Shown piece by piece: positions 1 through 64,000 of a DNA stretch of 64,000 nt. Source of the DNA: Deltaproteobacteria bacterium (GTDB taxonomy: Bacteria; UBA10199; JACPAL01); contig JACPAL010000004.1 in NCBI GenBank assembly GCA_016180855.1, positions 1 through 64,000 on the forward strand. Reading direction: 5' to 3'. The notes beneath the pieces were generated by a model that searched no databases, was not told where the DNA came from, and saw only the letters and a list, made by a program, of their open reading frames with translations. The translations under genes were made by a program, and so were the position numbers. Position 1 is the stretch's first letter, and each line of letters begins with the position of its first letter.

Positions 1-160
<160 letters not shown>

Positions 161-202
161 CTTTACTTTCGTCCAACAAGAAATTAGGGTGTCCAGTGAC
201 AG

Positions 203-264
203 ATGCCCCCATTTGGGGGCAACTTTGGGGGCAACTGCCAAACCCAAACATCGAGTTGCCCCCA
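203..264. promoter_or_regulatory. Cluster of TTGGGGGCAA motifs next to the integrase (putative arm sites)
   Basis: Four copies of TTGGGGGCA(A/-), in both orientations, lie between att copy 1 and the integrase start: inverted near 204-210, direct at 214-222 and 225-233, inverted at 255-263. The double copy GGGGGCAACTTTGGGGGC at 215-232 recurs at 18623-18640 and 20221-20238. The placement at island ends suggests arm-type binding sites for the integrase or AlpA. That role is inference. Confidence 0.5.
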
Positions 265-275
265 GATCGACCGCT

Positions 276-1496
276 ATGCCGCTAACAGACACCGCTATAC
301 GGAATTGCTGCCCCCCTGAAAAGACCGTCCGTCTCTTTGACGGTGGCGGGCTCTATCTTGAGGTCGCTCCCAGTGGCGGGAAGTGGTGGCGGTTAAAATA
401 TCGGTTTGACGGGAAGGAAAAACGGCTCTCCTTGGGTGTCTACCCCACCGTAACCCTCAAGGTGGCGAGGGAGCGTCGGGAAGAGGCGAAAAAACTCTTG
501 GCCAACAAGGTTGATCCCGGTGAGAACCGCAGGGCGGTCGAGTTAGCAAGGGCCGAGCACACGGCGAATACCTTTGAGGTGATTGCGCGGGAATGGCTCA
601 CCAAACGGGGGAGTGAGTGGTCGGAAGATTATTGTGCAAGGCTTCTGCGGGGACTTGAAAAAAACGTCTTCCCCTGGATTGGTGGGCGTCCGATCGCTGG
701 TATAACAGCACCCGCATTGTTGTCAGTCCTGCGTCGCATTGAGGAACGTGGGGCCTTTGAAACAACCCATCGGGCTCTACAGAATTGTGGACAGGTATTT
801 CGTTTTGCCATCGCCTCCGGACGGGCAACAAACGATATCTCAAGGGATCTGCCCGATGCCTTGCAGCCTGTTCCTGAAAATCATTTAGCAGCCATTACCA
901 AACCACACGAGGTCGGCCAACTCTTGCGGGCCATTGATAGTTACCGAGGGGACTTTGTGACTCGATGCGCCCTGCGTCTGGCCCCCTTGCTGTTTGTACG
1001 CCCTGTTGAACTCCGAGAGGCCAAGTGGGCGGAGTTTGATCTTGAGAACGCCCGCTGGGACATCCCACAAGAAAGGATGAAGATGCGACGGCCTCACGTT
1101 GTCCCTCTCGCACGACAGGCAGTCGAAATACTGCGGGAGTTACACCCCCTAACGGGTGTTGGGCAGTATCTCTTTCCCAGTGCACGGTCAAATTTAAGGC
1201 CGATGAGCAACAACGCCATCTTAGCGGCACTCCGCCGGATGGGATATTCCAAGGATGACATGACAGGACACGGCTTTCGGGCGATGGCGAGAACGATCCT
1301 CGACGAAGTCTTGGGCGTTCATCCCAAATTTATCGAACACCAACTGGCCCACCAGGTACGCGACTCGGCAGGAAGGGCCTACAACCGCACCACCCACCTG
1401 CCCGAACGCCGGAAGATGATGCAACAGTGGGCGGATTATCTCGACGAACTCCGAGGCGGGGCCAAGGTGATATCACTGACCAGTCAGGTGGCGTGA
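276..1496 (+). CDS. P4-type site-specific tyrosine integrase
   Basis: 406-aa tyrosine recombinase that would insert and excise the island at the ssrA 3' end. The N-terminus has the DUF4102 arm-binding domain (LFDGGGLYLEV, then KWWRLKYRF) in about the first 60 residues. The catalytic domain shows RPVELREAKW (first Arg), GHGFR (His-x-x-Arg), a later LAH and the AYNR tyrosine. The frame is open back to 156, but family members begin MPLTDTAIRN, so the ATG at 276 is preferred. The stop overlaps the start of the next gene (TGATG). Length is normal for the family and no damage is visible. Confidence 0.93.
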   Translation: MPLTDTAIRNCCPPEKTVRLFDGGGLYLEVAPSGGKWWRLKYRFDGKEKRLSLGVYPTVTLKVARERREEAKKLLANKVDPGENRRAVELARAEHTANTFEVIAREWLTKRGSEWSEDYCARLLRGLEKNVFPWIGGRPIAGITAPALLSVLRRIEERGAFETTHRALQNCGQVFRFAIASGRATNDISRDLPDALQPVPENHLAAITKPHEVGQLLRAIDSYRGDFVTRCALRLAPLLFVRPVELREAKWAEFDLENARWDIPQERMKMRRPHVVPLARQAVEILRELHPLTGVGQYLFPSARSNLRPMSNNAILAALRRMGYSKDDMTGHGFRAMARTILDEVLGVHPKFIEHQLAHQVRDSAGRAYNRTTHLPERRKMMQQWADYLDELRGGAKVISLTSQVA

Positions 1497-2236
1497 TGGA
1501 CTACAAGAAACGAACCCGAAATTTATACGAGCCTACCTCGACCGAGCCATTCAAACTAAGTCGCTCACGCCTTGAAAGCTTCATCCAGTGCCCCCGGTGC
1601 TTCTATCTAGACCGCCGGTTGGGGATCGACAAACCCTCGATGCCAGGCTTCACGCTTAATATGGCCGTCGATGTGCTCCTGAAAAAGGAGTTCGATGTTT
1701 ATCGCGCCAAGGGAGAACCGCACCCCCTGATGAAAGAAAACGGTGTGGATGCCGTTCCGTTTCGACATAAGGACCTCGATATCTGGCGCGAGAATTTCAA
1801 GGGTCTTGAGTACCACCACAAACCGGCCAACCTGATCATCAGCGGTGCCATCGACGATGTGTGGGTTCAGCCTGACGGCAAGCTGATCGTCGTCGATTAC
1901 AAGGCCACCAGCAAAGACGGTGAAGTCAGTCTCGATGACGAATGGAAAGACAGCTACAAGCGCCAGGTGGAAATCTACCAATGGATCATGCGGGGCATGG
2001 GCTTCGATGTCTCGGATACCGGATACTTCGTCTATGCCAATGGTCGGAGGGATCTCGACGGATTCAATGGCACACTCTGTTTTCATATTCAGTTAATCAA
2101 GCACGTTGGTGACAACTCGTGGGTGGAAAAGGCGGTTCGGAACGCCTGCGCTTGTCTGAAATCAGAAACCTTGCCGTCCTCATCCGAGGCCTGTGAATTT
2201 TGCGCGTACAGGTCGCTCAGTAAAGAGGTCGAATGA
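1496..2236 (+). CDS. PD-(D/E)XK nuclease-family protein (Cas4/RecB-like)
   Basis: 246-aa protein whose ATG overlaps the integrase stop, so the two are probably translated together. The core PD-(D/E)XK pattern is visible: D120/D121, then D134-Y-K136, then a QVEIYQW helix as in RecB-type nucleases. Two cysteine pairs, C32-x-x-C35 (QCPRC) and CEFC near the C-terminus, flank the nuclease core. This resembles the iron-sulfur arrangement of Cas4/AddB-type nucleases, though the exact Cys spacing differs. Possible roles are element processing during transfer or defence. No CRISPR array or other cas gene is visible nearby. The specific function is unknown. Confidence 0.75.
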   Translation: MDYKKRTRNLYEPTSTEPFKLSRSRLESFIQCPRCFYLDRRLGIDKPSMPGFTLNMAVDVLLKKEFDVYRAKGEPHPLMKENGVDAVPFRHKDLDIWRENFKGLEYHHKPANLIISGAIDDVWVQPDGKLIVVDYKATSKDGEVSLDDEWKDSYKRQVEIYQWIMRGMGFDVSDTGYFVYANGRRDLDGFNGTLCFHIQLIKHVGDNSWVEKAVRNACACLKSETLPSSSEACEFCAYRSLSKEVE

Positions 2237-2249
2237 GACTGATTCTAAC

Positions 2250-4757
2250 TTAAGCTGATATAGAGGTGAGTTGTGGAATGAAAAAAATATCAACCGTATT
2301 TTTCGCGAGATCGTCGAGAGAAATGGCGTGTCTGTCTATGGTAAATTCCTTCTCCGTCCTTTCATAGATAAAGTATGGCTCAAGTTCCCTATCTGTAAGC
2401 ATGATGACGCGCTTCCGATATTGATCCTGGGCTTTCTTGCATCTTTCAATTTCTTCCTCCGAGAACCCATCCAACTTTGAAAACAGAATGAAGACGTCGA
2501 ATCTTTCCCTGGGGAAGGCGTCGGCTACCTTTGCCAAATTCGCTACGTCCTGTTCGGTGATCTCTTTTCGGGTCTTACACTCGCCAATCACAATTTGGAC
2601 TTTCGGTCCGTGTGCCCTGGTGAGCAACACAAAGTCAGTTTCACATTTGTCAATGGAAGCCGTTTTGGGTTCGATCTCCATTGAAGTGGAATAAATAGCA
2701 GGATTCATGTGGGTGAAGGTGTCCAGCTGTTGCAAGGTGAGGGTAACAGGAATGCTGCCAGCTTGATTATCGTCCCGGCCGAATAACCCGGACCTCCGAT
2801 ATGCCCAGTCCCGATCACGAAGTTGAGGAGTGATGTCGAATTCATTCCCACAGTAATCACAATTTAATCTGGTTTTTACATCATCAAGATGCTTCCAAAA
2901 GGTAAGTTCACAGCTCTTACATGTCAGTTCTAGACCGGCTCTAAACACCCCATTCTTTACGAGGTATTTCAGCACATCTTCCGGGGACAACTTCGGGGTT
3001 TCACGAGATTCTATGAACAGATGCTCAAATTGTGAAAAGCGCGGTGGTGGAGCTTGGGGATCTCGCTCGCAAAGATGGGGAGGAATTTTAATTTCATGAT
3101 GACAACGTTCACAGCTTACAACGGTTTTCAGCCCGTCAAAAGGTGACCAGAATGTAAACAGGCAGCCTTCACACTTGAGTTCCACCCCAATTTTGTAAGC
3201 TCCGTTGTCAGAAAGGTGCTTCAAAGATTTTCCAACTTTGCTCGATACTGTAAGCTGTGCATTGTCCTGCCGTATGGTTTGGATTGCTCCGCCCCGTGTA
3301 AAGGATTGATCAGGGCCATAATTTTCAATCAGGTCACGTACTCCACTGATTTTGAAAACTCGACACCCTTGAAGTCCTTGCAATTGTTGTATGAGTCGGT
3401 TGCAAATCAATCCTGCTGGGCTGGGTTTGGATTCCATTCCAAAGGCTTCAAACGTTTTTGAAATCACTTCTCTACAGCGCAAAGCATTCAAGGTCATAAT
3501 CTCTTGATGAATCCCAATGACCACTCCCAGTCCTTCCCATTCAGCTCTTGCTCCGTTCCACTCAAAGTGACATTCACGCCCGAAGTATTCATTCAACTCA
3601 GGAATGTAAGGGACTTGTAATGTCCAATCTCCTCCCTTGGACAGGTCAGTAATCGGCCAAATAGAGACGATTGCGTGTTGGTGACAAAGACGACTGTCCC
3701 GTGAGAATGGCCTGTCCGGAAGCTCAAAGGACACAACGGGTTGTTCTTGATTTTTTGAGACGGTGGCTAAGCAGGATTGAGAATCAAAATGCATCACCGG
3801 AGGTTTAATGTTTAGGCCATTCCAGATTCCACCGTCGCTGTCCTGAGAGCCAACGGCACACCTCATACCCTTTGACTCAAAGGCAGGAATATCCCTTAAC
3901 ACCTCATGGTTCTTCCCCCAAACAGCAACCCGCTTACCATCACCAAACCGTGATGGCCGCGCCAAAATGGCTTTGGTGTAGTTATCTTTTAAACCATCGA
4001 GGCGTTGTGCATGGCTGGGATCATAAAAGAACAAATCAATATCAGAGGCTCGCAGATTCCAGAAATTAACCACGTCCTCAAAATCATTTGCATCGCCGTA
4101 ATAAAAGCCTTCTCCCTCCCAATGAGGATTGCAATCTCTATGCAAGAGAGTCTCGATCAGCGCGTTCGGGAAGAACCTTTTATGAAGATCGTTGGGGACG
4201 GCACTTTGTTTGTTGAGTGTGAGTTTTACAGGGGTGAGGTATTTCTCAAACATGGATTCATACTTATGCCCTGTCTCCTCCGGTGGAGGATATGCTCCCA
4301 TAGTTGCCAAGAAGATTCTCGACAAAGGGTCATCTTGATCCCATTGGAACAAGGAAGGCGTAGCACGAAGAACCGGAAGATTTTTCTGTTGCTCTTCATA
4401 GATGAATCTTAACGGGTGCTGTACGTCCAACGCGGTGTTGATTTTACCATCCAGACCGTCGATAAATAATTCCTTGTGGAATAATGGCCAAGGTAAATGA
4501 GGAAACTGCCCGATGAACTTCTCCATTTCAGGGTCACTTCTCATTGGGTACAAAGCATCTACACGAAACGTATTGATGAGCTTGCGGGCGAAAGTGAGGT
4601 CGCTAATGGGAATAATGGGATTGTGTCTACCTCCCCATAGCGTGTGGCTGAATCGCATTGCTTCTTCAAGCTCCTGGAAGTTGCCCTCATGGACACACCA
4701 TCCGATTTTGATGGGCCTATATTCCACACGTATGCTTAACGAGCTTTGCATAGGCAT
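2250..4757 (-). CDS. 835-aa unknown protein with two zinc ribbons and a C-terminal PD-(D/E)XK-like domain
   Basis: I do not recognise the family. The N-terminal two thirds have no motif I can name; WGGRHNPIIP lies near residue 42. Two similar zinc-ribbon repeats follow: C529/C532/C549/C552 and C613/C616/C633/C636, each with the pattern G-x-E-L-x-C-x-x-C-x-x-x-F-W. The C-terminus has a restriction-endonuclease-like core, with D708, then E726-C-K728 in IVIGECKT, followed by a helix (ITEQDVANLAKVAD). It lies 140 bases downstream of the methyltransferase gene on the same strand, after the restriction subunit. It may be a third component of that system, for example a second nuclease or a DNA- or RNA-sensing factor. 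This is inference from context. Confidence 0.7.
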   Translation of the reverse strand: MPMQSSLSIRVEYRPIKIGWCVHEGNFQELEEAMRFSHTLWGGRHNPIIPISDLTFARKLINTFRVDALYPMRSDPEMEKFIGQFPHLPWPLFHKELFIDGLDGKINTALDVQHPLRFIYEEQQKNLPVLRATPSLFQWDQDDPLSRIFLATMGAYPPPEETGHKYESMFEKYLTPVKLTLNKQSAVPNDLHKRFFPNALIETLLHRDCNPHWEGEGFYYGDANDFEDVVNFWNLRASDIDLFFYDPSHAQRLDGLKDNYTKAILARPSRFGDGKRVAVWGKNHEVLRDIPAFESKGMRCAVGSQDSDGGIWNGLNIKPPVMHFDSQSCLATVSKNQEQPVVSFELPDRPFSRDSRLCHQHAIVSIWPITDLSKGGDWTLQVPYIPELNEYFGRECHFEWNGARAEWEGLGVVIGIHQEIMTLNALRCREVISKTFEAFGMESKPSPAGLICNRLIQQLQGLQGCRVFKISGVRDLIENYGPDQSFTRGGAIQTIRQDNAQLTVSSKVGKSLKHLSDNGAYKIGVELKCEGCLFTFWSPFDGLKTVVSCERCHHEIKIPPHLCERDPQAPPPRFSQFEHLFIESRETPKLSPEDVLKYLVKNGVFRAGLELTCKSCELTFWKHLDDVKTRLNCDYCGNEFDITPQLRDRDWAYRRSGLFGRDDNQAGSIPVTLTLQQLDTFTHMNPAIYSTSMEIEPKTASIDKCETDFVLLTRAHGPKVQIVIGECKTRKEITEQDVANLAKVADAFPRERFDVFILFSKLDGFSEEEIERCKKAQDQYRKRVIMLTDRELEPYFIYERTEKEFTIDRHAISLDDLAKNTVDIFFIPQLTSISA

Positions 4758-4897
4758 TACCTTTAGAACTTTACTACCCTCAGTGAGGTCATAATGTCAT
4801 AAACCACCAATTACGATTCGGATTTGGGCAGGTCTCTGATTGCCCAATAGGGCTCCGTGTCGAGAAGATTTTTTTGTCAACCTGAGACCTAACCCTT

Positions 4898-7483
4898 TCA
4901 TTTGATTTCATAAACCTTCAGCACCTCATCTCCATAATGATTGATTACTTTTATAGCGATCTTGCCGGTTTTGGGTGTGTCGAAGGGTAGGCTCTTCGTC
5001 GAATAGAGAGCAGTCCATGCGGCCTCATCAATTTCAGCCTTTAGAGCACGTTTAAGTTTTTCGTAAGGCTCATCTGCTCCAGTAAAATAGGCATGGCGGA
5101 CGAAGAAACTCTCCCCATTGTAGGCTGTATCAATAAACCAACAGGCGATATCATCGGTCGAGCGATTACGGATCTCCCCAGTGGTTGGGTCGTAAACGTC
5201 CACGCCGTTAATTTCGACGACGATTTTGCCATCCTTTTGCTTCTTGATTTCAACGTCGGGTTCCCCAAAGACGGTGAAGAGATTCCCGGCGCCTGTTTTT
5301 TTGAGGAGTTCGTCTCCCATTGCGAGGTCTGGATTCATTCTGGCAATGAGTACCGTCAATTTACCAAAGTTTTTTGTTTCTTCATTCACGTGGGGATCAA
5401 AAGCAAAGCCGCAGATTACGAGAAGGTCGAAACCAACTCCTTTGACGGCTTCCTTTGCCGCCTCTTTCACAAGCTCGGGACCAACTGTTCCATTTTCAGG
5501 CCCAATACAGATCGCCACGCGGCGCGTTTTTCCAGTTTCTGAATATTCTCCGACTCCGTGAATATAGAGACCTGCATATGGTTCCAATCGATCAAAGATG
5601 AGCCTTTCTTTCTTGATCGTATTTTGAACACCTGCCTTTTTCAGATTTTCCAAAATCATTGTTTCGAACTGCCCTGAACCCGTTGCCTTAGTAGCTGCTT
5701 TTTCGGATTCTGGACGGTCGTCCGACGAGAGGACTCGGTGCGGAGAGAGGCTTTCAACGGTAAAGGGTCCTGTCACTCGAATGCGCCGATTGTCCTCATA
5801 GGGCTGATCGTAGAGGGTTTCAGTATCGGCGCGGCGAGCAATGGCCGCATCGATTTCTTGGAGGCTCATACCTTTCTTGATATCCGGATTGTTTGCTATT
5901 GATTTAAGAGTGACATGAGGAACTCGCTTATAGACAAAACCTTTTTTGACATCGCCTTCGGTTTTCTGATCAGGAGGCAGCTGCCCAGAAATTTCCGCCT
6001 CTTTTTTCAGACCCTCAGGTGAATCCGCAAGAATATAATATGGATATTTTGCTGCCATCAACCGTGTGCGGGCCAATGCCAAAGCAACACGCGAAGTATC
6101 ACAAGTAATCCACCGTCGGCCCCACTGCTCGGCCACATATGCCGTCGTCCCGCTCCCGCATGTCGGGTCGAACACTAGATCGCCGGGGTCGGTTGTCATC
6201 AAAATGCACCGCTTCACAGCTTCAGTTGCTGTCTGAACAACATAGACTTTTGGATCTGTCCGGCTCTGAATTCCTCCAATGTCCAACCAAACATTTGACA
6301 TTGGAGATGCTGCGAAATCATCCAAGAATCGCAGATAGCGAATGGAGTTGCCTTCAACAAAAATACGTCTTGCATACTCTAGACGCCTTAGGCCATCGAC
6401 TGTTGTCTTCCAATGCATCCCAGTAGGTGGTGCCCAGGATTGCCCTTCAAATTGAAAGGCTTGATCCGCATTTGATGGTCCTTGGGATGTCAGCTGATCT
6501 GATACGGCCAGACGATCCATTCCGTGCCCCAAGTCAGACGCGGCTTTAATAGTTTCGAGTGGACGGTACTTACTCGCACCAGTTTCCCCTTCACGCTTTT
6601 CGCCATAAAGACTTCTAAATTTGCACCTCTCTTTGCATTTCGCGTACCACAATACTTCATCACAGATATTGCTCACGAAATCTGAGGAGAAGCCCGTTGT
6701 TTTTGCAAATGCAATCTGAGATACGAAGTTCTCCGCACCGAGCACCTCATCCATTACACACCGCACGAGGTGGACGTTTTCATCGCCGATTTGGACGAAG
6801 ACACTGCCGCTTTCGGTGAGGAGTTCGCGGGCGGCGGCGAGGCGGTCGCGGAAGTAGGCAAGATAGGAGTGGATGCCAAGCCTCCAGGTGTCGCGAAAAG
6901 CACGGATTTGTTCGGGCTGGCGGGTGGCGTCTTCGGCCTTGCCGTCTTTCACGTCGCGTTTTCTGGTGGAGACCTGCCAGTTTGAACCGAAATTGATGCC
7001 ATAGGGAGGATCGACATAAATCATCTGAACCTTGCCTTTAAGGCCCTCCTTTTCGGCAAGGCTCGTCATAACCATAAGGGAGTCACCCAAGACCATTCGA
7101 TTCGCCCAATTCTGCTCGTGGTGGTAGAAGTCGATCAGATCTTCAAATTTGATACCGTTAAAATCAGCGAAGAGCGAGACTTGCCCAGGCGCTTCTTTTT
7201 TCGCCTCAGCCTTCAGATTCTCAATGATTGCTTGTGGGTGGATTTTTTCCTGGATGTAAATGGGGACCGCCGGCACAGCCAAATCTTGTGCATCCTGTTC
7301 GTCTTTGCCTTTCCAAACCAATTGAGGATCGAGGGAAGGGTCGCGCGGATAAAGCACCGTCTTAGGTTTTTTCTCTTGTTCAGCAACAAAATCGCGAAGT
7401 TCCTCCGTGGGAATGTTGCTGCGCTTGTCCTTGTGTTTGACAACCTCAATAGGAACGGATCTCTCCGCTTTTCTCCGAGCCAT
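4898..7483 (-). CDS. Site-specific DNA methyltransferase (type III-like mod subunit, beta class)
   Basis: 861-aa DNA methyltransferase, probably N6-adenine. Motif IV DPPYG is at residues 158-162. The SAM-binding motif FDPTCGSG comes later (about residue 435), the order of beta-class Mod proteins. The middle is the usual target-recognition region. It would modify host DNA against the adjacent restriction subunit, whose stop codon lies within this gene's ribosome-binding region (GAGGTAAAA before ATG), so the two are cotranscribed and probably coupled. The C-terminal 300 residues are long compared with classic EcoP-type Mod and are typical of the larger pair seen with helicase-nuclease partners of about 1000 aa. 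Confidence 0.9.
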   Translation of the reverse strand: MARRKAERSVPIEVVKHKDKRSNIPTEELRDFVAEQEKKPKTVLYPRDPSLDPQLVWKGKDEQDAQDLAVPAVPIYIQEKIHPQAIIENLKAEAKKEAPGQVSLFADFNGIKFEDLIDFYHHEQNWANRMVLGDSLMVMTSLAEKEGLKGKVQMIYVDPPYGINFGSNWQVSTRKRDVKDGKAEDATRQPEQIRAFRDTWRLGIHSYLAYFRDRLAAARELLTESGSVFVQIGDENVHLVRCVMDEVLGAENFVSQIAFAKTTGFSSDFVSNICDEVLWYAKCKERCKFRSLYGEKREGETGASKYRPLETIKAASDLGHGMDRLAVSDQLTSQGPSNADQAFQFEGQSWAPPTGMHWKTTVDGLRRLEYARRIFVEGNSIRYLRFLDDFAASPMSNVWLDIGGIQSRTDPKVYVVQTATEAVKRCILMTTDPGDLVFDPTCGSGTTAYVAEQWGRRWITCDTSRVALALARTRLMAAKYPYYILADSPEGLKKEAEISGQLPPDQKTEGDVKKGFVYKRVPHVTLKSIANNPDIKKGMSLQEIDAAIARRADTETLYDQPYEDNRRIRVTGPFTVESLSPHRVLSSDDRPESEKAATKATGSGQFETMILENLKKAGVQNTIKKERLIFDRLEPYAGLYIHGVGEYSETGKTRRVAICIGPENGTVGPELVKEAAKEAVKGVGFDLLVICGFAFDPHVNEETKNFGKLTVLIARMNPDLAMGDELLKKTGAGNLFTVFGEPDVEIKKQKDGKIVVEINGVDVYDPTTGEIRNRSTDDIACWFIDTAYNGESFFVRHAYFTGADEPYEKLKRALKAEIDEAAWTALYSTKSLPFDTPKTGKIAIKVINHYGDEVLKVYEIK

Positions 7484-7490
7484 TTTTACC

Positions 7491-10400
7491 TCACGTTTCC
7501 AACTTGATTTTTTTCAATTCACCGCTGATCGTATTCTTTGCATCCCAAGGATCTGCAATCTCAAGGAAGGCCCACCGGCCGAAACCGCCGTGATTATTGA
7601 CCGCAGGAACCCATAAATCCCTCGCCGTACCCACCTTAGCCGCCTTGTCCTTCTTCTTTTCACCCGTCACCTCAATAATGAGATTCAGCGGATCTCCTCT
7701 GCCATTGTGAAGGCACACGACGAAGTCCGGGATGTAATTCCTTTCCTCGCCGTTGATCGTGTAGGGAATCATGAAACCAAGATTGAAATTTTTCACGTAA
7801 CAGACAACGTCATCCAATTCATCCTCCAAGACCTGGGCCATTTTCTGTTCCCAGGATTCCGTATCGGCCACCACGTGGCTGATATGGCACTTGGATGGAT
7901 TGGTCACGTAGACGGGCCGGGTCGTGTCGAAATCGACGTATCGGGTGGAACCCACGGTGTCATAAGGTCGAAGAATCGGCTTGAGAATCTTTTCGCCTTG
8001 GTAAGATCGGACGATTGCCTTGTAAATCCGGTCGGAGGCGTCGTGGGCAAGCCCGATGAGCAAGAGCATCTGAGGGAAAGTGTTGTCTTTGCAGATCACG
8101 CATTCCGATAACCAGCGCTTGGCAACGGAAAGGAGTTGAGGAAAGAGCCACGATTTCACCTCGCTATCGAAGCGATGCTCCTTGGGCTTGTCCGATGAAA
8201 TTTCACCATCCGCCCGGAAGTATTTCTCCAACGTGAGTTTTGCGAGGAGGAAGGCTACTTCTTGCGGACGACGGCGCTTCAAATCGTCTAGGGTATGAAT
8301 GCTACTCTCACCAACGATGGGGGCATTTTCCGTCTTGGTCGGGACGTCGGCGGTCGTCAGGGCCAGTTTTGAATCATCCGTAAATCGAACCTCAAACCGT
8401 TCCTCCGGCATTTCAAACCGGTAGCCCAAGAGACGCGGGAACGTGATTTCACAATCAATACGATCCTCCAATGCACGCACGCGAGTAGGAGTCGGACCGG
8501 GCTTTGGATTGGAATTTGATCCGGAACAAGGAATAAATGAGAAAGGAACGCCGTAGACCTCGGCATACTCAGGCGTAAAGAAACTGCGTTCATCCGCCGC
8601 GTAACTCATGCGACGCAATCCACGACCGACCACTTGTTCACATAGAAGCTGCGTTCCGAAGGCGCGAACGCCAAGGATGTGAGTCACCGTATTGGCGTCC
8701 CAACCCTCCGTTAGCATGGAGACGGACACGACGCACTTCACGTGTTCGCCGAGCTTCCCCGGCTTGCCAACGGTGTTCATCACTTCGCGAAGGAGATCTT
8801 CATCCGTGAGTTCTTCGGCATCTCGACCCGGGAAACGAACACGGTATTCTTCTTTGAACTCATCGATTTCCTTCTTTGCCATAAGTTTGAATTCATCACT
8901 CATGGCTTCACCCGATTCGAGCTGTTCGCTGTCAATCAAGACGGTGTTTGGGTGCAGAGCCCACTTGTGGTGCTCTTCATTGCTGAAAATGGGTAGTTTG
9001 CCCGGAACAACGACGGAAGAACCGTCAGGCATCGGTTTTTCCCATCCCGCGACATAGTCAAAGACCAGCTTGGAAACATTGGTATTGTTGCACACCACGA
9101 TAAAGACAGGAGGCGTCAGGCCTTTGAGCAGACGCGCTTCTTCGTTTTCCGCCCATCTGCGATAATTTTTTTCGTAATTTCCATAAAGGCTTTGGAGCGC
9201 GCCTTCCAATTCAACGGGAAGTTTCGGGTCTCCGAGGATCTCATCGGTTCGCCGCCCCTTCTTGGGTAGATGCTCACGAATGCGCAACCACAGGTCACGA
9301 TAGGTCGGCTGTTCACCGGTCATGGAATCGTCGGCCACGGGCACACGAGGCACCTTCACAATCCCGGATTCAATGGCGTCAATCAGGGAAAAATCCGAAA
9401 CAACCCATGGGAAAAGAGTTCCCTCGGGATACCCGGAACCTTTCAGAAAGAAGGGAGTCGCGGAGAGATCGTAAACCACTTTGGCGCCGATCTTCGACTT
9501 GATCGCCTCAAGCCCTGAGATCCAGATACGAGCCTCTTCGTCTCGTTTCTCCGCCTCTTTCTTTTCGTCCCCTTTAAGTTGCTCTCCTTCACCGTCAGGT
9601 TTTCGGCGGTAACAATGGTGGGCTTCATCATTGATGACCATGATATTCTTCTTGTTACCGAATTCACGGCAGACCCGATGGACCATTTGGTCGGGCGTTT
9701 CCGTAAAGGGACTATTTCCTTCACGGGCGAGAATACTCTTGGTAAGTTTTCCGGCCGAAACGCGTTCCTTAAGTTTGAAGGCATGGAAGTTGGTGATTAG
9801 AATTTTGGCCTTGCCGAGTTCCATCATCAAATCTGATGAAAGGACGTCGCGCTGGCGGTAATAATTTTCCGGATCGTTCGGAAGAAGGACTCGTAGACGA
9901 TCGCGGATCGTAATGCCCGGAGTAACAATCAGAAAAGAATCTGAGAAACGAGCGTCTTGAGGATTGGCAAGTTTGTTGAGCGCGTGCCAAGCGATGAGCA
10001 TCGCCATGACAACGGTTTTACCGCTGCCGGTCGCCATTTTAAGGGCCATGCGAAATAGCAGAGGATTGGCGGCCTCGTTTTCCCGGCGCAGGTCGTTCTC
10101 GATCCAGGGATCATATTTGCCGGCGACCTCGGTGATGTAGATCGCCGTCTCAAGGGCTTCAATTTGGCAAAAGAAGAGTTTCTTGTCGCGGGCCGGATTA
10201 TTCCAATACTCCAGCAGAGCGCGCGTGGTTTTTGTGACGCTGGTATAGCCGCCGCTTCGCCATTGGGAAACTTTTGCGCGAACGCGATTGATAAACTTGT
10301 TTTCTTCGACCCGGTCTTGAGTCCATTCCGTATCAAATTGTAGTTGCTTGCCCTTCTTCTTGGGCCTCGCGACGGGGATAAAGTAAGAGCTGATCCGACG

Positions 10401-10508
10401 TGACTCAACGATTTCATCGGTGATGCCGTCATCCGTGAATCGAAAATGTCGATTTGGCTCTGCAAAGGGAGAATTGATGATGGGATTTTCGATGACGACT
10501 TGTTTCAT
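7491..10508 (-). CDS. DEAD/DEAH-box helicase restriction subunit (type III Res-like)
   Basis: 1005-aa superfamily 2 helicase-nuclease. Walker A ATGSGKT lies at 159-165 and DEAH at 294-297. QVVGRGLRR (helicase motif VI) follows in the second RecA-like domain. The C-terminus has YIPDFVV, then LIIEVTGEKK, a PD-(D/E)XK nuclease core in which the usual lysine position is less clear. It resembles the large restriction endonucleases NCBI groups as the BPTD_3080 family (from memory, not searched). It should cleave unmodified incoming DNA together with the methyltransferase 8 bases downstream. A small XRE gene lies upstream on the same strand. Confidence 0.88.
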   Translation of the reverse strand: MKQVVIENPIINSPFAEPNRHFRFTDDGITDEIVESRRISSYFIPVARPKKKGKQLQFDTEWTQDRVEENKFINRVRAKVSQWRSGGYTSVTKTTRALLEYWNNPARDKKLFFCQIEALETAIYITEVAGKYDPWIENDLRRENEAANPLLFRMALKMATGSGKTVVMAMLIAWHALNKLANPQDARFSDSFLIVTPGITIRDRLRVLLPNDPENYYRQRDVLSSDLMMELGKAKILITNFHAFKLKERVSAGKLTKSILAREGNSPFTETPDQMVHRVCREFGNKKNIMVINDEAHHCYRRKPDGEGEQLKGDEKKEAEKRDEEARIWISGLEAIKSKIGAKVVYDLSATPFFLKGSGYPEGTLFPWVVSDFSLIDAIESGIVKVPRVPVADDSMTGEQPTYRDLWLRIREHLPKKGRRTDEILGDPKLPVELEGALQSLYGNYEKNYRRWAENEEARLLKGLTPPVFIVVCNNTNVSKLVFDYVAGWEKPMPDGSSVVVPGKLPIFSNEEHHKWALHPNTVLIDSEQLESGEAMSDEFKLMAKKEIDEFKEEYRVRFPGRDAEELTDEDLLREVMNTVGKPGKLGEHVKCVVSVSMLTEGWDANTVTHILGVRAFGTQLLCEQVVGRGLRRMSYAADERSFFTPEYAEVYGVPFSFIPCSGSNSNPKPGPTPTRVRALEDRIDCEITFPRLLGYRFEMPEERFEVRFTDDSKLALTTADVPTKTENAPIVGESSIHTLDDLKRRRPQEVAFLLAKLTLEKYFRADGEISSDKPKEHRFDSEVKSWLFPQLLSVAKRWLSECVICKDNTFPQMLLLIGLAHDASDRIYKAIVRSYQGEKILKPILRPYDTVGSTRYVDFDTTRPVYVTNPSKCHISHVVADTESWEQKMAQVLEDELDDVVCYVKNFNLGFMIPYTINGEERNYIPDFVVCLHNGRGDPLNLIIEVTGEKKKDKAAKVGTARDLWVPAVNNHGGFGRWAFLEIADPWDAKNTISGELKKIKLET

Positions 10509-10587
10509 GCATCACTCTCTGTTGATTTCTTATCTAACAACCGCGGCATCCGATCATGGCCCGCCAGTTCCGTGTATTGATGGAATT

Positions 10588-10809
10588 TCATCTTTTTACT
10601 TTATTATCCCCGCGCCTTTGACCACCGCTCAGCTCACTTTTAAGTTCTAAAAGCCGACGAATAAGAAACGGTTGAGGCATTCGCTTTCCGTTCTCCCAGT
10701 GGTTCACCGTGCTGTAAGTCACCCCTACCTTTTGGGCAAACTGCTCCTGTGTAAGATCCAGTTCTCCTCGCAATTTTTTGACTAGATTGGCCACCTCATT
10801 TGCTGTCAT
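10588..10809 (-). CDS. Small XRE-family HTH regulator
   Basis: 73-aa protein that is nearly all helix-turn-helix: LTQEQFAQKVGVTYSTVNHWENGKRMPQ is the classic XRE fold, with a short basic tail. A GAGGGG ribosome site precedes the ATG. It lies 79 bases upstream of the restriction subunit on the same strand, the position of a C-protein-like controller that times restriction after methylation. Control of the restriction operon is inferred from position. Confidence 0.8.
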   Translation of the reverse strand: MTANEVANLVKKLRGELDLTQEQFAQKVGVTYSTVNHWENGKRMPQPFLIRRLLELKSELSGGQRRGDNKVKR

Positions 10810-10911
10810 AAATTACCCCTCGTTTATGTAAGGTGACATAGTGTTCTACATGGTCCGTAGGGTGTCAACGAAAGCTTTTTGTAAGAGGAGTCAGAGGAAG
10901 GAGAAGTGCTC

Positions 10912-11157
10912 TTATTTGTTAAATTTCCTCAGCAGGTCGAGGACGGCCGCCTTCGGCGATGTCTTGCAGGCTTTGCAAATCAGATAAAGCTCAACGAGGT
11001 CCACACGCCGCTCACCCTGCTCGATCCGAGCCACGAAGGAATGCTCCCGGCCTAGTTTTTTGGCTAAGTCTCTCTGCGTATAGCCAGCCTTCTTCCTGAT
11101 CTGCACGATTGCCTCATGGACCGCCCGCGCCATACGAGAGTGGATTGTCTTCTGCAT
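10912..11157 (-). CDS. XRE-family HTH regulator
   Basis: 81-aa helix-turn-helix protein (YTQRDLAKKLGREHSFVARIEQGERRVDL) of the Cro/C1 type. It is a separate gene from the 73-aa XRE protein and is read towards it. It starts 65 bases from the divergent NucS-like gene, so the intergenic stretch 11158-11222 may carry a shared regulatory region. The target is unknown. Confidence 0.78.
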   Translation of the reverse strand: MQKTIHSRMARAVHEAIVQIRKKAGYTQRDLAKKLGREHSFVARIEQGERRVDLVELYLICKACKTSPKAAVLDLLRKFNK

Positions 11158-11222
11158 GCTCGCATAATGCGATCAAATCAACGTTGCTTCCAAAATGAGA
11201 GCAGGATATACTCAAGGTTCCC

Positions 11223-12092
11223 ATGAACCCTTCCAGCTTCGTAAAATCAGAACCCATCGACCTCAAGAACAGCAGCGAATTTAGTGAGAAATGGCTTCAG
11301 GAGAAGATTGCCGAGGACCCTTCGATCTTGGGGTTAGGTGACTTGATCCTCAAGGACAAGGAGCGGATTCAACCGGGGGCCGGTCGGCTCGATCTCCTTC
11401 TCCAAGACCCGGAGGATGACCGGCGGTATGAGGTAGAAATACAACTGGGGAAGACGGACGAGACCCATATTATCCGAACCATCGAGTATTGGGACATCGA
11501 AAGAAAAAGATACCCTCAATACGATCATTGTGCCGTCATCATCGCGGAAGACATCACCAGCCGCTTCTTGAACGTCATCAATCTCTTCAACAGCCATATT
11601 CCCCTCATCGCTATTCAGATGAACGCGTGGAAGGTCGGCAACCAAACGACGATCACTTTTACGACCGTCATGGACCTCCAAGAACTGGGCTTGGAGGAAG
11701 AAGATCAACCATCAGAGGCGACCGACCGGGCTTATTGGGAGAAAAGGGGTTCCAAGATTACATTGGAGCAGGTGGACGAGATCGAGCGGCTCATCCAAGG
11801 CTTTGCATCTGGTTACAAGCTCAAGTACAACAAGTTTTACATCGGCTTGGCGAAGGATGGGCAACCTCTTAACTTCACGGTCATCCGACCCCGGAAAACT
11901 ACGATGAATATCGACATCAAGCTCCCACAATCGAAGGAGATTGATGAAAAGATCGAATCCTTGGGCTTGGACATGCTGGCCTATGAAAAACGGTACGGCA
12001 ACTACCGACTGCGACTCACCAAGGAGGACTTGGAGAAGAATAAGGACGCCCTGGTGCAGTTAATCCGATCTGCTTGGGAGAAGATGTCGTAA
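11223..12092 (+). CDS. NucS-like PD-(D/E)XK domain protein with DUF5655-like C-terminus
   Basis: 289-aa protein. The first half has a nuclease-fold signature: WLQEKIAEDPSILGLGDL, then R56-L-D57 and E70-V-E72-I-Q74, as in NucS/DUF91-type proteins. At the usual catalytic lysine there is a glutamine (E-x-Q). The second half ends YGNYRLRLTKEDLEK, resembling the DUF5655 tail. It is transcribed away from the XRE genes. A DNA-binding or nuclease role is suggested by the fold; the substrate is unknown. Confidence 0.6.
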   Translation: MNPSSFVKSEPIDLKNSSEFSEKWLQEKIAEDPSILGLGDLILKDKERIQPGAGRLDLLLQDPEDDRRYEVEIQLGKTDETHIIRTIEYWDIERKRYPQYDHCAVIIAEDITSRFLNVINLFNSHIPLIAIQMNAWKVGNQTTITFTTVMDLQELGLEEEDQPSEATDRAYWEKRGSKITLEQVDEIERLIQGFASGYKLKYNKFYIGLAKDGQPLNFTVIRPRKTTMNIDIKLPQSKEIDEKIESLGLDMLAYEKRYGNYRLRLTKEDLEKNKDALVQLIRSAWEKMS

Positions 12093-12155
12093 GAAGAGGG
12101 AACTTCTCTTTCTCCTGTAGAAATCACTGCCCATCGGTGCTACAAAGTCAGAAGG

Positions 12156-12275
12156 ATGGCGCGTAAAAACACCACACCTCAAAAGCCCAAGTATCAGTAC
12201 ACAGATAAAGAAACCTTCGTTCGGGCCCCGGGAGCGAGGCTGAGGGTATGGAAAATCAATGGCGGCTCATGTTAG
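12156..12275 (+). CDS. Possible small ORF, 39 aa
   Basis: An ATG at 12156 opens a 39-codon frame (MARKNTTPQKPKYQYTDK...) that ends at TAG 12273-12275 and overlaps the beginning of the next gene. The peptide is basic and low in hydrophobic residues. A purine-rich AGAAGG abuts the start codon, which is too close for a good ribosome site. It could be a real small gene or chance. Confidence 0.25.
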   Translation: MARKNTTPQKPKYQYTDKETFVRAPGARLRVWKINGGSC

Positions 12276-12285
12276 GGGCCCAGTA

Positions 12286-12918
12286 ATGTCGAGGGCAAAA
12301 TCTCCGCCAATCAGTTATGAGGGGGCGCTAGCTATCGCGAAAAGAGAACTCCGACTGCTCGATCACCTTAGTGATGTCGCTATGGGTCATGATTTTATTC
12401 CTAAATCCCTTGTATACCTCAATGATGATACCCTGGATCGTGATGAAGCACTAAGGAAGGCGGCAGAAATTGAACTAGAGAACGCGATGAAGACGAAAAG
12501 TGCCTATAGTTTTGATAACGCTTGTGAGCTTGTCGCAAATCTGGTTGAGCGGGGGAAACCATTATCGGGTAAGTTGGCCCAGTGGGCCGCATCTATCCTG
12601 AGAAGTCATGAAGGATGGGCGAGCCTTTCAGATGGCAAGCGGATAAAGCGCCCCCGGCAGCATGGCCCTGCTCCTCAAAAAAATTATTTTCGCAATGAGG
12701 CAATAATTGAAGCGATTGATGCCTTGCGCAAAAAAGGACTGACCCCGGGGCGGAAACTGGACAGGGGTCGTCCACACTCCTCAGAATCATTATGTGCCTT
12801 CGACGTGGTGAAGTCTGCTCTTGCGGGACAAGGGGTGACTTTGGGTGACAAAGCTATTGAGACCATCTGGCATAGTCGCCCTAGAGCTAGCAGAAGAAGT
12901 TCCCCTTTGACGAAGTAG
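12286..12918 (+). CDS. Hypothetical island protein
   Basis: About 210 aa, no recognised domain. It is mostly charged and helical. The C-terminal third is rich in Arg, Lys and Ser (GRKLDRGRPHSSES and SRPRASRRSSPLTK), suggesting nucleic-acid contact. The frame is open from 12259; the ATG at 12286 (MSRAKSPPISYEGAL) is an alternative that places GGGGCCC upstream. I cannot decide between them. It precedes the AlpA regulator by 137 bases, a stretch in which I see no further gene. Confidence 0.5.
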   Translation: MSRAKSPPISYEGALAIAKRELRLLDHLSDVAMGHDFIPKSLVYLNDDTLDRDEALRKAAEIELENAMKTKSAYSFDNACELVANLVERGKPLSGKLAQWAASILRSHEGWASLSDGKRIKRPRQHGPAPQKNYFRNEAIIEAIDALRKKGLTPGRKLDRGRPHSSESLCAFDVVKSALAGQGVTLGDKAIETIWHSRPRASRRSSPLTK

Positions 12919-13055
12919 CGATTTGTTTCCGAAGCAGTCCCTAAAAGTTACCCCCTTAACGTTCAGGTTTAATTCCCACCATTTTTATTCCAAAACGGTG
13001 CTGTGAAAAACAATAAAAGTCATTGGCAACCGCATAGTGCCGAAGGAGGACAGTG

Positions 13056-13280
13056 ATGCCTGAACATGATCATCCCGTTATCTTGCGGCGCAAAGATGTT
13101 GAACGCAGAACGGGCTTGAAGCGATCAACCTTGTATCAAAAAATTTCCATCGGTGCCTTTCCACGACCTATCCAGATTGGCCCGAGGTGCGTTGGTTGGC
13201 TCATAGACGAGGTGGACAGCTGGATTCGTAAGTGTGTCGAAACGTCCCGAAACTCAAACAAACAACAAGGAGGAAACTAA
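13056..13280 (+). CDS. alpA: AlpA-family regulator / excisionase-like HTH
   Basis: 74-aa winged helix-turn-helix protein of the P4 AlpA family: ILRRKDVERRTGLKRSTLYQKISIGAFPRPIQIG, then GWLIDEVDSWI. AlpA proteins activate or direct excision of P4-type islands with their integrase. The ATG at 13056 has AGGAGGA 5 bases upstream; a GTG directly before it is a less likely start. The next gene begins one base after this stop codon, so this is the first gene of the rightward operon running to about 18 kb. Confidence 0.88.
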   Translation: MPEHDHPVILRRKDVERRTGLKRSTLYQKISIGAFPRPIQIGPRCVGWLIDEVDSWIRKCVETSRNSNKQQGGN

Positions 13281-13281
13281 A

Positions 13282-13944
13282 ATGGACAACAACATACCGC
13301 GACTGCCTCTTAAAGGGTGTGACATGTGCGAGGAATCCTTTCCCGAGAGTGTTGTGCAAGCGAAGCCCAATAAGCCCATCGAGGGGGAGCCACCAAAAGA
13401 AAATTTTTTGTATAAGGATAGAATCTGTTTTTTCCACGAACTTGTGCGGTCCGTTATTGCTCTTGAGGAAAAGGAATACAATATGAACTACTGGCAGAAT
13501 TGTGACGCAGATGAGCGGATGTGCCTGGAAGATATGTTGGCCGCCTGTGGTGATTATTCATCAAAATTACTGAATGAACGACGGTCGCGCCAGCTTTTGC
13601 TGGATTCTGGTTGTCGCATAGTAGGTCAAGGATATTTTGGCAACGGGGTGAAACTTCTAATAGGCACATCAGAAACTACTCTCCGGCTCTGCCTCGTCGT
13701 AACACCATCTGAGCACGCTAGGGCAAATGATGAGTTAGAGGATTTCAGAAAATTTGACTGTCCTCCCTATTGTCGAAGAGAGGTCCATCATTGGCGGCAT
13801 GATCAAAAACAACCCGACATCGAATTGATTGGATTAAGTACCGGGAATAGATCCTCACTGGCTGCGCAAAGCAATCCTCAAAGTTGCCCCAAACAGTCAA
13901 GCATCTCGGAAAGCATTGAGTCAGAGGCGAGAAACACGCAGTGA
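13282..13944 (+). CDS. Hypothetical island protein with N-terminal Cys pair
   Basis: 220-aa protein of unknown function, started at the ATG with AAGGAGG upstream. GCDMCEES near residues 9-16 and scattered cysteines suggest metal binding, but no standard zinc finger is complete. It follows AlpA directly and overlaps the toprim gene (GTGA at 13941-13944). The context suggests a part in island replication or transfer, which is inference. Confidence 0.6.
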   Translation: MDNNIPRLPLKGCDMCEESFPESVVQAKPNKPIEGEPPKENFLYKDRICFFHELVRSVIALEEKEYNMNYWQNCDADERMCLEDMLAACGDYSSKLLNERRSRQLLLDSGCRIVGQGYFGNGVKLLIGTSETTLRLCLVVTPSEHARANDELEDFRKFDCPPYCRREVHHWRHDQKQPDIELIGLSTGNRSSLAAQSNPQSCPKQSSISESIESEARNTQ

Positions 13945-14705
13945 GCCTCTCAACCCGAGAATACAGAAATGAGCGCCGCAGAGAGAGTCAGTTTTTCCAC
14001 AAGCTGATCTCAAGAAACCCTCTCAGCCCAAAAACTCTGGAATGGATGGCCGAGAACGGTAAAGCGTATAGCTCAGCGACATTGGATCGCTACGGTGTTC
14101 ACGAGGGCGTTCTTGCTCGTTATCAAAGAAACGGCAGCTACTCGCCAGCTGGTGGCTTCCGAGGATTCGTCTGTCACCTCAGTGTGATCATCATACCCGT
14201 TGGGCCTGTCCAGCGTTGTTATGCGTATGAACTTCCGAAGAGAGAACGCTGGCGCGTGATCCCTGCTGGTTACGGCGCGCAGTGGTTGGGAGACTTGTCT
14301 CTATCCGAACTGATCCTTTGCGAGGGTGAGTGGGACCTCTTTCGGCTCCATGACGAGGGCTTCCACAACGCAATCACTCACACAGCCGGTGCGGGGACCT
14401 TTCTCAAAGAGTGGGTTCGCCTATTCCAAGACAAGAACATCTTCATTGTCTACGACGTGGACGCCGTTGGCCTCAAAGGGGCTCGTAATACAGCGAGGCT
14501 GCTGCATGAGGTTGCCAATGTCAGATTAGTAAAACTACCGCTGAAGGGAACCCCAGAGGAAAATGACGTTTCGGATTTCTTTCGTTTAGGGGGAGCTGCC
14601 GATCAACTGAGGGCTCTATTACGAGAAGGGAAAAAGTATGAGCGACCGATTTTTTTCACAAGAAGGGACCGAGCTTTCCTGCGAGCTGGACGGATTTCAA
14701 TATAA
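13941..14705 (+). CDS. Toprim-domain protein (primase-like)
   Basis: 254 aa, GTG start overlapping the preceding stop. A toprim fold is visible in the second half: SELILCEGEWDLFRL with the catalytic Glu, IFIVYDVDAVGLKGARNT with the D-x-D, and ENDVSDFF. No zinc-binding domain or separate polymerase domain is evident, so it looks like the toprim half of a split primase. It overlaps the AAA ATPase gene by 68 bases, which matches the primase-helicase pairing of mobile elements. DNA synthesis priming on island DNA is inferred. Confidence 0.72.
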   Translation: MSLSTREYRNERRRESQFFHKLISRNPLSPKTLEWMAENGKAYSSATLDRYGVHEGVLARYQRNGSYSPAGGFRGFVCHLSVIIIPVGPVQRCYAYELPKRERWRVIPAGYGAQWLGDLSLSELILCEGEWDLFRLHDEGFHNAITHTAGAGTFLKEWVRLFQDKNIFIVYDVDAVGLKGARNTARLLHEVANVRLVKLPLKGTPEENDVSDFFRLGGAADQLRALLREGKKYERPIFFTRRDRAFLRAGRISI

Positions 14706-16224
14706 GATCCTTTCGTATACCTGCTCATCAGATGGGCTTGGAATTAAGGCCGTAGTCTCACTCAGTAAAGATGGACACGAAATGATCCGTGATGAGGTCA
14801 AACTTTGGACCCGAAAGTCGAGAAGTAAATTCTATGAGTCGATTACTGATAAAGAAAAAATCGACAAGCACTTATGCAAAATCGAGGATGAATTAAAACT
14901 TTTCGTGCACGATTTTCTTGAGGGTTCTAAGAAGGACGACGCCCCGAAAGAATTGTTAGAAGAGGAAAAAGCCGAGGCTATGAAACTGTTGTGTGATCCT
15001 AGCCTCCTCTTTAAGGCCGGACAGGCCATCGCGAAAAATGTTGAAGGAGAGCGCGAGAATACTTTGTTATTATACCTTGCCCTTACATCAAGACACTTGG
15101 CGAGACCAATCAACATTGTGTTCAAGGCCGAGTCGGCAAGTGGGAAGAACTATGTCGTTGAAAATACCCTGAAACTCTTCCCCTCCAACGCTTACTTGAA
15201 TATGAGTGGCATGTCAGCGCAGGCTCTTGTCTATCTGCAAGAGAGTTTCTCTCATCGCTTCCTGATTATCGCAGAGATGTTGAACCATAGAGGAAAGGAA
15301 GCGGCTGACTATAATCTAAGAACTCTTCTCTCAGAGGGTCGGCTGATCTTCTATGTTGTCACGTCCGATCCGAAAACGAAGCAATTTGTAACACAAAAGG
15401 TCGAGCGAGAAGGCCCCACAGGTTTGGTGACAACAACCACCAGCCCCTCTCTGCACCCGGAAAATGAGACGCGGTATTTTTCGTTGGCTCTCAACGAGTC
15501 GGATGAACAAACAAAATTGGTCAAAAAGAGACAGGCACGGTCCTTCATTGAAAGGCCACAGCAAAAGAACGACTGGAAAATCTGGAAAGACGCACAGAAT
15601 TTACTTGAACCTGTAAGGATTCAAATTCCTTTCGCCGAGTCTCTTGCAGACCTCTTACCTGACAAACCAATTCGGATAAGACGCGACTTTCCTCGTCTCT
15701 TAGCCATCATCGAGGCAAGTGCCTTGTTACATCAATTTCAACGTCAGTCCTTTGTTCAAGACAGCACAAGGGTGGTAACGGCAACACTGGCTGACTATTA
15801 TTTCGCCAGAGCGGTTGCGGGGAAAACGTTTGTCGAGTCGCTGCACAGTATACACCCTAGATTAAGGCTGGTGGTCGAAACGGTGGGAGACCTGTCTGTA
15901 AGCGATATGTCTGTCTCAACCCTGCAAATCGCACAGAAGACTGGTCTATCCAAGCAGTCGCTTTCAAGGTGGCTCAACCGGGCCGTTACCAATGGGTATC
16001 TGGAGTGTCCCGACAATGAGGTCGAGGGCAAGCAAAAGCATTATAAACCTGGGCTGGAACTTCCGGAAGAAGGCGTCTCGGTTCTGCCCTCAGTGGAAGA
16101 GCTTGCAGAGCTGGTTCCACGAACGGGACAGGAGATCGCCTTTTTTGACCCCCTTACGGGGGAGGAGACCAGGCTTGTTTGGGACGATGAGGCTAAAAAA
16201 AATCTTTGTATGGGGGTGCGCTGA
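14638..16224 (+). CDS. AAA ATPase / helicase-like protein with C-terminal winged helix
   Basis: 528-aa P-loop protein. IVFKAESASGKNYVVENTL is a Walker A-like loop (S-A-S-G-K-N) and RFLIIAEMLNHRG a Walker B-like strand. EGPTGLVTTTT and HPENETRYFSL continue the AAA core. Near the C-terminus, STLQIAQKTGLSKQSLSRWLNRAV is a winged helix-turn-helix. Proteins of this layout sit beside primase-like genes in phages and integrative elements, so a replicative or origin-melting helicase is the best guess. The start overlaps the toprim gene, implying coupled translation. Confidence 0.65.
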   Translation: MSDRFFSQEGTELSCELDGFQYKILSYTCSSDGLGIKAVVSLSKDGHEMIRDEVKLWTRKSRSKFYESITDKEKIDKHLCKIEDELKLFVHDFLEGSKKDDAPKELLEEEKAEAMKLLCDPSLLFKAGQAIAKNVEGERENTLLLYLALTSRHLARPINIVFKAESASGKNYVVENTLKLFPSNAYLNMSGMSAQALVYLQESFSHRFLIIAEMLNHRGKEAADYNLRTLLSEGRLIFYVVTSDPKTKQFVTQKVEREGPTGLVTTTTSPSLHPENETRYFSLALNESDEQTKLVKKRQARSFIERPQQKNDWKIWKDAQNLLEPVRIQIPFAESLADLLPDKPIRIRRDFPRLLAIIEASALLHQFQRQSFVQDSTRVVTATLADYYFARAVAGKTFVESLHSIHPRLRLVVETVGDLSVSDMSVSTLQIAQKTGLSKQSLSRWLNRAVTNGYLECPDNEVEGKQKHYKPGLELPEEGVSVLPSVEELAELVPRTGQEIAFFDPLTGEETRLVWDDEAKKNLCMGVR

Positions 16225-16286
16225 GACACTGGAACGGTTCTACAGACCGTCTCACCGTCTCAGTGCAACCCCTATGAGAAAAAATT

Positions 16287-16700
16287 ATGGGTTGGGTTCT
16301 CGTAAAGAAAACTGAGGAAAACAGGGTCTTCTCTGACAGCCGCACGAAAGACCGTGTTTGGGAAGCCTTCTTACTTGAGGAAGGCAAATTAACGCCGCTC
16401 AGTGAGGAGTCGATCAGGGAGAAAACTGTCATGGAGCTTGTCAATGGCCCCTATATTCTCCGAATGGATCTCCCCACCCAGGGGCGGGTCTACTTCGTTG
16501 GAACTGACGAACCCTACCTGAAACTCATCGGCGAAGGGAAAACTGTCCGGTGGCTCCATGACCTGTTTGAGGGCGTGAGACAAGACCTGATCCGGAAGGG
16601 ACTGCCTGCCAACACCTCGATCTATCGTTGGACTGTCTCGCAGGTTTGGACCCATCAGGCGACCCTTGAGACGTTTCAGGGGGCCACAGTAACCACTTAA
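16287..16700 (+). CDS. Hypothetical island protein, 137 aa
   Basis: No recognised domain. Soluble, mixed alpha/beta composition (GRVYFVGTDEPYLKLIGEG). It follows the AAA ATPase by 62 bases in the same operon and is followed 14 bases later by another small gene. The ATG at 16287 lacks a strong ribosome site. Confidence 0.5.
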   Translation: MGWVLVKKTEENRVFSDSRTKDRVWEAFLLEEGKLTPLSEESIREKTVMELVNGPYILRMDLPTQGRVYFVGTDEPYLKLIGEGKTVRWLHDLFEGVRQDLIRKGLPANTSIYRWTVSQVWTHQATLETFQGATVTT

Positions 16701-16714
16701 AAAAGGAGAACCCA

Positions 16715-17125
16715 ATGGAAGAACCCAATAAAATCGCAGTCCCACTCAAGGCAGTAGAAGATTGCGTTGATTGTAAAGAGATCGTGCAAAAGCTTGTAAA
16801 TGAAGGGAGGAAAGATATCAAATTTGACGAAGGCGCTTTGAGAACGAGTTTTCTCTGCCCCCATCCCTGCGTCTGCTATTTTCATGAACAGTACCGAATC
16901 CTAAAGGACGCCAACCGTCGTATAGAGGCAGGAGCTAGCTTTGAAGAGCAGAATAAAATTGTACAAGAGGCTAAGCATAGAATTGCTGAGCACTTAATGA
17001 CTGGTGGTTTTGTCCCGGCGGATGACTGGGATGATCCTTCTGATAACATTAATCGGGCAATAAAGGATTTTGAGGAATACTATTTTGAAGGTGGGGGATT
17101 TGCCCCAGAGAACTTCAAAGGCTGA
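16715..17125 (+). CDS. Hypothetical island protein, 136 aa, Cys-rich middle
   Basis: Unknown protein with AAGGAGA upstream of its ATG. Cysteines cluster in two places (CVDCK near residue 17; LCPHPCVCYFH near 48-58), which may bind metal. The C-terminal half is acidic. It is a member of the rightward small-gene operon. Confidence 0.5.
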   Translation: MEEPNKIAVPLKAVEDCVDCKEIVQKLVNEGRKDIKFDEGALRTSFLCPHPCVCYFHEQYRILKDANRRIEAGASFEEQNKIVQEAKHRIAEHLMTGGFVPADDWDDPSDNINRAIKDFEEYYFEGGGFAPENFKG

Positions 17126-17126
17126 T

Positions 17127-17435
17127 ATGGCACGAAACCACGCCAACATTCCCCATGATTCTGGCGGAAAAACTGACTCGGAAGTCCATGACTCGCAAGG
17201 CGATTCACTTGACCCCACCCCCCCGTCAAAAATCGATTTGAGAGATGCACACGCGGTCCGTCGCGAGCTTGCTTCTGTCTATCGAGACATGCGGTCAGGT
17301 AAAATTGAATCCCAGCACGGTACCAGACTTAGTTACGTACTCGACCTGCTTCGGCGGGCTTACGAAACCGCCGTGCTTCAAGAACGGCTTGAACTTCTGG
17401 AACGCACCATCGACCATCGGAGAAACTGCCCATGA
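17127..17435 (+). CDS. Hypothetical island protein, 102 aa
   Basis: Starts at the ATG one base after the previous stop; an upstream extension to 17070 would overlap that gene. The N-terminal 35 residues look disordered (Ser, Asp, Pro-rich), then a helical region follows (RDAHAVRRELASVYRDMRSGKI, LLRRAYETAVLQERLELLER). This resembles short DNA-associated regulators of mobile elements, but I cannot assign a family. It ends in an ATGA overlap with the next gene. Confidence 0.5.
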   Translation: MARNHANIPHDSGGKTDSEVHDSQGDSLDPTPPSKIDLRDAHAVRRELASVYRDMRSGKIESQHGTRLSYVLDLLRRAYETAVLQERLELLERTIDHRRNCP

Positions 17436-17941
17436 AAGCCGACCGAGTTGCGAAACTGTATGGTGATCTAACAAACAAAGAAAGAGCCGCTTTGTATTTT
17501 CGCTACATCTGCGACCGGAATGAGCTTGAGATGGACCGCGTGGAATCATCTGTTCCTTGGAAGAATTACTGCTGCATTGATTTTCAATATAGCGACTGGC
17601 GAGATAGTTTTTTCCATATGGCCTTAGTCTGGGCTTTAGACTGCTGGCGGCTTCGCACACGACAATGGGCGGCATTTGCACTCATCCACCTTCTTATGCA
17701 AAGTGGGGAGCGAGATCAGGCACACGAGGTGATGGCTGAGCATAAACGTCTAGAGGCGCGTTTGCTGGCGATGGACCGAGCCCTAGAGGTCACATGTGCC
17801 GAACATGGATTGGAGGCTGAAGCCGTGCGACGGCTAACAGGCACGCCAACATTCGACCCCCTGTTTCCCGAACTTGACCCTGATTCTGGTTATCAGGCCG
17901 AGGTGCAATTGAATCTGTCCCGCTGTTTGCCGGTCAGATAG
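17432..17941 (+). CDS. Hypothetical island protein, 169 aa
   Basis: Mostly alpha-helical protein, no recognised family. The ATG overlaps the previous stop (ATGA), so it is translationally coupled. Trp- and Arg-rich helices (FHMALVWALDCWRLRTRQWAAF) are present without a clear membrane segment. Confidence 0.5.
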   Translation: MKADRVAKLYGDLTNKERAALYFRYICDRNELEMDRVESSVPWKNYCCIDFQYSDWRDSFFHMALVWALDCWRLRTRQWAAFALIHLLMQSGERDQAHEVMAEHKRLEARLLAMDRALEVTCAEHGLEAEAVRRLTGTPTFDPLFPELDPDSGYQAEVQLNLSRCLPVR

Positions 17942-17992
17942 AAAAGGAGATACGCGCTTAAATCGCTTGTCAAACCACGAGGACTGTCATTT

Positions 17993-18505
17993 ATGAGTAT
18001 GGAGATGATGCCGCCCCCCATCAACCCGAACAACTACGCCTTCATCGACAGTCAGAATTTGAATCTGGCGATCCGGGAGCAGGGCTGGGTCCTCGACTTC
18101 AAGAGATTCCGAAAATACCTGGAAGACAAATACAAGGTCTCGAAGGCGTTTCTTTTCATCGGGTTCATTCCTCAAAACCAAGACCTGTACACATCACTTC
18201 AGAAGGCGGGCTACATTCTCGTCTTCAAGCCCACACTGTCTTTGCCAGACGGTAAGGTGAAGGGGAACGTGGACGCGGAACTCGTCCTTCATGCGATGGT
18301 CGAGTATCCGCATTACGACAAGGCGGTGATCGTCACCGGCGACGGCGATTTTTATTGCCTGGTGGACTATCTCAAGAAGAACGACAAGTTGTTGAAACTG
18401 ATGATCCCAAACCGGACTCGGTACTCGTCCTTATTCAGAAAGCTGATGAGCCATATCGTTTTTATGAACGAGTTGAGAGGCAAGCTGGAGCACAGTAAGG
18501 GGTAA
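17993..18505 (+). CDS. NYN-domain ribonuclease-like protein (LabA/DUF88)
   Basis: 170-aa PIN-like NYN domain. The acidic residues of the fold are present: D19 in AFIDSQNLN, D94 in GNVDAELVL, and D117/D119 in VTGDGDF. Members are single-strand RNA nucleases or RNA-processing factors. It is the last gene of island 1, 190 bases before att copy 2, and 51 bases after the small-gene operon. It may be a defence or maintenance gene of the island; the target is unknown. Confidence 0.82.
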   Translation: MSMEMMPPPINPNNYAFIDSQNLNLAIREQGWVLDFKRFRKYLEDKYKVSKAFLFIGFIPQNQDLYTSLQKAGYILVFKPTLSLPDGKVKGNVDAELVLHAMVEYPHYDKAVIVTGDGDFYCLVDYLKKNDKLLKLMIPNRTRYSSLFRKLMSHIVFMNELRGKLEHSKG

Positions 18506-18690
18506 AAAAAAGAGGCATTACCTCAGGGACGAAACCCTTCGGATAGCCTCAGATCGTGATTCAAGATCATTATCCCATGACGGAAGGCAACGTCAACATG
18601 GAATTGAGTGAGATTCAAGGGTGGGGGCAACTTTGGGGGCATCTCGATTGACGGCGAGAGATGAAGTCTAGTAATTACAGAGGTTTATAA

Positions 18691-18780
18691 GGCGGGTTCA
18701 ATTCCCGCCGCCTCCACAATTTAGTTGTCCAGTAATGTCCCATGAAGTTCAAAAGCCTGAGTAAAAACGGGCTTTTGAAC
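18691..18780 (+). repeat. att copy 2: displaced ssrA 3' end (right end of island 1)
   Basis: Repeats the tmRNA T-arm, acceptor, flank and terminator of 72-160 with about 13 differences in 92 bases. The T-arm here is GGCGGGTTCAATTCCCGCC rather than CCCGGGTTCGATTCCCGG, but the compensating bases keep the stem paired. That suggests it was once the end of a functional tmRNA gene. Confidence 0.8.
18751..18776 (+). terminator. Duplicated tmRNA terminator hairpin
   Basis: AAAAGCC (18751-18757) pairs with GGCTTTT (18770-18776). It is the same hairpin as at 132-157. Confidence 0.5.
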
Positions 18781-18969
18781 TTTACAAGCAGTCTGGAAAC
18801 TGCTCGAAAGGAGGTTGGACGAGGGTGAAATGAAGCACACAAATAAAAGATTCTTTGAAAGGCTAGGTTCGTTTCCGAACACACGGCATGGAGCCGACGT
18901 TCACCCTTCAAAGAATCAACCGCACCTTAACAAAACATGGCGGATTTTGTAAACAGACCGATGAACAGA

Positions 18970-19536
18970 TTATTTACTTGGGAGATCGACGGGAATTCCT
19001 TGCAGGGTATCAACTTCCTTCCTTAGCCCATTGAGTTGATCTTTCATTTCCTGTTGTGCTTTTTGGGATTCTTGTAATTTCCGCAGCATCTCTTGCTCTC
19101 GATCGGTACTCTCTCGAATAAAATCCTGCTGCCTCTGAAGCAAGGTGTATTGACTGACTGAATTGTCCCCGGCAAAAGAGGGATAAGGGACTCCAAAGAA
19201 ATTTAACAAAGAGGCAATCTTTGGTTTTAATAGATTTGCGTAAAGGGGAAGAAAAACATCTTCTCCGATCTGATAAAAAATTTGCAGGGCTGAGATGGCG
19301 AAGAGACCCCCGAAAATCATCGGATGCTTATTTTTGAAATTAAGCAGCGGTTTCCAAAAGTTTAATCGGAAAAACTGAAAAGTGACTCCAAGCGCAAGGA
19401 AAGCCGGGAGGCCCCCGATTGGGTAGGAGAGAGGGGCCATTTTTTCGATAAGCTTCTGATTGGATGGACGATCGTTACGGAGTTGAAGGGACCCTGAACC
19501 TCGATCAGAATTGACAGGCCGGATCATGAAGGTCAA
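18970..19536 (-). CDS. Membrane protein with C-terminal coiled coil
   Basis: 188 aa, unknown family. Two hydrophobic segments (IGGLPAFLALGVTFQFF near 41-57 and MIFGGLFAISALQIFYQI near 73-90) are followed by a Gln/Glu/Lys-rich coiled coil from about residue 128 (LLQRQQDFIRESTDREQEML). A start at the later MAPLSYPIGG is possible. It lies between att copies 2 and 3 and is read towards att copy 2. Confidence 0.6.
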   Translation of the reverse strand: MTFMIRPVNSDRGSGSLQLRNDRPSNQKLIEKMAPLSYPIGGLPAFLALGVTFQFFRLNFWKPLLNFKNKHPMIFGGLFAISALQIFYQIGEDVFLPLYANLLKPKIASLLNFFGVPYPSFAGDNSVSQYTLLQRQQDFIRESTDREQEMLRKLQESQKAQQEMKDQLNGLRKEVDTLQGIPVDLPSK

Positions 19537-19669
19537 CTTCTAAGCTGGCCTAAAAATCCTGTCAATCTTCTATTAAGTCGTCTGACCAATGAACATGGGG
19601 GGCCGCCCAAACCGAACGACCTTTTAAACAGGCTTGAAAACGAGTGTGGGTGTGCTATATTTACGGCGT

Positions 19670-19888
19670 ATGGAATCAGTCTCCCATTTTATTGATTGTT
19701 CCAAAGATGTACTGGGTGGCGAACCGGTGTTCAAGGGGACACGGGTTCCTGTGCAAACACTTTTTGATTATCTGGAATCTGACCATCGTCTCGAAGAATT
19801 TCTGGATGACTTTCCCACAGTCAGTCGTGAACGAGCTATCGGTGTCCTCGAGTTTTCCAAACAGACGGCACTGTCCCAGGCGGTATGA
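19670..19888 (+). CDS. DUF433 antitoxin (VapB45-like)
   Basis: 72-aa DUF433 protein, a helix-turn-helix-type antitoxin: DVLGGEPVFKGTRVPVQTLFDYLESD is the family signature. The frame is open to 19634, but MESVSHFIDC fits the family start. The stop overlaps the toxin start (ATGA, 19885-19888). The pair forms a type II toxin-antitoxin unit that may stabilise the second island. Confidence 0.85.
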   Translation: MESVSHFIDCSKDVLGGEPVFKGTRVPVQTLFDYLESDHRLEEFLDDFPTVSRERAIGVLEFSKQTALSQAV

Positions 19889-20214
19889 AAATCCTCTTGG
19901 ATGAATGCCTCCCACGGCGTCTCAAGAAATTATTGGGACAGCACGATGTTGTTACCGTACCCGAAAAAGGATGGTCAGGAACCAAGAACGGCGCTTTGCT
20001 TCAATTGGCAGCCTCGGAATTTGATGTGTTCATTACCGTCGACAAAAATTTGCAGTATCAACAGAATTTGAAAGAGGCCCCGTTGGCAGTCGTTGTTCTG
20101 GTTGCCGCTGATAACAAAATCGAGACTTTGACGCCGCTGATGCCGAAGGTTCTCGATGCCCTGACAAAAACACCACTGCCGTCTGGAAGCTCCATAAGAA
20201 TCTCTGCTGCGTAA
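19885..20214 (+). CDS. DUF5615 PIN-like toxin (Mut7-C type)
   Basis: 109-aa PIN-like protein. KILLDECLPRRL carries the first acidic pair, FITVDKNLQYQ the later acidic residue of the fold. DUF5615 proteins are the usual partners of DUF433 antitoxins and are presumed RNases. It is translationally coupled to the antitoxin. A terminator at 20253-20286 ends the unit. Confidence 0.85.
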   Translation: MKILLDECLPRRLKKLLGQHDVVTVPEKGWSGTKNGALLQLAASEFDVFITVDKNLQYQQNLKEAPLAVVVLVAADNKIETLTPLMPKVLDALTKTPLPSGSSIRISAA

Positions 20215-20220
20215 AAAGTT

Positions 20221-20238
20221 GGGGGCAACTTTGGGGGC
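20221..20238. repeat. Third copy of the double GGGGGC motif
   Basis: GGGGGCAACTTTGGGGGC, identical to 215-232 and 18623-18640, here inside the second element just after the DUF5615 gene. It may mark an older element end. Confidence 0.6.
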
Positions 20239-20252
20239 GTTTCCCCGAGCTG

Positions 20253-20286
20253 AAAACTGTCCCGGCCAGCGTCCGACAGTTTTTTT
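20253..20286 (+). terminator. Rho-independent terminator after the DUF433/DUF5615 pair
   Basis: AAAACTGTC at 20253-20261 pairs with GACAGTTTT at 20275-20283, followed by more T residues. Confidence 0.75.
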
Positions 20287-20331
20287 CTACTTCAATGGCC
20301 AGCATCTTTTTATCGGGTAGGGCGGCTCTGC

Positions 20332-20435
20332 ATGCGGTGATTAGGAAGAATAATCACCGCATATTGTGCGGAGATTGTTCTTGCCTTTTGCGGTGAATCG
20401 GGCCCATAATAACCGCAGAAAGTGCGGAGATTATG
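20332..20435. promoter_or_regulatory. Operator-like repeat array upstream of and overlapping the Fic start codon
   Basis: Six half-sites of the form TGCGG(T/A)GATTA occur in 104 bases. ATGCGGTGATTA (20332-20343) and TAATCACCGCAT (20351-20362) form a perfect 12-bp inverted repeat. Two 31-bp imperfect palindromes with the same centre spacing follow at 20349-20379 and 20405-20435, 56 bases apart. The second contains the ATG of the fic gene. A further half-site lies near 20388. This looks like an autoregulatory operator; the Fic protein has a winged-helix-like C-terminus that could bind it (inference). Confidence 0.6.
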
Positions 20436-21578
20436 ACGACCTATATCCATGAGCTGAAGGCGTGGCCGAAATTCCGTTGGGACCATGAACGTTTGGCCTC
20501 CAAGCTGGCCGCCGTACGGCACCGGCAGGGACGGTTCATTGGCCGGATGGAGGCACTTGGATTCAAGCTGCGCGCGGAAGCTGCCTTGGAGGCCCTTACT
20601 GAAGAGGTCATTAAGTCAGGCGAAATAGAAGGTGAGATCCTCGACAAGGACCAAGTCCGATCCTCGATTGCGCGCCGGTTGGGTATGGATATCGGGGCAT
20701 TGAGACCCGCCGACCGCAACGTGGAAGGGGTTGTCGAAATGATGCTCGATGCCACTCAAAAGTTCGCCGATCCGCTGACCGCTGACCGCTTGTTTGGATG
20801 GCACGCCTCTCTGTTTCCTACCGGGCGTAGCGGCATGACCAAGATCACGGTCGGGGCATGGCGTAAAGACAAGGCCGGCCCGATGCAGGTTGTTTCCGGT
20901 GCGGTGGGCCGCGAGCGGGTCCATTACGAGGCACCCGCTACGGGACGCCTGCACTCGGAGATGAAGGCATTTCTGAATTGGTTCAATAAAGATGAACCCG
21001 CCGATTTGGTTCTCAAGGCAGGCGTTGCTCACCTTTGGTTTGTCACCATCCACCCTTTCGACGACGGCAATGGTCGTATGGCACGCGCCATCGCCGACCT
21101 TACGCTCGCGCGCTCAGAGAACAGTGTGCAACGCTTCTACAGTATGTCGGCGCAGATCCGGGAAGAGCGAAAGGCCTATTATGACATTCTCGAAACCACA
21201 CAGAAGGGCAACCTCGACATCACGCCCTGGCTCGATTGGTTCTTCTGCTGTCTTGATCGCGCCTTTGACGGCGCAGAAACCATTCTCGCGGGTGTGATGA
21301 AAAAAGCACGCTTTTGGAAAGAACATGAAGGCCAATCCTTGAACAACCGGCAACGCCTTGTCATCAACCGTCTTCTCGATGGATTTGAAGGTAAGCCCGA
21401 GTCGGGCAAGCTTACTTCGTCGAAATGGGCGAAGTTAGCCAAGTGCTCGCAGGATACGGCGCTGCGTGACATTGACAATCTAGTCGTGCGGCACATCCTG
21501 GTCAAAGACCCAGCACGTGGGCGCAGTACCAGCTACGCTCTTGCAGAGACTCTACGAAAGGAACCTTCTGATGAATGA
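20433..21578 (+). CDS. Fic family protein with N-terminal DUF4172 (AMPylase-type)
   Basis: 381-aa Fic-domain protein. The N-terminal DUF4172 region (YIHELKAWPKFRW) comes first. An inhibitory alpha-helix motif follows: S62-GEI-E66-G67, the (S/T)xxxE(G/N) of self-inhibited class II Fic proteins. The active site is HPFDDGNGR (207-215), intact. The C-terminal 70 residues (LTSSKWAKLAKCSQDTALRDIDNL) look like a winged helix. Fic enzymes usually transfer AMP to a protein hydroxyl; the target is unknown. Its start codon lies inside an operator-like palindrome. It is the last gene before att copy 3. Confidence 0.92.
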   Translation: MTTYIHELKAWPKFRWDHERLASKLAAVRHRQGRFIGRMEALGFKLRAEAALEALTEEVIKSGEIEGEILDKDQVRSSIARRLGMDIGALRPADRNVEGVVEMMLDATQKFADPLTADRLFGWHASLFPTGRSGMTKITVGAWRKDKAGPMQVVSGAVGRERVHYEAPATGRLHSEMKAFLNWFNKDEPADLVLKAGVAHLWFVTIHPFDDGNGRMARAIADLTLARSENSVQRFYSMSAQIREERKAYYDILETTQKGNLDITPWLDWFFCCLDRAFDGAETILAGVMKKARFWKEHEGQSLNNRQRLVINRLLDGFEGKPESGKLTSSKWAKLAKCSQDTALRDIDNLVVRHILVKDPARGRSTSYALAETLRKEPSDE

Positions 21579-21888
21579 ACATGGGTGCAACTGACTTGAC
21601 GACTTAAGATGAAATCAAGTGATCATGAGAACTTAGATGGTTAGGTCGATTCCCCCCGCCTCCACATATTGATAGTCCAGTAAAGTCCAAGAAAGTCCAT
21701 CACACATGCTGGTGCCAGGCACGCGTGGCGATTCGCACTGCTCGACTCGTTCAGCCACGCGATCGCCGCTACATGTTCAGGACGCGGATCGGGAATGGAA
21801 AGGACAAAACCCATTGCCGGATGGCAAGTTATTGAAATTGCTTATAAATCATCAGGATTGAGAACAAAATGCCTGTCTGAGCGGCGAC
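21579..21888. other. Gene-free right end of the second island
   Basis: Contains att copy 3 (21644-21698). Beyond it is a hairpin, CGCGTGGC (21722-21729) against GCCACGCG (21754-21761), preceded by TGGTGCCAGGCACG, which looks like a REP-type relic. The rest shows nothing recognisable. Confidence 0.5.
21644..21698 (+). repeat. att copy 3: degenerate ssrA 3' end (right end of island 2)
   Basis: GTCGATTCCCCCCGCCTCCACA is followed by a flank almost identical to that of copy 1 (ATTGATAGTCCAGTAAAGTCC, then AGAAAGTCCA). The terminator hairpin is missing. The 60 bases before it resemble those before copy 2 (TTGACG, GATGAA, AGT, ATCATGAG), showing that both are right ends of related elements. Confidence 0.7.
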
Positions 21889-23352
21889 CTATTCTGGATT
21901 GATGCAACGGGGATCGGTGGGATTCATCTCACAATCAGGTTCGTCCGATTGGATCGGAGGGGTGTTCCCGTTGTTTGTGCCTGTGGTATCATCGGGGTCA
22001 ATTCTTCCGTAATTGCGATCCCACACAGCACGGTCAACCTGTTCCCCTTGCGAATTTCGGTCGTCGCAGAGGCTCGGTTGATCCGGATCTCGGAACGTCC
22101 GCTGGTCTAATTCACAATCGTCTTGTTTGAAAGAATGTACGGACTCTTCAATACAGGTCACAACCATTGGTCGTTCTCCCGTCTGATTAGGGTCCTCCGG
22201 GTCCGTTCGACCGGGATCTCCATTATAATCGATGTCTTCGCCCCTTTCTTTTGCCTGCTCCATCATCTCCCTCTGGCACTCCTCAGGGATCTGACTTCCA
22301 CCCGATGCGGGATCAATCGGCGTGGTGGTTGTTTTGTCCGAAGGGGGATCCGTATCCTCTTCCTCCTCCTCTCTCTCTTTCTTCGGAGGAGGGTTTTGCG
22401 GCGGGGGATTCTGGGAGGCGACTTCGGCGATATCAGCATTCGTCAACTCGGGGGCACGACCCGTTACTGTGTTGGCCATCGGTTGACTAGACTGACTCTG
22501 GCCATTTGCCGGTGTCGTGAAGCTGTAAGTTTCTCCAAACATCGGTCCACCGGTGAAGGTAAAGTTTCCACTCCCACCAGCTGTAATGCTGCCACGGCCT
22601 CCAAAACCATTAACGGAAAAAGAGCCTGCAGACCCGACCTCGCCACGGTCGTTGACACTGATCCCCTGGGTGACGCTCCAGTCCGCGACATGCTCGATCG
22701 GATTTGGATCCACGGTTTGTGGCGGCTCACCAGAAATTTTCATTAAAGTGGCGAGCATATTCTGAGGCTGAAACTTCGTGCTGGGTGCCATACAGGAAAG
22801 GATCCCCATCATCTTTAAGAAATCCGGCCTGCTCTGAGCGATGCAGTTTTTCAGCTTCGTAGTCGGATCCAGACTGGCGGATGCCCGGACCTCATCGAGG
22901 AATGTCCGGGCACTGCCGCAGGTATCGATGTTTGCAGGATCCGTCCTAGGGGATGCCCTCTCGTCTGCCTGGAGATCTGGAATACCACCGGGACCGTTTT
23001 CGGCACGGCACTGATTTCTGACGTTCAGTTCTTCCGAATCACCCAGACTTTTTAATTCCTCAATCAAGGCCTCCATGTCGGAGCTGTATTTTAGGTTAAC
23101 GACAAACTGTGTGGGGAGAACGCTTAAAGACGCTTCATGCAACGGCATGACGGTGAACCATAGACCTCTTTCTTTTTTTGATTTTGAAGGTCGTTTGGTG
23201 ATTTTTTCCTTAAGAAACCTTTTGGCAGCCTGCCTTTGAGTGAGATCGGTTTGTCTCTTCACCTTTGAGAAACAATAATGGGGAGAGACGGTCAGTGAGA
23301 GCGCGGTCATGAGGACGGCCCCAACAATTCTTTCTAATAGAAAACTGTTCAT
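21889..23352 (-). CDS. Large secreted Pro/Glu/Asp-rich hypothetical protein
   Basis: About 487 aa from MNSFLLERIVGAVLMTALSLTVSP, a signal-peptide-like start; upstream in-frame codons to 23373 exist. The middle is Gly/Ser/Thr-rich (SAGSFSVNGFGGRGSITAGGSG) and the C-terminal third is acidic and disordered with paired cysteines (EEEEEDTDPPSDKTTTTP, CEMNPTDPRC). No enzyme motif is seen. It is likely a secreted or surface protein of lineage-specific type. Confidence 0.6.
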   Translation of the reverse strand: MNSFLLERIVGAVLMTALSLTVSPHYCFSKVKRQTDLTQRQAAKRFLKEKITKRPSKSKKERGLWFTVMPLHEASLSVLPTQFVVNLKYSSDMEALIEELKSLGDSEELNVRNQCRAENGPGGIPDLQADERASPRTDPANIDTCGSARTFLDEVRASASLDPTTKLKNCIAQSRPDFLKMMGILSCMAPSTKFQPQNMLATLMKISGEPPQTVDPNPIEHVADWSVTQGISVNDRGEVGSAGSFSVNGFGGRGSITAGGSGNFTFTGGPMFGETYSFTTPANGQSQSSQPMANTVTGRAPELTNADIAEVASQNPPPQNPPPKKEREEEEEDTDPPSDKTTTTPIDPASGGSQIPEECQREMMEQAKERGEDIDYNGDPGRTDPEDPNQTGERPMVVTCIEESVHSFKQDDCELDQRTFRDPDQPSLCDDRNSQGEQVDRAVWDRNYGRIDPDDTTGTNNGNTPPIQSDEPDCEMNPTDPRCINPE

Positions 23353-23653
23353 TATAGCTATGTTTAGCAACACCCACGCCAGCGGCGGTAATTTTATAAC
23401 TAATTGATATTAATGTATTTTATAAACATTTAGCCTTGATATTATTGAGAGGCTTCGGAATCTCGCCCCATTTCGAGGTCTCGAAACCCCAAGGGGGCAG
23501 GCGGTAAGCATCGGGAGTGCCGTGGAATACAGGGAGGGTCTTTTGGATTTAGCTCCACTCAATTGGAAGACATTGTCACAAGCATGGACGGCGCCGGGGA
23601 ATCATGTTACTCTACAAATAGAGAGGGGATTGATGCAGTAGGTGAGGATAGTC
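23353..23653. other. Intergenic region between divergent secreted-protein genes
   Basis: AT-rich stretch around 23395-23450 that may hold divergent promoters. I see no gene, repeat or RNA that I can support. Confidence 0.4.
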
Positions 23654-24082
23654 ATGGAGAAACGGACAAAAAAGGGTGTGATCTGTTGCCTTGTCGTTCT
23701 CCTTGCCACGGCATTTTCATTGGTGGCTAACGCAGAACAGAGTATCTTGTTTGAGGTCTATAAATATCACGGCTCAGAAAAGGTTCCTCTTCCTAATTAT
23801 CCGATAAGGTTGTTCAAGCTGGTCATTGAGGGAGAGGAAGGGAATGATCACATTGCTTATCGTCTCATCCGTGCCGGTAGAACAGACGAAAACGGGGTGG
23901 TTCGGCTCGGGGGTTTCACAGACGACGGGTGGTATAGGCTTGAGCATCGGTTGTTGGGAAGAGACCCCCCTTTTGAGGCGATATCTTCTTTGTATATCTG
24001 GGCCGGGGGCGGGTCCGGCGTTGGAGGCTATATCGACGCTTTGAGTGGGGTGGGTGGCCCGATCCAAGTTCGTATTCCTTGA
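23654..24082 (+). CDS. Small secreted hypothetical protein
   Basis: 142 aa. MEKRTKKGVICCLVVLLATAFSLVANA is a clear signal peptide cut after ANA. The mature part resembles a carboxypeptidase-regulatory or prealbumin-like beta fold (GRTDENGVVRLGGFTDDGWYRLE) and ends Gly-rich. The ATG at 23654 with AGGA upstream is chosen; a GTG at 23642 is an alternative. Function unknown. Confidence 0.6.
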   Translation: MEKRTKKGVICCLVVLLATAFSLVANAEQSILFEVYKYHGSEKVPLPNYPIRLFKLVIEGEEGNDHIAYRLIRAGRTDENGVVRLGGFTDDGWYRLEHRLLGRDPPFEAISSLYIWAGGGSGVGGYIDALSGVGGPIQVRIP

Positions 24083-24110
24083 CTGGCCGATTCCCAAAAA
24101 ATCGCTTCGA

Positions 24111-25283
24111 TCATCTTCGAAGTTTTTTGTTAACAGCTGGGTGCAGCTTTGCCGGTTCATCGAGAATATCCAGCAGACGACGGGCGCAATAGATCCGATT
24201 GCGTTTTGCATCGTTTGTCTGCTTCAGGATCCCTCCCTTCTCCAACTTATCGATGGCACGCTGGGCCGTTGGAAAGGCAATCAGGTGTTTTCTGGCAATA
24301 CCGCCGACCGTCATGAAGGGATTAGTCATGCTGTCATCGATCAAGATCAGGCAATTCTTGTCGGACTTGGCCGTGAAGCCCTGTCTCCATCGGGCAGCCG
24401 TTTCCTGCATTCGCTTGATCCTCCCCACGGCATCTTCCGCCTGACGCGCGATGCCGTTGAGAAAGTATTCAATCCAGCCCTCCCAATCCCCGGTTTCTGT
24501 TATGGCATGAAGACGGGCGTAATACTCGTCTCTCGTTGCCTCAAAAAAGGCGCTGAGATAGAGAATCGGTGAAGGGAGGATGCCTCGCTCCACAAGATAC
24601 AAGATAATCAGCAAACGGCCCACGCGACCGTTCCCGTCCAGAAACGGATGAATCGCCTCAAATTGCGGATGAATCAGACCGATTGTCACCAGAGGTGGTA
24701 ATCTGGATTCATGAAAAAACTTTTCCAGCGCGCTCAGGCAATCCATCAACATCGACGGAGGTGGAGGAACGTAGGTTGCGTTTTGCAACGTGCACCCGGC
24801 AACACCGATCCAGTTCTGGGATCTTCTGAATTCACCCGGAGTCGCTCTGTTACCGCGGACTCCTTTCGTCAGATGTTCATGGATCTCGCAAATCAGGCGC
24901 AATGAGATAGGCAAAGTCTTGAGACGTTTGATCCCATATTCCAGAGCTTTGACATAGCTTTCAACTTCTTTAAGATCGGAATGATCCTGACTTGTTTCCG
25001 CGCCTGCTTCATCCGCGAACAACTCCGCCAGTGAAGTTTGGGTGCCTTCAATACGACTCGACAACACCGCTTCGCGTCGGACAAAGGGACGAATCAACAG
25101 ATGAGGATTGGGTAGACCGGCGCCAACCATCGCCAACTGACCGATGAGACGATCCGCATCAGACAAATGCCTTGCAAGCCGTTCCTGCCATTCTATGGGG
25201 GGAGGAAGTGGATCGGGGACGTACGCCTGATACCCTTCCGGGCAGCGGATCTTTTTCCCATGGACTTTCAGTTGGTTAGCCAT
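24111..25283 (-). CDS. Fic family protein (self-inhibited class II type)
   Basis: 390-aa Fic protein of the common Fic/DUF4172-unrelated type. The N-terminal inhibitory motif is S75-SRI-E79-G80 and the active site HPFLDGNGR lies at 212-220, intact, preceded by the LIHPQFEAIHPF helix. A C-terminal winged helix (GGIARKHLIAFPTAQRAIDKLEKGGIL) probably binds DNA. It is predicted to AMPylate a protein target. It is distinct from the Fic protein 3 kb upstream and lies outside the island. An inverted repeat 30 bases before the start may be its operator. Confidence 0.92.
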   Translation of the reverse strand: MANQLKVHGKKIRCPEGYQAYVPDPLPPPIEWQERLARHLSDADRLIGQLAMVGAGLPNPHLLIRPFVRREAVLSSRIEGTQTSLAELFADEAGAETSQDHSDLKEVESYVKALEYGIKRLKTLPISLRLICEIHEHLTKGVRGNRATPGEFRRSQNWIGVAGCTLQNATYVPPPPSMLMDCLSALEKFFHESRLPPLVTIGLIHPQFEAIHPFLDGNGRVGRLLIILYLVERGILPSPILYLSAFFEATRDEYYARLHAITETGDWEGWIEYFLNGIARQAEDAVGRIKRMQETAARWRQGFTAKSDKNCLILIDDSMTNPFMTVGGIARKHLIAFPTAQRAIDKLEKGGILKQTNDAKRNRIYCARRLLDILDEPAKLHPAVNKKLRR

Positions 25284-25312
25284 GTTATTGATTCGATAAT
25301 AAGAACATCGTT

Positions 25313-25342
25313 TATTAACGATTTTATATAATACCGTTAATA
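25313..25342. promoter_or_regulatory. Inverted repeat upstream of the second fic gene
   Basis: TATTAACG (25313-25320) and CGTTAATA (25335-25342) are perfect inverted copies 14 bases apart in an AT-rich promoter-like stretch between the divergent fic and 910-aa genes. An operator role is inferred. Confidence 0.45.
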
Positions 25343-25461
25343 GTAAAGCAAGTGATTAAGTCCGACCCATTCCATTGTTCGACGATCAGTTGGTCTCGTT
25401 CATCGTATGAGAGATAGGGAGGAAGCAACCATTGAACAATCGATATCGATAAGTGGTTTAA

Positions 25462-28194
25462 ATGTTGGCCACACGACCTTGCGATTCACGCTCTCGCTCC
25501 GTTCCGGCGAGTCACTTTTATTCCGGTCTCATAGGCCGCTCCTATCAGACCGAATTCGGCGCTTGGGAACAGTCGTTCTTTCAAAAAATTACCACCGGCT
25601 CAGAGATTGCCTCTACTTTAGGCACCTCGTTTGGGATGAACCTCGCTATGAGAGGCGTCTCACCGACCCTCATGAACGGCGTGGCCCGTTTGGGGGTCCG
25701 AGCCCCCCTGCCCGCGATGCTCGTCTCAACGACCGCCCTCTCGATGCTCACCTCGGCCGGCATGACACTCTTCTCACGACTGACTCAAGGGGTTCCTGAG
25801 GATCAGGGCTTCTTTCAACAATGGAGGGTCTCACTTTTCTACTCCCTCCCTGCGATGATGATGAGCCGAGGGGCGATGCAAAAATGGGGATGGGGTATGA
25901 CGCTTCTCCAGGATACCGCCATGGAACCGGTCCAGGCAGTTACATCCGTTGCCTTAAGCTGTGGCATGAGTGGTGTCGGCTGGTTGCCCGAGACAAACAT
26001 GAGATTGGGACAGCTCTTTAAGAGGGAGCTCACCGAAGGTTTATTCTACATGGGTGCCGGCCGTGGAACGGGGAAGGTGATCGACTCGGCTTGCTTAAGT
26101 CCCCCGACCACCACACCGTCCGAACACTTCCGTATGACAGATAAAAGAGGCTGTCATACGGGGTATTTTGAATATCAATTGGACGACCAAGGACGCATTT
26201 GGACACGCTATGCCCCGATCTTGGCGACCAGACCATTTGAGATTCCAGTGACTGAGTTCCCATCGGCTACCGAACTAAAGGCGCGCTTCCAAAAGGTCGC
26301 CGGCCCCTATATATACGTCTACGATGAGGCACGGCGCGTGATCACCGTAACCCCGAAACCGGAAGCCGCGAAAATGGGCTTTCTGCTGCGCGGCGGTCGT
26401 TTGGTCGAGGTCGACCGGGAGATTGCAACGCAATGGCATTTGCACGACGGCTCCGGTGGGCCCAAACTACCAAGGGGTGTCAAGATTGAAGGGATCCAGG
26501 TGAGTGGCGAGATCATCGCGGCACGCGGTTCGGACGGCATTTTGTATCTTTACAAGCCGACCGTGCCGGATGCGGAACTGCCGGTGAAGTGGTCCTCGAA
26601 CAACGGCACACCGTTTGGCGGCAAACTCCACTTTCCAAAGGCGCGCGATTGGGCGTTCGGTTTGAGCATTGGTGTGAAGCCCTCGGAGCGGCCGACGCTG
26701 GAGATCATGAACCCCCACACCGATATCGATAACTATTATGAGGGGGCCGATGGTGGAAAGGCGTTCTACGGCTTCACTGCGACGGTCGGCATCCTCACCG
26801 AGAACGGCCGCGAGATTCGCTATTGGGACACCGGTTTGCCAGCCGACTTTCAACGTGGTTTTCTCACCCCGTACCGCGGGCGCGTGGTCGGGGAGAAACT
26901 AGCTCAGGCAGGGTCCACTTGGCTGCTCTTTGGCCGGGACAACGGAGTGCCAGGCCTGTGGGTGAAGGGCTACGATCATGAAATGCTCGGCTCAACACCG
27001 GGTCTGCGCTTCGTATTCGACCCGCCAAAGATCCGAAAGGACAGAATTTACGACTTGGCCGAAGCGGAGCGTTACGTACCGCTCCCGCCCTGGCAGCGCA
27101 TCGTCCTGCCAACGCTGGAGGGCGAAGCGATCGTTACCGATCGCATCGGCATTCACTCGACGGGGCAAGGCAACCAGGCACGCGAGATTACGATCGAAGG
27201 GAAAGACACGAGTGGAGCCTCAGGCTACTACAAAAAGTCCCTTGACGACAACGACTGGACCTTTATTCCAACCGGCGAGGCGTTGGGTGGAAAACGGATT
27301 ACGCCAACGGATACCGTAACACCGACCAGGCCGCTGACTCACGACTATCCATTCGGCAAGTGGGACGGCCTTCCCGGCGCTCCGATTGTACGGATGGAGC
27401 TCAACGATTTCCATCCATTCTCTACCCTCGACGAGGCGAGCACGTTGCGTATCACCCTCAGATCAGGAAAGGAAATCGACGTGCTGCTGCGCACCACCGA
27501 TGGCTACTCGCCGCTGAAACACGATGCGCGAGACGATGCCGCCATCAACAAGGGCATTGGCGAGGAGAAAGTCCTTACGGGTACCCTCGAAGTGCCACCG
27601 AACGTTGAAAACGGCCCCGATCCCGAGGTCCGCCTGTTTGTCAGGAAGTATTTGAGTCCCTACCACCATATTCCAAACCTGTTCGTGGTCGATGCCGACC
27701 TCGACCATGTCGACATCTACACGGAGGGTCGCTACCGAAGGAGCGACAAAGGCTTCGACTACGGTCACGTTCCCAAGCTTTCCATCTCGGTAAAGCGGGA
27801 TGCGCGCGGCGAGAGCGAGTACGAACTGTCGGCCAATAACCCGGCGCTTAAGCCCGGAGCGAACATGCCGGCTCAAAGACTCGAGGAGATCATCGCCAAC
27901 AACAAGGCCCTGAAAAGGGTGTTGCGCAGTGACGTCTGGTCGCGGCGCTGGCGCCACATGAGCATCTCAAGCCGGACTTTTGCTGTCCACACCGTGTCGA
28001 AGGCGGCGTTCTTCTTTATGGACCTGTTTGGTATGACCCGGAGAAAGCACATGGGGCCGATTTCGGACATTGTGCCACGTTTCATGAAGGGGCATCTGCG
28101 CGCACACGATTTTTATACCCCCGAGGCTTACGATCGCGCTGTTCGGATCATCGAAGAAAACATTCGCCAGGCACGCACATGGAGAGATTCATAG
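25462..28194 (+). CDS. 910-aa envelope-associated protein of unknown function
   Basis: Not recognised. The first 200 residues have several hydrophobic stretches (LPAMLVSTTALSMLTSAGMTLF, VSLFYSLPAMMMSRGAM), then a long soluble part rich in beta strands with repeated G-x-D-G, YLYKP and WDTGLPADF patterns (about 220-750), and a basic C-terminal end. It resembles large membrane-anchored or exported effector-like proteins, but no catalytic motif is seen. Its start is uncertain because an in-frame TAA directly precedes the ATG and the ribosome site is weak. The 5' end may be lost or the real start may be internal. Confidence 0.6.
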   Translation: MLATRPCDSRSRSVPASHFYSGLIGRSYQTEFGAWEQSFFQKITTGSEIASTLGTSFGMNLAMRGVSPTLMNGVARLGVRAPLPAMLVSTTALSMLTSAGMTLFSRLTQGVPEDQGFFQQWRVSLFYSLPAMMMSRGAMQKWGWGMTLLQDTAMEPVQAVTSVALSCGMSGVGWLPETNMRLGQLFKRELTEGLFYMGAGRGTGKVIDSACLSPPTTTPSEHFRMTDKRGCHTGYFEYQLDDQGRIWTRYAPILATRPFEIPVTEFPSATELKARFQKVAGPYIYVYDEARRVITVTPKPEAAKMGFLLRGGRLVEVDREIATQWHLHDGSGGPKLPRGVKIEGIQVSGEIIAARGSDGILYLYKPTVPDAELPVKWSSNNGTPFGGKLHFPKARDWAFGLSIGVKPSERPTLEIMNPHTDIDNYYEGADGGKAFYGFTATVGILTENGREIRYWDTGLPADFQRGFLTPYRGRVVGEKLAQAGSTWLLFGRDNGVPGLWVKGYDHEMLGSTPGLRFVFDPPKIRKDRIYDLAEAERYVPLPPWQRIVLPTLEGEAIVTDRIGIHSTGQGNQAREITIEGKDTSGASGYYKKSLDDNDWTFIPTGEALGGKRITPTDTVTPTRPLTHDYPFGKWDGLPGAPIVRMELNDFHPFSTLDEASTLRITLRSGKEIDVLLRTTDGYSPLKHDARDDAAINKGIGEEKVLTGTLEVPPNVENGPDPEVRLFVRKYLSPYHHIPNLFVVDADLDHVDIYTEGRYRRSDKGFDYGHVPKLSISVKRDARGESEYELSANNPALKPGANMPAQRLEEIIANNKALKRVLRSDVWSRRWRHMSISSRTFAVHTVSKAAFFFMDLFGMTRRKHMGPISDIVPRFMKGHLRAHDFYTPEAYDRAVRIIEENIRQARTWRDS

Positions 28195-28266
28195 GGGATG
28201 AAAAAAGGCATGGTGGAAAGACAGTTCCTTATTGAGTTCCCAACTGTCTGTCGTGACAGGAGCTGA

Positions 28267-28342
28267 GTACTTCGACTCGTAATTACTATGACGTATGTAC
28301 AAAGCCAAAAAAATCAACAAAATTACTCGCTCAGCACTAGTC
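28267..28342 (+). repeat. 76-bp dispersed repeat, copy A
   Basis: Matches the reverse complement of 36791-36866 with 3 differences in 76 bases. It lies between the 910-aa gene and yjdF and supplies the last codons and stop of yjdF. Confidence 0.85.
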
Positions 28343-28949
28343 CTGAGTAAATAGATTCGTCACCGAATTTATGAATCGAAGGACTAAGCAACCACTGGGC
28401 AAGAATCGCCCCGATCATCGCCAAGAACATGTCACTCTGCGTATCCCACACATACCCTTGAGTCCCCAAAAATGCCTCCGCCCCCTCCGCTGTGGCAACT
28501 GCTACCCACCACTCCACCATTTCATAAACGGCACTGATCGCAAGACAGATCGAGACAACAATCGTAAAAAGCCATTTTCCGGCTTTAAGCGGAGAGGTTC
28601 GAATGAGGATTTCTCGGGTAACGATTGCCGGAATAAACCCTTGAGCCAGATGTCCCACTTTATCGTAGTGATTGCGGCCGAGTTCAAATGTATCGCGAAT
28701 CCAATTAAAGAGCGGCACCTCGGCATATGTGTACTTCCCCCCTATACACAGGATAATCGCGTGGAGGCAGATCAGAAGATAGGTGAGACGGGTCAATGGA
28801 AACCGTCGGTAGGTTACCACCAGGAGAATCAACCCGGTCATCGCGGGAGCGACCTCTAAAAACCAGGTAAAATAATCATGTGGCCTCCAGGCAGACCAGA
28901 GAAAGATGATTAAAAAACAGGAAAAAAGCGTTGAGAGGTATGTTTTCAT
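28323..28949 (-). CDS. yjdF: YjdF/DUF2238 inner-membrane protein
   Basis: 208-aa integral membrane protein with about six hydrophobic segments. The family signature is intact: YDKVGHLAQGFIPAIVTREIL, then AVYEMVEWWVAVATAEGAEAFLGTQGYVWDTQSDM. The role in the cell is not established. The C-terminal residues GLVLSE and the stop are encoded by the 76-bp repeat, so the repeat replaced or truncated the original 3' end. Confidence 0.85.
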   Translation of the reverse strand: MKTYLSTLFSCFLIIFLWSAWRPHDYFTWFLEVAPAMTGLILLVVTYRRFPLTRLTYLLICLHAIILCIGGKYTYAEVPLFNWIRDTFELGRNHYDKVGHLAQGFIPAIVTREILIRTSPLKAGKWLFTIVVSICLAISAVYEMVEWWVAVATAEGAEAFLGTQGYVWDTQSDMFLAMIGAILAQWLLSPSIHKFGDESIYSGLVLSE

Positions 28950-29052
28950 CCGTTTGGGGAAACGAGTTGATTGAACTTACCGTATTTTTTCCTTTCTATC
29001 AAACTGAATCATGCTAAAATCCGGCCTAAACTTAAATAAGGGGGAAAACATC

Positions 29053-29490
29053 ATGACAGAAACATCAGCTCCCAAAAATATCATCGGTTTCCTGGAATAT
29101 TATCTCGTCACCAAGGCACCGTTTCAATTGCCGGATAGGTGGCGAGAGACGTTTGTCAAATGGGCCCCCTGGATCAATCTCATCGCATTACTCCTCTTGA
29201 TGCCGATTATTCTCTTTGCCTTAGGGGTTGGCACGCTAGCCCTCCCGTTTATGGGAACTCATGCACCAACGGGGGCGTTTGGACTCATCCTGCTTCTGGC
29301 ACAAACGATTCTTATGGCAGCCGCAATCCCAGGACTTCTCAAGAGGAGCACCCTAGGATGGAAGCTGGCGTTCTATAGCCAGGTCTTGGCCCTTTTTTCA
29401 GACCTCATTCGTGGAAGAATTGTTTCAGGTCTCTTGATGGCGTTGATCGGCCTTTATATCCTGTTCCAGATTCGTAGCTATTATAAATAG
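29053..29490 (+). CDS. Small four-helix membrane protein
   Basis: 145 aa starting at ATG with AAGGGGGAAAA upstream. Four hydrophobic segments are visible (INLIALLLLMPIILFALGVG, GLILLLAQTILMAAAIPGLL, LAFYSQVLALFSDLI, IVSGLLMALIGLYILFQI). It resembles the chromate-transport-unrelated, small DUF-type integral proteins common in Gram-negatives; function unknown. An extended -10 element TGCTAAAAT lies near 29012. Confidence 0.65.
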   Translation: MTETSAPKNIIGFLEYYLVTKAPFQLPDRWRETFVKWAPWINLIALLLLMPIILFALGVGTLALPFMGTHAPTGAFGLILLLAQTILMAAAIPGLLKRSTLGWKLAFYSQVLALFSDLIRGRIVSGLLMALIGLYILFQIRSYYK

Positions 29491-29496
29491 AGGGGA

Positions 29497-30294
29497 TCAG
29501 ATCTCAGCAATGGCCACTTCGGGGATCGAATTTTTTAAAAAGATCTGAGCGACTTTTTTAAAGCCATTCGGTAAGTCGGTCACGTAAATTCTTGACTCCC
29601 CTTTTTGGACCATGGAACCCAGCATCCTTTTTTCTTTAAGGAGCCGAAGCGTCTCCTTCGCCGTCGCCTCGGCAGAGTCAATCAGGGTGACCGCAGACAT
29701 CATTTTTCGGATCGCCGGTTTTAAGAGGGGATAGTGGGTGCATCCCAGGATCAGTGTATCGATCCGCTCTTTCCGGAAGGGGGATAAATACTCCTTGGCG
29801 ATATCGTCGGTAATTCTTCCGGAAAGACGTCCCTCCTCCACCAAGGGCACAAAAAGGGGGCAAGCCCTGCTAACGATATAGGCGTTCGGGAGCATTTTTT
29901 TGATCTCTTGGGTGTAGGCCTCACTATGCACTGTCCCCGCAGTCCCGATTACCCCAATTCTCTCTCTTTTTGTTTTTTGGATAGCTGCCTTGACGCCTGG
30001 CTTGATCACCCCCACGATCGGGATTGAAAATTCCGCTTGCAAGGCATTCAATGCGAAGGCGGAGGCGGTGTTACAGGCGACCACGACCATCTTGACATCA
30101 TGCTGAATCAGCCATTCGACATTTTGGCGGGCATAGCGTTGGACCGTTGCCTCTGATTTGGTGCCGTACGGAACTCGTGCCGTATCGCCAAGGTAGATCA
30201 GATCCTCCAAGGGAAGGATCTTTCGGATGGCCCGGTAAACCGTGAGGCCACCGATTCCGGAATCAAAAATGCCTATTGGGTTTTGAGGATTCAA
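29497..30294 (-). CDS. murI: Glutamate racemase
   Basis: 265 aa. Converts L- to D-glutamate for peptidoglycan synthesis in the cytoplasm. The two catalytic cysteines are present, C74 in VACNTAS and C185 in LGCTHYPLL, along with the GIFDSGIGGLTV start motif. The start codon is TTG (30292-30294) with no clear ribosome site. It lies 8 bases downstream of the phasin-like gene, so the two are probably cotranscribed. Confidence 0.95.
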   Translation of the reverse strand: MNPQNPIGIFDSGIGGLTVYRAIRKILPLEDLIYLGDTARVPYGTKSEATVQRYARQNVEWLIQHDVKMVVVACNTASAFALNALQAEFSIPIVGVIKPGVKAAIQKTKRERIGVIGTAGTVHSEAYTQEIKKMLPNAYIVSRACPLFVPLVEEGRLSGRITDDIAKEYLSPFRKERIDTLILGCTHYPLLKPAIRKMMSAVTLIDSAEATAKETLRLLKEKRMLGSMVQKGESRIYVTDLPNGFKKVAQIFLKNSIPEVAIAEI

Positions 30295-30302
30295 GGGACG
30301 AT

Positions 30303-30662
30303 TTAACGCCTTTTTCTGGCCGCCTTGCGAACCGGATGACCGGAACTCTTCTTTTTTAAACCGCTCCTCATGAGTTGCCGGCCGAGGGTATCGATTTGGT
30401 GCTCGAGGGTCCGAACACGTTTTTCATAAGCCGTCATCTGTTCATGCGATGGAACGCTCATGAGCTTGAGGAGATCCTGAACATTCCGTCGGACCGTTTT
30501 GACAACCTCCTCTTTCGTCTCGACAATCTTCGTGACGGCCCGAGCAAATCGCTCACTCGAAAGCAGCTCATTGAGAACGGCCGAATTCAAAACCTGACCG
30601 ACCACTTCCTTTTTCAACCTCTCCCCTTTTTTGAGGGCATCCTCGAGGACTTCCTTCAGCAT
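30303..30662 (-). CDS. Phasin-like / PhaE-type small helical protein
   Basis: 119 aa, almost all helix with a Lys/Arg tail (KKKSSGHPVRKAARKRR). LKEVLEDALKKGERL and TYEKRVRTLEHQIDTLGRQL resemble polyhydroxyalkanoate-granule phasins and similar small coiled-coil proteins. No PHA genes are in the window, so the role is open. It has AAGGAG eight bases before the ATG and is the first gene before murI. Confidence 0.55.
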   Translation of the reverse strand: MLKEVLEDALKKGERLKKEVVGQVLNSAVLNELLSSERFARAVTKIVETKEEVVKTVRRNVQDLLKLMSVPSHEQMTAYEKRVRTLEHQIDTLGRQLMRSGLKKKSSGHPVRKAARKRR

Positions 30663-30792
30663 AAAGACAACTCCTTGGTAGACGGCTACGGTTAGTATGG
30701 ATCAAAAAAGACTGTCAATCGCAAAAAACAATCGTTGCGAGGGCCCAAGGAGGATTCTTGACGAGCTCGTTCTCTTGTCTTATGGGATGTCG

Positions 30793-31896
30793 ATGATCAT
30801 CGGCATCCCTCGTGAATGCAAACCTCAGGAGTACCGTGTTTCTGTTACACCGATTGGTGTACGCGATCTTGTTAAAGCGGGTCATACCGTTCTGGTGGAG
30901 ACCCATGCAGGTGAGGGGTCTGGGTGGGACGACAAGATCTATCGTGAAAGTGGGGCGCGGATCACGAACGTTCAAGAGGTTTTTCGTAAGGCTGAGATGA
31001 TCGTGAAGGTTAAGGAGCCACAACCATCCGAATTTCTGTTGCTTCGTCCGGGACAGATCCTTTTTACTTTCTTGCACCTGGCGGGCTATCCAGGATTGAT
31101 CAAGGTGCTTTGTAAGCGACGGGTTGTAGGGATCGCCTATGAAACCGTTCAATTGGAGGATGGCAGTCTTCCCCTTTTAGCCCCGATGAGCGAGATTGCC
31201 GGGCGCCTGGCGGTTCTGATGGGGGCCAATTATTTGCGTAAGGATTTTTGTGGCAAGGGGAAACTCCTGTCCGGTGTTCGCGGAAAAGACCGGGGTATCG
31301 TAACCGTCATTGGGGCAGGACATGTCGGGACGCAGGCGGCCCTCTCCGCACACGGCTTGGGGGCTGATGTCGTTGTTTTAGATCTTCAGGAAGAGAAACT
31401 TAAAAAAATTCATGAATTGATTCCTGACCGTCTCACGACCCGTGTCTCCTCGAGAGAGGTCTTGAATGAAGTGATTGCAAAGAGCGATCTTTTAGTGGGT
31501 GCCGTTCTTGTCGCTGGTCGAAGGGCCCCGCGGATCGTTACCAAGGAGATGGTGGAGAGAATGGAAGAAGGTTCTGTGATTGTTGATGTGGCCATCGATC
31601 AGGGAGGATGTGTTGAGACGATCCGGACGACGACCGTTGAAAAACCGATTTATTCCAAGTTTGGTGTGATTCATTGCGGCGTTGCCAACCTCCCCTCTTT
31701 GGTCCCTCGAAGCGCCAGTGAAGCGCTCTCCAGGGCAACATTTGACTACGTGAAGAAATTGGCTGATCTCGGGTTTGAGAAGGCGGTGGCGGCTGATTTG
31801 GCCTTGAAAAAGGGTGTTAATGTCTTACGAGGTGAAGTGGTTTTTACTGATCTCTTGAATGAAGAGGTTAAAAAAAAATCCGTCGTCCACGCCTAG
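30793..31896 (+). CDS. ald: Alanine dehydrogenase
   Basis: About 367 aa. NAD-dependent oxidative deamination of L-alanine to pyruvate. The family start MIIGIPRECKPQEYRVSVTP is found at 30793; upstream in-frame codons to 30697 are not part of the family. The GAGHVG nucleotide-binding motif and the KVKEPQPSE substrate loop are present. A TTGACG-17-TATGGG arrangement just before the ATG suggests a promoter so close that the mRNA may be nearly leaderless. It is followed by pyrD. Confidence 0.93.
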   Translation: MIIGIPRECKPQEYRVSVTPIGVRDLVKAGHTVLVETHAGEGSGWDDKIYRESGARITNVQEVFRKAEMIVKVKEPQPSEFLLLRPGQILFTFLHLAGYPGLIKVLCKRRVVGIAYETVQLEDGSLPLLAPMSEIAGRLAVLMGANYLRKDFCGKGKLLSGVRGKDRGIVTVIGAGHVGTQAALSAHGLGADVVVLDLQEEKLKKIHELIPDRLTTRVSSREVLNEVIAKSDLLVGAVLVAGRRAPRIVTKEMVERMEEGSVIVDVAIDQGGCVETIRTTTVEKPIYSKFGVIHCGVANLPSLVPRSASEALSRATFDYVKKLADLGFEKAVAADLALKKGVNVLRGEVVFTDLLNEEVKKKSVVHA

Positions 31897-31929
31897 TACA
31901 TCCGGTTCGCAAATCCTGACGGGTACATT

Positions 31930-32982
31930 TTGCAATTTCATATAACTAGCAGTACTCTATTTTGGAAGACACTTCGTTCGGTTCTCTTTTGCCTGGATGC
32001 CGAGGAGGCGCACCGTAGAGCTGTTCAGCTGCTCTCCGTATGGTCTCGGTTCTGTTCCGTTGAGCTGAAAAATGCTGACATCGCCCGTCACGACAAATTA
32101 AGAAGGAGCTTTTTGGGGCTGGAATTTCCAAACCCTTTAGGGCTGGCGGCCGGTTTTGACAAAGATGCCCAAGCGGTTCCTGCTTGGCAGGCGCTGGGGT
32201 TTGGGTTTGTCGAGGTCGGAACGGTCACCGCAAAACCGCAGATAGGAAACCCCAAACCTCGCCTGTTCCGTCTTCCCAAAGATGGGGCACTGCTCAATCG
32301 CTTGGGTTTTAATAATGAGGGGGCGCGTCGGGTTGCTGAGCGTGTTGCGGAGTGGCGTCGGTGCGGAAAAGTACGGGTACCCCTCGGCATCAATTTGGGG
32401 AAGTCGATGATGGTTCCCCTCGAAGGGGCGTCGGCTGATTATCTCGAATCTTTTACCCTAATGGCTGATGTAGCGGATTACATTGTCATCAATGTCTCAA
32501 GCCCTAACACGCCGGGCCTTCGGGATTTACAACAAGAGGAGCGACTGAAAGAGCTTCTGGATGTTCTTGTGAATGCCAACCAAAAAAGGCAGAACCCAAA
32601 ACCACTCCTTCTCAAGCTTTCCCCTGATCTTCCTGACGAGGCGTTGCTCTTCTGTGGAAAAATCTCTTTGGAGAGAGGCTTGGCCGGCCTCATCGTGACG
32701 AATACAACGGTCTCTCACGAGGGCCTTCAAGCCCCTGTTCCTCTCGGCCCGGGTGGAATTTCAGGGAGGCCACTCTTTTCGAAAAGCACGGCCCAGCTCA
32801 AGCTGCTTCGTGGGCATTTTCGGGATAAGATGGTTTTAATCGGTGTAGGGGGAGTCATGGATCCTGTCTCAGCGCTCGAAAAAATGAGGGCGGGGGCTGA
32901 CTTGATCCAGACCTATACCGGTTTTGTCTATGGAGGACCGGGCTTTCCAAGGCGGATTTTGAATCGGCTTTTAAGAAATTAG
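31930..32982 (+). CDS. pyrD: Dihydroorotate dehydrogenase, quinone type (class 2)
   Basis: 350-aa membrane-associated flavoenzyme of pyrimidine synthesis, reducing quinone while oxidising dihydroorotate. The N-terminal membrane helix region (LFWKTLRSVLFCLDAEEAH) marks class 2. FMN-site elements GLAAGFDKDA and GFGFVEVGTVT, the catalytic-serine motif SSPNTPGLRDL (about residue 191), and IGVGGV are intact. The start is TTG 31930. A GGGTACATTTT unit overlaps the start region and recurs in the hairpin at 33203. Confidence 0.95.
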   Translation: MQFHITSSTLFWKTLRSVLFCLDAEEAHRRAVQLLSVWSRFCSVELKNADIARHDKLRRSFLGLEFPNPLGLAAGFDKDAQAVPAWQALGFGFVEVGTVTAKPQIGNPKPRLFRLPKDGALLNRLGFNNEGARRVAERVAEWRRCGKVRVPLGINLGKSMMVPLEGASADYLESFTLMADVADYIVINVSSPNTPGLRDLQQEERLKELLDVLVNANQKRQNPKPLLLKLSPDLPDEALLFCGKISLERGLAGLIVTNTTVSHEGLQAPVPLGPGGISGRPLFSKSTAQLKLLRGHFRDKMVLIGVGGVMDPVSALEKMRAGADLIQTYTGFVYGGPGFPRRILNRLLRN

Positions 32983-33038
32983 CATTTGATGTTTCGGGTA
33001 TCTGTTGGTACGGACGGTGGGTTATTTTTTTTGAAATT

Positions 33039-33112
33039 GGGGCGGTAGTTCAGTTGGTTAGAACGCGTGCCTGTCACGCACGAGGTCGCGGGTTCGAGTC
33101 CCGTCCGCCCCG
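33039..33112 (+). tRNA. tRNA-Asp (anticodon GTC)
   Basis: 74-base cloverleaf: acceptor GGGGCGG pairs with CCGCCCC (33105-33111). The anticodon stem CGTGC/GCACG encloses the GTC anticodon at 33073-33075, and the T-arm is GCGGGTTCGAGTCCCGT. CCA is not encoded. Confidence 0.95.
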
Positions 33113-33186
33113 TACTTGATTTTCATCGACCCGAGGAGGGATCGCCGCCAGGACGGGGAGCGGTACAGTCCCCCACTTCCAACCAT

Positions 33187-33213
33187 AAAATGTACCCTTA
33201 GAGGGTACATTTT
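33187..33213. terminator. Perfect hairpin after tRNA-Asp
   Basis: AAAATGTACCC (33187-33197) and GGGTACATTTT (33203-33213) form an 11-bp perfect stem flanked by A and T runs, so it can work in both directions. One arm recurs before pyrD (31921-31931), and a degenerate copy lies near 33832-33853. Confidence 0.6.
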
Positions 33214-33324
33214 GCCCCACAGATGTTGTTGACGGTGCCCTTAAACTATTTTTTGTGGGAATAATAATAGGCGTACTCCACCCTTTTTTGCGATATTAAA
33301 GGTATTCACTCGCCCACCCTATCT

Positions 33325-33735
33325 TCAAGAAACAGCTTCCACGCCCCCTCGAAGTTGGCTCTCCAGAGCGAAGGTCCCGAGACCAACCCCCAGAAGAACG
33401 GCAAGACCAAGGGACACACTCGTGATACTGCAACTCCATCTGACGAGTGAATCCGCCCTACGGTCAGGGCCTACAATCTTGCCAAGTCTAATTTTTGATC
33501 GTCCACTAAACATACGGCGTAGCCCTGCGACAAGATCACTCAACGCCTCACGGCTTGGACCATAGATCGTCCCCTTGTCAAACCATCGCGGCAAGGCTGT
33601 TTTAAGGATTCGATATGCCTTCCCTGGATCATCGGGTGATGTCAGATCGGTTGCTGTTAGCCAGACCTGGTCCGCGGGCCCCGTTACCAGAAAGGTTATC
33701 GGAAGAGTTCCGGCTGCTGTTGGTGCTTTTGACAT
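33325..33735 (-). CDS. Hypothetical protein with C-terminal membrane helix
   Basis: 136 aa with AAAGGAGGC upstream of the ATG. The soluble N-terminus (TFLVTGPADQVWLTATDLTSPDDPGKAYRIL) is followed by one membrane segment (SVSLGLAVLLGVGLGTFAL). It lies between tRNA-Asp and tRNA-Val next to a duplicated tRNA-Val end, so it could be left over from an inserted element. Function unknown. Confidence 0.5.
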   Translation of the reverse strand: MSKAPTAAGTLPITFLVTGPADQVWLTATDLTSPDDPGKAYRILKTALPRWFDKGTIYGPSREALSDLVAGLRRMFSGRSKIRLGKIVGPDRRADSLVRWSCSITSVSLGLAVLLGVGLGTFALESQLRGGVEAVS

Positions 33736-33876
33736 AATTTGCCTCCTTTTATTTTTTGGTTACGAGTCTTAGTTGATGTCCTGATCGATGTACGTGTTTA
33801 AAAGGTGTTCAAATATGTTAAATGACGTCAGAAAATGTACTCTTGGGGCGTACACCGGTCGGTTTTTGATAATTGG

Positions 33877-33894
33877 TGGGCGCGACAGGGATCG
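33877..33894 (-). repeat. Duplicate of the tRNA-Val 3' end (att-like)
   Basis: TGGGCGCGACAGGGATCG is identical to 34055-34072, the acceptor and T-arm of tRNA-Val. The 178-bp spacing and the orientation fit the far end of a mostly deleted element that had inserted in this tRNA gene. Confidence 0.6.
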
Positions 33895-34018
33895 CCCTTC
33901 GCTAAAAGCAGGTCAATCACGCTCAGGGCGTCAGCACCTCACTTCCGGCCGCCGGAGTTGGCGGCCTTTTCCTCGCTATTCGCTCGGCGTTCAGTGCCGT
34001 TCTCGCCCTGTCCCCAAA

Positions 34019-34054
34019 TAAAAATACGGCACCCAAAAGGACGCCGTATTTTTA
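34019..34054 (-). terminator. Terminator of tRNA-Val
   Basis: TAAAAATACGGC (34019-34030) and GCCGTATTTTTA (34043-34054) form a perfect 12-bp stem directly after the tRNA 3' end on the minus strand, with a T run in transcript sense. Confidence 0.8.
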
Positions 34055-34126
34055 TGGGCGCGACAGGGATCGAACCTGTGACCCCCTCGGTGTAAACGAG
34101 GTGCTCTACCGCTGAGCTACACGCCC
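34055..34126 (-). tRNA. tRNA-Val (anticodon TAC)
   Basis: 72 bases on the minus strand. Acceptor GGGCGTG pairs with CGCGCCC with discriminator A. The D-arm is GCTCAGCGGTAGAGC, the anticodon TAC lies at 34092-34094, and the T-arm is CAGGTTCGATCCCTG. CCA is not encoded. Confidence 0.95.
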
Positions 34127-34128
34127 CA

Positions 34129-34253
34129 AGGAACATCAGCAAAAGGTCCATCTGCGTTGTTGCCCTCAAAACCTCGATCCTCACGTACATCCAAGTACGC
34201 TCCGGTCTCGGTTTTTCGTGCGCCTAGCATCCGAACCTTTTGCTGATGTTCCT
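34129..34253. repeat. 125-bp palindromic element with 19-bp terminal inverted repeats
   Basis: AGGAACATCAGCAAAAGGT at 34129-34147 is the exact reverse complement of 34235-34253. The centre holds a further imperfect stem (CCTCACGTAC against GTACGCTCCGG, around ATCCAA). It fills the gap between tRNA-Val and the end of lon. It has the size and form of a MITE or large intergenic palindrome and may also act as the lon terminator. Confidence 0.7.
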
Positions 34254-34262
34254 CAACGTTTA

Positions 34263-36743
34263 CTAATGCGCTACCGGTGGAATTTCTCCCTTATTCACAT
34301 CGGGATAAGGTGGTTTCTCTGGAGGAGGGGGAAGGAGGACATCCTCTCCCTTTGTCTTGAAAAGGGCCTCGGGATCTTTCAGAACAAGCGCATTTTTTAG
34401 AACCTGATCCATATGATCGGCCAGGATGAAATTCATATCGTTAAGGATCTTCTTGGGGATCTCTTCCAGGTCTTTCTCATTCTCTTTTGGGATAATGATC
34501 GTCTTGATCCCTCCGCGATGAGCTGCCAGACATTTCTCCTTCAGACCGCCGATTGGAAGAACGCGGCCACGAAGAGTCACCTCGCCAGTCATAGCGACAT
34601 CTTTTCGGACCGGAATTCTGAGAAGAGCCGAGGTGATCGTTGTGGCCATCGTGATTCCAGCCGAAGGGCCATCTTTCGGAACAGCCCCTTCGGGAACATG
34701 GATATGGATATCGACCCTTTGATAGAAATTACGTGGGAGCCCCATTTTCTCGGCACGGGAACGAACGTAGCTCATGGCCGCTTGGGCCGATTCCTGCATC
34801 ACATCGCCCAATTTACCGGTGACAGTCAGTTTCCCCTTGCCGGGCATGACAGTCACCTCTGTCGTGAGTAACTCTCCACCAAACTCCGTCCAGGCGAGAC
34901 CGGTTGTAATCCCAACCTGATCGGCCTCCTCGATCATGCCATATCGGTATTTTTGAACTCCGAGATAGTGATGTAACCCATGCGGTGTGACCCTGATTTT
35001 TTTATCTTTCCCTTTTTCGGCGATTTCCCGCGCGGCTTTTCGACAAATGGTGGCGATTTCCCTCTCCAGATTACGGACACCCGCCTCTTTCGTGTAAAGC
35101 CGGGTGATTGCCTTCAAGGCGGCCTCGGTAATCTCCAGGTTTTCCGGGGTCAATCCATGGGCCTCCATCTCTTTTTTGATGAGATATTTTTTGGCGATAT
35201 TGAGTTTCTCAATTTCGGTATAGCCAGCAATCCATATGATCTCCATTCGATCCTGCAGGGGAAGGGGAATGGCGGGAAGGGTGTTGGCCGTCGTGATAAA
35301 CATGACATCGGAGAGATCGTAATCAAGGTCGAGATAATGATCCTGAAAGGCTGAATTCTGCTCCGGGTCAAGGACCTCGAGAAGTGCCGAGGAAGGATCT
35401 CCACGAAAATCCATGCTCATCTTGTCGATTTCATCCAGGAGAAAAACCGGATTGCCGGAACCGGCCTTCTTCAGACTCTGGATCACTTTTCCGGGGAGGG
35501 CTCCGATGTAGGTCCGACGATGCCCGCGGATCTCCGCCTCATCGCGAACACCTCCCAGAGAGCAGCGGACAAACTTCCGCCCCATGGACCTGGCGATAGA
35601 ACGGGCCAGTGATGTCTTTCCAACGCCGGGAGGGCCGACAAAACAGAGAATGGGCCCCTTCATTTTTTCCACAAGGGTGCGAACTGCCAGGTATTCGAGG
35701 ATCCTCTCCTTCACTTTTTGAAGGCCGTAATGGTCTTCTTCAAGGATTCTTTCCGCCTCTTTGATGTCGAGCTTGTCTTCCGTCACCTCATACCATGGGA
35801 GGGAGAGGATCCAATCGATGTAGTTCCGAACAACCGTTGCCTCGGCTGACATCGGACTCATCATCTTGAGCTTTTTAAGCTCCTTTTTGACCTTCTTGGT
35901 CCCCTCGGCGCTCATCTTCTTCGTTTTGATTTTTTCTTCCAGCTCCTGGATCTCACTCTTGAACTCATCCCGCTCGCCGAGCTCCCTCTGGATCGCCTGC
36001 ATCTGCTCGTTCAAGTAATATTCCTTCTGGGTCTTCTCCATCTGCTTCTTGACACGCGTCCGGATCTTTCTCTCCACCTGAAGGATCTCGATCTCCGACT
36101 GGATCTGGCTGTAGAGCCTTTCCAATCGTTCCGACGGATTTTCAACCTCTAGAATTTTCTGTTTGTCCGGTAATTTCAGTGAGAGATGGGCAACGATAGT
36201 ATCTGCGAGGCGTGATGGATCATCAATGGTGGCGACAGAGGCCAGCATCTCGGGAGGAATTCGCTTATTGAGTTTAACATAGGTCTCGAAGGCGGACTTG
36301 ATCCCGCGCATCAATGCCTCGACCTCGACCGAAACCTCTCTGTTTTCAAGTATCTCATCTACCTCGACCAAAAAGAAGGAGGGATTCGGGATAAAACGGT
36401 TGATGCGTGCCCGCCTCTTTCCCTCGATGAGGACCTTCACCGTCCCATCCGGCAAGCGGAGGAGCTGGATGATCGTTCCCAGTGTCCCTATCTTGTAAAT
36501 GTCTTCGTCCTTCGGATCATTAGTTTTTGCGTTTACTTGAGCGGCGAGGAGGATATCCTTCTCCTTGTTCATCGCCTCTTCAAGGGCGGCGATCGACTTT
36601 TCCCTCCCAACAAAGAGGGGGACCACCATGTGCGGAAACACAATAATGTCACGGAGTGGCAAAAGAGGAACAAGACAACTCGTCTTCTTGGGAGGCGTGA
36701 CGGGAGGAGGAGCTGACTTGTCGTCTTTATCTTTTCCAAACAT
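34263..36743 (-). CDS. lon: ATP-dependent protease Lon
   Basis: 826-aa AAA+ serine protease that degrades misfolded and regulatory proteins. It has the N-terminal LON domain ([29 protein letters not shown]), a coiled coil, the AAA module with GPPGVGKT and FLLDEIDKM, and the C-terminal protease with the catalytic dyad S694 (GPSAG) and K737 (GGLKEK). Pro-rich tails are found at both ends. It is the last gene of the tig-clpP-clpX-lon cluster, separated from clpX by the 76-bp repeat. Confidence 0.97.
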
Positions 36744-36790
36744 AGATAGGTTGTGCTAAGTTAACCGCTTCCCTCCTAAAACGCAAGAGT

Positions 36791-36866
36791 GACTAGTGCT
36801 GAGCGAGTAGTTTTGTTGATTTTTTTGGCTTTGTATATACGTCATAGCAATTACGAGTCGAAGTAC
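36791..36866 (-). repeat. 76-bp dispersed repeat, copy B
   Basis: The inverted copy of 28267-28342 (3 differences). It abuts the clpX stop codon (36867-36869) exactly and fills most of the clpX-lon gap. Confidence 0.85.
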
Positions 36867-38120
36867 TTAGGCCGACTCGGCCTTCTTTTCGTAAACGACG
36901 ACCGGACCCTGCTTCTTCTGAATGACCTCTTCGTTGATTACGACTTCCTTGATATTGGACTGGGAAGGGATGTCATACATGATGTCCAACATGATGCTTT
37001 CGAGAATAGCGCGAAGGCCCCGGGCGCCGGATTTTCTTTTAATCGCCTCTTTGGCAACCGCGGCGAGTGCCTCCTCGGTGAATTTGAGTTTGACTCTCTC
37101 AAATTCAAAAAGACGCTGATACTGCTTGACCAGCGCATTCTTCGGCTTTGTGAGGATCTCGATCAACGATTTCTGATCAAGCTCCGACAGCGTGGCAATA
37201 ACAGGGAGCCGCCCAATGAACTCCGGAATCAACCCGAACCTGAGCAGGTCTTCCGTCTGGACCATTTCCAGATATTCGGAAAGGCTTTTTTCCGATTTTG
37301 CCTTTACATCGGCTCCAAAGCCCATGTTCTTTGAGCCCGACCGACGACCGATGATATCTTCCAGTCCGACAAAAGCCCCGCCGCAGATAAAAAGGATATT
37401 TGTTGTGTCGATCGGGATGAACTCCTGCTGTGGGTGTTTCCGTCCCCCCTTCGGAGGGACGTTGGCGACGGTTCCCTCAATGATCTTGAGCAACGCCTGC
37501 TGGACCCCTTCTCCGGAGACATCACGCGTAATAGAAGGGCTGTCTGACTTGCGGGAGATTTTATCGATCTCGTCGATATAAACAATCCCTCTCTCACACC
37601 GGGCCTTGTCATAATCAGCGGCCTGAAGGAGATTCAGGATAATGTTCTCGACATCCTCACCGACATAACCAGCCTCGGTTAAGGTGGTTGCATCCGCAAT
37701 GGTGAAAGGGACATTGAGAATACGTGCCAGCGTTTGGGCCAAGAGGGTCTTTCCTGAACCTGTAGGGCCAACAAGAAGGATGTTGGACTTTTGCAGTTCC
37801 ACCTCGGATGAGGCGGATCGGCTCTCGATCCTTTTGTAATGGTTATGGACCGCGACAGAGAGGATTTTTTTCGCCCTTTCCTGGCCGATGACATACTCAT
37901 CCAGAACCTTCTTGATGTCGGCCGGTTTTGGAACCTGCGAACGGGAGGTGAGTTGTGTGGAGCGGGCATTCTCCTCGGCAATGATGTCGTTGCAGAGGTC
38001 GATACATTCATCACAGATGTAAACGGTCGGCCCGGCAATGAGCTTGCGGACCTCCTTCTGGGACTTTCCACAGAAAGAGCAGCAGAGATTCATCGGGTCA
38101 TCTATGAAATTACGCGCCAT
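36867..38120 (-). CDS. clpX: ClpX, ATPase subunit of the Clp protease
   Basis: 417-aa AAA+ unfoldase that feeds substrates, including tmRNA-tagged proteins, to ClpP. The N-terminal zinc domain has C14, C17, C36 and C39. Walker A GPTGSGKT and Walker [11 protein letters not shown] follow, with the GRRSG loop. It starts 5 bases after the clpP stop, with GGGGGC before the ATG. The stop codon touches the 76-bp repeat. Confidence 0.97.
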
Positions 38121-38125
38121 GCCCC

Positions 38126-38779
38126 CTACACTTTCTGTGCCTTTTGCACGACCTCCATTTTACGCTCTTTTTCCCGCGACGTCACTACCTGATCAACAAT
38201 CCCGTAATCTTTCGCCTCCTGCCCGGTCATATAATAGTCTCTTTCAGTATCTTGCTGAATTTTTTTGATACCCTGCTTGGTATGTTTTGAGAGAATGTTG
38301 TTTAACTCTTCGCGCAGTCTCAGAATTTCGCGTGCCTGAATATCGATATCGGTGGCCTGCCCTTGAATCCCTCCGAGTGGCTGGTGAATCAGGATGCGCG
38401 AGTGGGGAAGAGCAAATCTTTTCCCGACGGCGCCTGCGGCAAGCAGGACGGCAGCCATGGAGGCGGCCTGCCCCATACAGATTGTTGAGACATCACAGCG
38501 GACGTACTGAATCGTGTCATAAATGGCGAGACCTGAGGTAACCGATCCACCCGGGGAGTTGATATAAACATGAACATCCTTCTCCGGATCTTCCGATTCA
38601 AGAAACAGGAGCTGGGCGATCGCAAGATTGGCGACGTCATCATTGATAGGAGAACCGATGAAGATGATCCTGTCCTTCAGGAGCCGGGAGTAGATATCAT
38701 AGGCCCTCTCTCCCCGAGTGCTTTGTTCAATAACCATCGGGATGAGTTGAAGAGTGGGCGGCACAATGGGGTCGCTCAT
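38126..38779 (-). CDS. clpP: ClpP, proteolytic subunit of the Clp protease
   Basis: 217 aa. Serine protease forming the tetradecameric barrel. The catalytic triad is S107 (QAASMAA), H132 (ILIHQPLGG) and D181 (ERDYYM). The C-terminus is longer than E. coli ClpP ([16 protein letters not shown]). It lies 27 bases after tig. Confidence 0.97.
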
Positions 38780-38806
38780 AGGTAGATGAAGCTTAAAGCC
38801 TGAGCC

Positions 38807-40093
38807 TTAAGTTTCGTTCTTGATTTTAGCTTTGGAGAGGACAAAAGCAAGGGTTTTTTCCTCTCGAAGACCCGATTCGACGGCTGGCAGGAGGTTTTTT
38901 GATCGATAATATTGATCCAGTTTTTCAAACTCTTGCTGGTTGTGCAGGGCGATCTCTTTGATTCTCTGTGTCACTTCTTCCGAGGTGACTGTGATATTTT
39001 CTTTTTTTGAAATCGCTTCCAGGAAGAGACTCCCCATCACCCTTTTCCTCGCCTCTTCACGGCTGTGGGCGGCAAACTCCTCCCACTTGATACCGGCCTG
39101 TTCGGGCGAGACCCCTTGCGCCTGCAGTGTGCTGGTCAGGTGACGGAACATTGCCTCGAGTTCAACATCAATCATCCCATTGGGAATCGAACAGGGGTTT
39201 TTTTCTGCCAGTTGGTCCACAACTTGAGCTGTTAGCGCATTCTGTTCATGACGCTCCCGCTCTATGACGATCTGTTCACGGACCTTGAGCTTCACCTCTT
39301 CCAGGGTTGTAAAGTTGCCAAGGTCTTTTGCAAACTCGTCATTCAGTTCGGGGAGCTTCTTCTCCTTAATATCCTTAAGGGCGACCTTGTAGGTTACCTT
39401 TTGCCCCGCAATCTTTTTGTCATGCCAGTCGGCGTTGTAGTGAATATCGATCTCCCTCGTTTGGCCTGAAAACATACCCAGGATTCCTTTTTCAAAATCC
39501 GGAAGAAGGGCCCCACGACCCAGTTCGGCCGAGTAATCCTTAACAGAACCGTTTGGGAGCGGTTTCCCCCCTTGGGTCGCCTCGTAGTCAAAAAGAATGA
39601 CATCTCCTGACTGGGCGGGCCGTTCAATAAGCAATGGGGAGAGTTGAGCCGCCCTTTCCTGAAGATGCTTTAAGCCCTGATGGACCTCATCGTCTGTCGG
39701 GTCGGTCTTTTTCTTTGTAAGCTTGAGGTCGGTGTAGTCCTTGATGTCGATTGTCGGTCTGATCTCGACAACCGCCTCGTAAATGAATTCGTCCCCTTCC
39801 TTGAGCTGGCGGATTGTTATTTCCGGGTAGGAAACAGGGGTAACACCGCTTTCTTCAACGGCGTGGGGATAGGAATCATTGACCAACTGCTTGGCGGCCT
39901 CGGATTCGATCTCCTGCCGGTAATTCTGTTTCAGGACCTCTCGTGGGACCTTGCCAGGGCGAAAACCTTTCAGATTGGCGGATCCTCCAACCTTCTGGCA
40001 GGCCTTCTCCCAAGCCTGCTTGAACTCATCCGCCGTGAGTGTGACATCGATCTTTCGCGTGATGTCGGTAACCTCGTGGACCTGAACCTTCAT
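38807..40093 (-). CDS. tig: Trigger factor
   Basis: 428-aa ribosome-associated chaperone and peptidyl-prolyl isomerase. The ribosome-binding signature GFRPGKVPREVL lies in the N-terminal domain, the FKBP-like domain follows (DVILFDYEA to KVTYKVALKDIKEKKLPELND), then the helical chaperone domain. The frame is open to 40129, but MKVQVHEVTDITRKI fits the family start. It heads the tig-clpP-clpX-lon cluster. Confidence 0.95.
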   Translation of the reverse strand: MKVQVHEVTDITRKIDVTLTADEFKQAWEKACQKVGGSANLKGFRPGKVPREVLKQNYRQEIESEAAKQLVNDSYPHAVEESGVTPVSYPEITIRQLKEGDEFIYEAVVEIRPTIDIKDYTDLKLTKKKTDPTDDEVHQGLKHLQERAAQLSPLLIERPAQSGDVILFDYEATQGGKPLPNGSVKDYSAELGRGALLPDFEKGILGMFSGQTREIDIHYNADWHDKKIAGQKVTYKVALKDIKEKKLPELNDEFAKDLGNFTTLEEVKLKVREQIVIERERHEQNALTAQVVDQLAEKNPCSIPNGMIDVELEAMFRHLTSTLQAQGVSPEQAGIKWEEFAAHSREEARKRVMGSLFLEAISKKENITVTSEEVTQRIKEIALHNQQEFEKLDQYYRSKNLLPAVESGLREEKTLAFVLSKAKIKNET

Positions 40094-40179
40094 GCGAGGC
40101 AGGCTACAAGAGCTCTTGCCAAGAGTCAAAGTATTTGACAGGACGGGGGAGGATCACTATTTTGCCAACGATTCGATTC

Positions 40180-40252
40180 GGGCCGTTAGCTCAGTTGGCA
40201 GAGCAGCTGGCTCTTAACCAGCGGGTCACAGGTTCGAGCCCTGTACGGCCCA
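40180..40252 (+). tRNA. tRNA-Lys (anticodon CTT)
   Basis: 73 bases: acceptor GGGCCGT pairs with ACGGCCC. The anticodon stem GCTGG/CCAGC encloses CTT at 40213-40215, and the T-arm is CAGGTTCGAGCCCTG. CCA is not encoded. The retroelement relic starts about 20 bases downstream. Confidence 0.95.
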
Positions 40253-40274
40253 CAAATTATCGCCGGGGGCCGTG

Positions 40275-40299
40275 GCGGCTTATCGCCGCCGCTCTCCAG
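40275..40299 (+). pseudogene. Relic of a DGR variable or template repeat
   Basis: These 25 bases equal the joined parts 41838-41849 and 41896-41912 of the template repeat, as if the bases between were lost by recombination at the shared TCGC. Downstream similarity continues weakly (ACTC, then TG.TGT) with a C-to-G change where template and variable-repeat ends usually differ. The position directly upstream of avd is where DGR target genes commonly end. Confidence 0.55.
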
Positions 40300-40344
40300 G
40301 ACTCATTGGTGTAATGTAAACTTTTCCCCTTTGGTTTTTTACCC

Positions 40345-40372
40345 TTGGCCGGTCACTTAAGTGACCGGCCAA
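40345..40372. terminator. Perfect 28-bp palindrome before avd
   Basis: TTGGCCGGTCACTT followed by its exact reverse complement (centre TTAA), then an A/T run. It is a probable bidirectional terminator, 16 bases before the avd start. Confidence 0.6.
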
Positions 40373-40388
40373 AAATTTAAAAATTTCC

Positions 40389-40736
40389 ATGGCCCCCGTT
40401 ACTCCTCAAATCATCACAAAGGTCTATGACCTTCTCCTCTATCTGATTCCACAAGTGTCAAAATTCCCACGATCCCAACGGTACCTGGCAGGGGAGCGCC
40501 TGGGAAATATCAGTCTGGATGTCCTGGAGATGCTTTTGGAAGCGGTCTATTCCCGGGAAAAAACCATTCTCTTGGAGAGAGCCAATGTCAAACTGGAAAC
40601 GGCCCGCTACTACGTCCGGCTCTGCAAGGATTTGAAATTAATGAATCTCCATAGCTATGAAATCATTTCAAAAATGATCAATGAAGTCGGCGTTCAATTG
40701 GGTGGTTGGCTTAAACAGCAAAGATCGCGATCATGA
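40389..40736 (+). CDS. avd: Avd-like four-helix-bundle protein (DGR accessory)
   Basis: 115-aa four-helix-bundle protein (IITKVYDLLLYLIPQVSKFPRSQRYLAGERL, then ERANVKLETARYYVRLCKDLKLM). This is the family of the accessory variability determinant, which binds the reverse transcriptase of diversity-generating retroelements, and of the related S23-intervening proteins. The stop overlaps the start of the reverse transcriptase gene (ATGA at 40733-40736). It appears intact although its partner is frameshifted. Confidence 0.85.
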   Translation: MAPVTPQIITKVYDLLLYLIPQVSKFPRSQRYLAGERLGNISLDVLEMLLEAVYSREKTILLERANVKLETARYYVRLCKDLKLMNLHSYEIISKMINEVGVQLGGWLKQQRSRS

Positions 40737-41772
40737 GGCGGCACAGGAATCTCTATCCTGGGATCATTTCATTTCAGAATCTTCTTCTTGCCTCCAGGCT
40801 GGCCCAGCGTGGGAAACGTTTTAAGGATTCTGCTGCCCGATTTAATTTCCATCTTGAGCGAGAGTTGTGGCGGCTGCATCATGAGTTGGCAGAGAAACGA
40901 TACAAACCGGGGAAGTATCACCACTTCCGGATTTATGAACCGAAGGAGCGCCTGATCAGCGCCGCCCCTTACCGAGACCGCGTGGTTCACCATGCCATTC
41001 ACAATATTCTGGAACCGATTTTCGAGCCGCTTTTCATTTATGATTCTTATGCAACGAGAAAAGGGAAAGGAGCCCATGCGGCCATCGATCGCTTTCAAGA
41101 GTTTGCCCACAAGTCACGGTATGTCTTAAAATGCGACGTTCAAAAATACTTTCCGAGTGTTGATCGGGATATCCTGCTGGGACTCATTGAACGAAAGGTA
41201 GCTTGCGCGGATACGATCTGGCTGATCAAAAGAATTTTGGATTCCTCTCAAGAGATGGTAAAGGCGGAGCGCACTTTGCATCCATCCTTCCGACAGGTAT
41301 CCCCATCGGCAATCTAACATCCCAGTTCTTTGCCAACATTTATCTCAACGGCCTCGATCATTTTATTAAGGAGCGACTTAAATGCCGATATTATCTCCGT
41401 TACATGGATGACTTCGTCATTTTTCACGATGACAAGAATTTTCTGTGGCAGGCAAAGGTGGAGGTTCAAAAATATCTTCGGGCGCTGAGACTTACTATTC
41501 ATGAAAACAAATGCCGTATTTTTAATACGAGGAACGGTATCCCCTTTTTGGGACTGGTCATTTCTCGGGATCGGAGACGGATCAGGAGATCCAACCTCCT
41601 GCGGTTTAAAAAACGATTGAGAAGGTTCCAGATTTTTTACGGCAAGGGAACAATCGAATGGAGACATCTACATCAATCCATCCAGTCTTGGATCGGCCAT
41701 GCAAGGCATGCGGATACGAGGCAACTGAGAGGATTGATTTTCTCCGAAGTTGTGTTTAGGAAAGGCTCATAA
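40733..41772 (+). pseudogene. DGR-type reverse transcriptase, broken by one frameshift
   Basis: Two frames together give a near full-length RT. The first (40733-about 41280) has ISAAPYRDRVVHHAI and motif A CDVQKYFPSVD. The second (from about 41280) has GIPIGNLTSQFFANIYLN, with the SQ of DGR enzymes instead of SP, the active site YMDDFVIF, and the C-terminal SWIGHARHADT. The total span of 1040 bases is one short of a whole number of codons (1041), consistent with a single base lost between about 41250 and 41300. Without frameshift correction no complete enzyme can be made. Programmed frameshifting is possible but no slippery site is obvious. Confidence 0.82.
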
Positions 41773-41791
41773 AGGGGGATTGATCAAAGGT

Positions 41792-41930
41792 GATGCGCGG
41801 CGGTTCCTGGAACAATCAAGATCCAGAGAACTTGCGAGCGGCTTATCGCAACAACAACCACCCGGACAACCGGAACGACAATGTCGGGTTCCGCGTCGCC
41901 GCCGCTCTCCAGCACTCCCTGCTGTGGAGT
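41792..41930 (+). repeat. DGR template repeat (TR)
   Basis: Begins 20 bases after the RT stop. Read in one frame it gives [18 protein letters not shown] and [17 protein letters not shown], the formylglycine-enzyme/C-type-lectin-like sequence typical of DGR templates, dense in AAC/AAT codons whose adenines are mutated during copying. The GC-rich end (TCGCCGCCGCTCTCCAG, 41896-41912) matches the expected initiation element. No variable-repeat target protein is present in the window; only a relic lies at 40275-40299. Confidence 0.8.
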
Positions 41931-41998
41931 CACAAGCTTCAGGCCAGAATCCTGATCTTTACGGAGTTCAGGAGTGCGCTTGAGGGAGTCCAGATCAA

Positions 41999-42532
41999 TC
42001 ACCCTGGTTCTGCTAGCAATAGCGAACCGAAGAGCGAAGTGCCCCGCCTGTCATTCGTAGCCCCGTAAGGGATGAGCGTGATGGGCGGGCTTTTTACTGA
42101 ACGTCGTCGGCGATTTTTGAGTTTTTCAAGCAGTGCGGTCGTGGAAAGAACTTTTACAAAATTCTGATCCCTCAATTCTGCATCATTCGACCATAACGGG
42201 ATTCCAAGGTGCAGGGCACACGCGAGGTACGGGGCGTCTTCTTGATGAGGGGCTATTTCCAGTGCCTTACTCATGAATGAATCATAATCGTTCTTGTCTA
42301 CGACGTGAATGCCGCTTGTCAGGGTTGAGAAGAGTTGGTCGAAATCAGGAATCGCTTTGATACGATTGGCAAGCCGATTCCGAAGAACCTTCTGGGCCTC
42401 CCTGAAAAGATCTGCAGGTGCGTACAATTCCAGTCTTTCGTCTAACAGGAGGTGTCTTGATGTAGCAACTTTCAGAAAGGCGGAGATAAAAATGTTGGCA
42501 TCGACGACCAGCCGGATCGGATCATCGGACAT
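41999..42532 (-). CDS. PIN-domain toxin (VapC-like)
   Basis: 177 aa. A PIN RNase fold: [14 protein letters not shown] with the first Asp, E in the middle (FREAQKVL), and [27 protein letters not shown] with the later acidic residues. It overlaps the antitoxin gene by 11 bases. The last 40 residues ([18 protein letters not shown]...) are not typical of PIN proteins and may be read-out into flanking DNA near the template repeat. Confidence 0.85.
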
Positions 42533-42743
42533 GCTTTTTCCAGACCCTTTCCTTTACCTCTTTGGTCGCTTCCTGGGCCTCTTTTTCGGTCAGGCCCTCT
42601 GTAGCCAGGATATGATCCATTTTTTCCAAAAGTTTCGCTTTTTGAATGATCGCTTGCCGGGCGACTTCCGACCAATTGATCTCAGGAAACTCACGCATCT
42701 TCTCCCTCAATTCTTCGGGGATCGCTAAGGTTAAACTGGCCAT
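42522..42743 (-). CDS. Antitoxin partner of the PIN toxin
   Basis: 73 aa. SLTLAIPEELREKMREFPEINWSEVARQAIIQKAKLLEKMD is the ribbon-helix-helix-type N-terminus of many VapB-like antitoxins; the C-terminal helix would cover the toxin. The toxin start lies inside its 3' end. A palindrome 26 bases upstream is a likely operator. Confidence 0.82.
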   Translation of the reverse strand: MASLTLAIPEELREKMREFPEINWSEVARQAIIQKAKLLEKMDHILATEGLTEKEAQEATKEVKERVWKKHVR

Positions 42744-42768
42744 AAAAAGATACCTCCTTTTCTTTACG

Positions 42769-42783
42769 TGCTAAATGTTAGCA
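42769..42783. promoter_or_regulatory. Palindromic operator-like site upstream of the antitoxin
   Basis: TGCTAA-ATG-TTAGCA, a perfect 6-bp inverted repeat, flanked by ACG and ACGT. Autoregulation by the antitoxin is inferred. Confidence 0.5.
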
Positions 42784-42884
42784 AACGTAATTATGTTTAT
42801 CAACATGATTATTTGTGCGCTGTGGCAGTGGGCAATCTTTGGTTTCTTCTTGTCCGGCGACTCACCAGTGGATATCGAGGTGTG

Positions 42885-42960
42885 GGCCACCTTGTGCAAC
42901 TCTACAAGGATTTGAAACTCATGGATTTGCACAAGGCTCAAAGAGGAGTTGCCCTCCTTT
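42885..42960 (+). pseudogene. Possible avd fragment
   Basis: Translation gives LVQLYKDLKLMDLHKAQ, close to YVRLCKDLKLMNLHSYE of the intact avd, including CAAGGATTTGAAA at DNA level. Nothing convincing is left upstream or downstream. Confidence 0.45.
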
Positions 42961-42990
42961 GAGAATTCATGCATTGTCTTCCCGTTCTCA

Positions 42991-43416
42991 ATGTTCAGCA
43001 AGAGAGAATCAGAGATACACATCTGGCACGTCGTTTCCTGCTTTTTCTCAGGCCATACCTACCAAGAGGTCGGTTTCCGGGAGGGGCACAGGGAGTACGT
43101 TTGCGGGCGTTGCGGTCACCCGCTCCTCTTGACGGAATCGCAGGAATCTCCGGGAAAATCTTTTAAAAAAAGGGTCCGTTACCTCTGTAATTTCTTCGGT
43201 CACAAGGAGGTCCATAAGGTCTCTTCCCGGAAGGGCATGACCGAGTATGCCTGCCGCTGCGGGCATAGCTTTTTGAAGAAAGAATCCGATTTAAAGGAAG
43301 TCAAACACCCGGCGATCTGCTTCTTTGTCGGGCATTATATCCGGTTTGTCGAAGAGAGATTCGCAAAAAACGAGTACCTCTGCCGCAACTGCGGGCACAC
43401 GTTTTTGTTTTCCTAG
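42991..43416 (+). CDS. Protein with three tandem Cys/His zinc-binding-like repeats
   Basis: About 141 aa from the ATG at 42991 (a TTG at 42949 is also in frame). Three units share the pattern C-x-F-x-G-H, about 15 residues, E-Y-x-C-x-x-C-G-H-x-x-L: VVSCFFSGHTYQEVG...EYVCGRCGHPLL, YLCNFFGHKEVHKV...EYACRCGHSFL (one spacer residue shorter), and AICFFVGHYIRFVEE...EYLCRNCGHTFL. Each could bind one zinc. I do not know the family. It resembles the phage-type small DUF1660-like zinc proteins, not firmly. Confidence 0.6.
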   Translation: MFSKRESEIHIWHVVSCFFSGHTYQEVGFREGHREYVCGRCGHPLLLTESQESPGKSFKKRVRYLCNFFGHKEVHKVSSRKGMTEYACRCGHSFLKKESDLKEVKHPAICFFVGHYIRFVEERFAKNEYLCRNCGHTFLFS

Positions 43417-43492
43417 GAAATTATTGTCTCATTTGCCACTTCGGCTTCGCCAGCTTCTTATCTGCCTTCTTTACCGCCTCGATCTTTTGTTT

Positions 43493-43579
43493 CTAAGGAA
43501 GCTTGATCGGACCACCAGCTTGGACCGGGAGACAGAAAATCCCCATAAGCAAGCCCAGGAGTAAGGTTGATCTTTTCAT
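43493..43579 (-). CDS. Tiny secreted peptide gene (28 aa, or 51 residues with TAG readthrough)
   Basis: The ATG at 43579 overlaps the stop of the LamG gene (ATGA). MKRSTLLLGLLMGIFC then LPVQA is a complete signal peptide, leaving only GGPIKLP before a TAG at 43493-43495. The frame continues in phase for 22 codons (KQKIEAVKKADKKLAKPKWQMRQ) to TAA at 43421-43423. That is a Lys-rich tail like those of small secreted basic proteins. The TAG is probably a nonsense mutation in a 51-residue gene. Confidence 0.5.
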   Translation of the reverse strand: MKRSTLLLGLLMGIFCLPVQAGGPIKLP

Positions 43580-45867
43580 GGCCGGCAAACACCGTAACTT
43601 CCGGCGCGGACAATCGACCGGATCTCTGATTGACTCAAGGCACGATTGAAAATCATTGGTTCGTCAATACTGCCTTCATTGAATGCTCGCTGCCCACTCA
43701 GGGCGAGTGCGCTGTTAGCCTCCTCTTGCACGAGGCGAGGTGGCATTTCAAAGACGCTGGCCCCGGCAAGGGTTCCATTGATATAAAATTCACTACGTTG
43801 AGAACTCATCACCCCGGCAATATGGACCCATTCATCAATGGGGAGCCGATACCGGTATGGAGGTCCCGCACCCAGCGACCTTCCACTCTCTGTTTCTGAG
43901 CTGACACCCGTTGATCCCATCCTGTAACTGTTTCCACGTGCAAGAACGGAACCGGTGCCAAATTCGCCGGCACGGACCCAAGCCATCAGAGTGTATTCAT
44001 TTTCAAAATTCAGGGTGTCACTCCCTGGTATCCGAGCCATAGGAGCCGGCACACCGGCCGGCTTAAAAATGGCCTTTCCGACAATACCATCTACATAAGT
44101 AACCCCCTCTTCAAGAGTCCCTTCATCATGCCCTCCGATGATGTCTTCCAGATTCTCCTCCCCAGGCCACCAGGCAACGAGCCCGCCGGGAGCCTCTATA
44201 CAGGATGTGGGTGCCGGTGGCGAGGGATTGGGCCGACAGATTCCATCTTTGAAGTTCCGAATCTGGGTCTCGCTCAAGGCTCGGTTCCAGAGAGCCACAT
44301 CATCAATGAGTCCGGCGAAGCCGGGGACCGATGAAGATCCCATAGTGATGTAATCATCGTTCGGCGCGCGCGTTAGTGATTCAAATGTCTCTGAATTGCT
44401 GCGCGATCCATTCAGATAGAGTGTGAGGGTATTCCCCCGTTTGACCCCGGCCAGGTGGGTCCATCGATCGCGCGGTACGGTTCGAGATGTCTCCGGGGCG
44501 GGCGCTTCCACAGTCCCAAAAGAGGGTACCACTCCCCGGTTTCCCACACCAAAACTCGGCACGTTCTGCAAAAGCTTTAGGTACCAATCATCATAAGTAT
44601 AACCTTTCTCCAAGAGATAGACATTGCCCGTTTCATCCAGCCTTTTGACCCATAGCATGAGAGTCAGATCCTCACCTCCAAGATCCAGGGGGGAGTTTAG
44701 CCCAGGATCGGCTATAGCAATTAGAGGAATATCATCGTAGGAGTTTTCAATTTGAAAGCTAAACGCCTGTCCATCCCTTCCCGGGGCGTATCCTGCATTC
44801 CCAATCAGGAGCCCGTCATGGCCCCCAACGATATCTAAACTATTCCGATCCGCCGGCAACCAGGCAACGAGACTCTCCGGCGGGGCGCAGGGGTTCGTAT
44901 CTTCCGTTCTCATTGGTCGGGAGCCGGGATCAGAGGCAGAGATCACACGCCCGCGAGTGCACCGATCCCCTCTTCCGTCAGGTAACCCGTTGGTGCGATT
45001 TCCTCCGTCATGGAAGACACATCCTGAAAAACTCTCACAAAACCTTTTCCGTATCCCCTCGGCCGCATCGTTTCCATAATTCGGAAAATAAAGACTCACA
45101 TTCGGGCAGGCATTTGCGGGGGTTTCTGTTCCAACGCACCTATTTTCTCTCGGGTTGTAAGTAATTCTGGAATTATATCGCGATAAATCGCTCTGGTGCG
45201 GTGTTCTCAACCGGCAACCGACACTCGCGCAGATTCCATTTTCTATAACATCAAGTTCATAATTGTCTCTGTTGCTCCTCCCCCTGCCTACAAGAAGACT
45301 CATGTCGGTACACTCCGGCTTCCGGATAATCATCCTCGTCTGCGATTGATTGTTATTATCCGATGCCCCTCCGCCTGAAGAAACAAGCGGCCCGAAGTTA
45401 ACTTGCACTTGGCTTCGGGTGCAGGAATCATTAATTCCGCTATTGGCGACCCCGCCCGCATCAGGCCCATTTTGAAAGGTGCAGCTGTTAAATGATTGGC
45501 AAACGGTTCTCCTCGCATTCTCGGCCTGGACGCCGGGGAGCCCATAGTTTTGAACCGCCGGGCAGCTGTTGGCGCTGTGTGTTCCCCCGCAATAGAGATC
45601 TTGGAAATTATATCGAGTCGCCGAAGGGCAACTGATGTTTCCGGAAATGGCTTCTCGGGTACGATGGTTATACAGGTTGCAACCGACACTCTGACAAATT
45701 CTTTGAGCCCTATAGGCCGACCAACACTGCATCTCTGCGGAACTCCCGAAGGGGGGAAATAGCTGAATATCGATGCAGACCGGCGGCAGCACAGGCACTT
45801 GGGCAAAAGAGGTGATCGGAAGGGAAAGGAGGATTAATAGCAGGAGCTTTAAAGACAGCCTTTTCAT
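43576..45867 (-). CDS. Secreted Cys-rich protein with two LamG domains
   Basis: About 763 aa from MKRLSLKLLLLILLSLPITSFA, a signal peptide; AAAGGACG lies upstream. Residues 25-300 hold two related Cys-rich units (ICQSVGCNLYNHRTREA...CPSATRYNFQDLYCGG, repeated as ICASVGCRLRTPHQSDL...YNPRENRCVG). Two LamG/concanavalin-like domains follow, each starting LVAWLPADRNSLDIVGGHDG or LVAWWPGEENLEDIIGGHDEG and ending IDDVALWNRALSETQI or IDEPMIFNRALSQSEI. It is probably a surface or secreted carbohydrate-binding protein. It lies 14 bases after the 615-aa gene and overlaps the tiny peptide gene. Confidence 0.8.
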   Translation of the reverse strand: MKRLSLKLLLLILLSLPITSFAQVPVLPPVCIDIQLFPPFGSSAEMQCWSAYRAQRICQSVGCNLYNHRTREAISGNISCPSATRYNFQDLYCGGTHSANSCPAVQNYGLPGVQAENARRTVCQSFNSCTFQNGPDAGGVANSGINDSCTRSQVQVNFGPLVSSGGGASDNNNQSQTRMIIRKPECTDMSLLVGRGRSNRDNYELDVIENGICASVGCRLRTPHQSDLSRYNSRITYNPRENRCVGTETPANACPNVSLYFPNYGNDAAEGIRKRFCESFSGCVFHDGGNRTNGLPDGRGDRCTRGRVISASDPGSRPMRTEDTNPCAPPESLVAWLPADRNSLDIVGGHDGLLIGNAGYAPGRDGQAFSFQIENSYDDIPLIAIADPGLNSPLDLGGEDLTLMLWVKRLDETGNVYLLEKGYTYDDWYLKLLQNVPSFGVGNRGVVPSFGTVEAPAPETSRTVPRDRWTHLAGVKRGNTLTLYLNGSRSNSETFESLTRAPNDDYITMGSSSVPGFAGLIDDVALWNRALSETQIRNFKDGICRPNPSPPAPTSCIEAPGGLVAWWPGEENLEDIIGGHDEGTLEEGVTYVDGIVGKAIFKPAGVPAPMARIPGSDTLNFENEYTLMAWVRAGEFGTGSVLARGNSYRMGSTGVSSETESGRSLGAGPPYRYRLPIDEWVHIAGVMSSQRSEFYINGTLAGASVFEMPPRLVQEEANSALALSGQRAFNEGSIDEPMIFNRALSQSEIRSIVRAGSYGVCRP

Positions 45868-45881
45868 AAAAACTTCGTCCT

Positions 45882-47729
45882 TTAGTGTTGGAGAAGCGTG
45901 CAACCGCCCCCGGCGGCGCGGGGCTGGCGAACTGGCGCTGGTTCGTTGCCAACACCTGGGCTGGATTCCTGCCCTGTTGTAATTGTCTCACGGGTTGGTA
46001 GAACTGAGGCAACCTCCGTTGCCGGTGTTTCTTCCGTCACAGCCGCCTGAGGACATTTGCCGCAATCTGACTCACACAGGGTGCAATTTTCAGAACTGCT
46101 GCAAACCTCATCACCACATCGGGGCAGGCGGCAGTTATTTCGACAGTCATCCGTATCTTCCCGGTTTCTATCATCACAATCCTCTCCAGGCTCTGTAACT
46201 CCATTTCCGCAGGCAATCGTGGCAGGGCATTCGCCGCAATCGGAAGGACAGCTTTGACAATTCTCAAGACTGTTGCACTGTCGATCCCCACAGGGGGGCC
46301 AGGTGCAATTCTCACGGCATCCATCGGCCTGATCTGCAGGGGCGGATGGGTCACACGCCTCTCCTGCCTCCCGGATTCCATTGCTACAGACCCCTGTGTT
46401 GAGGGCGGCATATTTTAAACTCCCCGGTGCCGTAGAAGAATCATAATAGGCTAAGTGGAGACGGCTCTCCTCATCGCAGAGGAGCGAGCTGTATTGTCCC
46501 ATTTCACCGTCGTCGGCGGGATCTCCCGTTGTGACAACAAGACGCAGACTCCAGTTCCCTTGAGACGTCCGCACCGCATGGCGCAGTCGCTGTTGACTGT
46601 TATCGTAGTAGGCAACATGGAGGGTGTCATCGGTGGAATCGTTTGGCCGATGATCGCAGACGGCCATTGAAACGAAACGGCCGACATCGCCAACACTGCC
46701 GGAAGGGAGGGTAAATCCGCGGTCGATTGCTGTTGGCTGAAGAAAGGTTGAGGGAGTTGCGTAAAGGAGGTCGCCGTTCGCCGGATGGTAGAAGACGATG
46801 TGAATGGCTCCTCGGGAATCGATAGTGATATCTTTATAGAAAGGACTCGTCGAGGTAACGCTACTCCCCATATCATAGGACGAGGTTGTTCCGGCACGAT
46901 AAATTGTTCCAGAGGGGTTGAGTGGGCGGTAATTTATTCTCGCGTCTGGTCGCTCAACAGGTCCGGTAACGGTTGTATAGACGGTATGAACGGTGCCGCT
47001 CGAATCAATCGACATCGCGAGATAGGGGCTCATCGGGGCGACGGTATCGGAGATCCTCCTTCCTGTCCCATCTGTAGGCGTCCAGCTATCTTCTCCCGAT
47101 TTCCAGACATGATGGGGTCGTCCATCATCCGTCAGGTTTTGATAGAGGAGGTGGGGGCGGAGAACCGGATTGACTTGTGAATATGGATTGAGTGCCATTA
47201 CAACATACAACCCACTCCTCTCGATTGGATTCAGCAGTGTGTTTTTTGACCAGGAGTCACTTTTGGAGATATAGTAGAGTCCCGGGAGAGCCCCCCCCAT
47301 CTCATTGAAAAACGCCTGTGCAAGGTGCAGGGCTCCGGTGGGAGAAGAGACAAGAGAGAGAGAGTCGGCCATCGGCATCCCAGGAGGAGTTGCCCCAAAG
47401 GGGGACTCAAAGCTCCAGCGGCCGTCGGCGCCCCTTTGGGCTATCCTGATCGCGTTATTTCCATCCTCATAGGCAATCACGGGGATCCTGCCCGGCAAGA
47501 GCGCCAGAGCGGTATAACGCCCAGGTCCTGGGCCTGGCCTCTCTTCCTCCTCCTCGCTTTCTGGTGAGACCGGCATTGCTGTATCAACCGTTTCTACATT
47601 CCAGATTTCAGCGGTCGGTTGTGGCGACGCCGGAGGAGGGGCGGCGGAGATTGTTTTTTCGGGGAAAAAGACCCTTGAGGCTGCCAGAGAGGCAACAACG
47701 AATAAGTACAGTACAAGCCGTTTATGCAA
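45882..47729 (-). CDS. Secreted beta-propeller-like protein with DUF4215 Cys-rich repeats
   Basis: 615 aa. The start is TTG 47727-47729 followed by a signal peptide (LVLYLFVVASLAASRVFF). The middle has repeated units ending LHVAYYD, IHIVFYH, VHTVYTT and LHLAYYD, typical of exosialidase-like propellers. The C-terminal third has Cys-rich repeats CGNGVTEPGEDCDDRN...DDCRNNC of the DUF4215 type, common in surface proteins of myxobacteria and relatives, then a short tail. It leads an operon with the LamG gene and the tiny peptide gene. Confidence 0.75.
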   Translation of the reverse strand: MHKRLVLYLFVVASLAASRVFFPEKTISAAPPPASPQPTAEIWNVETVDTAMPVSPESEEEEERPGPGPGRYTALALLPGRIPVIAYEDGNNAIRIAQRGADGRWSFESPFGATPPGMPMADSLSLVSSPTGALHLAQAFFNEMGGALPGLYYISKSDSWSKNTLLNPIERSGLYVVMALNPYSQVNPVLRPHLLYQNLTDDGRPHHVWKSGEDSWTPTDGTGRRISDTVAPMSPYLAMSIDSSGTVHTVYTTVTGPVERPDARINYRPLNPSGTIYRAGTTSSYDMGSSVTSTSPFYKDITIDSRGAIHIVFYHPANGDLLYATPSTFLQPTAIDRGFTLPSGSVGDVGRFVSMAVCDHRPNDSTDDTLHVAYYDNSQQRLRHAVRTSQGNWSLRLVVTTGDPADDGEMGQYSSLLCDEESRLHLAYYDSSTAPGSLKYAALNTGVCSNGIREAGEACDPSAPADQADGCRENCTWPPCGDRQCNSLENCQSCPSDCGECPATIACGNGVTEPGEDCDDRNREDTDDCRNNCRLPRCGDEVCSSSENCTLCESDCGKCPQAAVTEETPATEVASVLPTRETITTGQESSPGVGNEPAPVRQPRAAGGGCTLLQH

Positions 47730-47769
47730 GGCAACACCAAAAATCGGAGTAGTGAGGCCTTTGTTTTAG

Positions 47770-47849
47770 GCCGAGGTGGCGGAATTGGCAGACGCGCTGG
47801 ACTTAGAATCCAGTGGGTAACCGTGGGGGTTCGAGTCCCCCCCTCGGCA
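47770..47849 (+). tRNA. tRNA-Leu (anticodon TAG)
   Basis: 80-base type with only a very short variable arm. Acceptor GCCGAGG pairs with CCTCGGC. The anticodon stem CTGGA/TCCAG encloses TAG at 47804-47806, and the T-arm is GGGGGTTCGAGTCCCCC. Its end touches the stop of the transporter gene read from the other strand. Confidence 0.92.
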
Positions 47850-48737
47850 TCACTTTTCCCCCAAAAATTTTTTGAGCCCCCATGTCAGAAGGGTGATGAA
47901 TATCAAGCTGGCACCGATGATTGTTTGATGGTCGACATTTTCATCGAGGAAAAAGTAGCCCAAAAATACTCCGATTAAAGGTTGGAGAAAAAGTGAAAGT
48001 GCGAGCCGTGAGGCCTCAATCCTCTTGGTGAGCCAAAACCAGATTCCGTAAGAAATGAGAGTCGGGCCTAACACTAAAAATCCGATTGAAAGCCAGCTCC
48101 CCATAAAAGGGTAATGCAAGGGAGGAATCTCCAGAACGGTCTTATAATAAATGATCAGATTTGTGATCGCTCCAATCCCCATAATCCATGCAAAGAGTTT
48201 AAGCGGGTCATGCCTTTGTGTGAGATAACGGCTGGCCGTCGTGTTGATCGATTCGAAGAGGAGTGCCAGTAGAAAAAGGATGTTTCCAAGAAATCGTTCA
48301 TGGGTCATCGGGAGCGAAAAGGTTTCCCAGTTCCATCCGGACAGGATGAGGACACCGATGGCGGATAAAATAAAGACAACCACCATCTCCCGGGTCAGTT
48401 TCTCTTTAAGACTGATCGTCGCCATGAGCGCTATGATGAATGGTTCTGTGGCGATCAGGATCGAGAGGTCGATCGTCTGGGTCAGTTCAATTCCTTTGAG
48501 TTGTAGATAGGGGGAGAGCGAAAAGTTTCCAATTCCAATGAAAAGGATCAGTAACCAGTCCCTTCGCGAAAATTGGGAAGCCCCCTTAAAAGTGCCGAAC
48601 AGGAGCAAAATGAGTGACGAGAGGCCGTAACGGAGGATCAGGATCAGTCCGATTGGCATGTCGACCAAGGCAATCTGTCGCGCCCCCAGTGAGGCGGCCC
48701 AGAAACCTTGGACGATGAACAGCAGAAGGAGAAACAT
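47850..48737 (-). CDS. EamA/DMT-family transporter
   Basis: 295 aa with ten predicted membrane segments in two EamA repeats. The first is MFLLLLFIVQGFWAASLGARQIALVDMPIGLILILRYG; the second starts near ILFLLALLFESINTTASRYL. Drug/metabolite transporters export amino acids or other metabolites; the substrate is unknown. It is a paralogue of the 301-aa protein at 51.5 kb with the same EKLT and FLQP-IG-FLG motifs. Confidence 0.88.
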   Translation of the reverse strand: MFLLLLFIVQGFWAASLGARQIALVDMPIGLILILRYGLSSLILLLFGTFKGASQFSRRDWLLILFIGIGNFSLSPYLQLKGIELTQTIDLSILIATEPFIIALMATISLKEKLTREMVVVFILSAIGVLILSGWNWETFSLPMTHERFLGNILFLLALLFESINTTASRYLTQRHDPLKLFAWIMGIGAITNLIIYYKTVLEIPPLHYPFMGSWLSIGFLVLGPTLISYGIWFWLTKRIEASRLALSLFLQPLIGVFLGYFFLDENVDHQTIIGASLIFITLLTWGLKKFLGEK

Positions 48738-48806
48738 AAAATTACTTGCCTTTTCTGTTAATCTCGATAGGAGCAGGGGCCTAAACTAACGAAAAAGGAG
48801 AAAATT

Positions 48807-49061
48807 ATGCCAGCAAAAAACTCAGCCTTCATGAAGCCGCTCCAACCGGATGCGGCACTCGCAGAAGTTGTCGGTTCCAAGGCGTTACCCCGGACCGAGG
48901 TAACGAAAAAGCTCTGGGCCTACATTAAAAAGAACAGCCTTCAGGACAAGAAGAACAGACGATTGATCAACGGTGACGCCAAGCTGATCAAAATTTTTGG
49001 CGGACGGAAACAGGTCAATATGTTTGAGATGACGAAGCTTGTTGCTTCCCATCTGAAATAG
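48807..49061 (+). CDS. SWIB/MDM2-domain protein
   Basis: 84 aa, a complete SWIB domain: MKPLQPDAALAEVVGSKALPRTEVTKKLWAYIKKNSLQD, then RRLINGDAKL. AAGGAGAAAA precedes the ATG. Such bacterial proteins are related to chromatin-associated SWIB domains and to DNA-associated proteins of Chlamydiae; the role is not established. It lies just upstream of the pyrophosphatase gene. Confidence 0.9.
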   Translation: MPAKNSAFMKPLQPDAALAEVVGSKALPRTEVTKKLWAYIKKNSLQDKKNRRLINGDAKLIKIFGGRKQVNMFEMTKLVASHLK

Positions 49062-49129
49062 TCTTTCGATTGAACACCCGGCGTTACTCGAATAGAGATG
49101 TTAAAACCCCTGACTCAAAAGGAGGCCCT

Positions 49130-51556
49130 GTGAATTCTCGTCGACCTTTCTCTTTATTTGGAGTTGTTCTGATTCTCTGCCTTGCACCCCTTTCCGCTCT
49201 TTATGCGGGCGAGGCGGATATCAAACTTCCCGAATTAAAAGATGTGTTTTTCAATATTTTCGGTTTTTCCGTTGCAGGGGTTCATCTTCTCTATGCGGGA
49301 TTAGTGATCTGTCTGGTTGGGGTCCTGTTTGGTCTCAAACACTTCAAGGGGACCCAACAACTTCCGGTTCATCCAGCGATGGCGGAGGTCTCTCAGACGA
49401 TCTGGGAGACCTGCAAGACCTATCTGATTCAGCAAGGAAAATTCTTGGCGGGTCTGTGGGTCCTTATTGCGGCTTGCATTACCTACTACTTTGCCGGTCT
49501 TCAGCAGGCCTCCTTTTACAATGTTGTGATCATCCTTCTCTGCTCGATTTTGGGTATTGCCGGCTCCTACGGGGTCGCCTGGTTCGGGATACGGATCAAC
49601 ACCGTAGCCAACTCCAGGACGGCGTTCGCCTCCCTCTACCAGGGGCCGATGGCGGTCCTCTCGATTCCGCTTAAGTCCGGTATGAGTGTTGGTCTCCTTT
49701 TGGTCAGTGTTGAGCTGTTTTTCATGATCGGGATCCTGACATTCCTTCCCAAAGATCTGGCCGGTCCCTGCTTCATCGGCTTTGCAGTCGGTGAATCGCT
49801 CGGGGCGAGTGTCCTTCGTATCTGCGGAGGTATCTTTACAAAGATTGCCGATATCGGTTCTGATCTGATGAAGATCGTTTTTCATCTTCCGGAAGATGAC
49901 CCTAAAAATCCGGGCGTCATTGCCGATTGTACGGGGGATAATGCCGGGGATAGTGTCGGTCCGACGGCGGACGGTTTTGAGACCTATGGTGTAACGGGCG
50001 TTGCCCTGATCGCCTTTCTCGCCTTGGCCCTTGCCGATAAGCCAGGGATTTGTGGCGAGCTGATTATCTGGATCTTTGTCATGAGGATCCTCATGATTGT
50101 CACCTCGCTTGTCTCGTATGTTCTTAACAATCGTCTGAGCATGGCAAAGTATGGTTCCAGTGATGATTTCAACATGGAGGCACCGCTGACCCATCTGGTC
50201 TGGATGACCTCCCTCATTTCCATTGCGGTGACGTTTGGTGCCAGTTATCTCCTTCTCCCCAATTATGGGGCGCTTTGGTGGGTTCTGGCAGTGATTATCA
50301 GTTGTGGCACGGCGGCCGGCGCACTGATTCCAGAGTTCACAAAAATCTTTACGAGTACCCATTCCGCTCATGTGAAAGAGGTGGTGAATTCCTCCCGGCA
50401 GGGAGGTGCCTCCTTGAATGTGCTTTCGGGTTTTGTTGCGGGGAACTTCTCAGCATTTTGGGAAGGGCTGCTGATTCTCGTCTTGATGTTGATCGCCTAC
50501 TTCATGTCACAGCATCCGTCCGTTGTGCAAATGATGCCGGCCAGCTATCCCTTTGCAGCGCCGATCTTTGCCTTTGGTCTCGTTGCGTTTGGTTTTTTGG
50601 GGATGGGGCCCGTGACGATTGCGGTCGACAGTTTTGGCCCTGTGACAGACAACGCCCAATCGGTTTACGAACTCTCATTAATTGAGAAGATTGCCAACGT
50701 CCGGCAGGAGATCAAGAAGGTGTTCGGTTTTGATCCGAACTTTGAGAATGCTAAACATTGCCTTGAAAAGTCGGATGGGGCCGGGAACACCTTTAAAGCG
50801 ACCGCCAAGCCGGTCTTGATCGGCACGGCAGTTGTCGGTGCCACAACAATGGTGTTTGGCATCATTCTTCTTCTGGAACACCTCTTTGGCGGTGTTGTCG
50901 AAAAATTGAGTCTGGTTCAGGCGAACGTGATCTTCGGACTTTTGCTGGGTGGTACCGTCGTCTACTGGTTTACGGGTGCCTCCACACAGGCGGTCGTGAC
51001 CGGCGCCTACCGGGCGGTTGTCTACATCAAGGAGAATATCAAGCTCGAAGGATCTCACAAGGCCTCGATTGCCGACAGCAAGAAGGTAGTGGAAATTTGC
51101 ACCGTCTATGCCCAGAAGGGAATGGTGAATATTTTCATCGTAATCTTCTGCCTTGCCTTGGCACTCCCGTTTTTTGATCCGTATGCCTTCATCGGGTACC
51201 TCGTGGCGATCGCCTTCTTTGGCCTCTTCCAGGCAGTCTTTATGGCGAATGCCGGTGGTGCCTGGGATAATGCCAAGAAGGTCGTGGAGGTCGATCTAAA
51301 GCAGAAGAACACACCGCTTCACGAGGCGACGGTTGTTGGGGATACGGTCGGAGATCCGTTCAAGGACACCTCCTCTGTCGCCCTGAATCCCGTCATAAAG
51401 TTTACAACGTTGTTTGGGCTGCTCGCCGTTGAGATTGCGGTGACAATGACCTCGCAGGGACTCAAGACCGCTATCGGATCGGTCTTGTTTACCGTGGCGC
51501 TCTTCTTTGTTTATCGATCATTCTACGGGATGAGGATACCGGCGGAAAAGAATTAG
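49130..51556 (+). CDS. hppA: Membrane proton-translocating pyrophosphatase
   Basis: About 808 aa, many membrane segments. It couples hydrolysis of pyrophosphate to ion pumping. The start is the GTG with AAGGAGG upstream (49119-49125), followed by a hydrophobic leader; a TTG at 49070 is less likely. Pyrophosphate-binding motifs are IADCTGDNAGDSVGPTADGFETYG, PVTDNAQSVYELS and GDTVGDPFKDTSSVALN. GNTFKAT has Lys where potassium-dependent enzymes have Ala, predicting a potassium-independent proton pump. The sequence departs from common forms (GDNAGDSVG), so it belongs to a divergent branch. Its stop overlaps the convergent transporter stop. Confidence 0.93.
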   Translation: MNSRRPFSLFGVVLILCLAPLSALYAGEADIKLPELKDVFFNIFGFSVAGVHLLYAGLVICLVGVLFGLKHFKGTQQLPVHPAMAEVSQTIWETCKTYLIQQGKFLAGLWVLIAACITYYFAGLQQASFYNVVIILLCSILGIAGSYGVAWFGIRINTVANSRTAFASLYQGPMAVLSIPLKSGMSVGLLLVSVELFFMIGILTFLPKDLAGPCFIGFAVGESLGASVLRICGGIFTKIADIGSDLMKIVFHLPEDDPKNPGVIADCTGDNAGDSVGPTADGFETYGVTGVALIAFLALALADKPGICGELIIWIFVMRILMIVTSLVSYVLNNRLSMAKYGSSDDFNMEAPLTHLVWMTSLISIAVTFGASYLLLPNYGALWWVLAVIISCGTAAGALIPEFTKIFTSTHSAHVKEVVNSSRQGGASLNVLSGFVAGNFSAFWEGLLILVLMLIAYFMSQHPSVVQMMPASYPFAAPIFAFGLVAFGFLGMGPVTIAVDSFGPVTDNAQSVYELSLIEKIANVRQEIKKVFGFDPNFENAKHCLEKSDGAGNTFKATAKPVLIGTAVVGATTMVFGIILLLEHLFGGVVEKLSLVQANVIFGLLLGGTVVYWFTGASTQAVVTGAYRAVVYIKENIKLEGSHKASIADSKKVVEICTVYAQKGMVNIFIVIFCLALALPFFDPYAFIGYLVAIAFFGLFQAVFMANAGGAWDNAKKVVEVDLKQKNTPLHEATVVGDTVGDPFKDTSSVALNPVIKFTTLFGLLAVEIAVTMTSQGLKTAIGSVLFTVALFFVYRSFYGMRIPAEKN

Positions 51557-52458
51557 GCGAGGGTTGGGGGGATTTTGTTTTTTAGATTATCTTTTAGAAC
51601 CCAAACAAAAAGCGTCACAAGAATCAATCCGGCTCCCAGCAGCATTCGTTGGTTGAGATCCTCGCCCATGACCAGACAGCCCAAGAAAATTCCGATTACT
51701 GGCTGGAGGAAAAGGGAGAGTGACAGTCGGATAACCGGTACCTTTTGAACCAGGATATACCAGGTACCGTAACCGATCGCGGAGCAGAAGATTCCAAGAT
51801 AAACAACGGCGACCCAACTTTTGACGAGTGGTGGCTTTGCTGCGATCTCTCCAAGGAGCGGGAAGTTGAACAGGAGGTTCGTGACGAAACCGGAGAGATG
51901 CATCCAGGCGACGAGTGTCAGCGGCTTGTGACGTTGTGTCAGGCTTCGACCAACGATGGTGTTGAACCCCTCAAAACAGAGTGCGAGGATGAAAAGAAGG
52001 TTCCCCAGGAGTCGTCCACCCGTCATTGGAGAGGTGAGGAGGGCGACGTTCACATCTGAAATAATAAAAATTCCGACAATGGAGATCAGGCAAACGGTCA
52101 GCAGGTCCAGCGTCAGCTTTTCCCGGAGGATCAGCGAGGCCATTAAGGCTGTGATTAATGGTTCTGTGGCAATCATGACCGAGACATCCATCACCTGGGT
52201 CAATGCGAGGCCCTTGAGCTGGAAAAAGGGGGAACAGGTATAGTTGGCAATGCCAACCCCGATTACGAGCAGCCAGTCTCTCTTTGAAAATTGGGAGACC
52301 CCTCGAAAATAACCAAAGAGAAGAAAGACGAGCGATGCGATGCCGTAACGAAAAATCAGGACTGTCCCGACCGGCATCGATTCCAGACTGAACTTCATGG
52401 CGACATAGGAACTGGTCCAGATTATTTGAAGGAGAAAGAGGAGGGGCAGAGACAGCAT
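51553..52458 (-). CDS. EamA/DMT-family transporter
   Basis: 301 aa with two EamA repeats and ten predicted helices (LLFLLQIIWTSSYVAMKFSLESMPVGTVLIFRYG). It is a paralogue of the 295-aa transporter at 47.85 kb. Its ATG overlaps the stop of the PQ-loop gene (ATGA), and its own stop overlaps the hppA stop by 3 bases. The substrate is unknown. Confidence 0.88.
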   Translation of the reverse strand: MLSLPLLFLLQIIWTSSYVAMKFSLESMPVGTVLIFRYGIASLVFLLFGYFRGVSQFSKRDWLLVIGVGIANYTCSPFFQLKGLALTQVMDVSVMIATEPLITALMASLILREKLTLDLLTVCLISIVGIFIISDVNVALLTSPMTGGRLLGNLLFILALCFEGFNTIVGRSLTQRHKPLTLVAWMHLSGFVTNLLFNFPLLGEIAAKPPLVKSWVAVVYLGIFCSAIGYGTWYILVQKVPVIRLSLSLFLQPVIGIFLGCLVMGEDLNQRMLLGAGLILVTLFVWVLKDNLKNKIPPTLA

Positions 52459-52745
52459 CAGTCCCTCTTTGTTTTGTGAGCAAACCGGAAGAAGAGGGCC
52501 AGAACAACAACGCCGGAGAACAGAAGTACATTGACGATGGAAAAAACCTTGAAAACGAAGTCCGTTGAAAGCCAGGCGGTTGGCAGGATTGCCAGCAGAC
52601 AGGAAAAAACTCCCACGACCCAGATAAGGCTCAAATCCTCGGATGACCGTCGTTTCACCATCCGGATCATTAGCGGAATGTTGAAAAAGGGCAGGGTGAT
52701 CGAGGCGACAAGGCCGACGTTTTGGATCCAGTTTTCTGTTCCCAA
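52458..52745 (-). CDS. SemiSWEET/PQ-loop-like small membrane protein
   Basis: 95 aa, three membrane segments with the loop NIPLMIRMVKRRSSEDLSLIWVVG after the first, as in PQ-loop and SemiSWEET transporters. The start appears to be TTG 52743-52745. It is coupled to the following transporter. A sugar or small-solute transport role is only suggested by the fold. Confidence 0.65.
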   Translation of the reverse strand: MGTENWIQNVGLVASITLPFFNIPLMIRMVKRRSSEDLSLIWVVGVFSCLLAILPTAWLSTDFVFKVFSIVNVLLFSGVVVLALFFRFAHKTKRD

Positions 52746-52803
52746 TTTTGTCTCTTATGGTTTATTAACTTTCAATTAGTACAATTTAAAATGACCAACC
52801 ACA

Positions 52804-52856
52804 AGTATTTCTAACTTTTTATCCGCACTACCGTACGAATAAAAAGTTGAAATACT
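52804..52856 (-). terminator. Terminator-like hairpin downstream of etfA
   Basis: A 19-base arm at 52804-52822 (AGTATTTCTAACTTTTTAT) pairs with an 18-base arm at 52839-52856, with one bulged base, directly after the etfA stop. Confidence 0.7.
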
Positions 52857-52862
52857 ATAAAA

Positions 52863-53837
52863 CTACTCTGAAAGGATGCGCTTAAACTCTGTTGTTAATA
52901 ACGGAATGAGTTGGAAGAGATCGCCCACAATTCCGTAATCCGCCTTCTTGAAAATAGGGGCCTCTGGATCTTTGTTGATTGCAACAATCACTTTGGAGGT
53001 TCTCATGCCAGCCAGATGTTGGATAGCGCCCGAAATGCCGCAGGCGATGTAAAGATTAGGATTAACGGTCTTCCCCGTTTGACCGACCTGCATATCGTGC
53101 GAGGCATAACCCGAGTCGACCGCCGCCCGTGAGGCGCCGACCGTTGCTCCGAGGGAATCGGCTAGACCTTGAAGAAGCTTGAAATTCTCAGCGCTCTTCA
53201 TGGCACGACCCCCGGAGACGATGACGGAGGCCTCTGTCAGATCGGTTTTACCAACTTGACCTTGAAGGATCTCCCTAACGACTGCCTTGAGCTCACCGGG
53301 ATCAATCTCTTTCTTGAGGAGCTCGGCCTTTTGGCCGACGGAAACCACTTTGGGGATGAAAGAGTTTGGCCGGGTGGTTGCCATCTGAATCGGCGTCTGA
53401 AAGAGCACATCGGTCAATGCCTTCCCGGCAAAAATCGGCCTTGTGGCGACCAGCTTGCCCTCGTGAACCTTCAAGTTTGTGCAGTCGGTGGCCAGACCGG
53501 CACCGACCTTGGCCGAAAGTCGGGGGAAGAGGTCCTTGCCAAAGGGGCCGGCCGTACCAAGCACAATGGAGGGAGAAACCTCTTTGATAAGCGCCTCGAG
53601 TACTTTTGCGAATCCGTCAGGGCTGTACTTTGTCATTTTTGGTGAGGAGACCAGATAAATCTTCTTGGCCCCAAAGCTTCCGAGGTCTGGCGCCTCTGGG
53701 AGGGTAGCTCCCACAAAGGCAACCAAAACTTCAGCGGAGAGTTGGGAGCCGATCTCCGCCGCTTTCGAGACAAGTTCCTCGGTTACTTTTCTGACCTTGC
53801 CTTCTTGATGTTCACCGATGACTAAGATGTTGCCCAT
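52863..53837 (-). CDS. etfA: Electron transfer flavoprotein, alpha subunit
   Basis: 324 aa from [15 protein letters not shown] with GAGGGAAAT upstream; in-frame codons to 53918 come from the repeat in front and are not part of the family. The C-terminal FAD-binding region is complete ([72 protein letters not shown]). It carries electrons from acyl-CoA dehydrogenases to the quinone pool with EtfB. It is separated from etfB by a repeat-flanked DUF559 cassette. Confidence 0.95.
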
Positions 53838-53841
53838 ATTT

Positions 53842-53899
53842 CCCTCACCCTCCTCTAACCTCTCTATCGCCATTTCCCTCTCCCGCCGGGGGGAGAGGG
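53842..53899. repeat. 58-bp repeat next to etfA (right arm of the cassette)
   Basis: CCCTCACCC (53842-53850), then about 25 bases, then the hairpin CCCTCTCCC/GGGAGAGGG (53876-53899). The same parts in inverted order are at 54548-54604. Confidence 0.75.
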
Positions 53900-54264
53900 C
53901 TCGTGATTGCCAGTGCAATTGTTGCTACGACACTTCCGAGATTATTTTCCACCTCGGCATTTTTAAATCGGATCACCTGAAAACCTTGACCTTGTAAATA
54001 AGTGTCGCGATCCTGGTCGTATTCGATCTGCTCTGCTTCATTATGAATGCCACCGTCAAGTTCAATAATCAATCGTTTCTCAACGCAACAAAAATCAGCG
54101 ATGTAGTGGTCGATCGGTTCTTGCCGTCGGAATTTGACACCAAGTTTTTGGTAGCGTAACGCCCTCCACAAAATAGATTCGGCAGGGGTTTGGGTACGCC
54201 TTAGTAGGCGCGCTTTTTCAGTTGTGTTTTTTCCCTTATCCATAGAGATTTCAACTGTCGTCAT
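53845..54264 (-). CDS. DUF559 endonuclease-like protein
   Basis: 139 aa of the DUF559 family, related to very-short-patch repair nucleases and restriction-endonuclease folds: RLLRRTQTPAESILWRALRYQKLGVKFRRQ, then IADFCCVEKRLIIELDG and YDQDRDTYLQGQGFQVIRF. The D-x-x-C and E-L-D-G residues of the active site are present. The C-terminal SPLPPAGEGNGDREVRGG is encoded by the flanking repeat, as is often the case for this family. GAGAGGAAA lies before the ATG. Function is unknown; it may act in DNA repair or as a selfish nuclease. Confidence 0.82.
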   Translation of the reverse strand: MTTVEISMDKGKNTTEKARLLRRTQTPAESILWRALRYQKLGVKFRRQEPIDHYIADFCCVEKRLIIELDGGIHNEAEQIEYDQDRDTYLQGQGFQVIRFKNAEVENNLGSVVATIALAITSPLPPAGEGNGDREVRGG

Positions 54265-54276
54265 TTTCCTCTCACG

Positions 54277-54531
54277 TCAAAAGGAGAGGGCCCGAAAGTT
54301 GATCCAATGATTAAAATTGAAGCGATTAAATCCTCCTGACTGGCCTCTTTGGCGATCCTCGGCAATTTTCAGATACGTTTTATCCGCCTCCGCCAGAAAA
54401 CCCTGCCGTCTTGCGGCGATGAATGGTCCGGAGATCCGAAGTATTGGCAGAGGAGGGTCGGTGGCTACGGGGATTCCGCCAAGAAACCCCGCGGTCTTGC
54501 CGTGGGGAGCTTCATTGTAGACATCACTCAT
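54277..54531 (-). CDS. Doubtful hypothetical ORF in the DUF559 cassette
   Basis: 84-codon frame (MSDVYNEAPHGKTAGFLGGIP...), no ribosome site and no recognised domain. A frame of similar quality exists on the other strand. It lies inside the repeat-flanked stretch and may be noncoding. Confidence 0.2.
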   Translation of the reverse strand: MSDVYNEAPHGKTAGFLGGIPVATDPPLPILRISGPFIAARRQGFLAEADKTYLKIAEDRQRGQSGGFNRFNFNHWINFRALSF

Positions 54532-54547
54532 TGAGTTAAATCTGCAG

Positions 54548-54604
54548 CCCTCTCCCCCAGCGGGAGAGGGGATTTGCCATCCCGAAGATTCTTGCGGGTG
54601 AGGG
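54548..54604. repeat. 57-bp repeat next to etfB (left arm of the cassette, inverted)
   Basis: Hairpin CCCTCTCCC/GGGAGAGGG (54548-54570), then about 25 bases, then GGGTGAGGG (54596-54604), which directly touches the etfB stop codon. It is the inverted counterpart of 53842-53899. Confidence 0.75.
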
Positions 54605-55381
54605 CTAGATCACCTTCGCCTCTTCCCGAAGTAACCTCACCAACTCCTTTACCACCTGCTCCGGTTCTCCCTGAAGCATTTTGCCGGCCTGTCGCTCCGG
54701 TGGAAGCCGATAGTTCGTGTTGATTGTCCTTGGCTTGGCATCTCCCATCAATTCCGTTGCCTTGAGCGTAAGGAGCGGTTTTGTCTTTGCCTTCATGATG
54801 TTCGGCAGCGAGGCATAACGGGGGGTATTCAGGCCCTTATCACACCCCAGAACGGCGGGAAAGGTGACATCATAAACCTCTTTTGACCCACCCCCGACAC
54901 GGCGATGAACGGTGGCCCCTTTTCGGTCTCCCGTTAATTCAAACTTTTCAACCACCATAACGTGTGGCCAGTTAAGAATTTCTGCGGCTATCTGGGGGAC
55001 TTGTGCCGCGTCATCATCAATCGCCTGTTTTCCGCAGAATACCAGGTTAAATCCTTCCTTCTGAACGACCTGTGTGAGCAACGTGGCGGTGGCGAAAGAA
55101 TCGAGTGTGAGGCCTCCATCATCAATATGAATCGCCCGGTCGGCGCCCATCGCGAGTCCCGCGCGGAGCGCATCGACGGTCTGTGAAGGTCCGAGACTCA
55201 CAAGAACGACCTCTCCCGAACCTATTTTTTCCTTTGTTTTGAGAGCCTCTTCGACGGCGAATTCACAATACGGATTCACGATCTGTTTGATGCCATTCGT
55301 TTCGATACCCGAACCATCCGGCTTGACACGGATTTTTGTTTCGGTGTCCGGAACCTGTTTGATGAAGACCCCTATTTTCAT
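54605..55381 (-). CDS. etfB: Electron transfer flavoprotein, beta subunit
   Basis: 258 aa from MKIGVFIKQVPDTETKIRVKPDG; the frame is open to 55426, but the family starts here. It binds AMP and pairs with EtfA. AVEEALKTKEK, GAD-RAIHIDD and FCGKQAIDDDAAQVPQIAAEIL are family motifs. Its ATG overlaps the stop of the TetR gene (ATGA). Confidence 0.95.
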   Translation of the reverse strand: MKIGVFIKQVPDTETKIRVKPDGSGIETNGIKQIVNPYCEFAVEEALKTKEKIGSGEVVLVSLGPSQTVDALRAGLAMGADRAIHIDDGGLTLDSFATATLLTQVVQKEGFNLVFCGKQAIDDDAAQVPQIAAEILNWPHVMVVEKFELTGDRKGATVHRRVGGGSKEVYDVTFPAVLGCDKGLNTPRYASLPNIMKAKTKPLLTLKATELMGDAKPRTINTNYRLPPERQAGKMLQGEPEQVVKELVRLLREEAKVI

Positions 55382-55953
55382 TGGGTTATTCCGTAAATAA
55401 ACATAAGGGATAACTGCTCCGCACAAATCTCCAAACTATATTTTTTATCTTTCATCAAGAGCCAATCGAGCGCCATTTCGTCAACCGCTCCGAAGAGTGC
55501 CCTCCGAAGAACCCTGGCGTCAAGATCTTTTCTGAAACGATTCTTCTCCTGCCCCTCATGAATAATGGACTCAACCAAATGGAGATATTCTGCGAATTTT
55601 CCCCCGCGGTATTCCTTCATAAATTTGGAGGATTGTCGGAGCTCAATCTGAAGGACTTGCGCAAGATTTGGATTCTCTTGAACCAGTTTGAGATGGAGGG
55701 AGACAAATCGCTTCAGTTTTTCTTCAGGGGAGAGATTGCCCAAAATCTCTTTATTCACCGCTTTGGTAAAGAGATCAATGGAATGCTCAAAGATGGAGAT
55801 AAGGAGGTCGTCCTTGTTTTTGAAGTAGAGATAAATCGTCCCTTCCGCGACGTTTGCCCTTTTGGCAATGTCCGCAATCGTGGCGTTGTAGAAGCCTTTC
55901 TCTGCGAAAACCTCTGTGGCGGCACTAATAATGCGAACCCATTTCTCTTTCAT
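55378..55953 (-). CDS. TetR-family regulator (FadR/YsiA-like)
   Basis: 191 aa. N-terminal HTH IISAATEVFAEKGFYNATIADIAKRANVAEGTIYLYFKNKDDLL is close to the acyl-CoA-responsive TetR regulators of fatty-acid breakdown. Starting at MKEKWVRII gives an ATGA overlap with the upstream phosphodiesterase gene; the frame is open to 55992. Coupling to etfB suggests control of fatty-acid oxidation or of this operon. The ligand is inferred from the family. Confidence 0.9.
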   Translation of the reverse strand: MKEKWVRIISAATEVFAEKGFYNATIADIAKRANVAEGTIYLYFKNKDDLLISIFEHSIDLFTKAVNKEILGNLSPEEKLKRFVSLHLKLVQENPNLAQVLQIELRQSSKFMKEYRGGKFAEYLHLVESIIHEGQEKNRFRKDLDARVLRRALFGAVDEMALDWLLMKDKKYSLEICAEQLSLMFIYGITQ

Positions 55954-57395
55954 TCTGCCAGAACCTCTATTCCATCGAGCCCCGAGGGGCAAGGCCTTCC
56001 CAACAGTTTAAGGACTGTCGGAAAAAGATCGACCGAACGGACCGATGGGCCGGTCAACGGGATGTTCGATACGATCGGGATATTCATATGTTCCCAATGT
56101 AACGATCCGTGGGTCGATTTATGTTCCGGCACCTCGTGTCTTTTTCGCAGATCGAATCCCCTGGTTGCTGACAGGACCAAATCGCCGGTTCGTCGGGAGC
56201 GGAAGATCTGAAGCAGTTGCATGAGGGCATCAGGGTACTCGGTGTTGGCCGTGAGATGGAGAGAGTCACGCTCAGACATTGTGGCAGGAAGGGGAGGGTA
56301 GCCAAATGGATCTGTACCAACAATTTGATATTGTAGGGGCGCCCCTTGGCGCGCCCCTGATTTGGGCGCAGCAAGCGGCGCCCCTACATGAACGATCGCC
56401 TCCCCTCTCCGACTCCGGACCCTGATTACTCCCTCGGCCACCTGTCCCGCTATGACATCAATCTCCGGTCTTTCGAGAAGCTTATTGAGCAGGCGGTCTT
56501 TTCTGTTTTCGATTTCATCCCACAGCATCCGCCCCTTCCAACCGTCAGTTCCTTTAAGATAGAGATGGGACATCCCGTTGCCAGAGACCATACTGGCCGC
56601 CTTGAACCGATAACGGAAGACCACCTTTGGGTAGTAAAAGGTCGAAATTCCCAATCCTTCGAGAAACTGGTTTAAGCCAAGATGGGTCTTGGTTTCCGAG
56701 AGTCCATGATCGCTGACAATAAAAATGGCCGCCTCTTCCCACTGGTTCAGGCTTTTGAGTTTCTTATGGAGGGTGCCGATCGCTTCATCAATCAGCTCGT
56801 ACGATTTCAGGGCGTCTGGATGAAAGGGGCTGGCAAGGTGTGAATGTTCATCGATGCCGGGAAAAACGACGAAAAGGAATTCAGGACTTTTCTCCATTTC
56901 ATGGACCATTTTTCTTGCGGCGACCCGGTCCACGAGCGACCAGTGATCGGTCAGATGGGCATAGTACCAGTACCAGATTCGTGAGAACCAGGTTCGGTTA
57001 AACCGGCGTTTGACCCCCCGTGAGACGGAGTTAAAAATATTAAAGGAACGAGGGATTAATTCAAACAGGGTATCGACCTCGTGTGACATGTCTCGCGGAA
57101 TAAAAAAAGTCTCGGCCCCCACATAACTCCGGAATTTGTGAGTGGCGAACGGACGGCGGGAATAGGCCTCTTTGTCAAACCAGCGGATGCCAGGAACATT
57201 GCAGGTTCCCGGGAAACAGCCGGTGAGATACGGCATATAAGCCGGCCCGGTCGTGGAGGGAAAGGCGGAGACCCCTGTCCGAAAATGCGGGAGGTGCTCC
57301 GCGATATTTGGAAGGCGGCCTTTTTTCAAGAGGTCCTGAAAGACGTCAGCACGCGCTCCATCCGCCAGGATCATGAGGCAACGACGGAAGCTCAT
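55950..57395 (-). CDS. Alkaline phosphatase/phosphodiesterase-family protein with in-frame repeat insertion
   Basis: 481 aa of the nucleotide pyrophosphatase/phosphodiesterase fold: LMILADGARADVFQDLL (metal site Asp), FPSTTGPAYMPYLTGCFPG (nucleophile Thr), FPGIDEHSHLASPF, VSDHGLSETKTH and KSTHGSLHWEH, all the expected metal ligands. Starting at MSFRRCLMIL gives an ATGA overlap with the MlaC-like gene; 57410 is also in frame. Residues encoded at 56332-56388 (VGAPLAAPKSGARQGAPLQ) come from a palindromic element inserted in phase. The substrate is unknown; lipid-type phosphodiesters would fit the MlaC neighbour. Confidence 0.85.
   Translation of the reverse strand: MSFRRCLMILADGARADVFQDLLKKGRLPNIAEHLPHFRTGVSAFPSTTGPAYMPYLTGCFPGTCNVPGIRWFDKEAYSRRPFATHKFRSYVGAETFFIPRDMSHEVDTLFELIPRSFNIFNSVSRGVKRRFNRTWFSRIWYWYYAHLTDHWSLVDRVAARKMVHEMEKSPEFLFVVFPGIDEHSHLASPFHPDALKSYELIDEAIGTLHKKLKSLNQWEEAAIFIVSDHGLSETKTHLGLNQFLEGLGISTFYYPKVVFRYRFKAASMVSGNGMSHLYLKGTDGWKGRMLWDEIENRKDRLLNKLLERPEIDVIAGQVAEGVIRVRSRRGEAIVHVGAPLAAPKSGARQGAPLQYQIVGTDPFGYPPLPATMSERDSLHLTANTEYPDALMQLLQIFRSRRTGDLVLSATRGFDLRKRHEVPEHKSTHGSLHWEHMNIPIVSNIPLTGPSVRSVDLFPTVLKLLGRPCPSGLDGIEVLAE
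56332..56388. repeat. 57-bp palindromic element inserted in frame in a coding sequence
   Basis: TGTAGGGGCGCC (56332-56343) and GGCGCCCCTACA (56377-56388) are perfect 12-bp terminal inverted repeats. The 57 bases are 19 codons without a stop in the reading direction of the phosphodiesterase gene. This type of element is common between genes of many bacteria, but an in-phase coding insertion is unusual. Confidence 0.75.
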
Positions 57396-58156
57396 TTTTC
57401 TAAAGTGCATCCTCCCTTTTTCTCAGGCTTTGCCGGTTTGGGGGGAGGAGGAGAGGTTTCAGTGACCAGGCCTGGAGGTCCCCCTTCCTTCTGCTCCAGT
57501 TCCCTGAGTTTGGACTCCATGCGGTGGACAAGATCGTCATACCCGTGTTGACTGATGATGCGATCGAACTGATACCGATAGTTGTCGACCAGACTGGCGT
57601 CATCAACGATGACATCAAAAATTCGCCATGAAGAATCTGCGCGGGTCAATTTATAATGAACGGTGATTGTTAACTGTTCGGAGGGGATCTGGATAGCCGT
57701 CCGAACGCGGGCGATCGATTTTGGTTCGTTAAGAAATAACTCTCCTTCGTAAGAGACGCTGTAAGGGGCCTTGGAGGAGCCCTTGCCGTTGGCATGTTCC
57801 TTTGAAAAGATAGCTTTTTTCTCGAGGAGGCGTGTCATTAAATCGATAAACTTATCCCTCTCCTTCCGATTTAAGTCGTCCCAGTGCTGGCTTAAGGCGA
57901 GCTGACAGAGATGGGCGATGTCGAAGGTTCCGTGGAGGATTTTTTTCTTCATTTCAGCATTGAACTTTTTCTCCTCTTCATCCTTTGGATGAAGGATGTA
58001 GGCATCGAGCATGTTGTCCAGCTCCTGGATGGCACGGGTGGGGGTTCCTTCCGGGGCCTGTTGGGAAGGAGGAACAGCCGTATGAACCAACGGGGCGGCA
58101 AAAACTCCGATCCAGAGGAGAAGAGAGCTGAGCCTAAAAACTGATTTTTCCCTCAT
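57392..58156 (-). CDS. MlaC-like phospholipid-binding periplasmic protein
   Basis: 254 aa. Signal peptide LSSLLLWIGVFAAPLVHTA, then the MlaC/Ttg2D fold (LHGTFDIAHLCQLALSQHWDDLNRKERDKFIDLMTRLL, IQIPSEQLTITVHYKLTRADSSWRIFDVIVDDASLVDNYRYQFDRII). MlaC proteins carry phospholipids between outer and inner membranes. The C-terminal 40 residues are Pro/Lys-rich and end Cys-rich. Both ends overlap neighbours by ATGA. The usual MlaD/E/F genes are absent here. Confidence 0.88.
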   Translation of the reverse strand: MREKSVFRLSSLLLWIGVFAAPLVHTAVPPSQQAPEGTPTRAIQELDNMLDAYILHPKDEEEKKFNAEMKKKILHGTFDIAHLCQLALSQHWDDLNRKERDKFIDLMTRLLEKKAIFSKEHANGKGSSKAPYSVSYEGELFLNEPKSIARVRTAIQIPSEQLTITVHYKLTRADSSWRIFDVIVDDASLVDNYRYQFDRIISQHGYDDLVHRMESKLRELEQKEGGPPGLVTETSPPPPKPAKPEKKGGCTLEK

Positions 58157-59535
58157 GAGGCATCCTTTCCGGTTTTTTGAGAGAGACGGGCTACGGCGAC
58201 GTTGTAATTAAAAACTGCCTCGAAATACTTCCCCCGGGTCTCCAGAAAAGACTGGATCGCATCGACAAAATCTTTTGGTTCTGCGAGGCCGATGTCATAG
58301 TTGCTCTGGGTCAGAAAGAGCAGTTGACGTGAAAGCTTTCCCGCCTCCTCGGTCCGTTCGATCTCCTGCGAGGCGTTCCGAACATTCAGGTAGGCCTCTT
58401 TCAGTTCGAGAACGATTCCATCTCGGGCCAGATCTCTTTGAATTTCTGTTTTTTTCAGTTCGCTCTTTGCCTGGCGGATTTTCGCGGCGGTTCCGTGAAA
58501 GTCAAACTGTCCTGAGAGACGGAGGCCGACGCCGGCGCGGGTGAAGTTGAGGGGATCACTGAAGTCATCCGTTGTTGTGATCCCGGTGACATTGGGAGTC
58601 CTCCCCATCTCAAAAAAGGCACCAAGACCCAGGTTGGGAGTGGTGAGTCTTCTTTCGAGGAACAGTTTTTTTTCACGTGCCTGATAGGCGATATCCAGTT
58701 GTTGCAGGTCATCGCGTTGATCCAGCGCCTCCCCCTGATATTTTTCAAAAGAGGCGAGCGTTGCCTCCGTCCTATAAAGGCGGTCGCTTCTGATGTCGAA
58801 ACCGATGGTTGGATCGACATCGACGAGGATTCGAAGTGCCTCCTTCGCCATGATCTCCTTTTTGTCCACCTCCTCAAGCCGTCGCTCCAGTTCTGCATGG
58901 AACAGTTTTAGTTTGAGCAGGGCGGAAGGGTCTCCTCCTCCCTTCTCCTCCCGCTTCTCGATCTCTTTGCCCAACTCCCTGGCGGCCGTATCAAGGAGAC
59001 GCCGGATCTCACGGGCTAGAAGGATTCCGTTATAGAGCTCATGGACGCGGAGGGCGATCTCTTTTTTCTTCGCCTCCTTTTTTTCCTTCTCCACCCGTAT
59101 TCCCAGGTCTGCCAACTGTTTTCCAGTCCCCACCTTGCCGAAGGTTTGAAGCGGGATGCCAAGCCCCACCTTTAATTTATTGAAGACGGTCAGATCACCT
59201 GAAAAAAAGCTGTCAATCGCGTGGGAGACATCCTTCGGGGCCGGCCCGACGTTGTATTCGTATTCCAGGACAGGAAATCCGATCTTTCGTACCTCATTCT
59301 CCTTCTCCTCCGCGGTCTTGATGTCGTAATCGGCAACCTCCAGTTGGCGGTTCAGGGTTGTTGCCCTTCCAAGGCACTCCTTGAGACTTAAAGAGACGGT
59401 CTTGTGATGGCCGTTCCCCCAGAGCCTCTCCGCCTTCTCGCGGGCTGTCTCTTTCCTCTCCTCCTTGCTGAATGCTGGCGTGGCAAGGAAAAGTATCAGA
59501 AGCAATGCAACGATCCTTGGTGAAGTTGAATGCAT
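58153..59535 (-). CDS. TolC-family outer-membrane efflux protein
   Basis: 460 aa. Signal peptide IVALLLILFLATPAFS, then two OEP repeats with long coiled-coil helices (KTAEEKENEVRKIGFPVLEYEYNVG, and VRNASQEIERTEEAGKLSRQLLFLTQSNYDIGL). It forms outer-membrane channels for efflux or secretion with inner-membrane partners not seen in this window. The stop overlaps the MlaC-like start (ATGA). This starts the fully coupled part of the operon. Confidence 0.9.
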   Translation of the reverse strand: MHSTSPRIVALLLILFLATPAFSKEERKETAREKAERLWGNGHHKTVSLSLKECLGRATTLNRQLEVADYDIKTAEEKENEVRKIGFPVLEYEYNVGPAPKDVSHAIDSFFSGDLTVFNKLKVGLGIPLQTFGKVGTGKQLADLGIRVEKEKKEAKKKEIALRVHELYNGILLAREIRRLLDTAARELGKEIEKREEKGGGDPSALLKLKLFHAELERRLEEVDKKEIMAKEALRILVDVDPTIGFDIRSDRLYRTEATLASFEKYQGEALDQRDDLQQLDIAYQAREKKLFLERRLTTPNLGLGAFFEMGRTPNVTGITTTDDFSDPLNFTRAGVGLRLSGQFDFHGTAAKIRQAKSELKKTEIQRDLARDGIVLELKEAYLNVRNASQEIERTEEAGKLSRQLLFLTQSNYDIGLAEPKDFVDAIQSFLETRGKYFEAVFNYNVAVARLSQKTGKDAS

Positions 59536-59587
59536 GAGAGGGTGGAAACTAGACTAGGGAGAGTCCCTTAGGCAAGCCTAAACAGCT

Positions 59588-61882
59588 TTAAAAACCTCTT
59601 GCCCTGGTGAGCAACCGGTCTTTTTCTATCTGTTCTCTCGCCAGAAGGTCTTTGAGGATATAGGCGACTTGCGTGCCTCCAGCCTGTTGCAGTTGGTACC
59701 ACCCGAGGCTTGAATTGAGAGGGTCCTGAAGCAGCCTGGCCGTCCGATTCGCCTCTCTTTGCCAGTCTTTTTGATGTTTTGATTCTTCTGTTTGTCGCCT
59801 TTTTAGGAGGGCCGCTTCAGCAATCTTTAGACTTCTTTCAAACTGCTCTACTTTTTGTTCCAGCGGGACGAATCGTGGATTTTTTCTAAAGAGATGTTCG
59901 ACGAGATCGGAGGGGCCAACGGGAAAATTGGGGTACCGTCTCCGGGACTTTTCAAATTCTTTCCGGGCCTCCTCCAGTTCATCCAACGCCTCCTGATGTT
60001 TGCGGAGCGCCTCCATGTAATGCTTCCCCTCGATATCCGGATGATCACCGGCGACCAACTCCATGGTCAACGACCGATCCTCGATCTTTCGGGCAAACGT
60101 CTTGTAGCGATCCTGAAGCATTTTCTGCTGCTCATCAGAAACCTCTTCACCCGCCTCCAGTCGATCTTCGATCGCTTCGTACATCTGTCTGTATTCCAGG
60201 TAATCCTTTGAAACCCACTCCACCAGATCCGACTTTGTCTGGGAGTAGGCCCCAAGCCGGGAGCGTCTTCCAAACCACTCCATTCCGGTCAGGAGAGCGG
60301 TCGTGGCGGTAAAGCGGGTCAAATAGGTGAGTCCCCTCAAACCCCTTTGCCAGCGGATCCCCTGGGCGATATTTCCGGCCTCAAACGCGCAAAGGGCCCG
60401 GTATCCCATCTTTTGAATGATCAATGGTTCGATCAGGAATCGTCCCAATGCCAGATGAAACCCTGAAAAAAGGGTGCCGACTATGAGGTTTGAGAAAGGG
60501 GTCCATTCCCGGTCGTGATACCATTGAACGACCGACATCGAACACCAGGGGGTGAAAATGTTTTGGATCACTCCCCGAAGATAGGGAGATTTTCCAAAGA
60601 GGCTACTGCAAAGACCGCCTGCAAGACCGAAGAGGGTAAAAATCAGAACCTCCGGAATCGTTTCACCCCAGTCCACTTTTTCTCCAACCAGGGTTTTGGA
60701 AAGGAACACGGCGCCTCCTATCTCGAGGGCTGAAAAGCTGCCCCGCAGCCCAACCTGTTTGGCGCGTTGGCCGACGGTTTCTGGTGGAGGTCCGTTCAGA
60801 TGGGCATCAATCATGATCCTTCTTGCGGTGATAAACTGGGGTTCCGTTTTCTGGGTGTGAAATTTAACCGATGGTGTTTCAAGCGGGATGTAATCCCCAT
60901 CATTCGGAGCGGTTTCAGGGAGGCCTTGTGGTTCAGCAAGACGAACGACGCTTGCCTCTCCTTGGCCTCGAGGTGAGGCAGCCATTGTTGCAACGGCGTC
61001 GGTCAGCAGTCGACATTGATTGACTCCTGTCTGCCCGGCCAATTCCATCTGGATCTCGGCTCCCGATGTGGCGGTGGTGAGGTTTCTTGCGCCCGGTGGG
61101 AGATGAAGATGCATCCCCTTGCCTCTCATGGCAGGACCGGCAACCATCTCGACCGCTCGTGCCTTGTCATCGATATGACCGATTTGCTCCATCGCTTCGG
61201 CCACGAGCGGTTTGCCGCCAAGTCGTGCATAAGGGGCCCCTTTGTTGGTGTCATATCCTGGGGTGAGGGTCTCTTGCTTGGTGACGGCAAAATCATCGGC
61301 AGTCATCCGGGTTGGATCTCGCCGGTATTGGTCGAATGCATTTTGAATTGCGCGGATCTGATCCTGAAACGTGAAAATGTTCGGGGCCTGACGGACGATC
61401 CCCTCCAGATGCTGGATCGCCTCCCTGGGGTCGCGAGGCAGTGGCTCTTCCGGCTCAATTCCGAGAAAGGCCTTTGCAAAGGCCGGGGATTCATACGCGA
61501 TCGCGGCGACCCGATGATCATACCCTAAGGTATAAAGAACAACTGATTTGCCCGAGCCCTCTGCCAAGCCTAACAGGTAAGCCTGTGCCCCCAGGTAAAA
61601 GTGCGTATGGATCGGGAATGAGGCGGCATCGGGACGGACCCGCAGGAGGGGGATATGCGCCTCTGTTAAAAGATAATCGAGACCTCCCGGCACATGCCGT
61701 CTGATAAGCTGACCGAGACGAATCGGTTCTGACCAGCGGGCGATCGTGTCATCAAGGTCGTGAGAGGGGGAGCCGTAGGTTCGTCCTGCTTTGTGTGCCC
61801 TGTTATAGATTTCCTGATCATAAGGATTTGGTTCGATCCCAAAGCGTCTTAGATGGCCATCCAGGGAGGGGGGGTCCGCCAT
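59588..61882 (-). CDS. 764-aa membrane protein of unknown function
   Basis: Not recognised. The N-terminal 390 residues are soluble (HIPLLRVRPDAASFPIHTHFYLGAQAYLLGLAEGSGKSVVLYTLGYD, a possible P-loop-like GSGKS near residue 110). The middle (about 390-545) has several hydrophobic stretches with Trp and Phe (TIPEVLIFTLFGLAGGLCSSLFGK, IVGTLFSGFHLALGRFLIEPL). The C-terminal 200 residues are a long charged coiled coil. It may be an envelope scaffold. It lies 8 bases after the lipoprotein gene and 52 before tolC, in one transcription direction. Confidence 0.65.
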   Translation of the reverse strand: MADPPSLDGHLRRFGIEPNPYDQEIYNRAHKAGRTYGSPSHDLDDTIARWSEPIRLGQLIRRHVPGGLDYLLTEAHIPLLRVRPDAASFPIHTHFYLGAQAYLLGLAEGSGKSVVLYTLGYDHRVAAIAYESPAFAKAFLGIEPEEPLPRDPREAIQHLEGIVRQAPNIFTFQDQIRAIQNAFDQYRRDPTRMTADDFAVTKQETLTPGYDTNKGAPYARLGGKPLVAEAMEQIGHIDDKARAVEMVAGPAMRGKGMHLHLPPGARNLTTATSGAEIQMELAGQTGVNQCRLLTDAVATMAASPRGQGEASVVRLAEPQGLPETAPNDGDYIPLETPSVKFHTQKTEPQFITARRIMIDAHLNGPPPETVGQRAKQVGLRGSFSALEIGGAVFLSKTLVGEKVDWGETIPEVLIFTLFGLAGGLCSSLFGKSPYLRGVIQNIFTPWCSMSVVQWYHDREWTPFSNLIVGTLFSGFHLALGRFLIEPLIIQKMGYRALCAFEAGNIAQGIRWQRGLRGLTYLTRFTATTALLTGMEWFGRRSRLGAYSQTKSDLVEWVSKDYLEYRQMYEAIEDRLEAGEEVSDEQQKMLQDRYKTFARKIEDRSLTMELVAGDHPDIEGKHYMEALRKHQEALDELEEARKEFEKSRRRYPNFPVGPSDLVEHLFRKNPRFVPLEQKVEQFERSLKIAEAALLKRRQTEESKHQKDWQREANRTARLLQDPLNSSLGWYQLQQAGGTQVAYILKDLLAREQIEKDRLLTRARGF

Positions 61883-61889
61883 AGGTCAT

Positions 61890-62942
61890 TTAGTTCTTTA
61901 TATTCCTTCTTGTGATGAGGAGACGGATTCCCATTTCATCGACATGAGTGCCAGGCAGGAGTCCACAGGAGTCCCCTGTACAGAACGGGATATCGGCCGA
62001 TCTAAACGACTCCCCCTCACTCAGGCAGGGGATATTGGGGACGACCCCCGTAAACGCCTCACTTCTCTTGGCGATTGGTCGTCCATCGGAAAAATCAGGG
62101 ATTGAAACGGCAACCTCTTCACCTGTCTCTTGATCCGTCGCGGTTCTTTCTCTCCCCGCCGTCGGTTTGCAGTCATTGGTGGCATCAAACATCTCAGCCC
62201 AGAAACCTTCGGAAAGCGTTCCGTCATCCCCTCGATTTATCTCCCGATCGTTAGTCGACCAGAAGGTCAGGGTGAGATTTGCAGTGAGCGGCTGATCCGG
62301 ATTGGTGCGATCGTAGGGGTTGTCAGAAAATTCCCAGTCGGTTTGAACAAACATCCCTGAGCCCATGAGCAGGGCGGTCTCTCTCGGCAGGAGCGGTTCC
62401 GTCTCTCCCGTAACCGTGAGGAGTCCCAGAATGTTTCCCCAACAGCCTTGATGGAAGCATTGGGCAAACAGGTCTTCGTGCATCTGGCGCGCGACTGTAT
62501 TGCGGAGCGCCGTTTGACACTCCTCCAGCTGTTCGTCGCTGACCGCCCCTTCCTCGCGACAGAGCTGACGGTGATAATCAAGAAATTTGGGGAGACTATT
62601 CCATTGGGCAAACTTATAGTCCGTGGCATGGATGGCGTCCATAAAGCTGGAGGCAACGTCGACGCGATCGATCTGGTAATCAACACAGACCTGACTGAGC
62701 GGTTCGTATGGAGTTGTCGCGTTATTAACCCACGGGTGCTCGTAGCGGAGCCCCTTCGCATAGAAGGTTACTACGATGTCATAATTAGCCGGCTCGCAGG
62801 CCTCGTCAGCCTGATCGGTTCCGGTCGGTCTTGTTTCGGGAGGGAGGGTGGGATTATCATCCCCTCCACAGGCCTCAAGCAGAATGGCCCCTCCTACCAG
62901 TAGGGCTAGCGGCGATGCCCTATTAATCGGCAAATGGATCAT
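61890..62942 (-). CDS. Lipoprotein, unknown function
   Basis: 350 aa. SPLALLVGGAILLEACGGDD is a lipoprotein signal with the Cys at the lipobox (LLEAC). The mature protein is rich in Cys pairs and acidic residues (CREEGAVSDEQLEECQTAL, FAQCFHQGCWGN). No family recognised. It probably forms one transcription unit with the partial gene upstream and the 764-aa gene downstream. Confidence 0.7.
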   Translation of the reverse strand: MIHLPINRASPLALLVGGAILLEACGGDDNPTLPPETRPTGTDQADEACEPANYDIVVTFYAKGLRYEHPWVNNATTPYEPLSQVCVDYQIDRVDVASSFMDAIHATDYKFAQWNSLPKFLDYHRQLCREEGAVSDEQLEECQTALRNTVARQMHEDLFAQCFHQGCWGNILGLLTVTGETEPLLPRETALLMGSGMFVQTDWEFSDNPYDRTNPDQPLTANLTLTFWSTNDREINRGDDGTLSEGFWAEMFDATNDCKPTAGRERTATDQETGEEVAVSIPDFSDGRPIAKRSEAFTGVVPNIPCLSEGESFRSADIPFCTGDSCGLLPGTHVDEMGIRLLITRRNIKN

Positions 62943-63003
62943 TGTTTAAATCCCCTTTTTAGTCCGAGGGTATTATCGGCAGCCATTTTAAGATGTTTCT
63001 TCA

Positions 63004-64000
63004 TTATTCCACACATCTCCCGTTTGTATCTTTCAAACAGATCCCGAGTCCCATCAGAAGATGCCGCGGTGCACCATGGGCCGTGCCGAAGCTCTCCTCC
63101 GGTGTTGACTTGAATTGCAGACTCCCGGCCAGTGCCAGGTTCAAACGGTCGAGCAGAAATCCCCGGATACCAAAATCAATGAGTGGACGTTCGGAGAAGT
63201 TCTCACATTCATCACGATGCTGGATCCGATAGACCTTCTCGGCGCAGGGGCAGAGGTCGGGGATCGCATATTCAGTACAAAAATCCTCCAGAGGAGCGAT
63301 CGCCGCCATCTCTTTTTTAATGGAACGGGTACTGGTGGCCAAATAATTGGAGAGCAGGGCGTTAATGCGTGTCTGGAAGACGGTCCCGATGCCGACCTGT
63401 TCACCGTCCGGATCGTCGGTGTCGCGCGTTAGCGTGTTGTTCTCGATCACCGTGTAGTTAATGAACGTCTTGTCGGTATCCAAAACAGCGGTCGGTTCCT
63501 GACCATAGGTGCCGTTTTCATAATCGATCTCAACCGGTGCATCCATTTTGGTGGCAAGCCCCGCATCAATCGCAATGAGGCCTTCCTCGGCCAGGAGAAG
63601 TGTGAGACGGAGTGTCAGTTTGCCGCTTGTCTTGAATCGCGCAAGCGGGACCGGTTGGACACCGCAGTTGGGGTGGGTAACGAGCTGGTGCCCTGAACGG
63701 CTCGACGGGAGATCGCAGATATCTTTGAGCACAATCTCTGGATCGTAGGAGGGATGTCCCGCGGTGATCGCCTCTCCTTTATAGAGACTCATGACAGCAT
63801 CTCTCAGCCCCAATTCGAGATCGACATTGATAAGGGGTGAATCGGTTGTTTCGTCTCCTTCACGGATGGCCCCGCCTGAGATATTAAGGATGCGTGCGGT
63901 AATCGCCGTATGGGGATCGAGGGAGGTGCGAATAATAACAGGGGCATTGGGGGGTACGCCCGGCAGAAAGGTTGCTCCGCCCATCGCTGTCTGAACATCG
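63004..64000 (-). CDS. Hypothetical protein, 5' end outside the window
   Basis: The frame is open from the window edge to a stop at 63004, giving at least 331 residues; the ATG at 63984 is probably internal, since DVQTA precedes it in phase with no stop. The visible part is beta-rich (PVIIRTSLDPHTAITARILNISGGAI, ENGTYGQEPTAVLDTDKTFINYTVIENN) and has Cys pairs (CDLPSSRSGHQLVTHPNC, FCTEYAIPDLCPC). It is likely secreted; nothing more can be said. It heads the long minus-strand gene train. Confidence 0.6.
   Translation of the reverse strand, partial: DVQTAMGGATFLPGVPPNAPVIIRTSLDPHTAITARILNISGGAIREGDETTDSPLINVDLELGLRDAVMSLYKGEAITAGHPSYDPEIVLKDICDLPSSRSGHQLVTHPNCGVQPVPLARFKTSGKLTLRLTLLLAEEGLIAIDAGLATKMDAPVEIDYENGTYGQEPTAVLDTDKTFINYTVIENNTLTRDTDDPDGEQVGIGTVFQTRINALLSNYLATSTRSIKKEMAAIAPLEDFCTEYAIPDLCPCAEKVYRIQHRDECENFSERPLIDFGIRGFLLDRLNLALAGSLQFKSTPEESFGTAHGAPRHLLMGLGICLKDTNGRCVE

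What the first reader, a model, noticed from the sequence alone, without database searches (positions are those of the whole stretch)
40389..41930. Diversity-generating retroelement with a frameshifted reverse transcriptase and an intact template repeat
Avd-like gene, RT with the DGR-type SQ and YMDD motifs, and an adenine-rich template encoding WNN/RNNN/GFRVA lie in order. The RT is split across two frames; its length (1040 bases) is one short of a whole number of codons, consistent with one lost base near 41250-41300. Seen directly: motifs, frames, TR. Inference: the element is inactive here, or acts in trans or by frameshifting. No target gene with a variable repeat is in the window.
Basis: partly seen in the sequence, partly recalled or inferred. 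Interest (0 to 1): 0.75.

Follow-up and report, generated by a model that had tools for sequence, protein, structure and literature searches.

The report
Mutation-generator gene with slippery repeat switch
The window holds a worn-out copy of a bacterial element that deliberately mutates one gene; in its closest relatives the enzyme doing the mutating carries a stretch of repeated four-letter DNA at the very spot where this copy is broken, which suggests that these bacteria randomly switch targeted mutation on and off.

Summary
In detail: avd (40389-40736), a DGR-type reverse transcriptase read in two frames (40733-41317, 41203-41772) and a template repeat (about 41790-41925). The reading "one lost base" does not. 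All 11 DGR RTs found in this phylum form one clade (96/92). In 8 of the 10 that can be judged, the RT carries a perfect tandem array of a 4-base (once 8-base) unit directly before motif 4 (GIPIGNLTSQ), the window's break point; 0 of 176 other DGR RTs do. Units differ (CAAT, CAGC, CACT, CATC, CAGA, CATCACTC). Seven of nine RTs with both halves change frame there, with both wrong offsets, while both halves stay conserved. VR/TR differences in seven loci, five with an out-of-frame RT, are 119/119 at template adenines, so these elements were recently active. Best explanation: a slipped-strand (phase-variation) switch inside the DGR RT. The window's copy is a relic: array worn down to TTGCATCCATCCTTCC, target gene deleted (a VR stub remains at 40275-40312), probably locked off. 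I found no report of a repeat-switched DGR RT. Repeat-length change inside a population could not be tested here and is the decisive missing evidence.

The parts
40180..40253 (+). tRNA-Lys (CTT), left neighbour; the target-gene deletion ends just downstream of it
   Evidence: ARAGORN, Rfam tRNA 1.7e-14
40275..40312 (+). Remnant of the variable repeat (VR): 40275-40286 equals TR 41838-41849, 40283-40299 equals TR 41896-41912, joined over a shared TCGC (internal deletion of about 50 nt); carries CAGGAC, the VR-type 3' end, where the TR has CAGCAC
   Evidence: Repeat D1, 30 nt at 87%; sequence read directly; CAGGAC (VR) versus CAGCAC (TR) in all six relatives listed
40345..40372 (.). Perfect 14-nt inverted repeat between VR stub and avd; position and preceding ACCCTTGG match the post-VR hairpins of L030 and L202
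40389..40736 (+). avd, DGR accessory protein, 115 aa, intact
   Evidence: NF033474 6.6e-30; PF22296 1.6e-18
40733..41317 (+). RT N-terminal half (first frame), open through the repeat relic to a stop ending at 41317
   Evidence: RVT_1 1.7e-8; tblastn residues 2-173
41276..41295 (+). Relic of the repeat tract, TTGCATCCATCCTTCCGACA: TTG followed by two CATC units and decay; homologous position of (CATC)8 in L204 and CATCCATC(CAGA)4 in L200
41203..41772 (+). RT C-terminal half (second frame) with GIPIGNLTSQFF from 41296 and YMDD; conserved part 41296-41772
   Evidence: RVT_1 1.3e-14; tblastn residues 183-343
41790..41925 (+). Template repeat (TR), adenine-rich, coding sense [37 protein letters not shown]-sulfatase type
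   Evidence: PF03781 2.2e-6; aligned with TRs of seven relatives
41926..42110 (+). Conserved 3' domain of the presumed TR RNA (GGGAGTCCAGATC, ACCGAAGAG, CGTA, terminal hairpin)
   Evidence: alignment and consensus fold of 8 loci; covariation term near zero overall, terminal hairpin has compensatory changes

Best explanation
This is a DGR of a phylum-specific clade in which the RT gene contains a contingency locus. A tandem array of a four-base (once eight-base) unit sits in a disordered, length-tolerant loop just before RT motif 4. Gain or loss of a unit by slipped-strand mispairing shifts the downstream half of the RT in or out of frame, so targeted adenine mutagenesis of the target gene is switched on and off heritably and at random: ON cells diversify the FGE-type target, OFF cells keep the variant they have. 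Both reading frames are open across the array in every locus that could be compared, so a change of unit number alone is enough to join the halves. In the window's own genome the element has left this regime: the array has shrunk and decayed, the RT is out of frame, and the target gene and most of its VR have been deleted, so it is probably permanently silent. Shown: repeats, frames, conservation of both halves, adenine-only VR changes, loss of the target. Inferred: that unit number changes in living populations, that the in-frame RT is active, and that switching is selected for.
For: Array at the same site in L029 CAAT 48 nt, L030 CAGC 38, L031 CAGC 20 (contig ends inside it), L032 CACT 32, L200 CAGA 16, L201 8-base unit 37, L202 CAGC 42, L204 CATC 34. 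0 of 176 other DGR RTs have such an array: 155, 21; Fisher 1.5e-12. CANYx6 scan of 46 genomes of the phylum (about 105 Mb): 7 tracts, 5 of them inside DGR RTs, 2 intergenic. Frame change at the array or its relic in 7 of 9 clade RTs with both halves versus 2 of 149 near-full-length controls, 3e-9; offsets are 1 (L029, L201, L204) and 2 (window, L030, L032, L202). Both halves conserved by codon position, e.g. window/L201 N half 0.22/0.17/0.53, C half 0.24/0.18/0.54; L031/L202 C half 0.16/0.09/0.46. VR versus TR core mismatches 119 of 119 at A in seven loci. One clade 96/92; L033, which has no array and an in-frame RT, is nested as sister of L032, 99/90. The loop is predicted disordered (residues 115-130 pLDDT under 50) and is very short in BPP-1 RT 8ub7.
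Against: No within-species length variation could be seen: one assembly per species, no reads, no metagenome scan. Apart from the rearranged L200, every array-bearing RT whose halves can be compared is out of frame (0 of 6, chance 0.09 if one third were ON), so either OFF dominates or something else joins the frames. L200, in frame, has lost avd and the RT N terminus. Short-read assemblies can miscount repeat units. The window's own tract is too short to be called a repeat array by itself.
Confidence: 0.8

Rival explanations
1. Simple pseudogene: the RT lost a base by ordinary mutation and the element is decaying, in the window as in its relatives.
For: In the window the target and most of the VR are gone and the array is decayed. 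DiGReF authors read split DGR RTs with A-only VR changes as very recent inactivations (PMC3521204).
Against: Seven breaks at one loop, six of them at a repeat array, and none elsewhere in the RT; halves under constraint; 119/119 adenine-only VR changes in seven loci, five of them with an out-of-frame RT. It fits the window's present state but not the clade.
Confidence: 0.1
2. Programmed frameshifting: ribosome or polymerase slips at the tract and a full RT is made from the out-of-frame gene.
For: Nearly all array-bearing RTs are out of frame, yet their VRs look recently mutated.
Against: Both wrong offsets occur, so no single slip direction serves; units differ and no shared slippery heptamer is seen; L033 is in frame without an array.
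Confidence: 0.06
3. Split RT: the two halves are made as separate proteins and assemble.
For: Both halves are conserved and open.
Against: The C-half frame has no start codon upstream of the motif in L030, L032 and L202, and no consistent one elsewhere; L033 is a single chain.
Confidence: 0.03
4. The repeats are assembly artefacts or neutral microsatellites.
For: MAG assemblies; the L031 contig ends inside its array.
Against: Seven genomes, six different units, always one site; 0 tetranucleotide arrays of 20 nt or more in 1.09 Mb of control DNA.
Confidence: 0.03

Closest known systems
Bordetella phage BPP-1 DGR (bRT-Avd RNP, PDB 8ub7 and others)
   Same: RT sequence and fold (8ub7: 7e-52, Foldseek rank 1), Avd, adenine-specific TR-to-VR transfer, IMH-like 3' end, hairpin after the VR
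   Different: Order here is VR-avd-RT-TR; BPP-1 RT has a very short loop where this clade has the repeat array, and no repeat switch
DGRs with interrupted RT described by DiGReF (PMC3521204)
   Same: RT broken while VR/TR show only adenine changes
   Different: Those are scattered single events (nonsense, insertion, frameshift) read as inactivation; here breaks recur at one repeat-bearing loop across a clade
Tetranucleotide contingency loci such as Haemophilus lic and mod genes (own knowledge; phase-variable modA in PMC4525171)
   Same: In-gene arrays of 4-base units, several of the same units, OFF in two of three frames
   Different: Those switch surface or methylation genes; here the gene is a targeted mutator, and the array lies in mid-gene
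mutL tandem-repeat mutability switch in Salmonella (PMC2955026)
   Same: Slipped-strand change in a repeat switches mutability
   Different: Genome-wide mismatch-repair mutator, 6-base units; here one locus is mutated by reverse transcription

Membership tests
Diversity-generating retroelement (DGR) | RT of the DGR type with motif 4 SQ and YMDD | tested here: met
   Both halves; GIPIGNLTSQ and YMDD; homologue L033 best to 8ub7; in two frames
Diversity-generating retroelement (DGR) | Accessory gene avd | tested here: met
   NF033474 over cut-off
Diversity-generating retroelement (DGR) | TR with cognate VR in a target gene | tested here: not met
   Window: only a VR stub, no target gene, none elsewhere for this TR. 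Met in L029, L030, L032, L033, L201, L202. Hence a relic of a DGR, not a complete one
Diversity-generating retroelement (DGR) | VR differs from TR at template adenines | tested here: inconclusive
   Not testable on the stub; 119/119 in seven relatives
Diversity-generating retroelement (DGR) | Distinct 3' end (IMH type) and hairpin after the VR | tested here: met
   CAGGAC versus CAGCAC and the 14-nt inverted repeat, as in relatives; L032 shows no clear hairpin
SSR contingency (phase-variable) locus | Perfect tandem array in the ORF, unit not a multiple of three | tested here: not met
   Window itself: only a decayed tract. Met in 8 of the 10 clade members that can be judged
SSR contingency (phase-variable) locus | Frames open across the array so unit number alone sets ON or OFF | tested here: met
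   In relatives: N-half frame runs to the array end or past it, C-half frame reaches back into it
SSR contingency (phase-variable) locus | Unit number varies within a population | not testable with these tools
   One assembly per species; no reads; metagenome scan not available
SSR contingency (phase-variable) locus | Phenotype switches with unit number | not testable with these tools
   Needs an experiment

The most novel reading that the evidence does not exclude
A clade of DGRs carries a built-in random switch for evolvability: a tetranucleotide array in the reverse transcriptase makes targeted hypermutation heritably ON in a minority of cells and OFF in most, so that useful variants are kept while a few cells go on searching. 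The array is maintained while its unit is replaced over evolution, and the window shows what is left after a lineage gives the system up.
Probability: 0.6. Interest if true: 0.85.

Novelty: new variant of a known kind. Interest (0 to 1): 0.74.

Why it matters
How DGR activity is controlled in nature is described as an open question (PMC12875486). A repeat array inside the RT would be a simple, genetically encoded answer: it joins two classic ways of making diversity, contingency loci and DGRs, which the DGR literature names as alternatives (PMC3521204), into one second-order switch. It also means that out-of-frame DGR RTs should not automatically be counted as dead, and it makes a direct prediction for long reads: unit-number variation at one site.

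Tried and rejected
Search of the own genome for a VR matching this TR: only itself and the stub. Search for a TR matching the orphan VR on contig C6: none. Viral contigs and phages: only distant DGR RTs, no arrays in the viral contigs. Rfam: only the tRNA; a mir-587 match far below threshold was ignored. Ribosomal frameshifting at an A_AAG near 41260: considered, rejected because offsets differ between relatives. Split RT: rejected for lack of start codons. Homopolymer tracts in control RTs: none. Wider relatives scan (385 genomes): no array outside the phylum. Consensus fold of the TR RNA: plausible but with almost no covariation support overall; a pair count was not completed. Two control RTs are also split (L178, L267), without arrays.

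Full report
CHECK OF THE OBSERVATION. The window contains, on the + strand, avd (40389-40736; DivGenRetAVD 6.6e-30), an RT whose two halves lie in different frames (40733-41317 and 41203-41772; both hit RVT_1) and an adenine-rich template repeat (about 41790-41925; coding sense matches FGE-sulfatase). A relative with a continuous RT, L033, aligns as residues 2-173 in one frame and 183-343 in the other, so nothing but the short loop between them is disturbed.

A 30-nt repeat of the TR 3' end lies at 40283-40312 (87%). Read with its left neighbour, 40275-40286 equals TR 41838-41849 and 40283-40299 equals TR 41896-41912, joined over a shared TCGC: a VR with an internal deletion of about 50 nt. 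It carries CAGGAC where the TR has CAGCAC, the same VR/TR difference as in the six relatives listed. It is followed by a perfect 14-nt inverted repeat (40345-40372) directly before avd, as in L030 and L202. So the target gene and most of its VR were lost, down to just behind a tRNA-Lys gene (40180-40253). The element is the remnant of a VR-avd-RT-TR cassette.

RELATIVES. A scan of named genomes and of the 46 held genomes of the window's phylum gave ten further RTs of the same clade, one of them truncated (L203). A tree of 56 RTs groups all 11, window included, at 96/92. Six of the relatives have a VR in a full-length target gene (L029, L030, L032, L033, L201, L202); all six targets are FGE-sulfatase proteins ending in or at the VR.

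THE ARRAY. Directly before motif 4 (GIPIGNLTSQ), eight of the ten RTs that can be judged carry a perfect tandem array: CAAT 48 nt (L029), CAGC 38 nt (L030), CAGC 20 nt up to a contig end (L031), CACT 32 nt (L032), CAGA 16 nt (L200), an 8-base unit 37 nt (L201), CAGC 42 nt (L202), CATC 34 nt (L204). The window has TTGCATCCATCCTTCCGACA at that place (41276-41295), a decayed short form of the L204 and L200 tracts; L033 has no array. The five bases TTGCA precede the array, or its relic, in all eight loci whose left flank is known, in different reading frames. All units contain CA; a 4-base unit with CA can never give a stop codon in any frame, though common descent may explain the shared CA.

CONTROLS. 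No array of 16 nt or longer, of a unit that is not a multiple of three, was found in the RT of 155 other DGRs, nor one of 13 nt or longer in the RT of 21 more (one 7-base array in L251 lies outside the RT). Some control RTs are cut by contig ends; 149 of the 176 are near full length. No tetranucleotide array of 20 nt or more occurs in 1.09 Mb of control DNA apart from masked bases. A scan for six CANY units in about 105 Mb of the phylum's genomes found seven tracts: five in DGR RTs and two between genes. That pattern was chosen after seeing the RT arrays, so it does not count other kinds of repeat.

FRAMES. Of nine clade RTs with both halves, seven change frame at this loop (window, L029, L030, L032, L201, L202, L204) and two do not (L033, L200); among 149 near-full-length controls two are split (Fisher 3e-9). 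Offsets are 1 in three and 2 in four. Two loci in one genome (L029, L032) have different units and different offsets. A fixed-direction programmed frameshift predicts one offset, so it is disfavoured. Both frames are open across the array in the loci that could be compared, so unit number alone decides whether the halves join. The stretch between LDSS and TTGCA also varies in length modulo 3 between loci, which is tolerable only if the frame can be reset.

THE ELEMENTS ARE NOT DEAD. Both halves diverge mostly at third codon positions in all pairs. VR and TR differ in the core at 119 positions in seven loci and every one is an adenine in the TR: L029 16, L030 15, L032 21, L202 16, L201 19, with out-of-frame RT; L033 14 with in-frame RT; L203 18 with truncated RT. 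Recent activity therefore coexists with an RT that is out of frame in the assembly. The DiGReF study met the same combination in single cases and read it as very recent inactivation (PMC3521204). For a clade in which it recurs at one repeat-bearing loop, a reversible switch is the simpler account.

WHERE THE ARRAY SITS IN THE PROTEIN. In BPP-1 RT (8ub7) the corresponding stretch is very short (VLPD-EGVGIPIGS); in other DGR RTs it is a variable loop of about 24 residues. A model of the in-frame, array-bearing L200 RT (mean pLDDT 78.6) has residues 115-130, the array region, under 50 between better-predicted helices, and matches 8ub7 best. A length change there should be tolerated as long as the frame is kept. 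The model lacks about the first 64 residues of the RT and rests on 22 sequences.

MECHANISM AND LIMITS. I propose that unit gain or loss by slipped-strand mispairing switches the RT, and so targeted mutagenesis, on and off. Shown here: arrays, frames, constraint, adenine-only changes. Inferred: variation in living populations, activity of the in-frame enzyme, benefit of switching. Apart from the rearranged L200, none of the six array-bearing RTs that can be compared is in frame (chance 0.09 if a third were ON), which suggests that OFF is the usual state, or that I am missing a step. In the window itself the array is too short to slip often and the target is gone, so this copy is most likely locked off.

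OTHER RELIC IN THE SAME GENOME. Contig C6:17669-18490 encodes an FGE-type protein ending in a VR-like stretch (DDDARDARAANRDYDYPSYRYGVDGF) followed by the CAGGAC end; it resembles the L201 VR (78%), no cognate TR was found and no avd or RT was seen next to it (the only RT of this kind in the genome is the window's). This genome thus holds a cassette without a target and a target without a cassette, apparently from two different DGRs.

LITERATURE. Searches for DGR with phase variation, frameshift, slippage, tandem repeat, contingency loci and simple sequence repeat gave no report of a repeat-switched DGR RT. The library holds open-licence papers only, so subscription papers were not seen. Control of DGRs in nature is called an open frontier in PMC12875486.

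Noticed in passing
L002 (G000:C6:17669-18490): Orphan DGR target in the window's genome: FGE-type gene with a VR-like end and CAGGAC 3' end, no TR, avd or RT nearby; closest to the VR of G003 (L201).
   Followed up: partly
L203 (G022:C70) and L204 (G022:C36): One genome with two damaged DGRs: in L203 the start of avd is fused directly to RT motif 4, at the edge where the array would be; in L204 avd is fused into the RT. VR/TR of L203 still differ only at A (18/18). Could be deletions or misassembly.
   Followed up: partly
L200 (G045:C56): RT and TR flanked by copies of a short sequence with TCAGACGG inverted repeats (a MITE-like mobile element?), next to where avd and the RT N terminus are missing.
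   Followed up: no
window 41999-42532 (-): PIN-domain gene (PF10130) runs antisense into the conserved 3' domain of the TR RNA, so its C terminus is encoded by DGR sequence; a small ORF 42522-42743 (-) overlaps its start, as in toxin-antitoxin pairs.
   Followed up: no
L207 (G020:C14:48709-48752), L209 (G024:C143:10439-10466): The only other long CANY arrays in the phylum's held genomes; both intergenic, L209 close to a DksA-like gene.
   Followed up: partly
L178, L267: Two DGR RTs outside the clade are split over two frames without repeat arrays; ordinary frameshifts or errors.
   Followed up: no
L033 6989-7082 and 8722-8749: Several 7-base tandem arrays (TCGTGTA, ACGATAC) downstream of the in-frame, array-less DGR.
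   Followed up: no
L031 position 1 (same locus as L205): Contig ends exactly inside the CAGC array, as would happen if reads disagree on its length.
   Followed up: no
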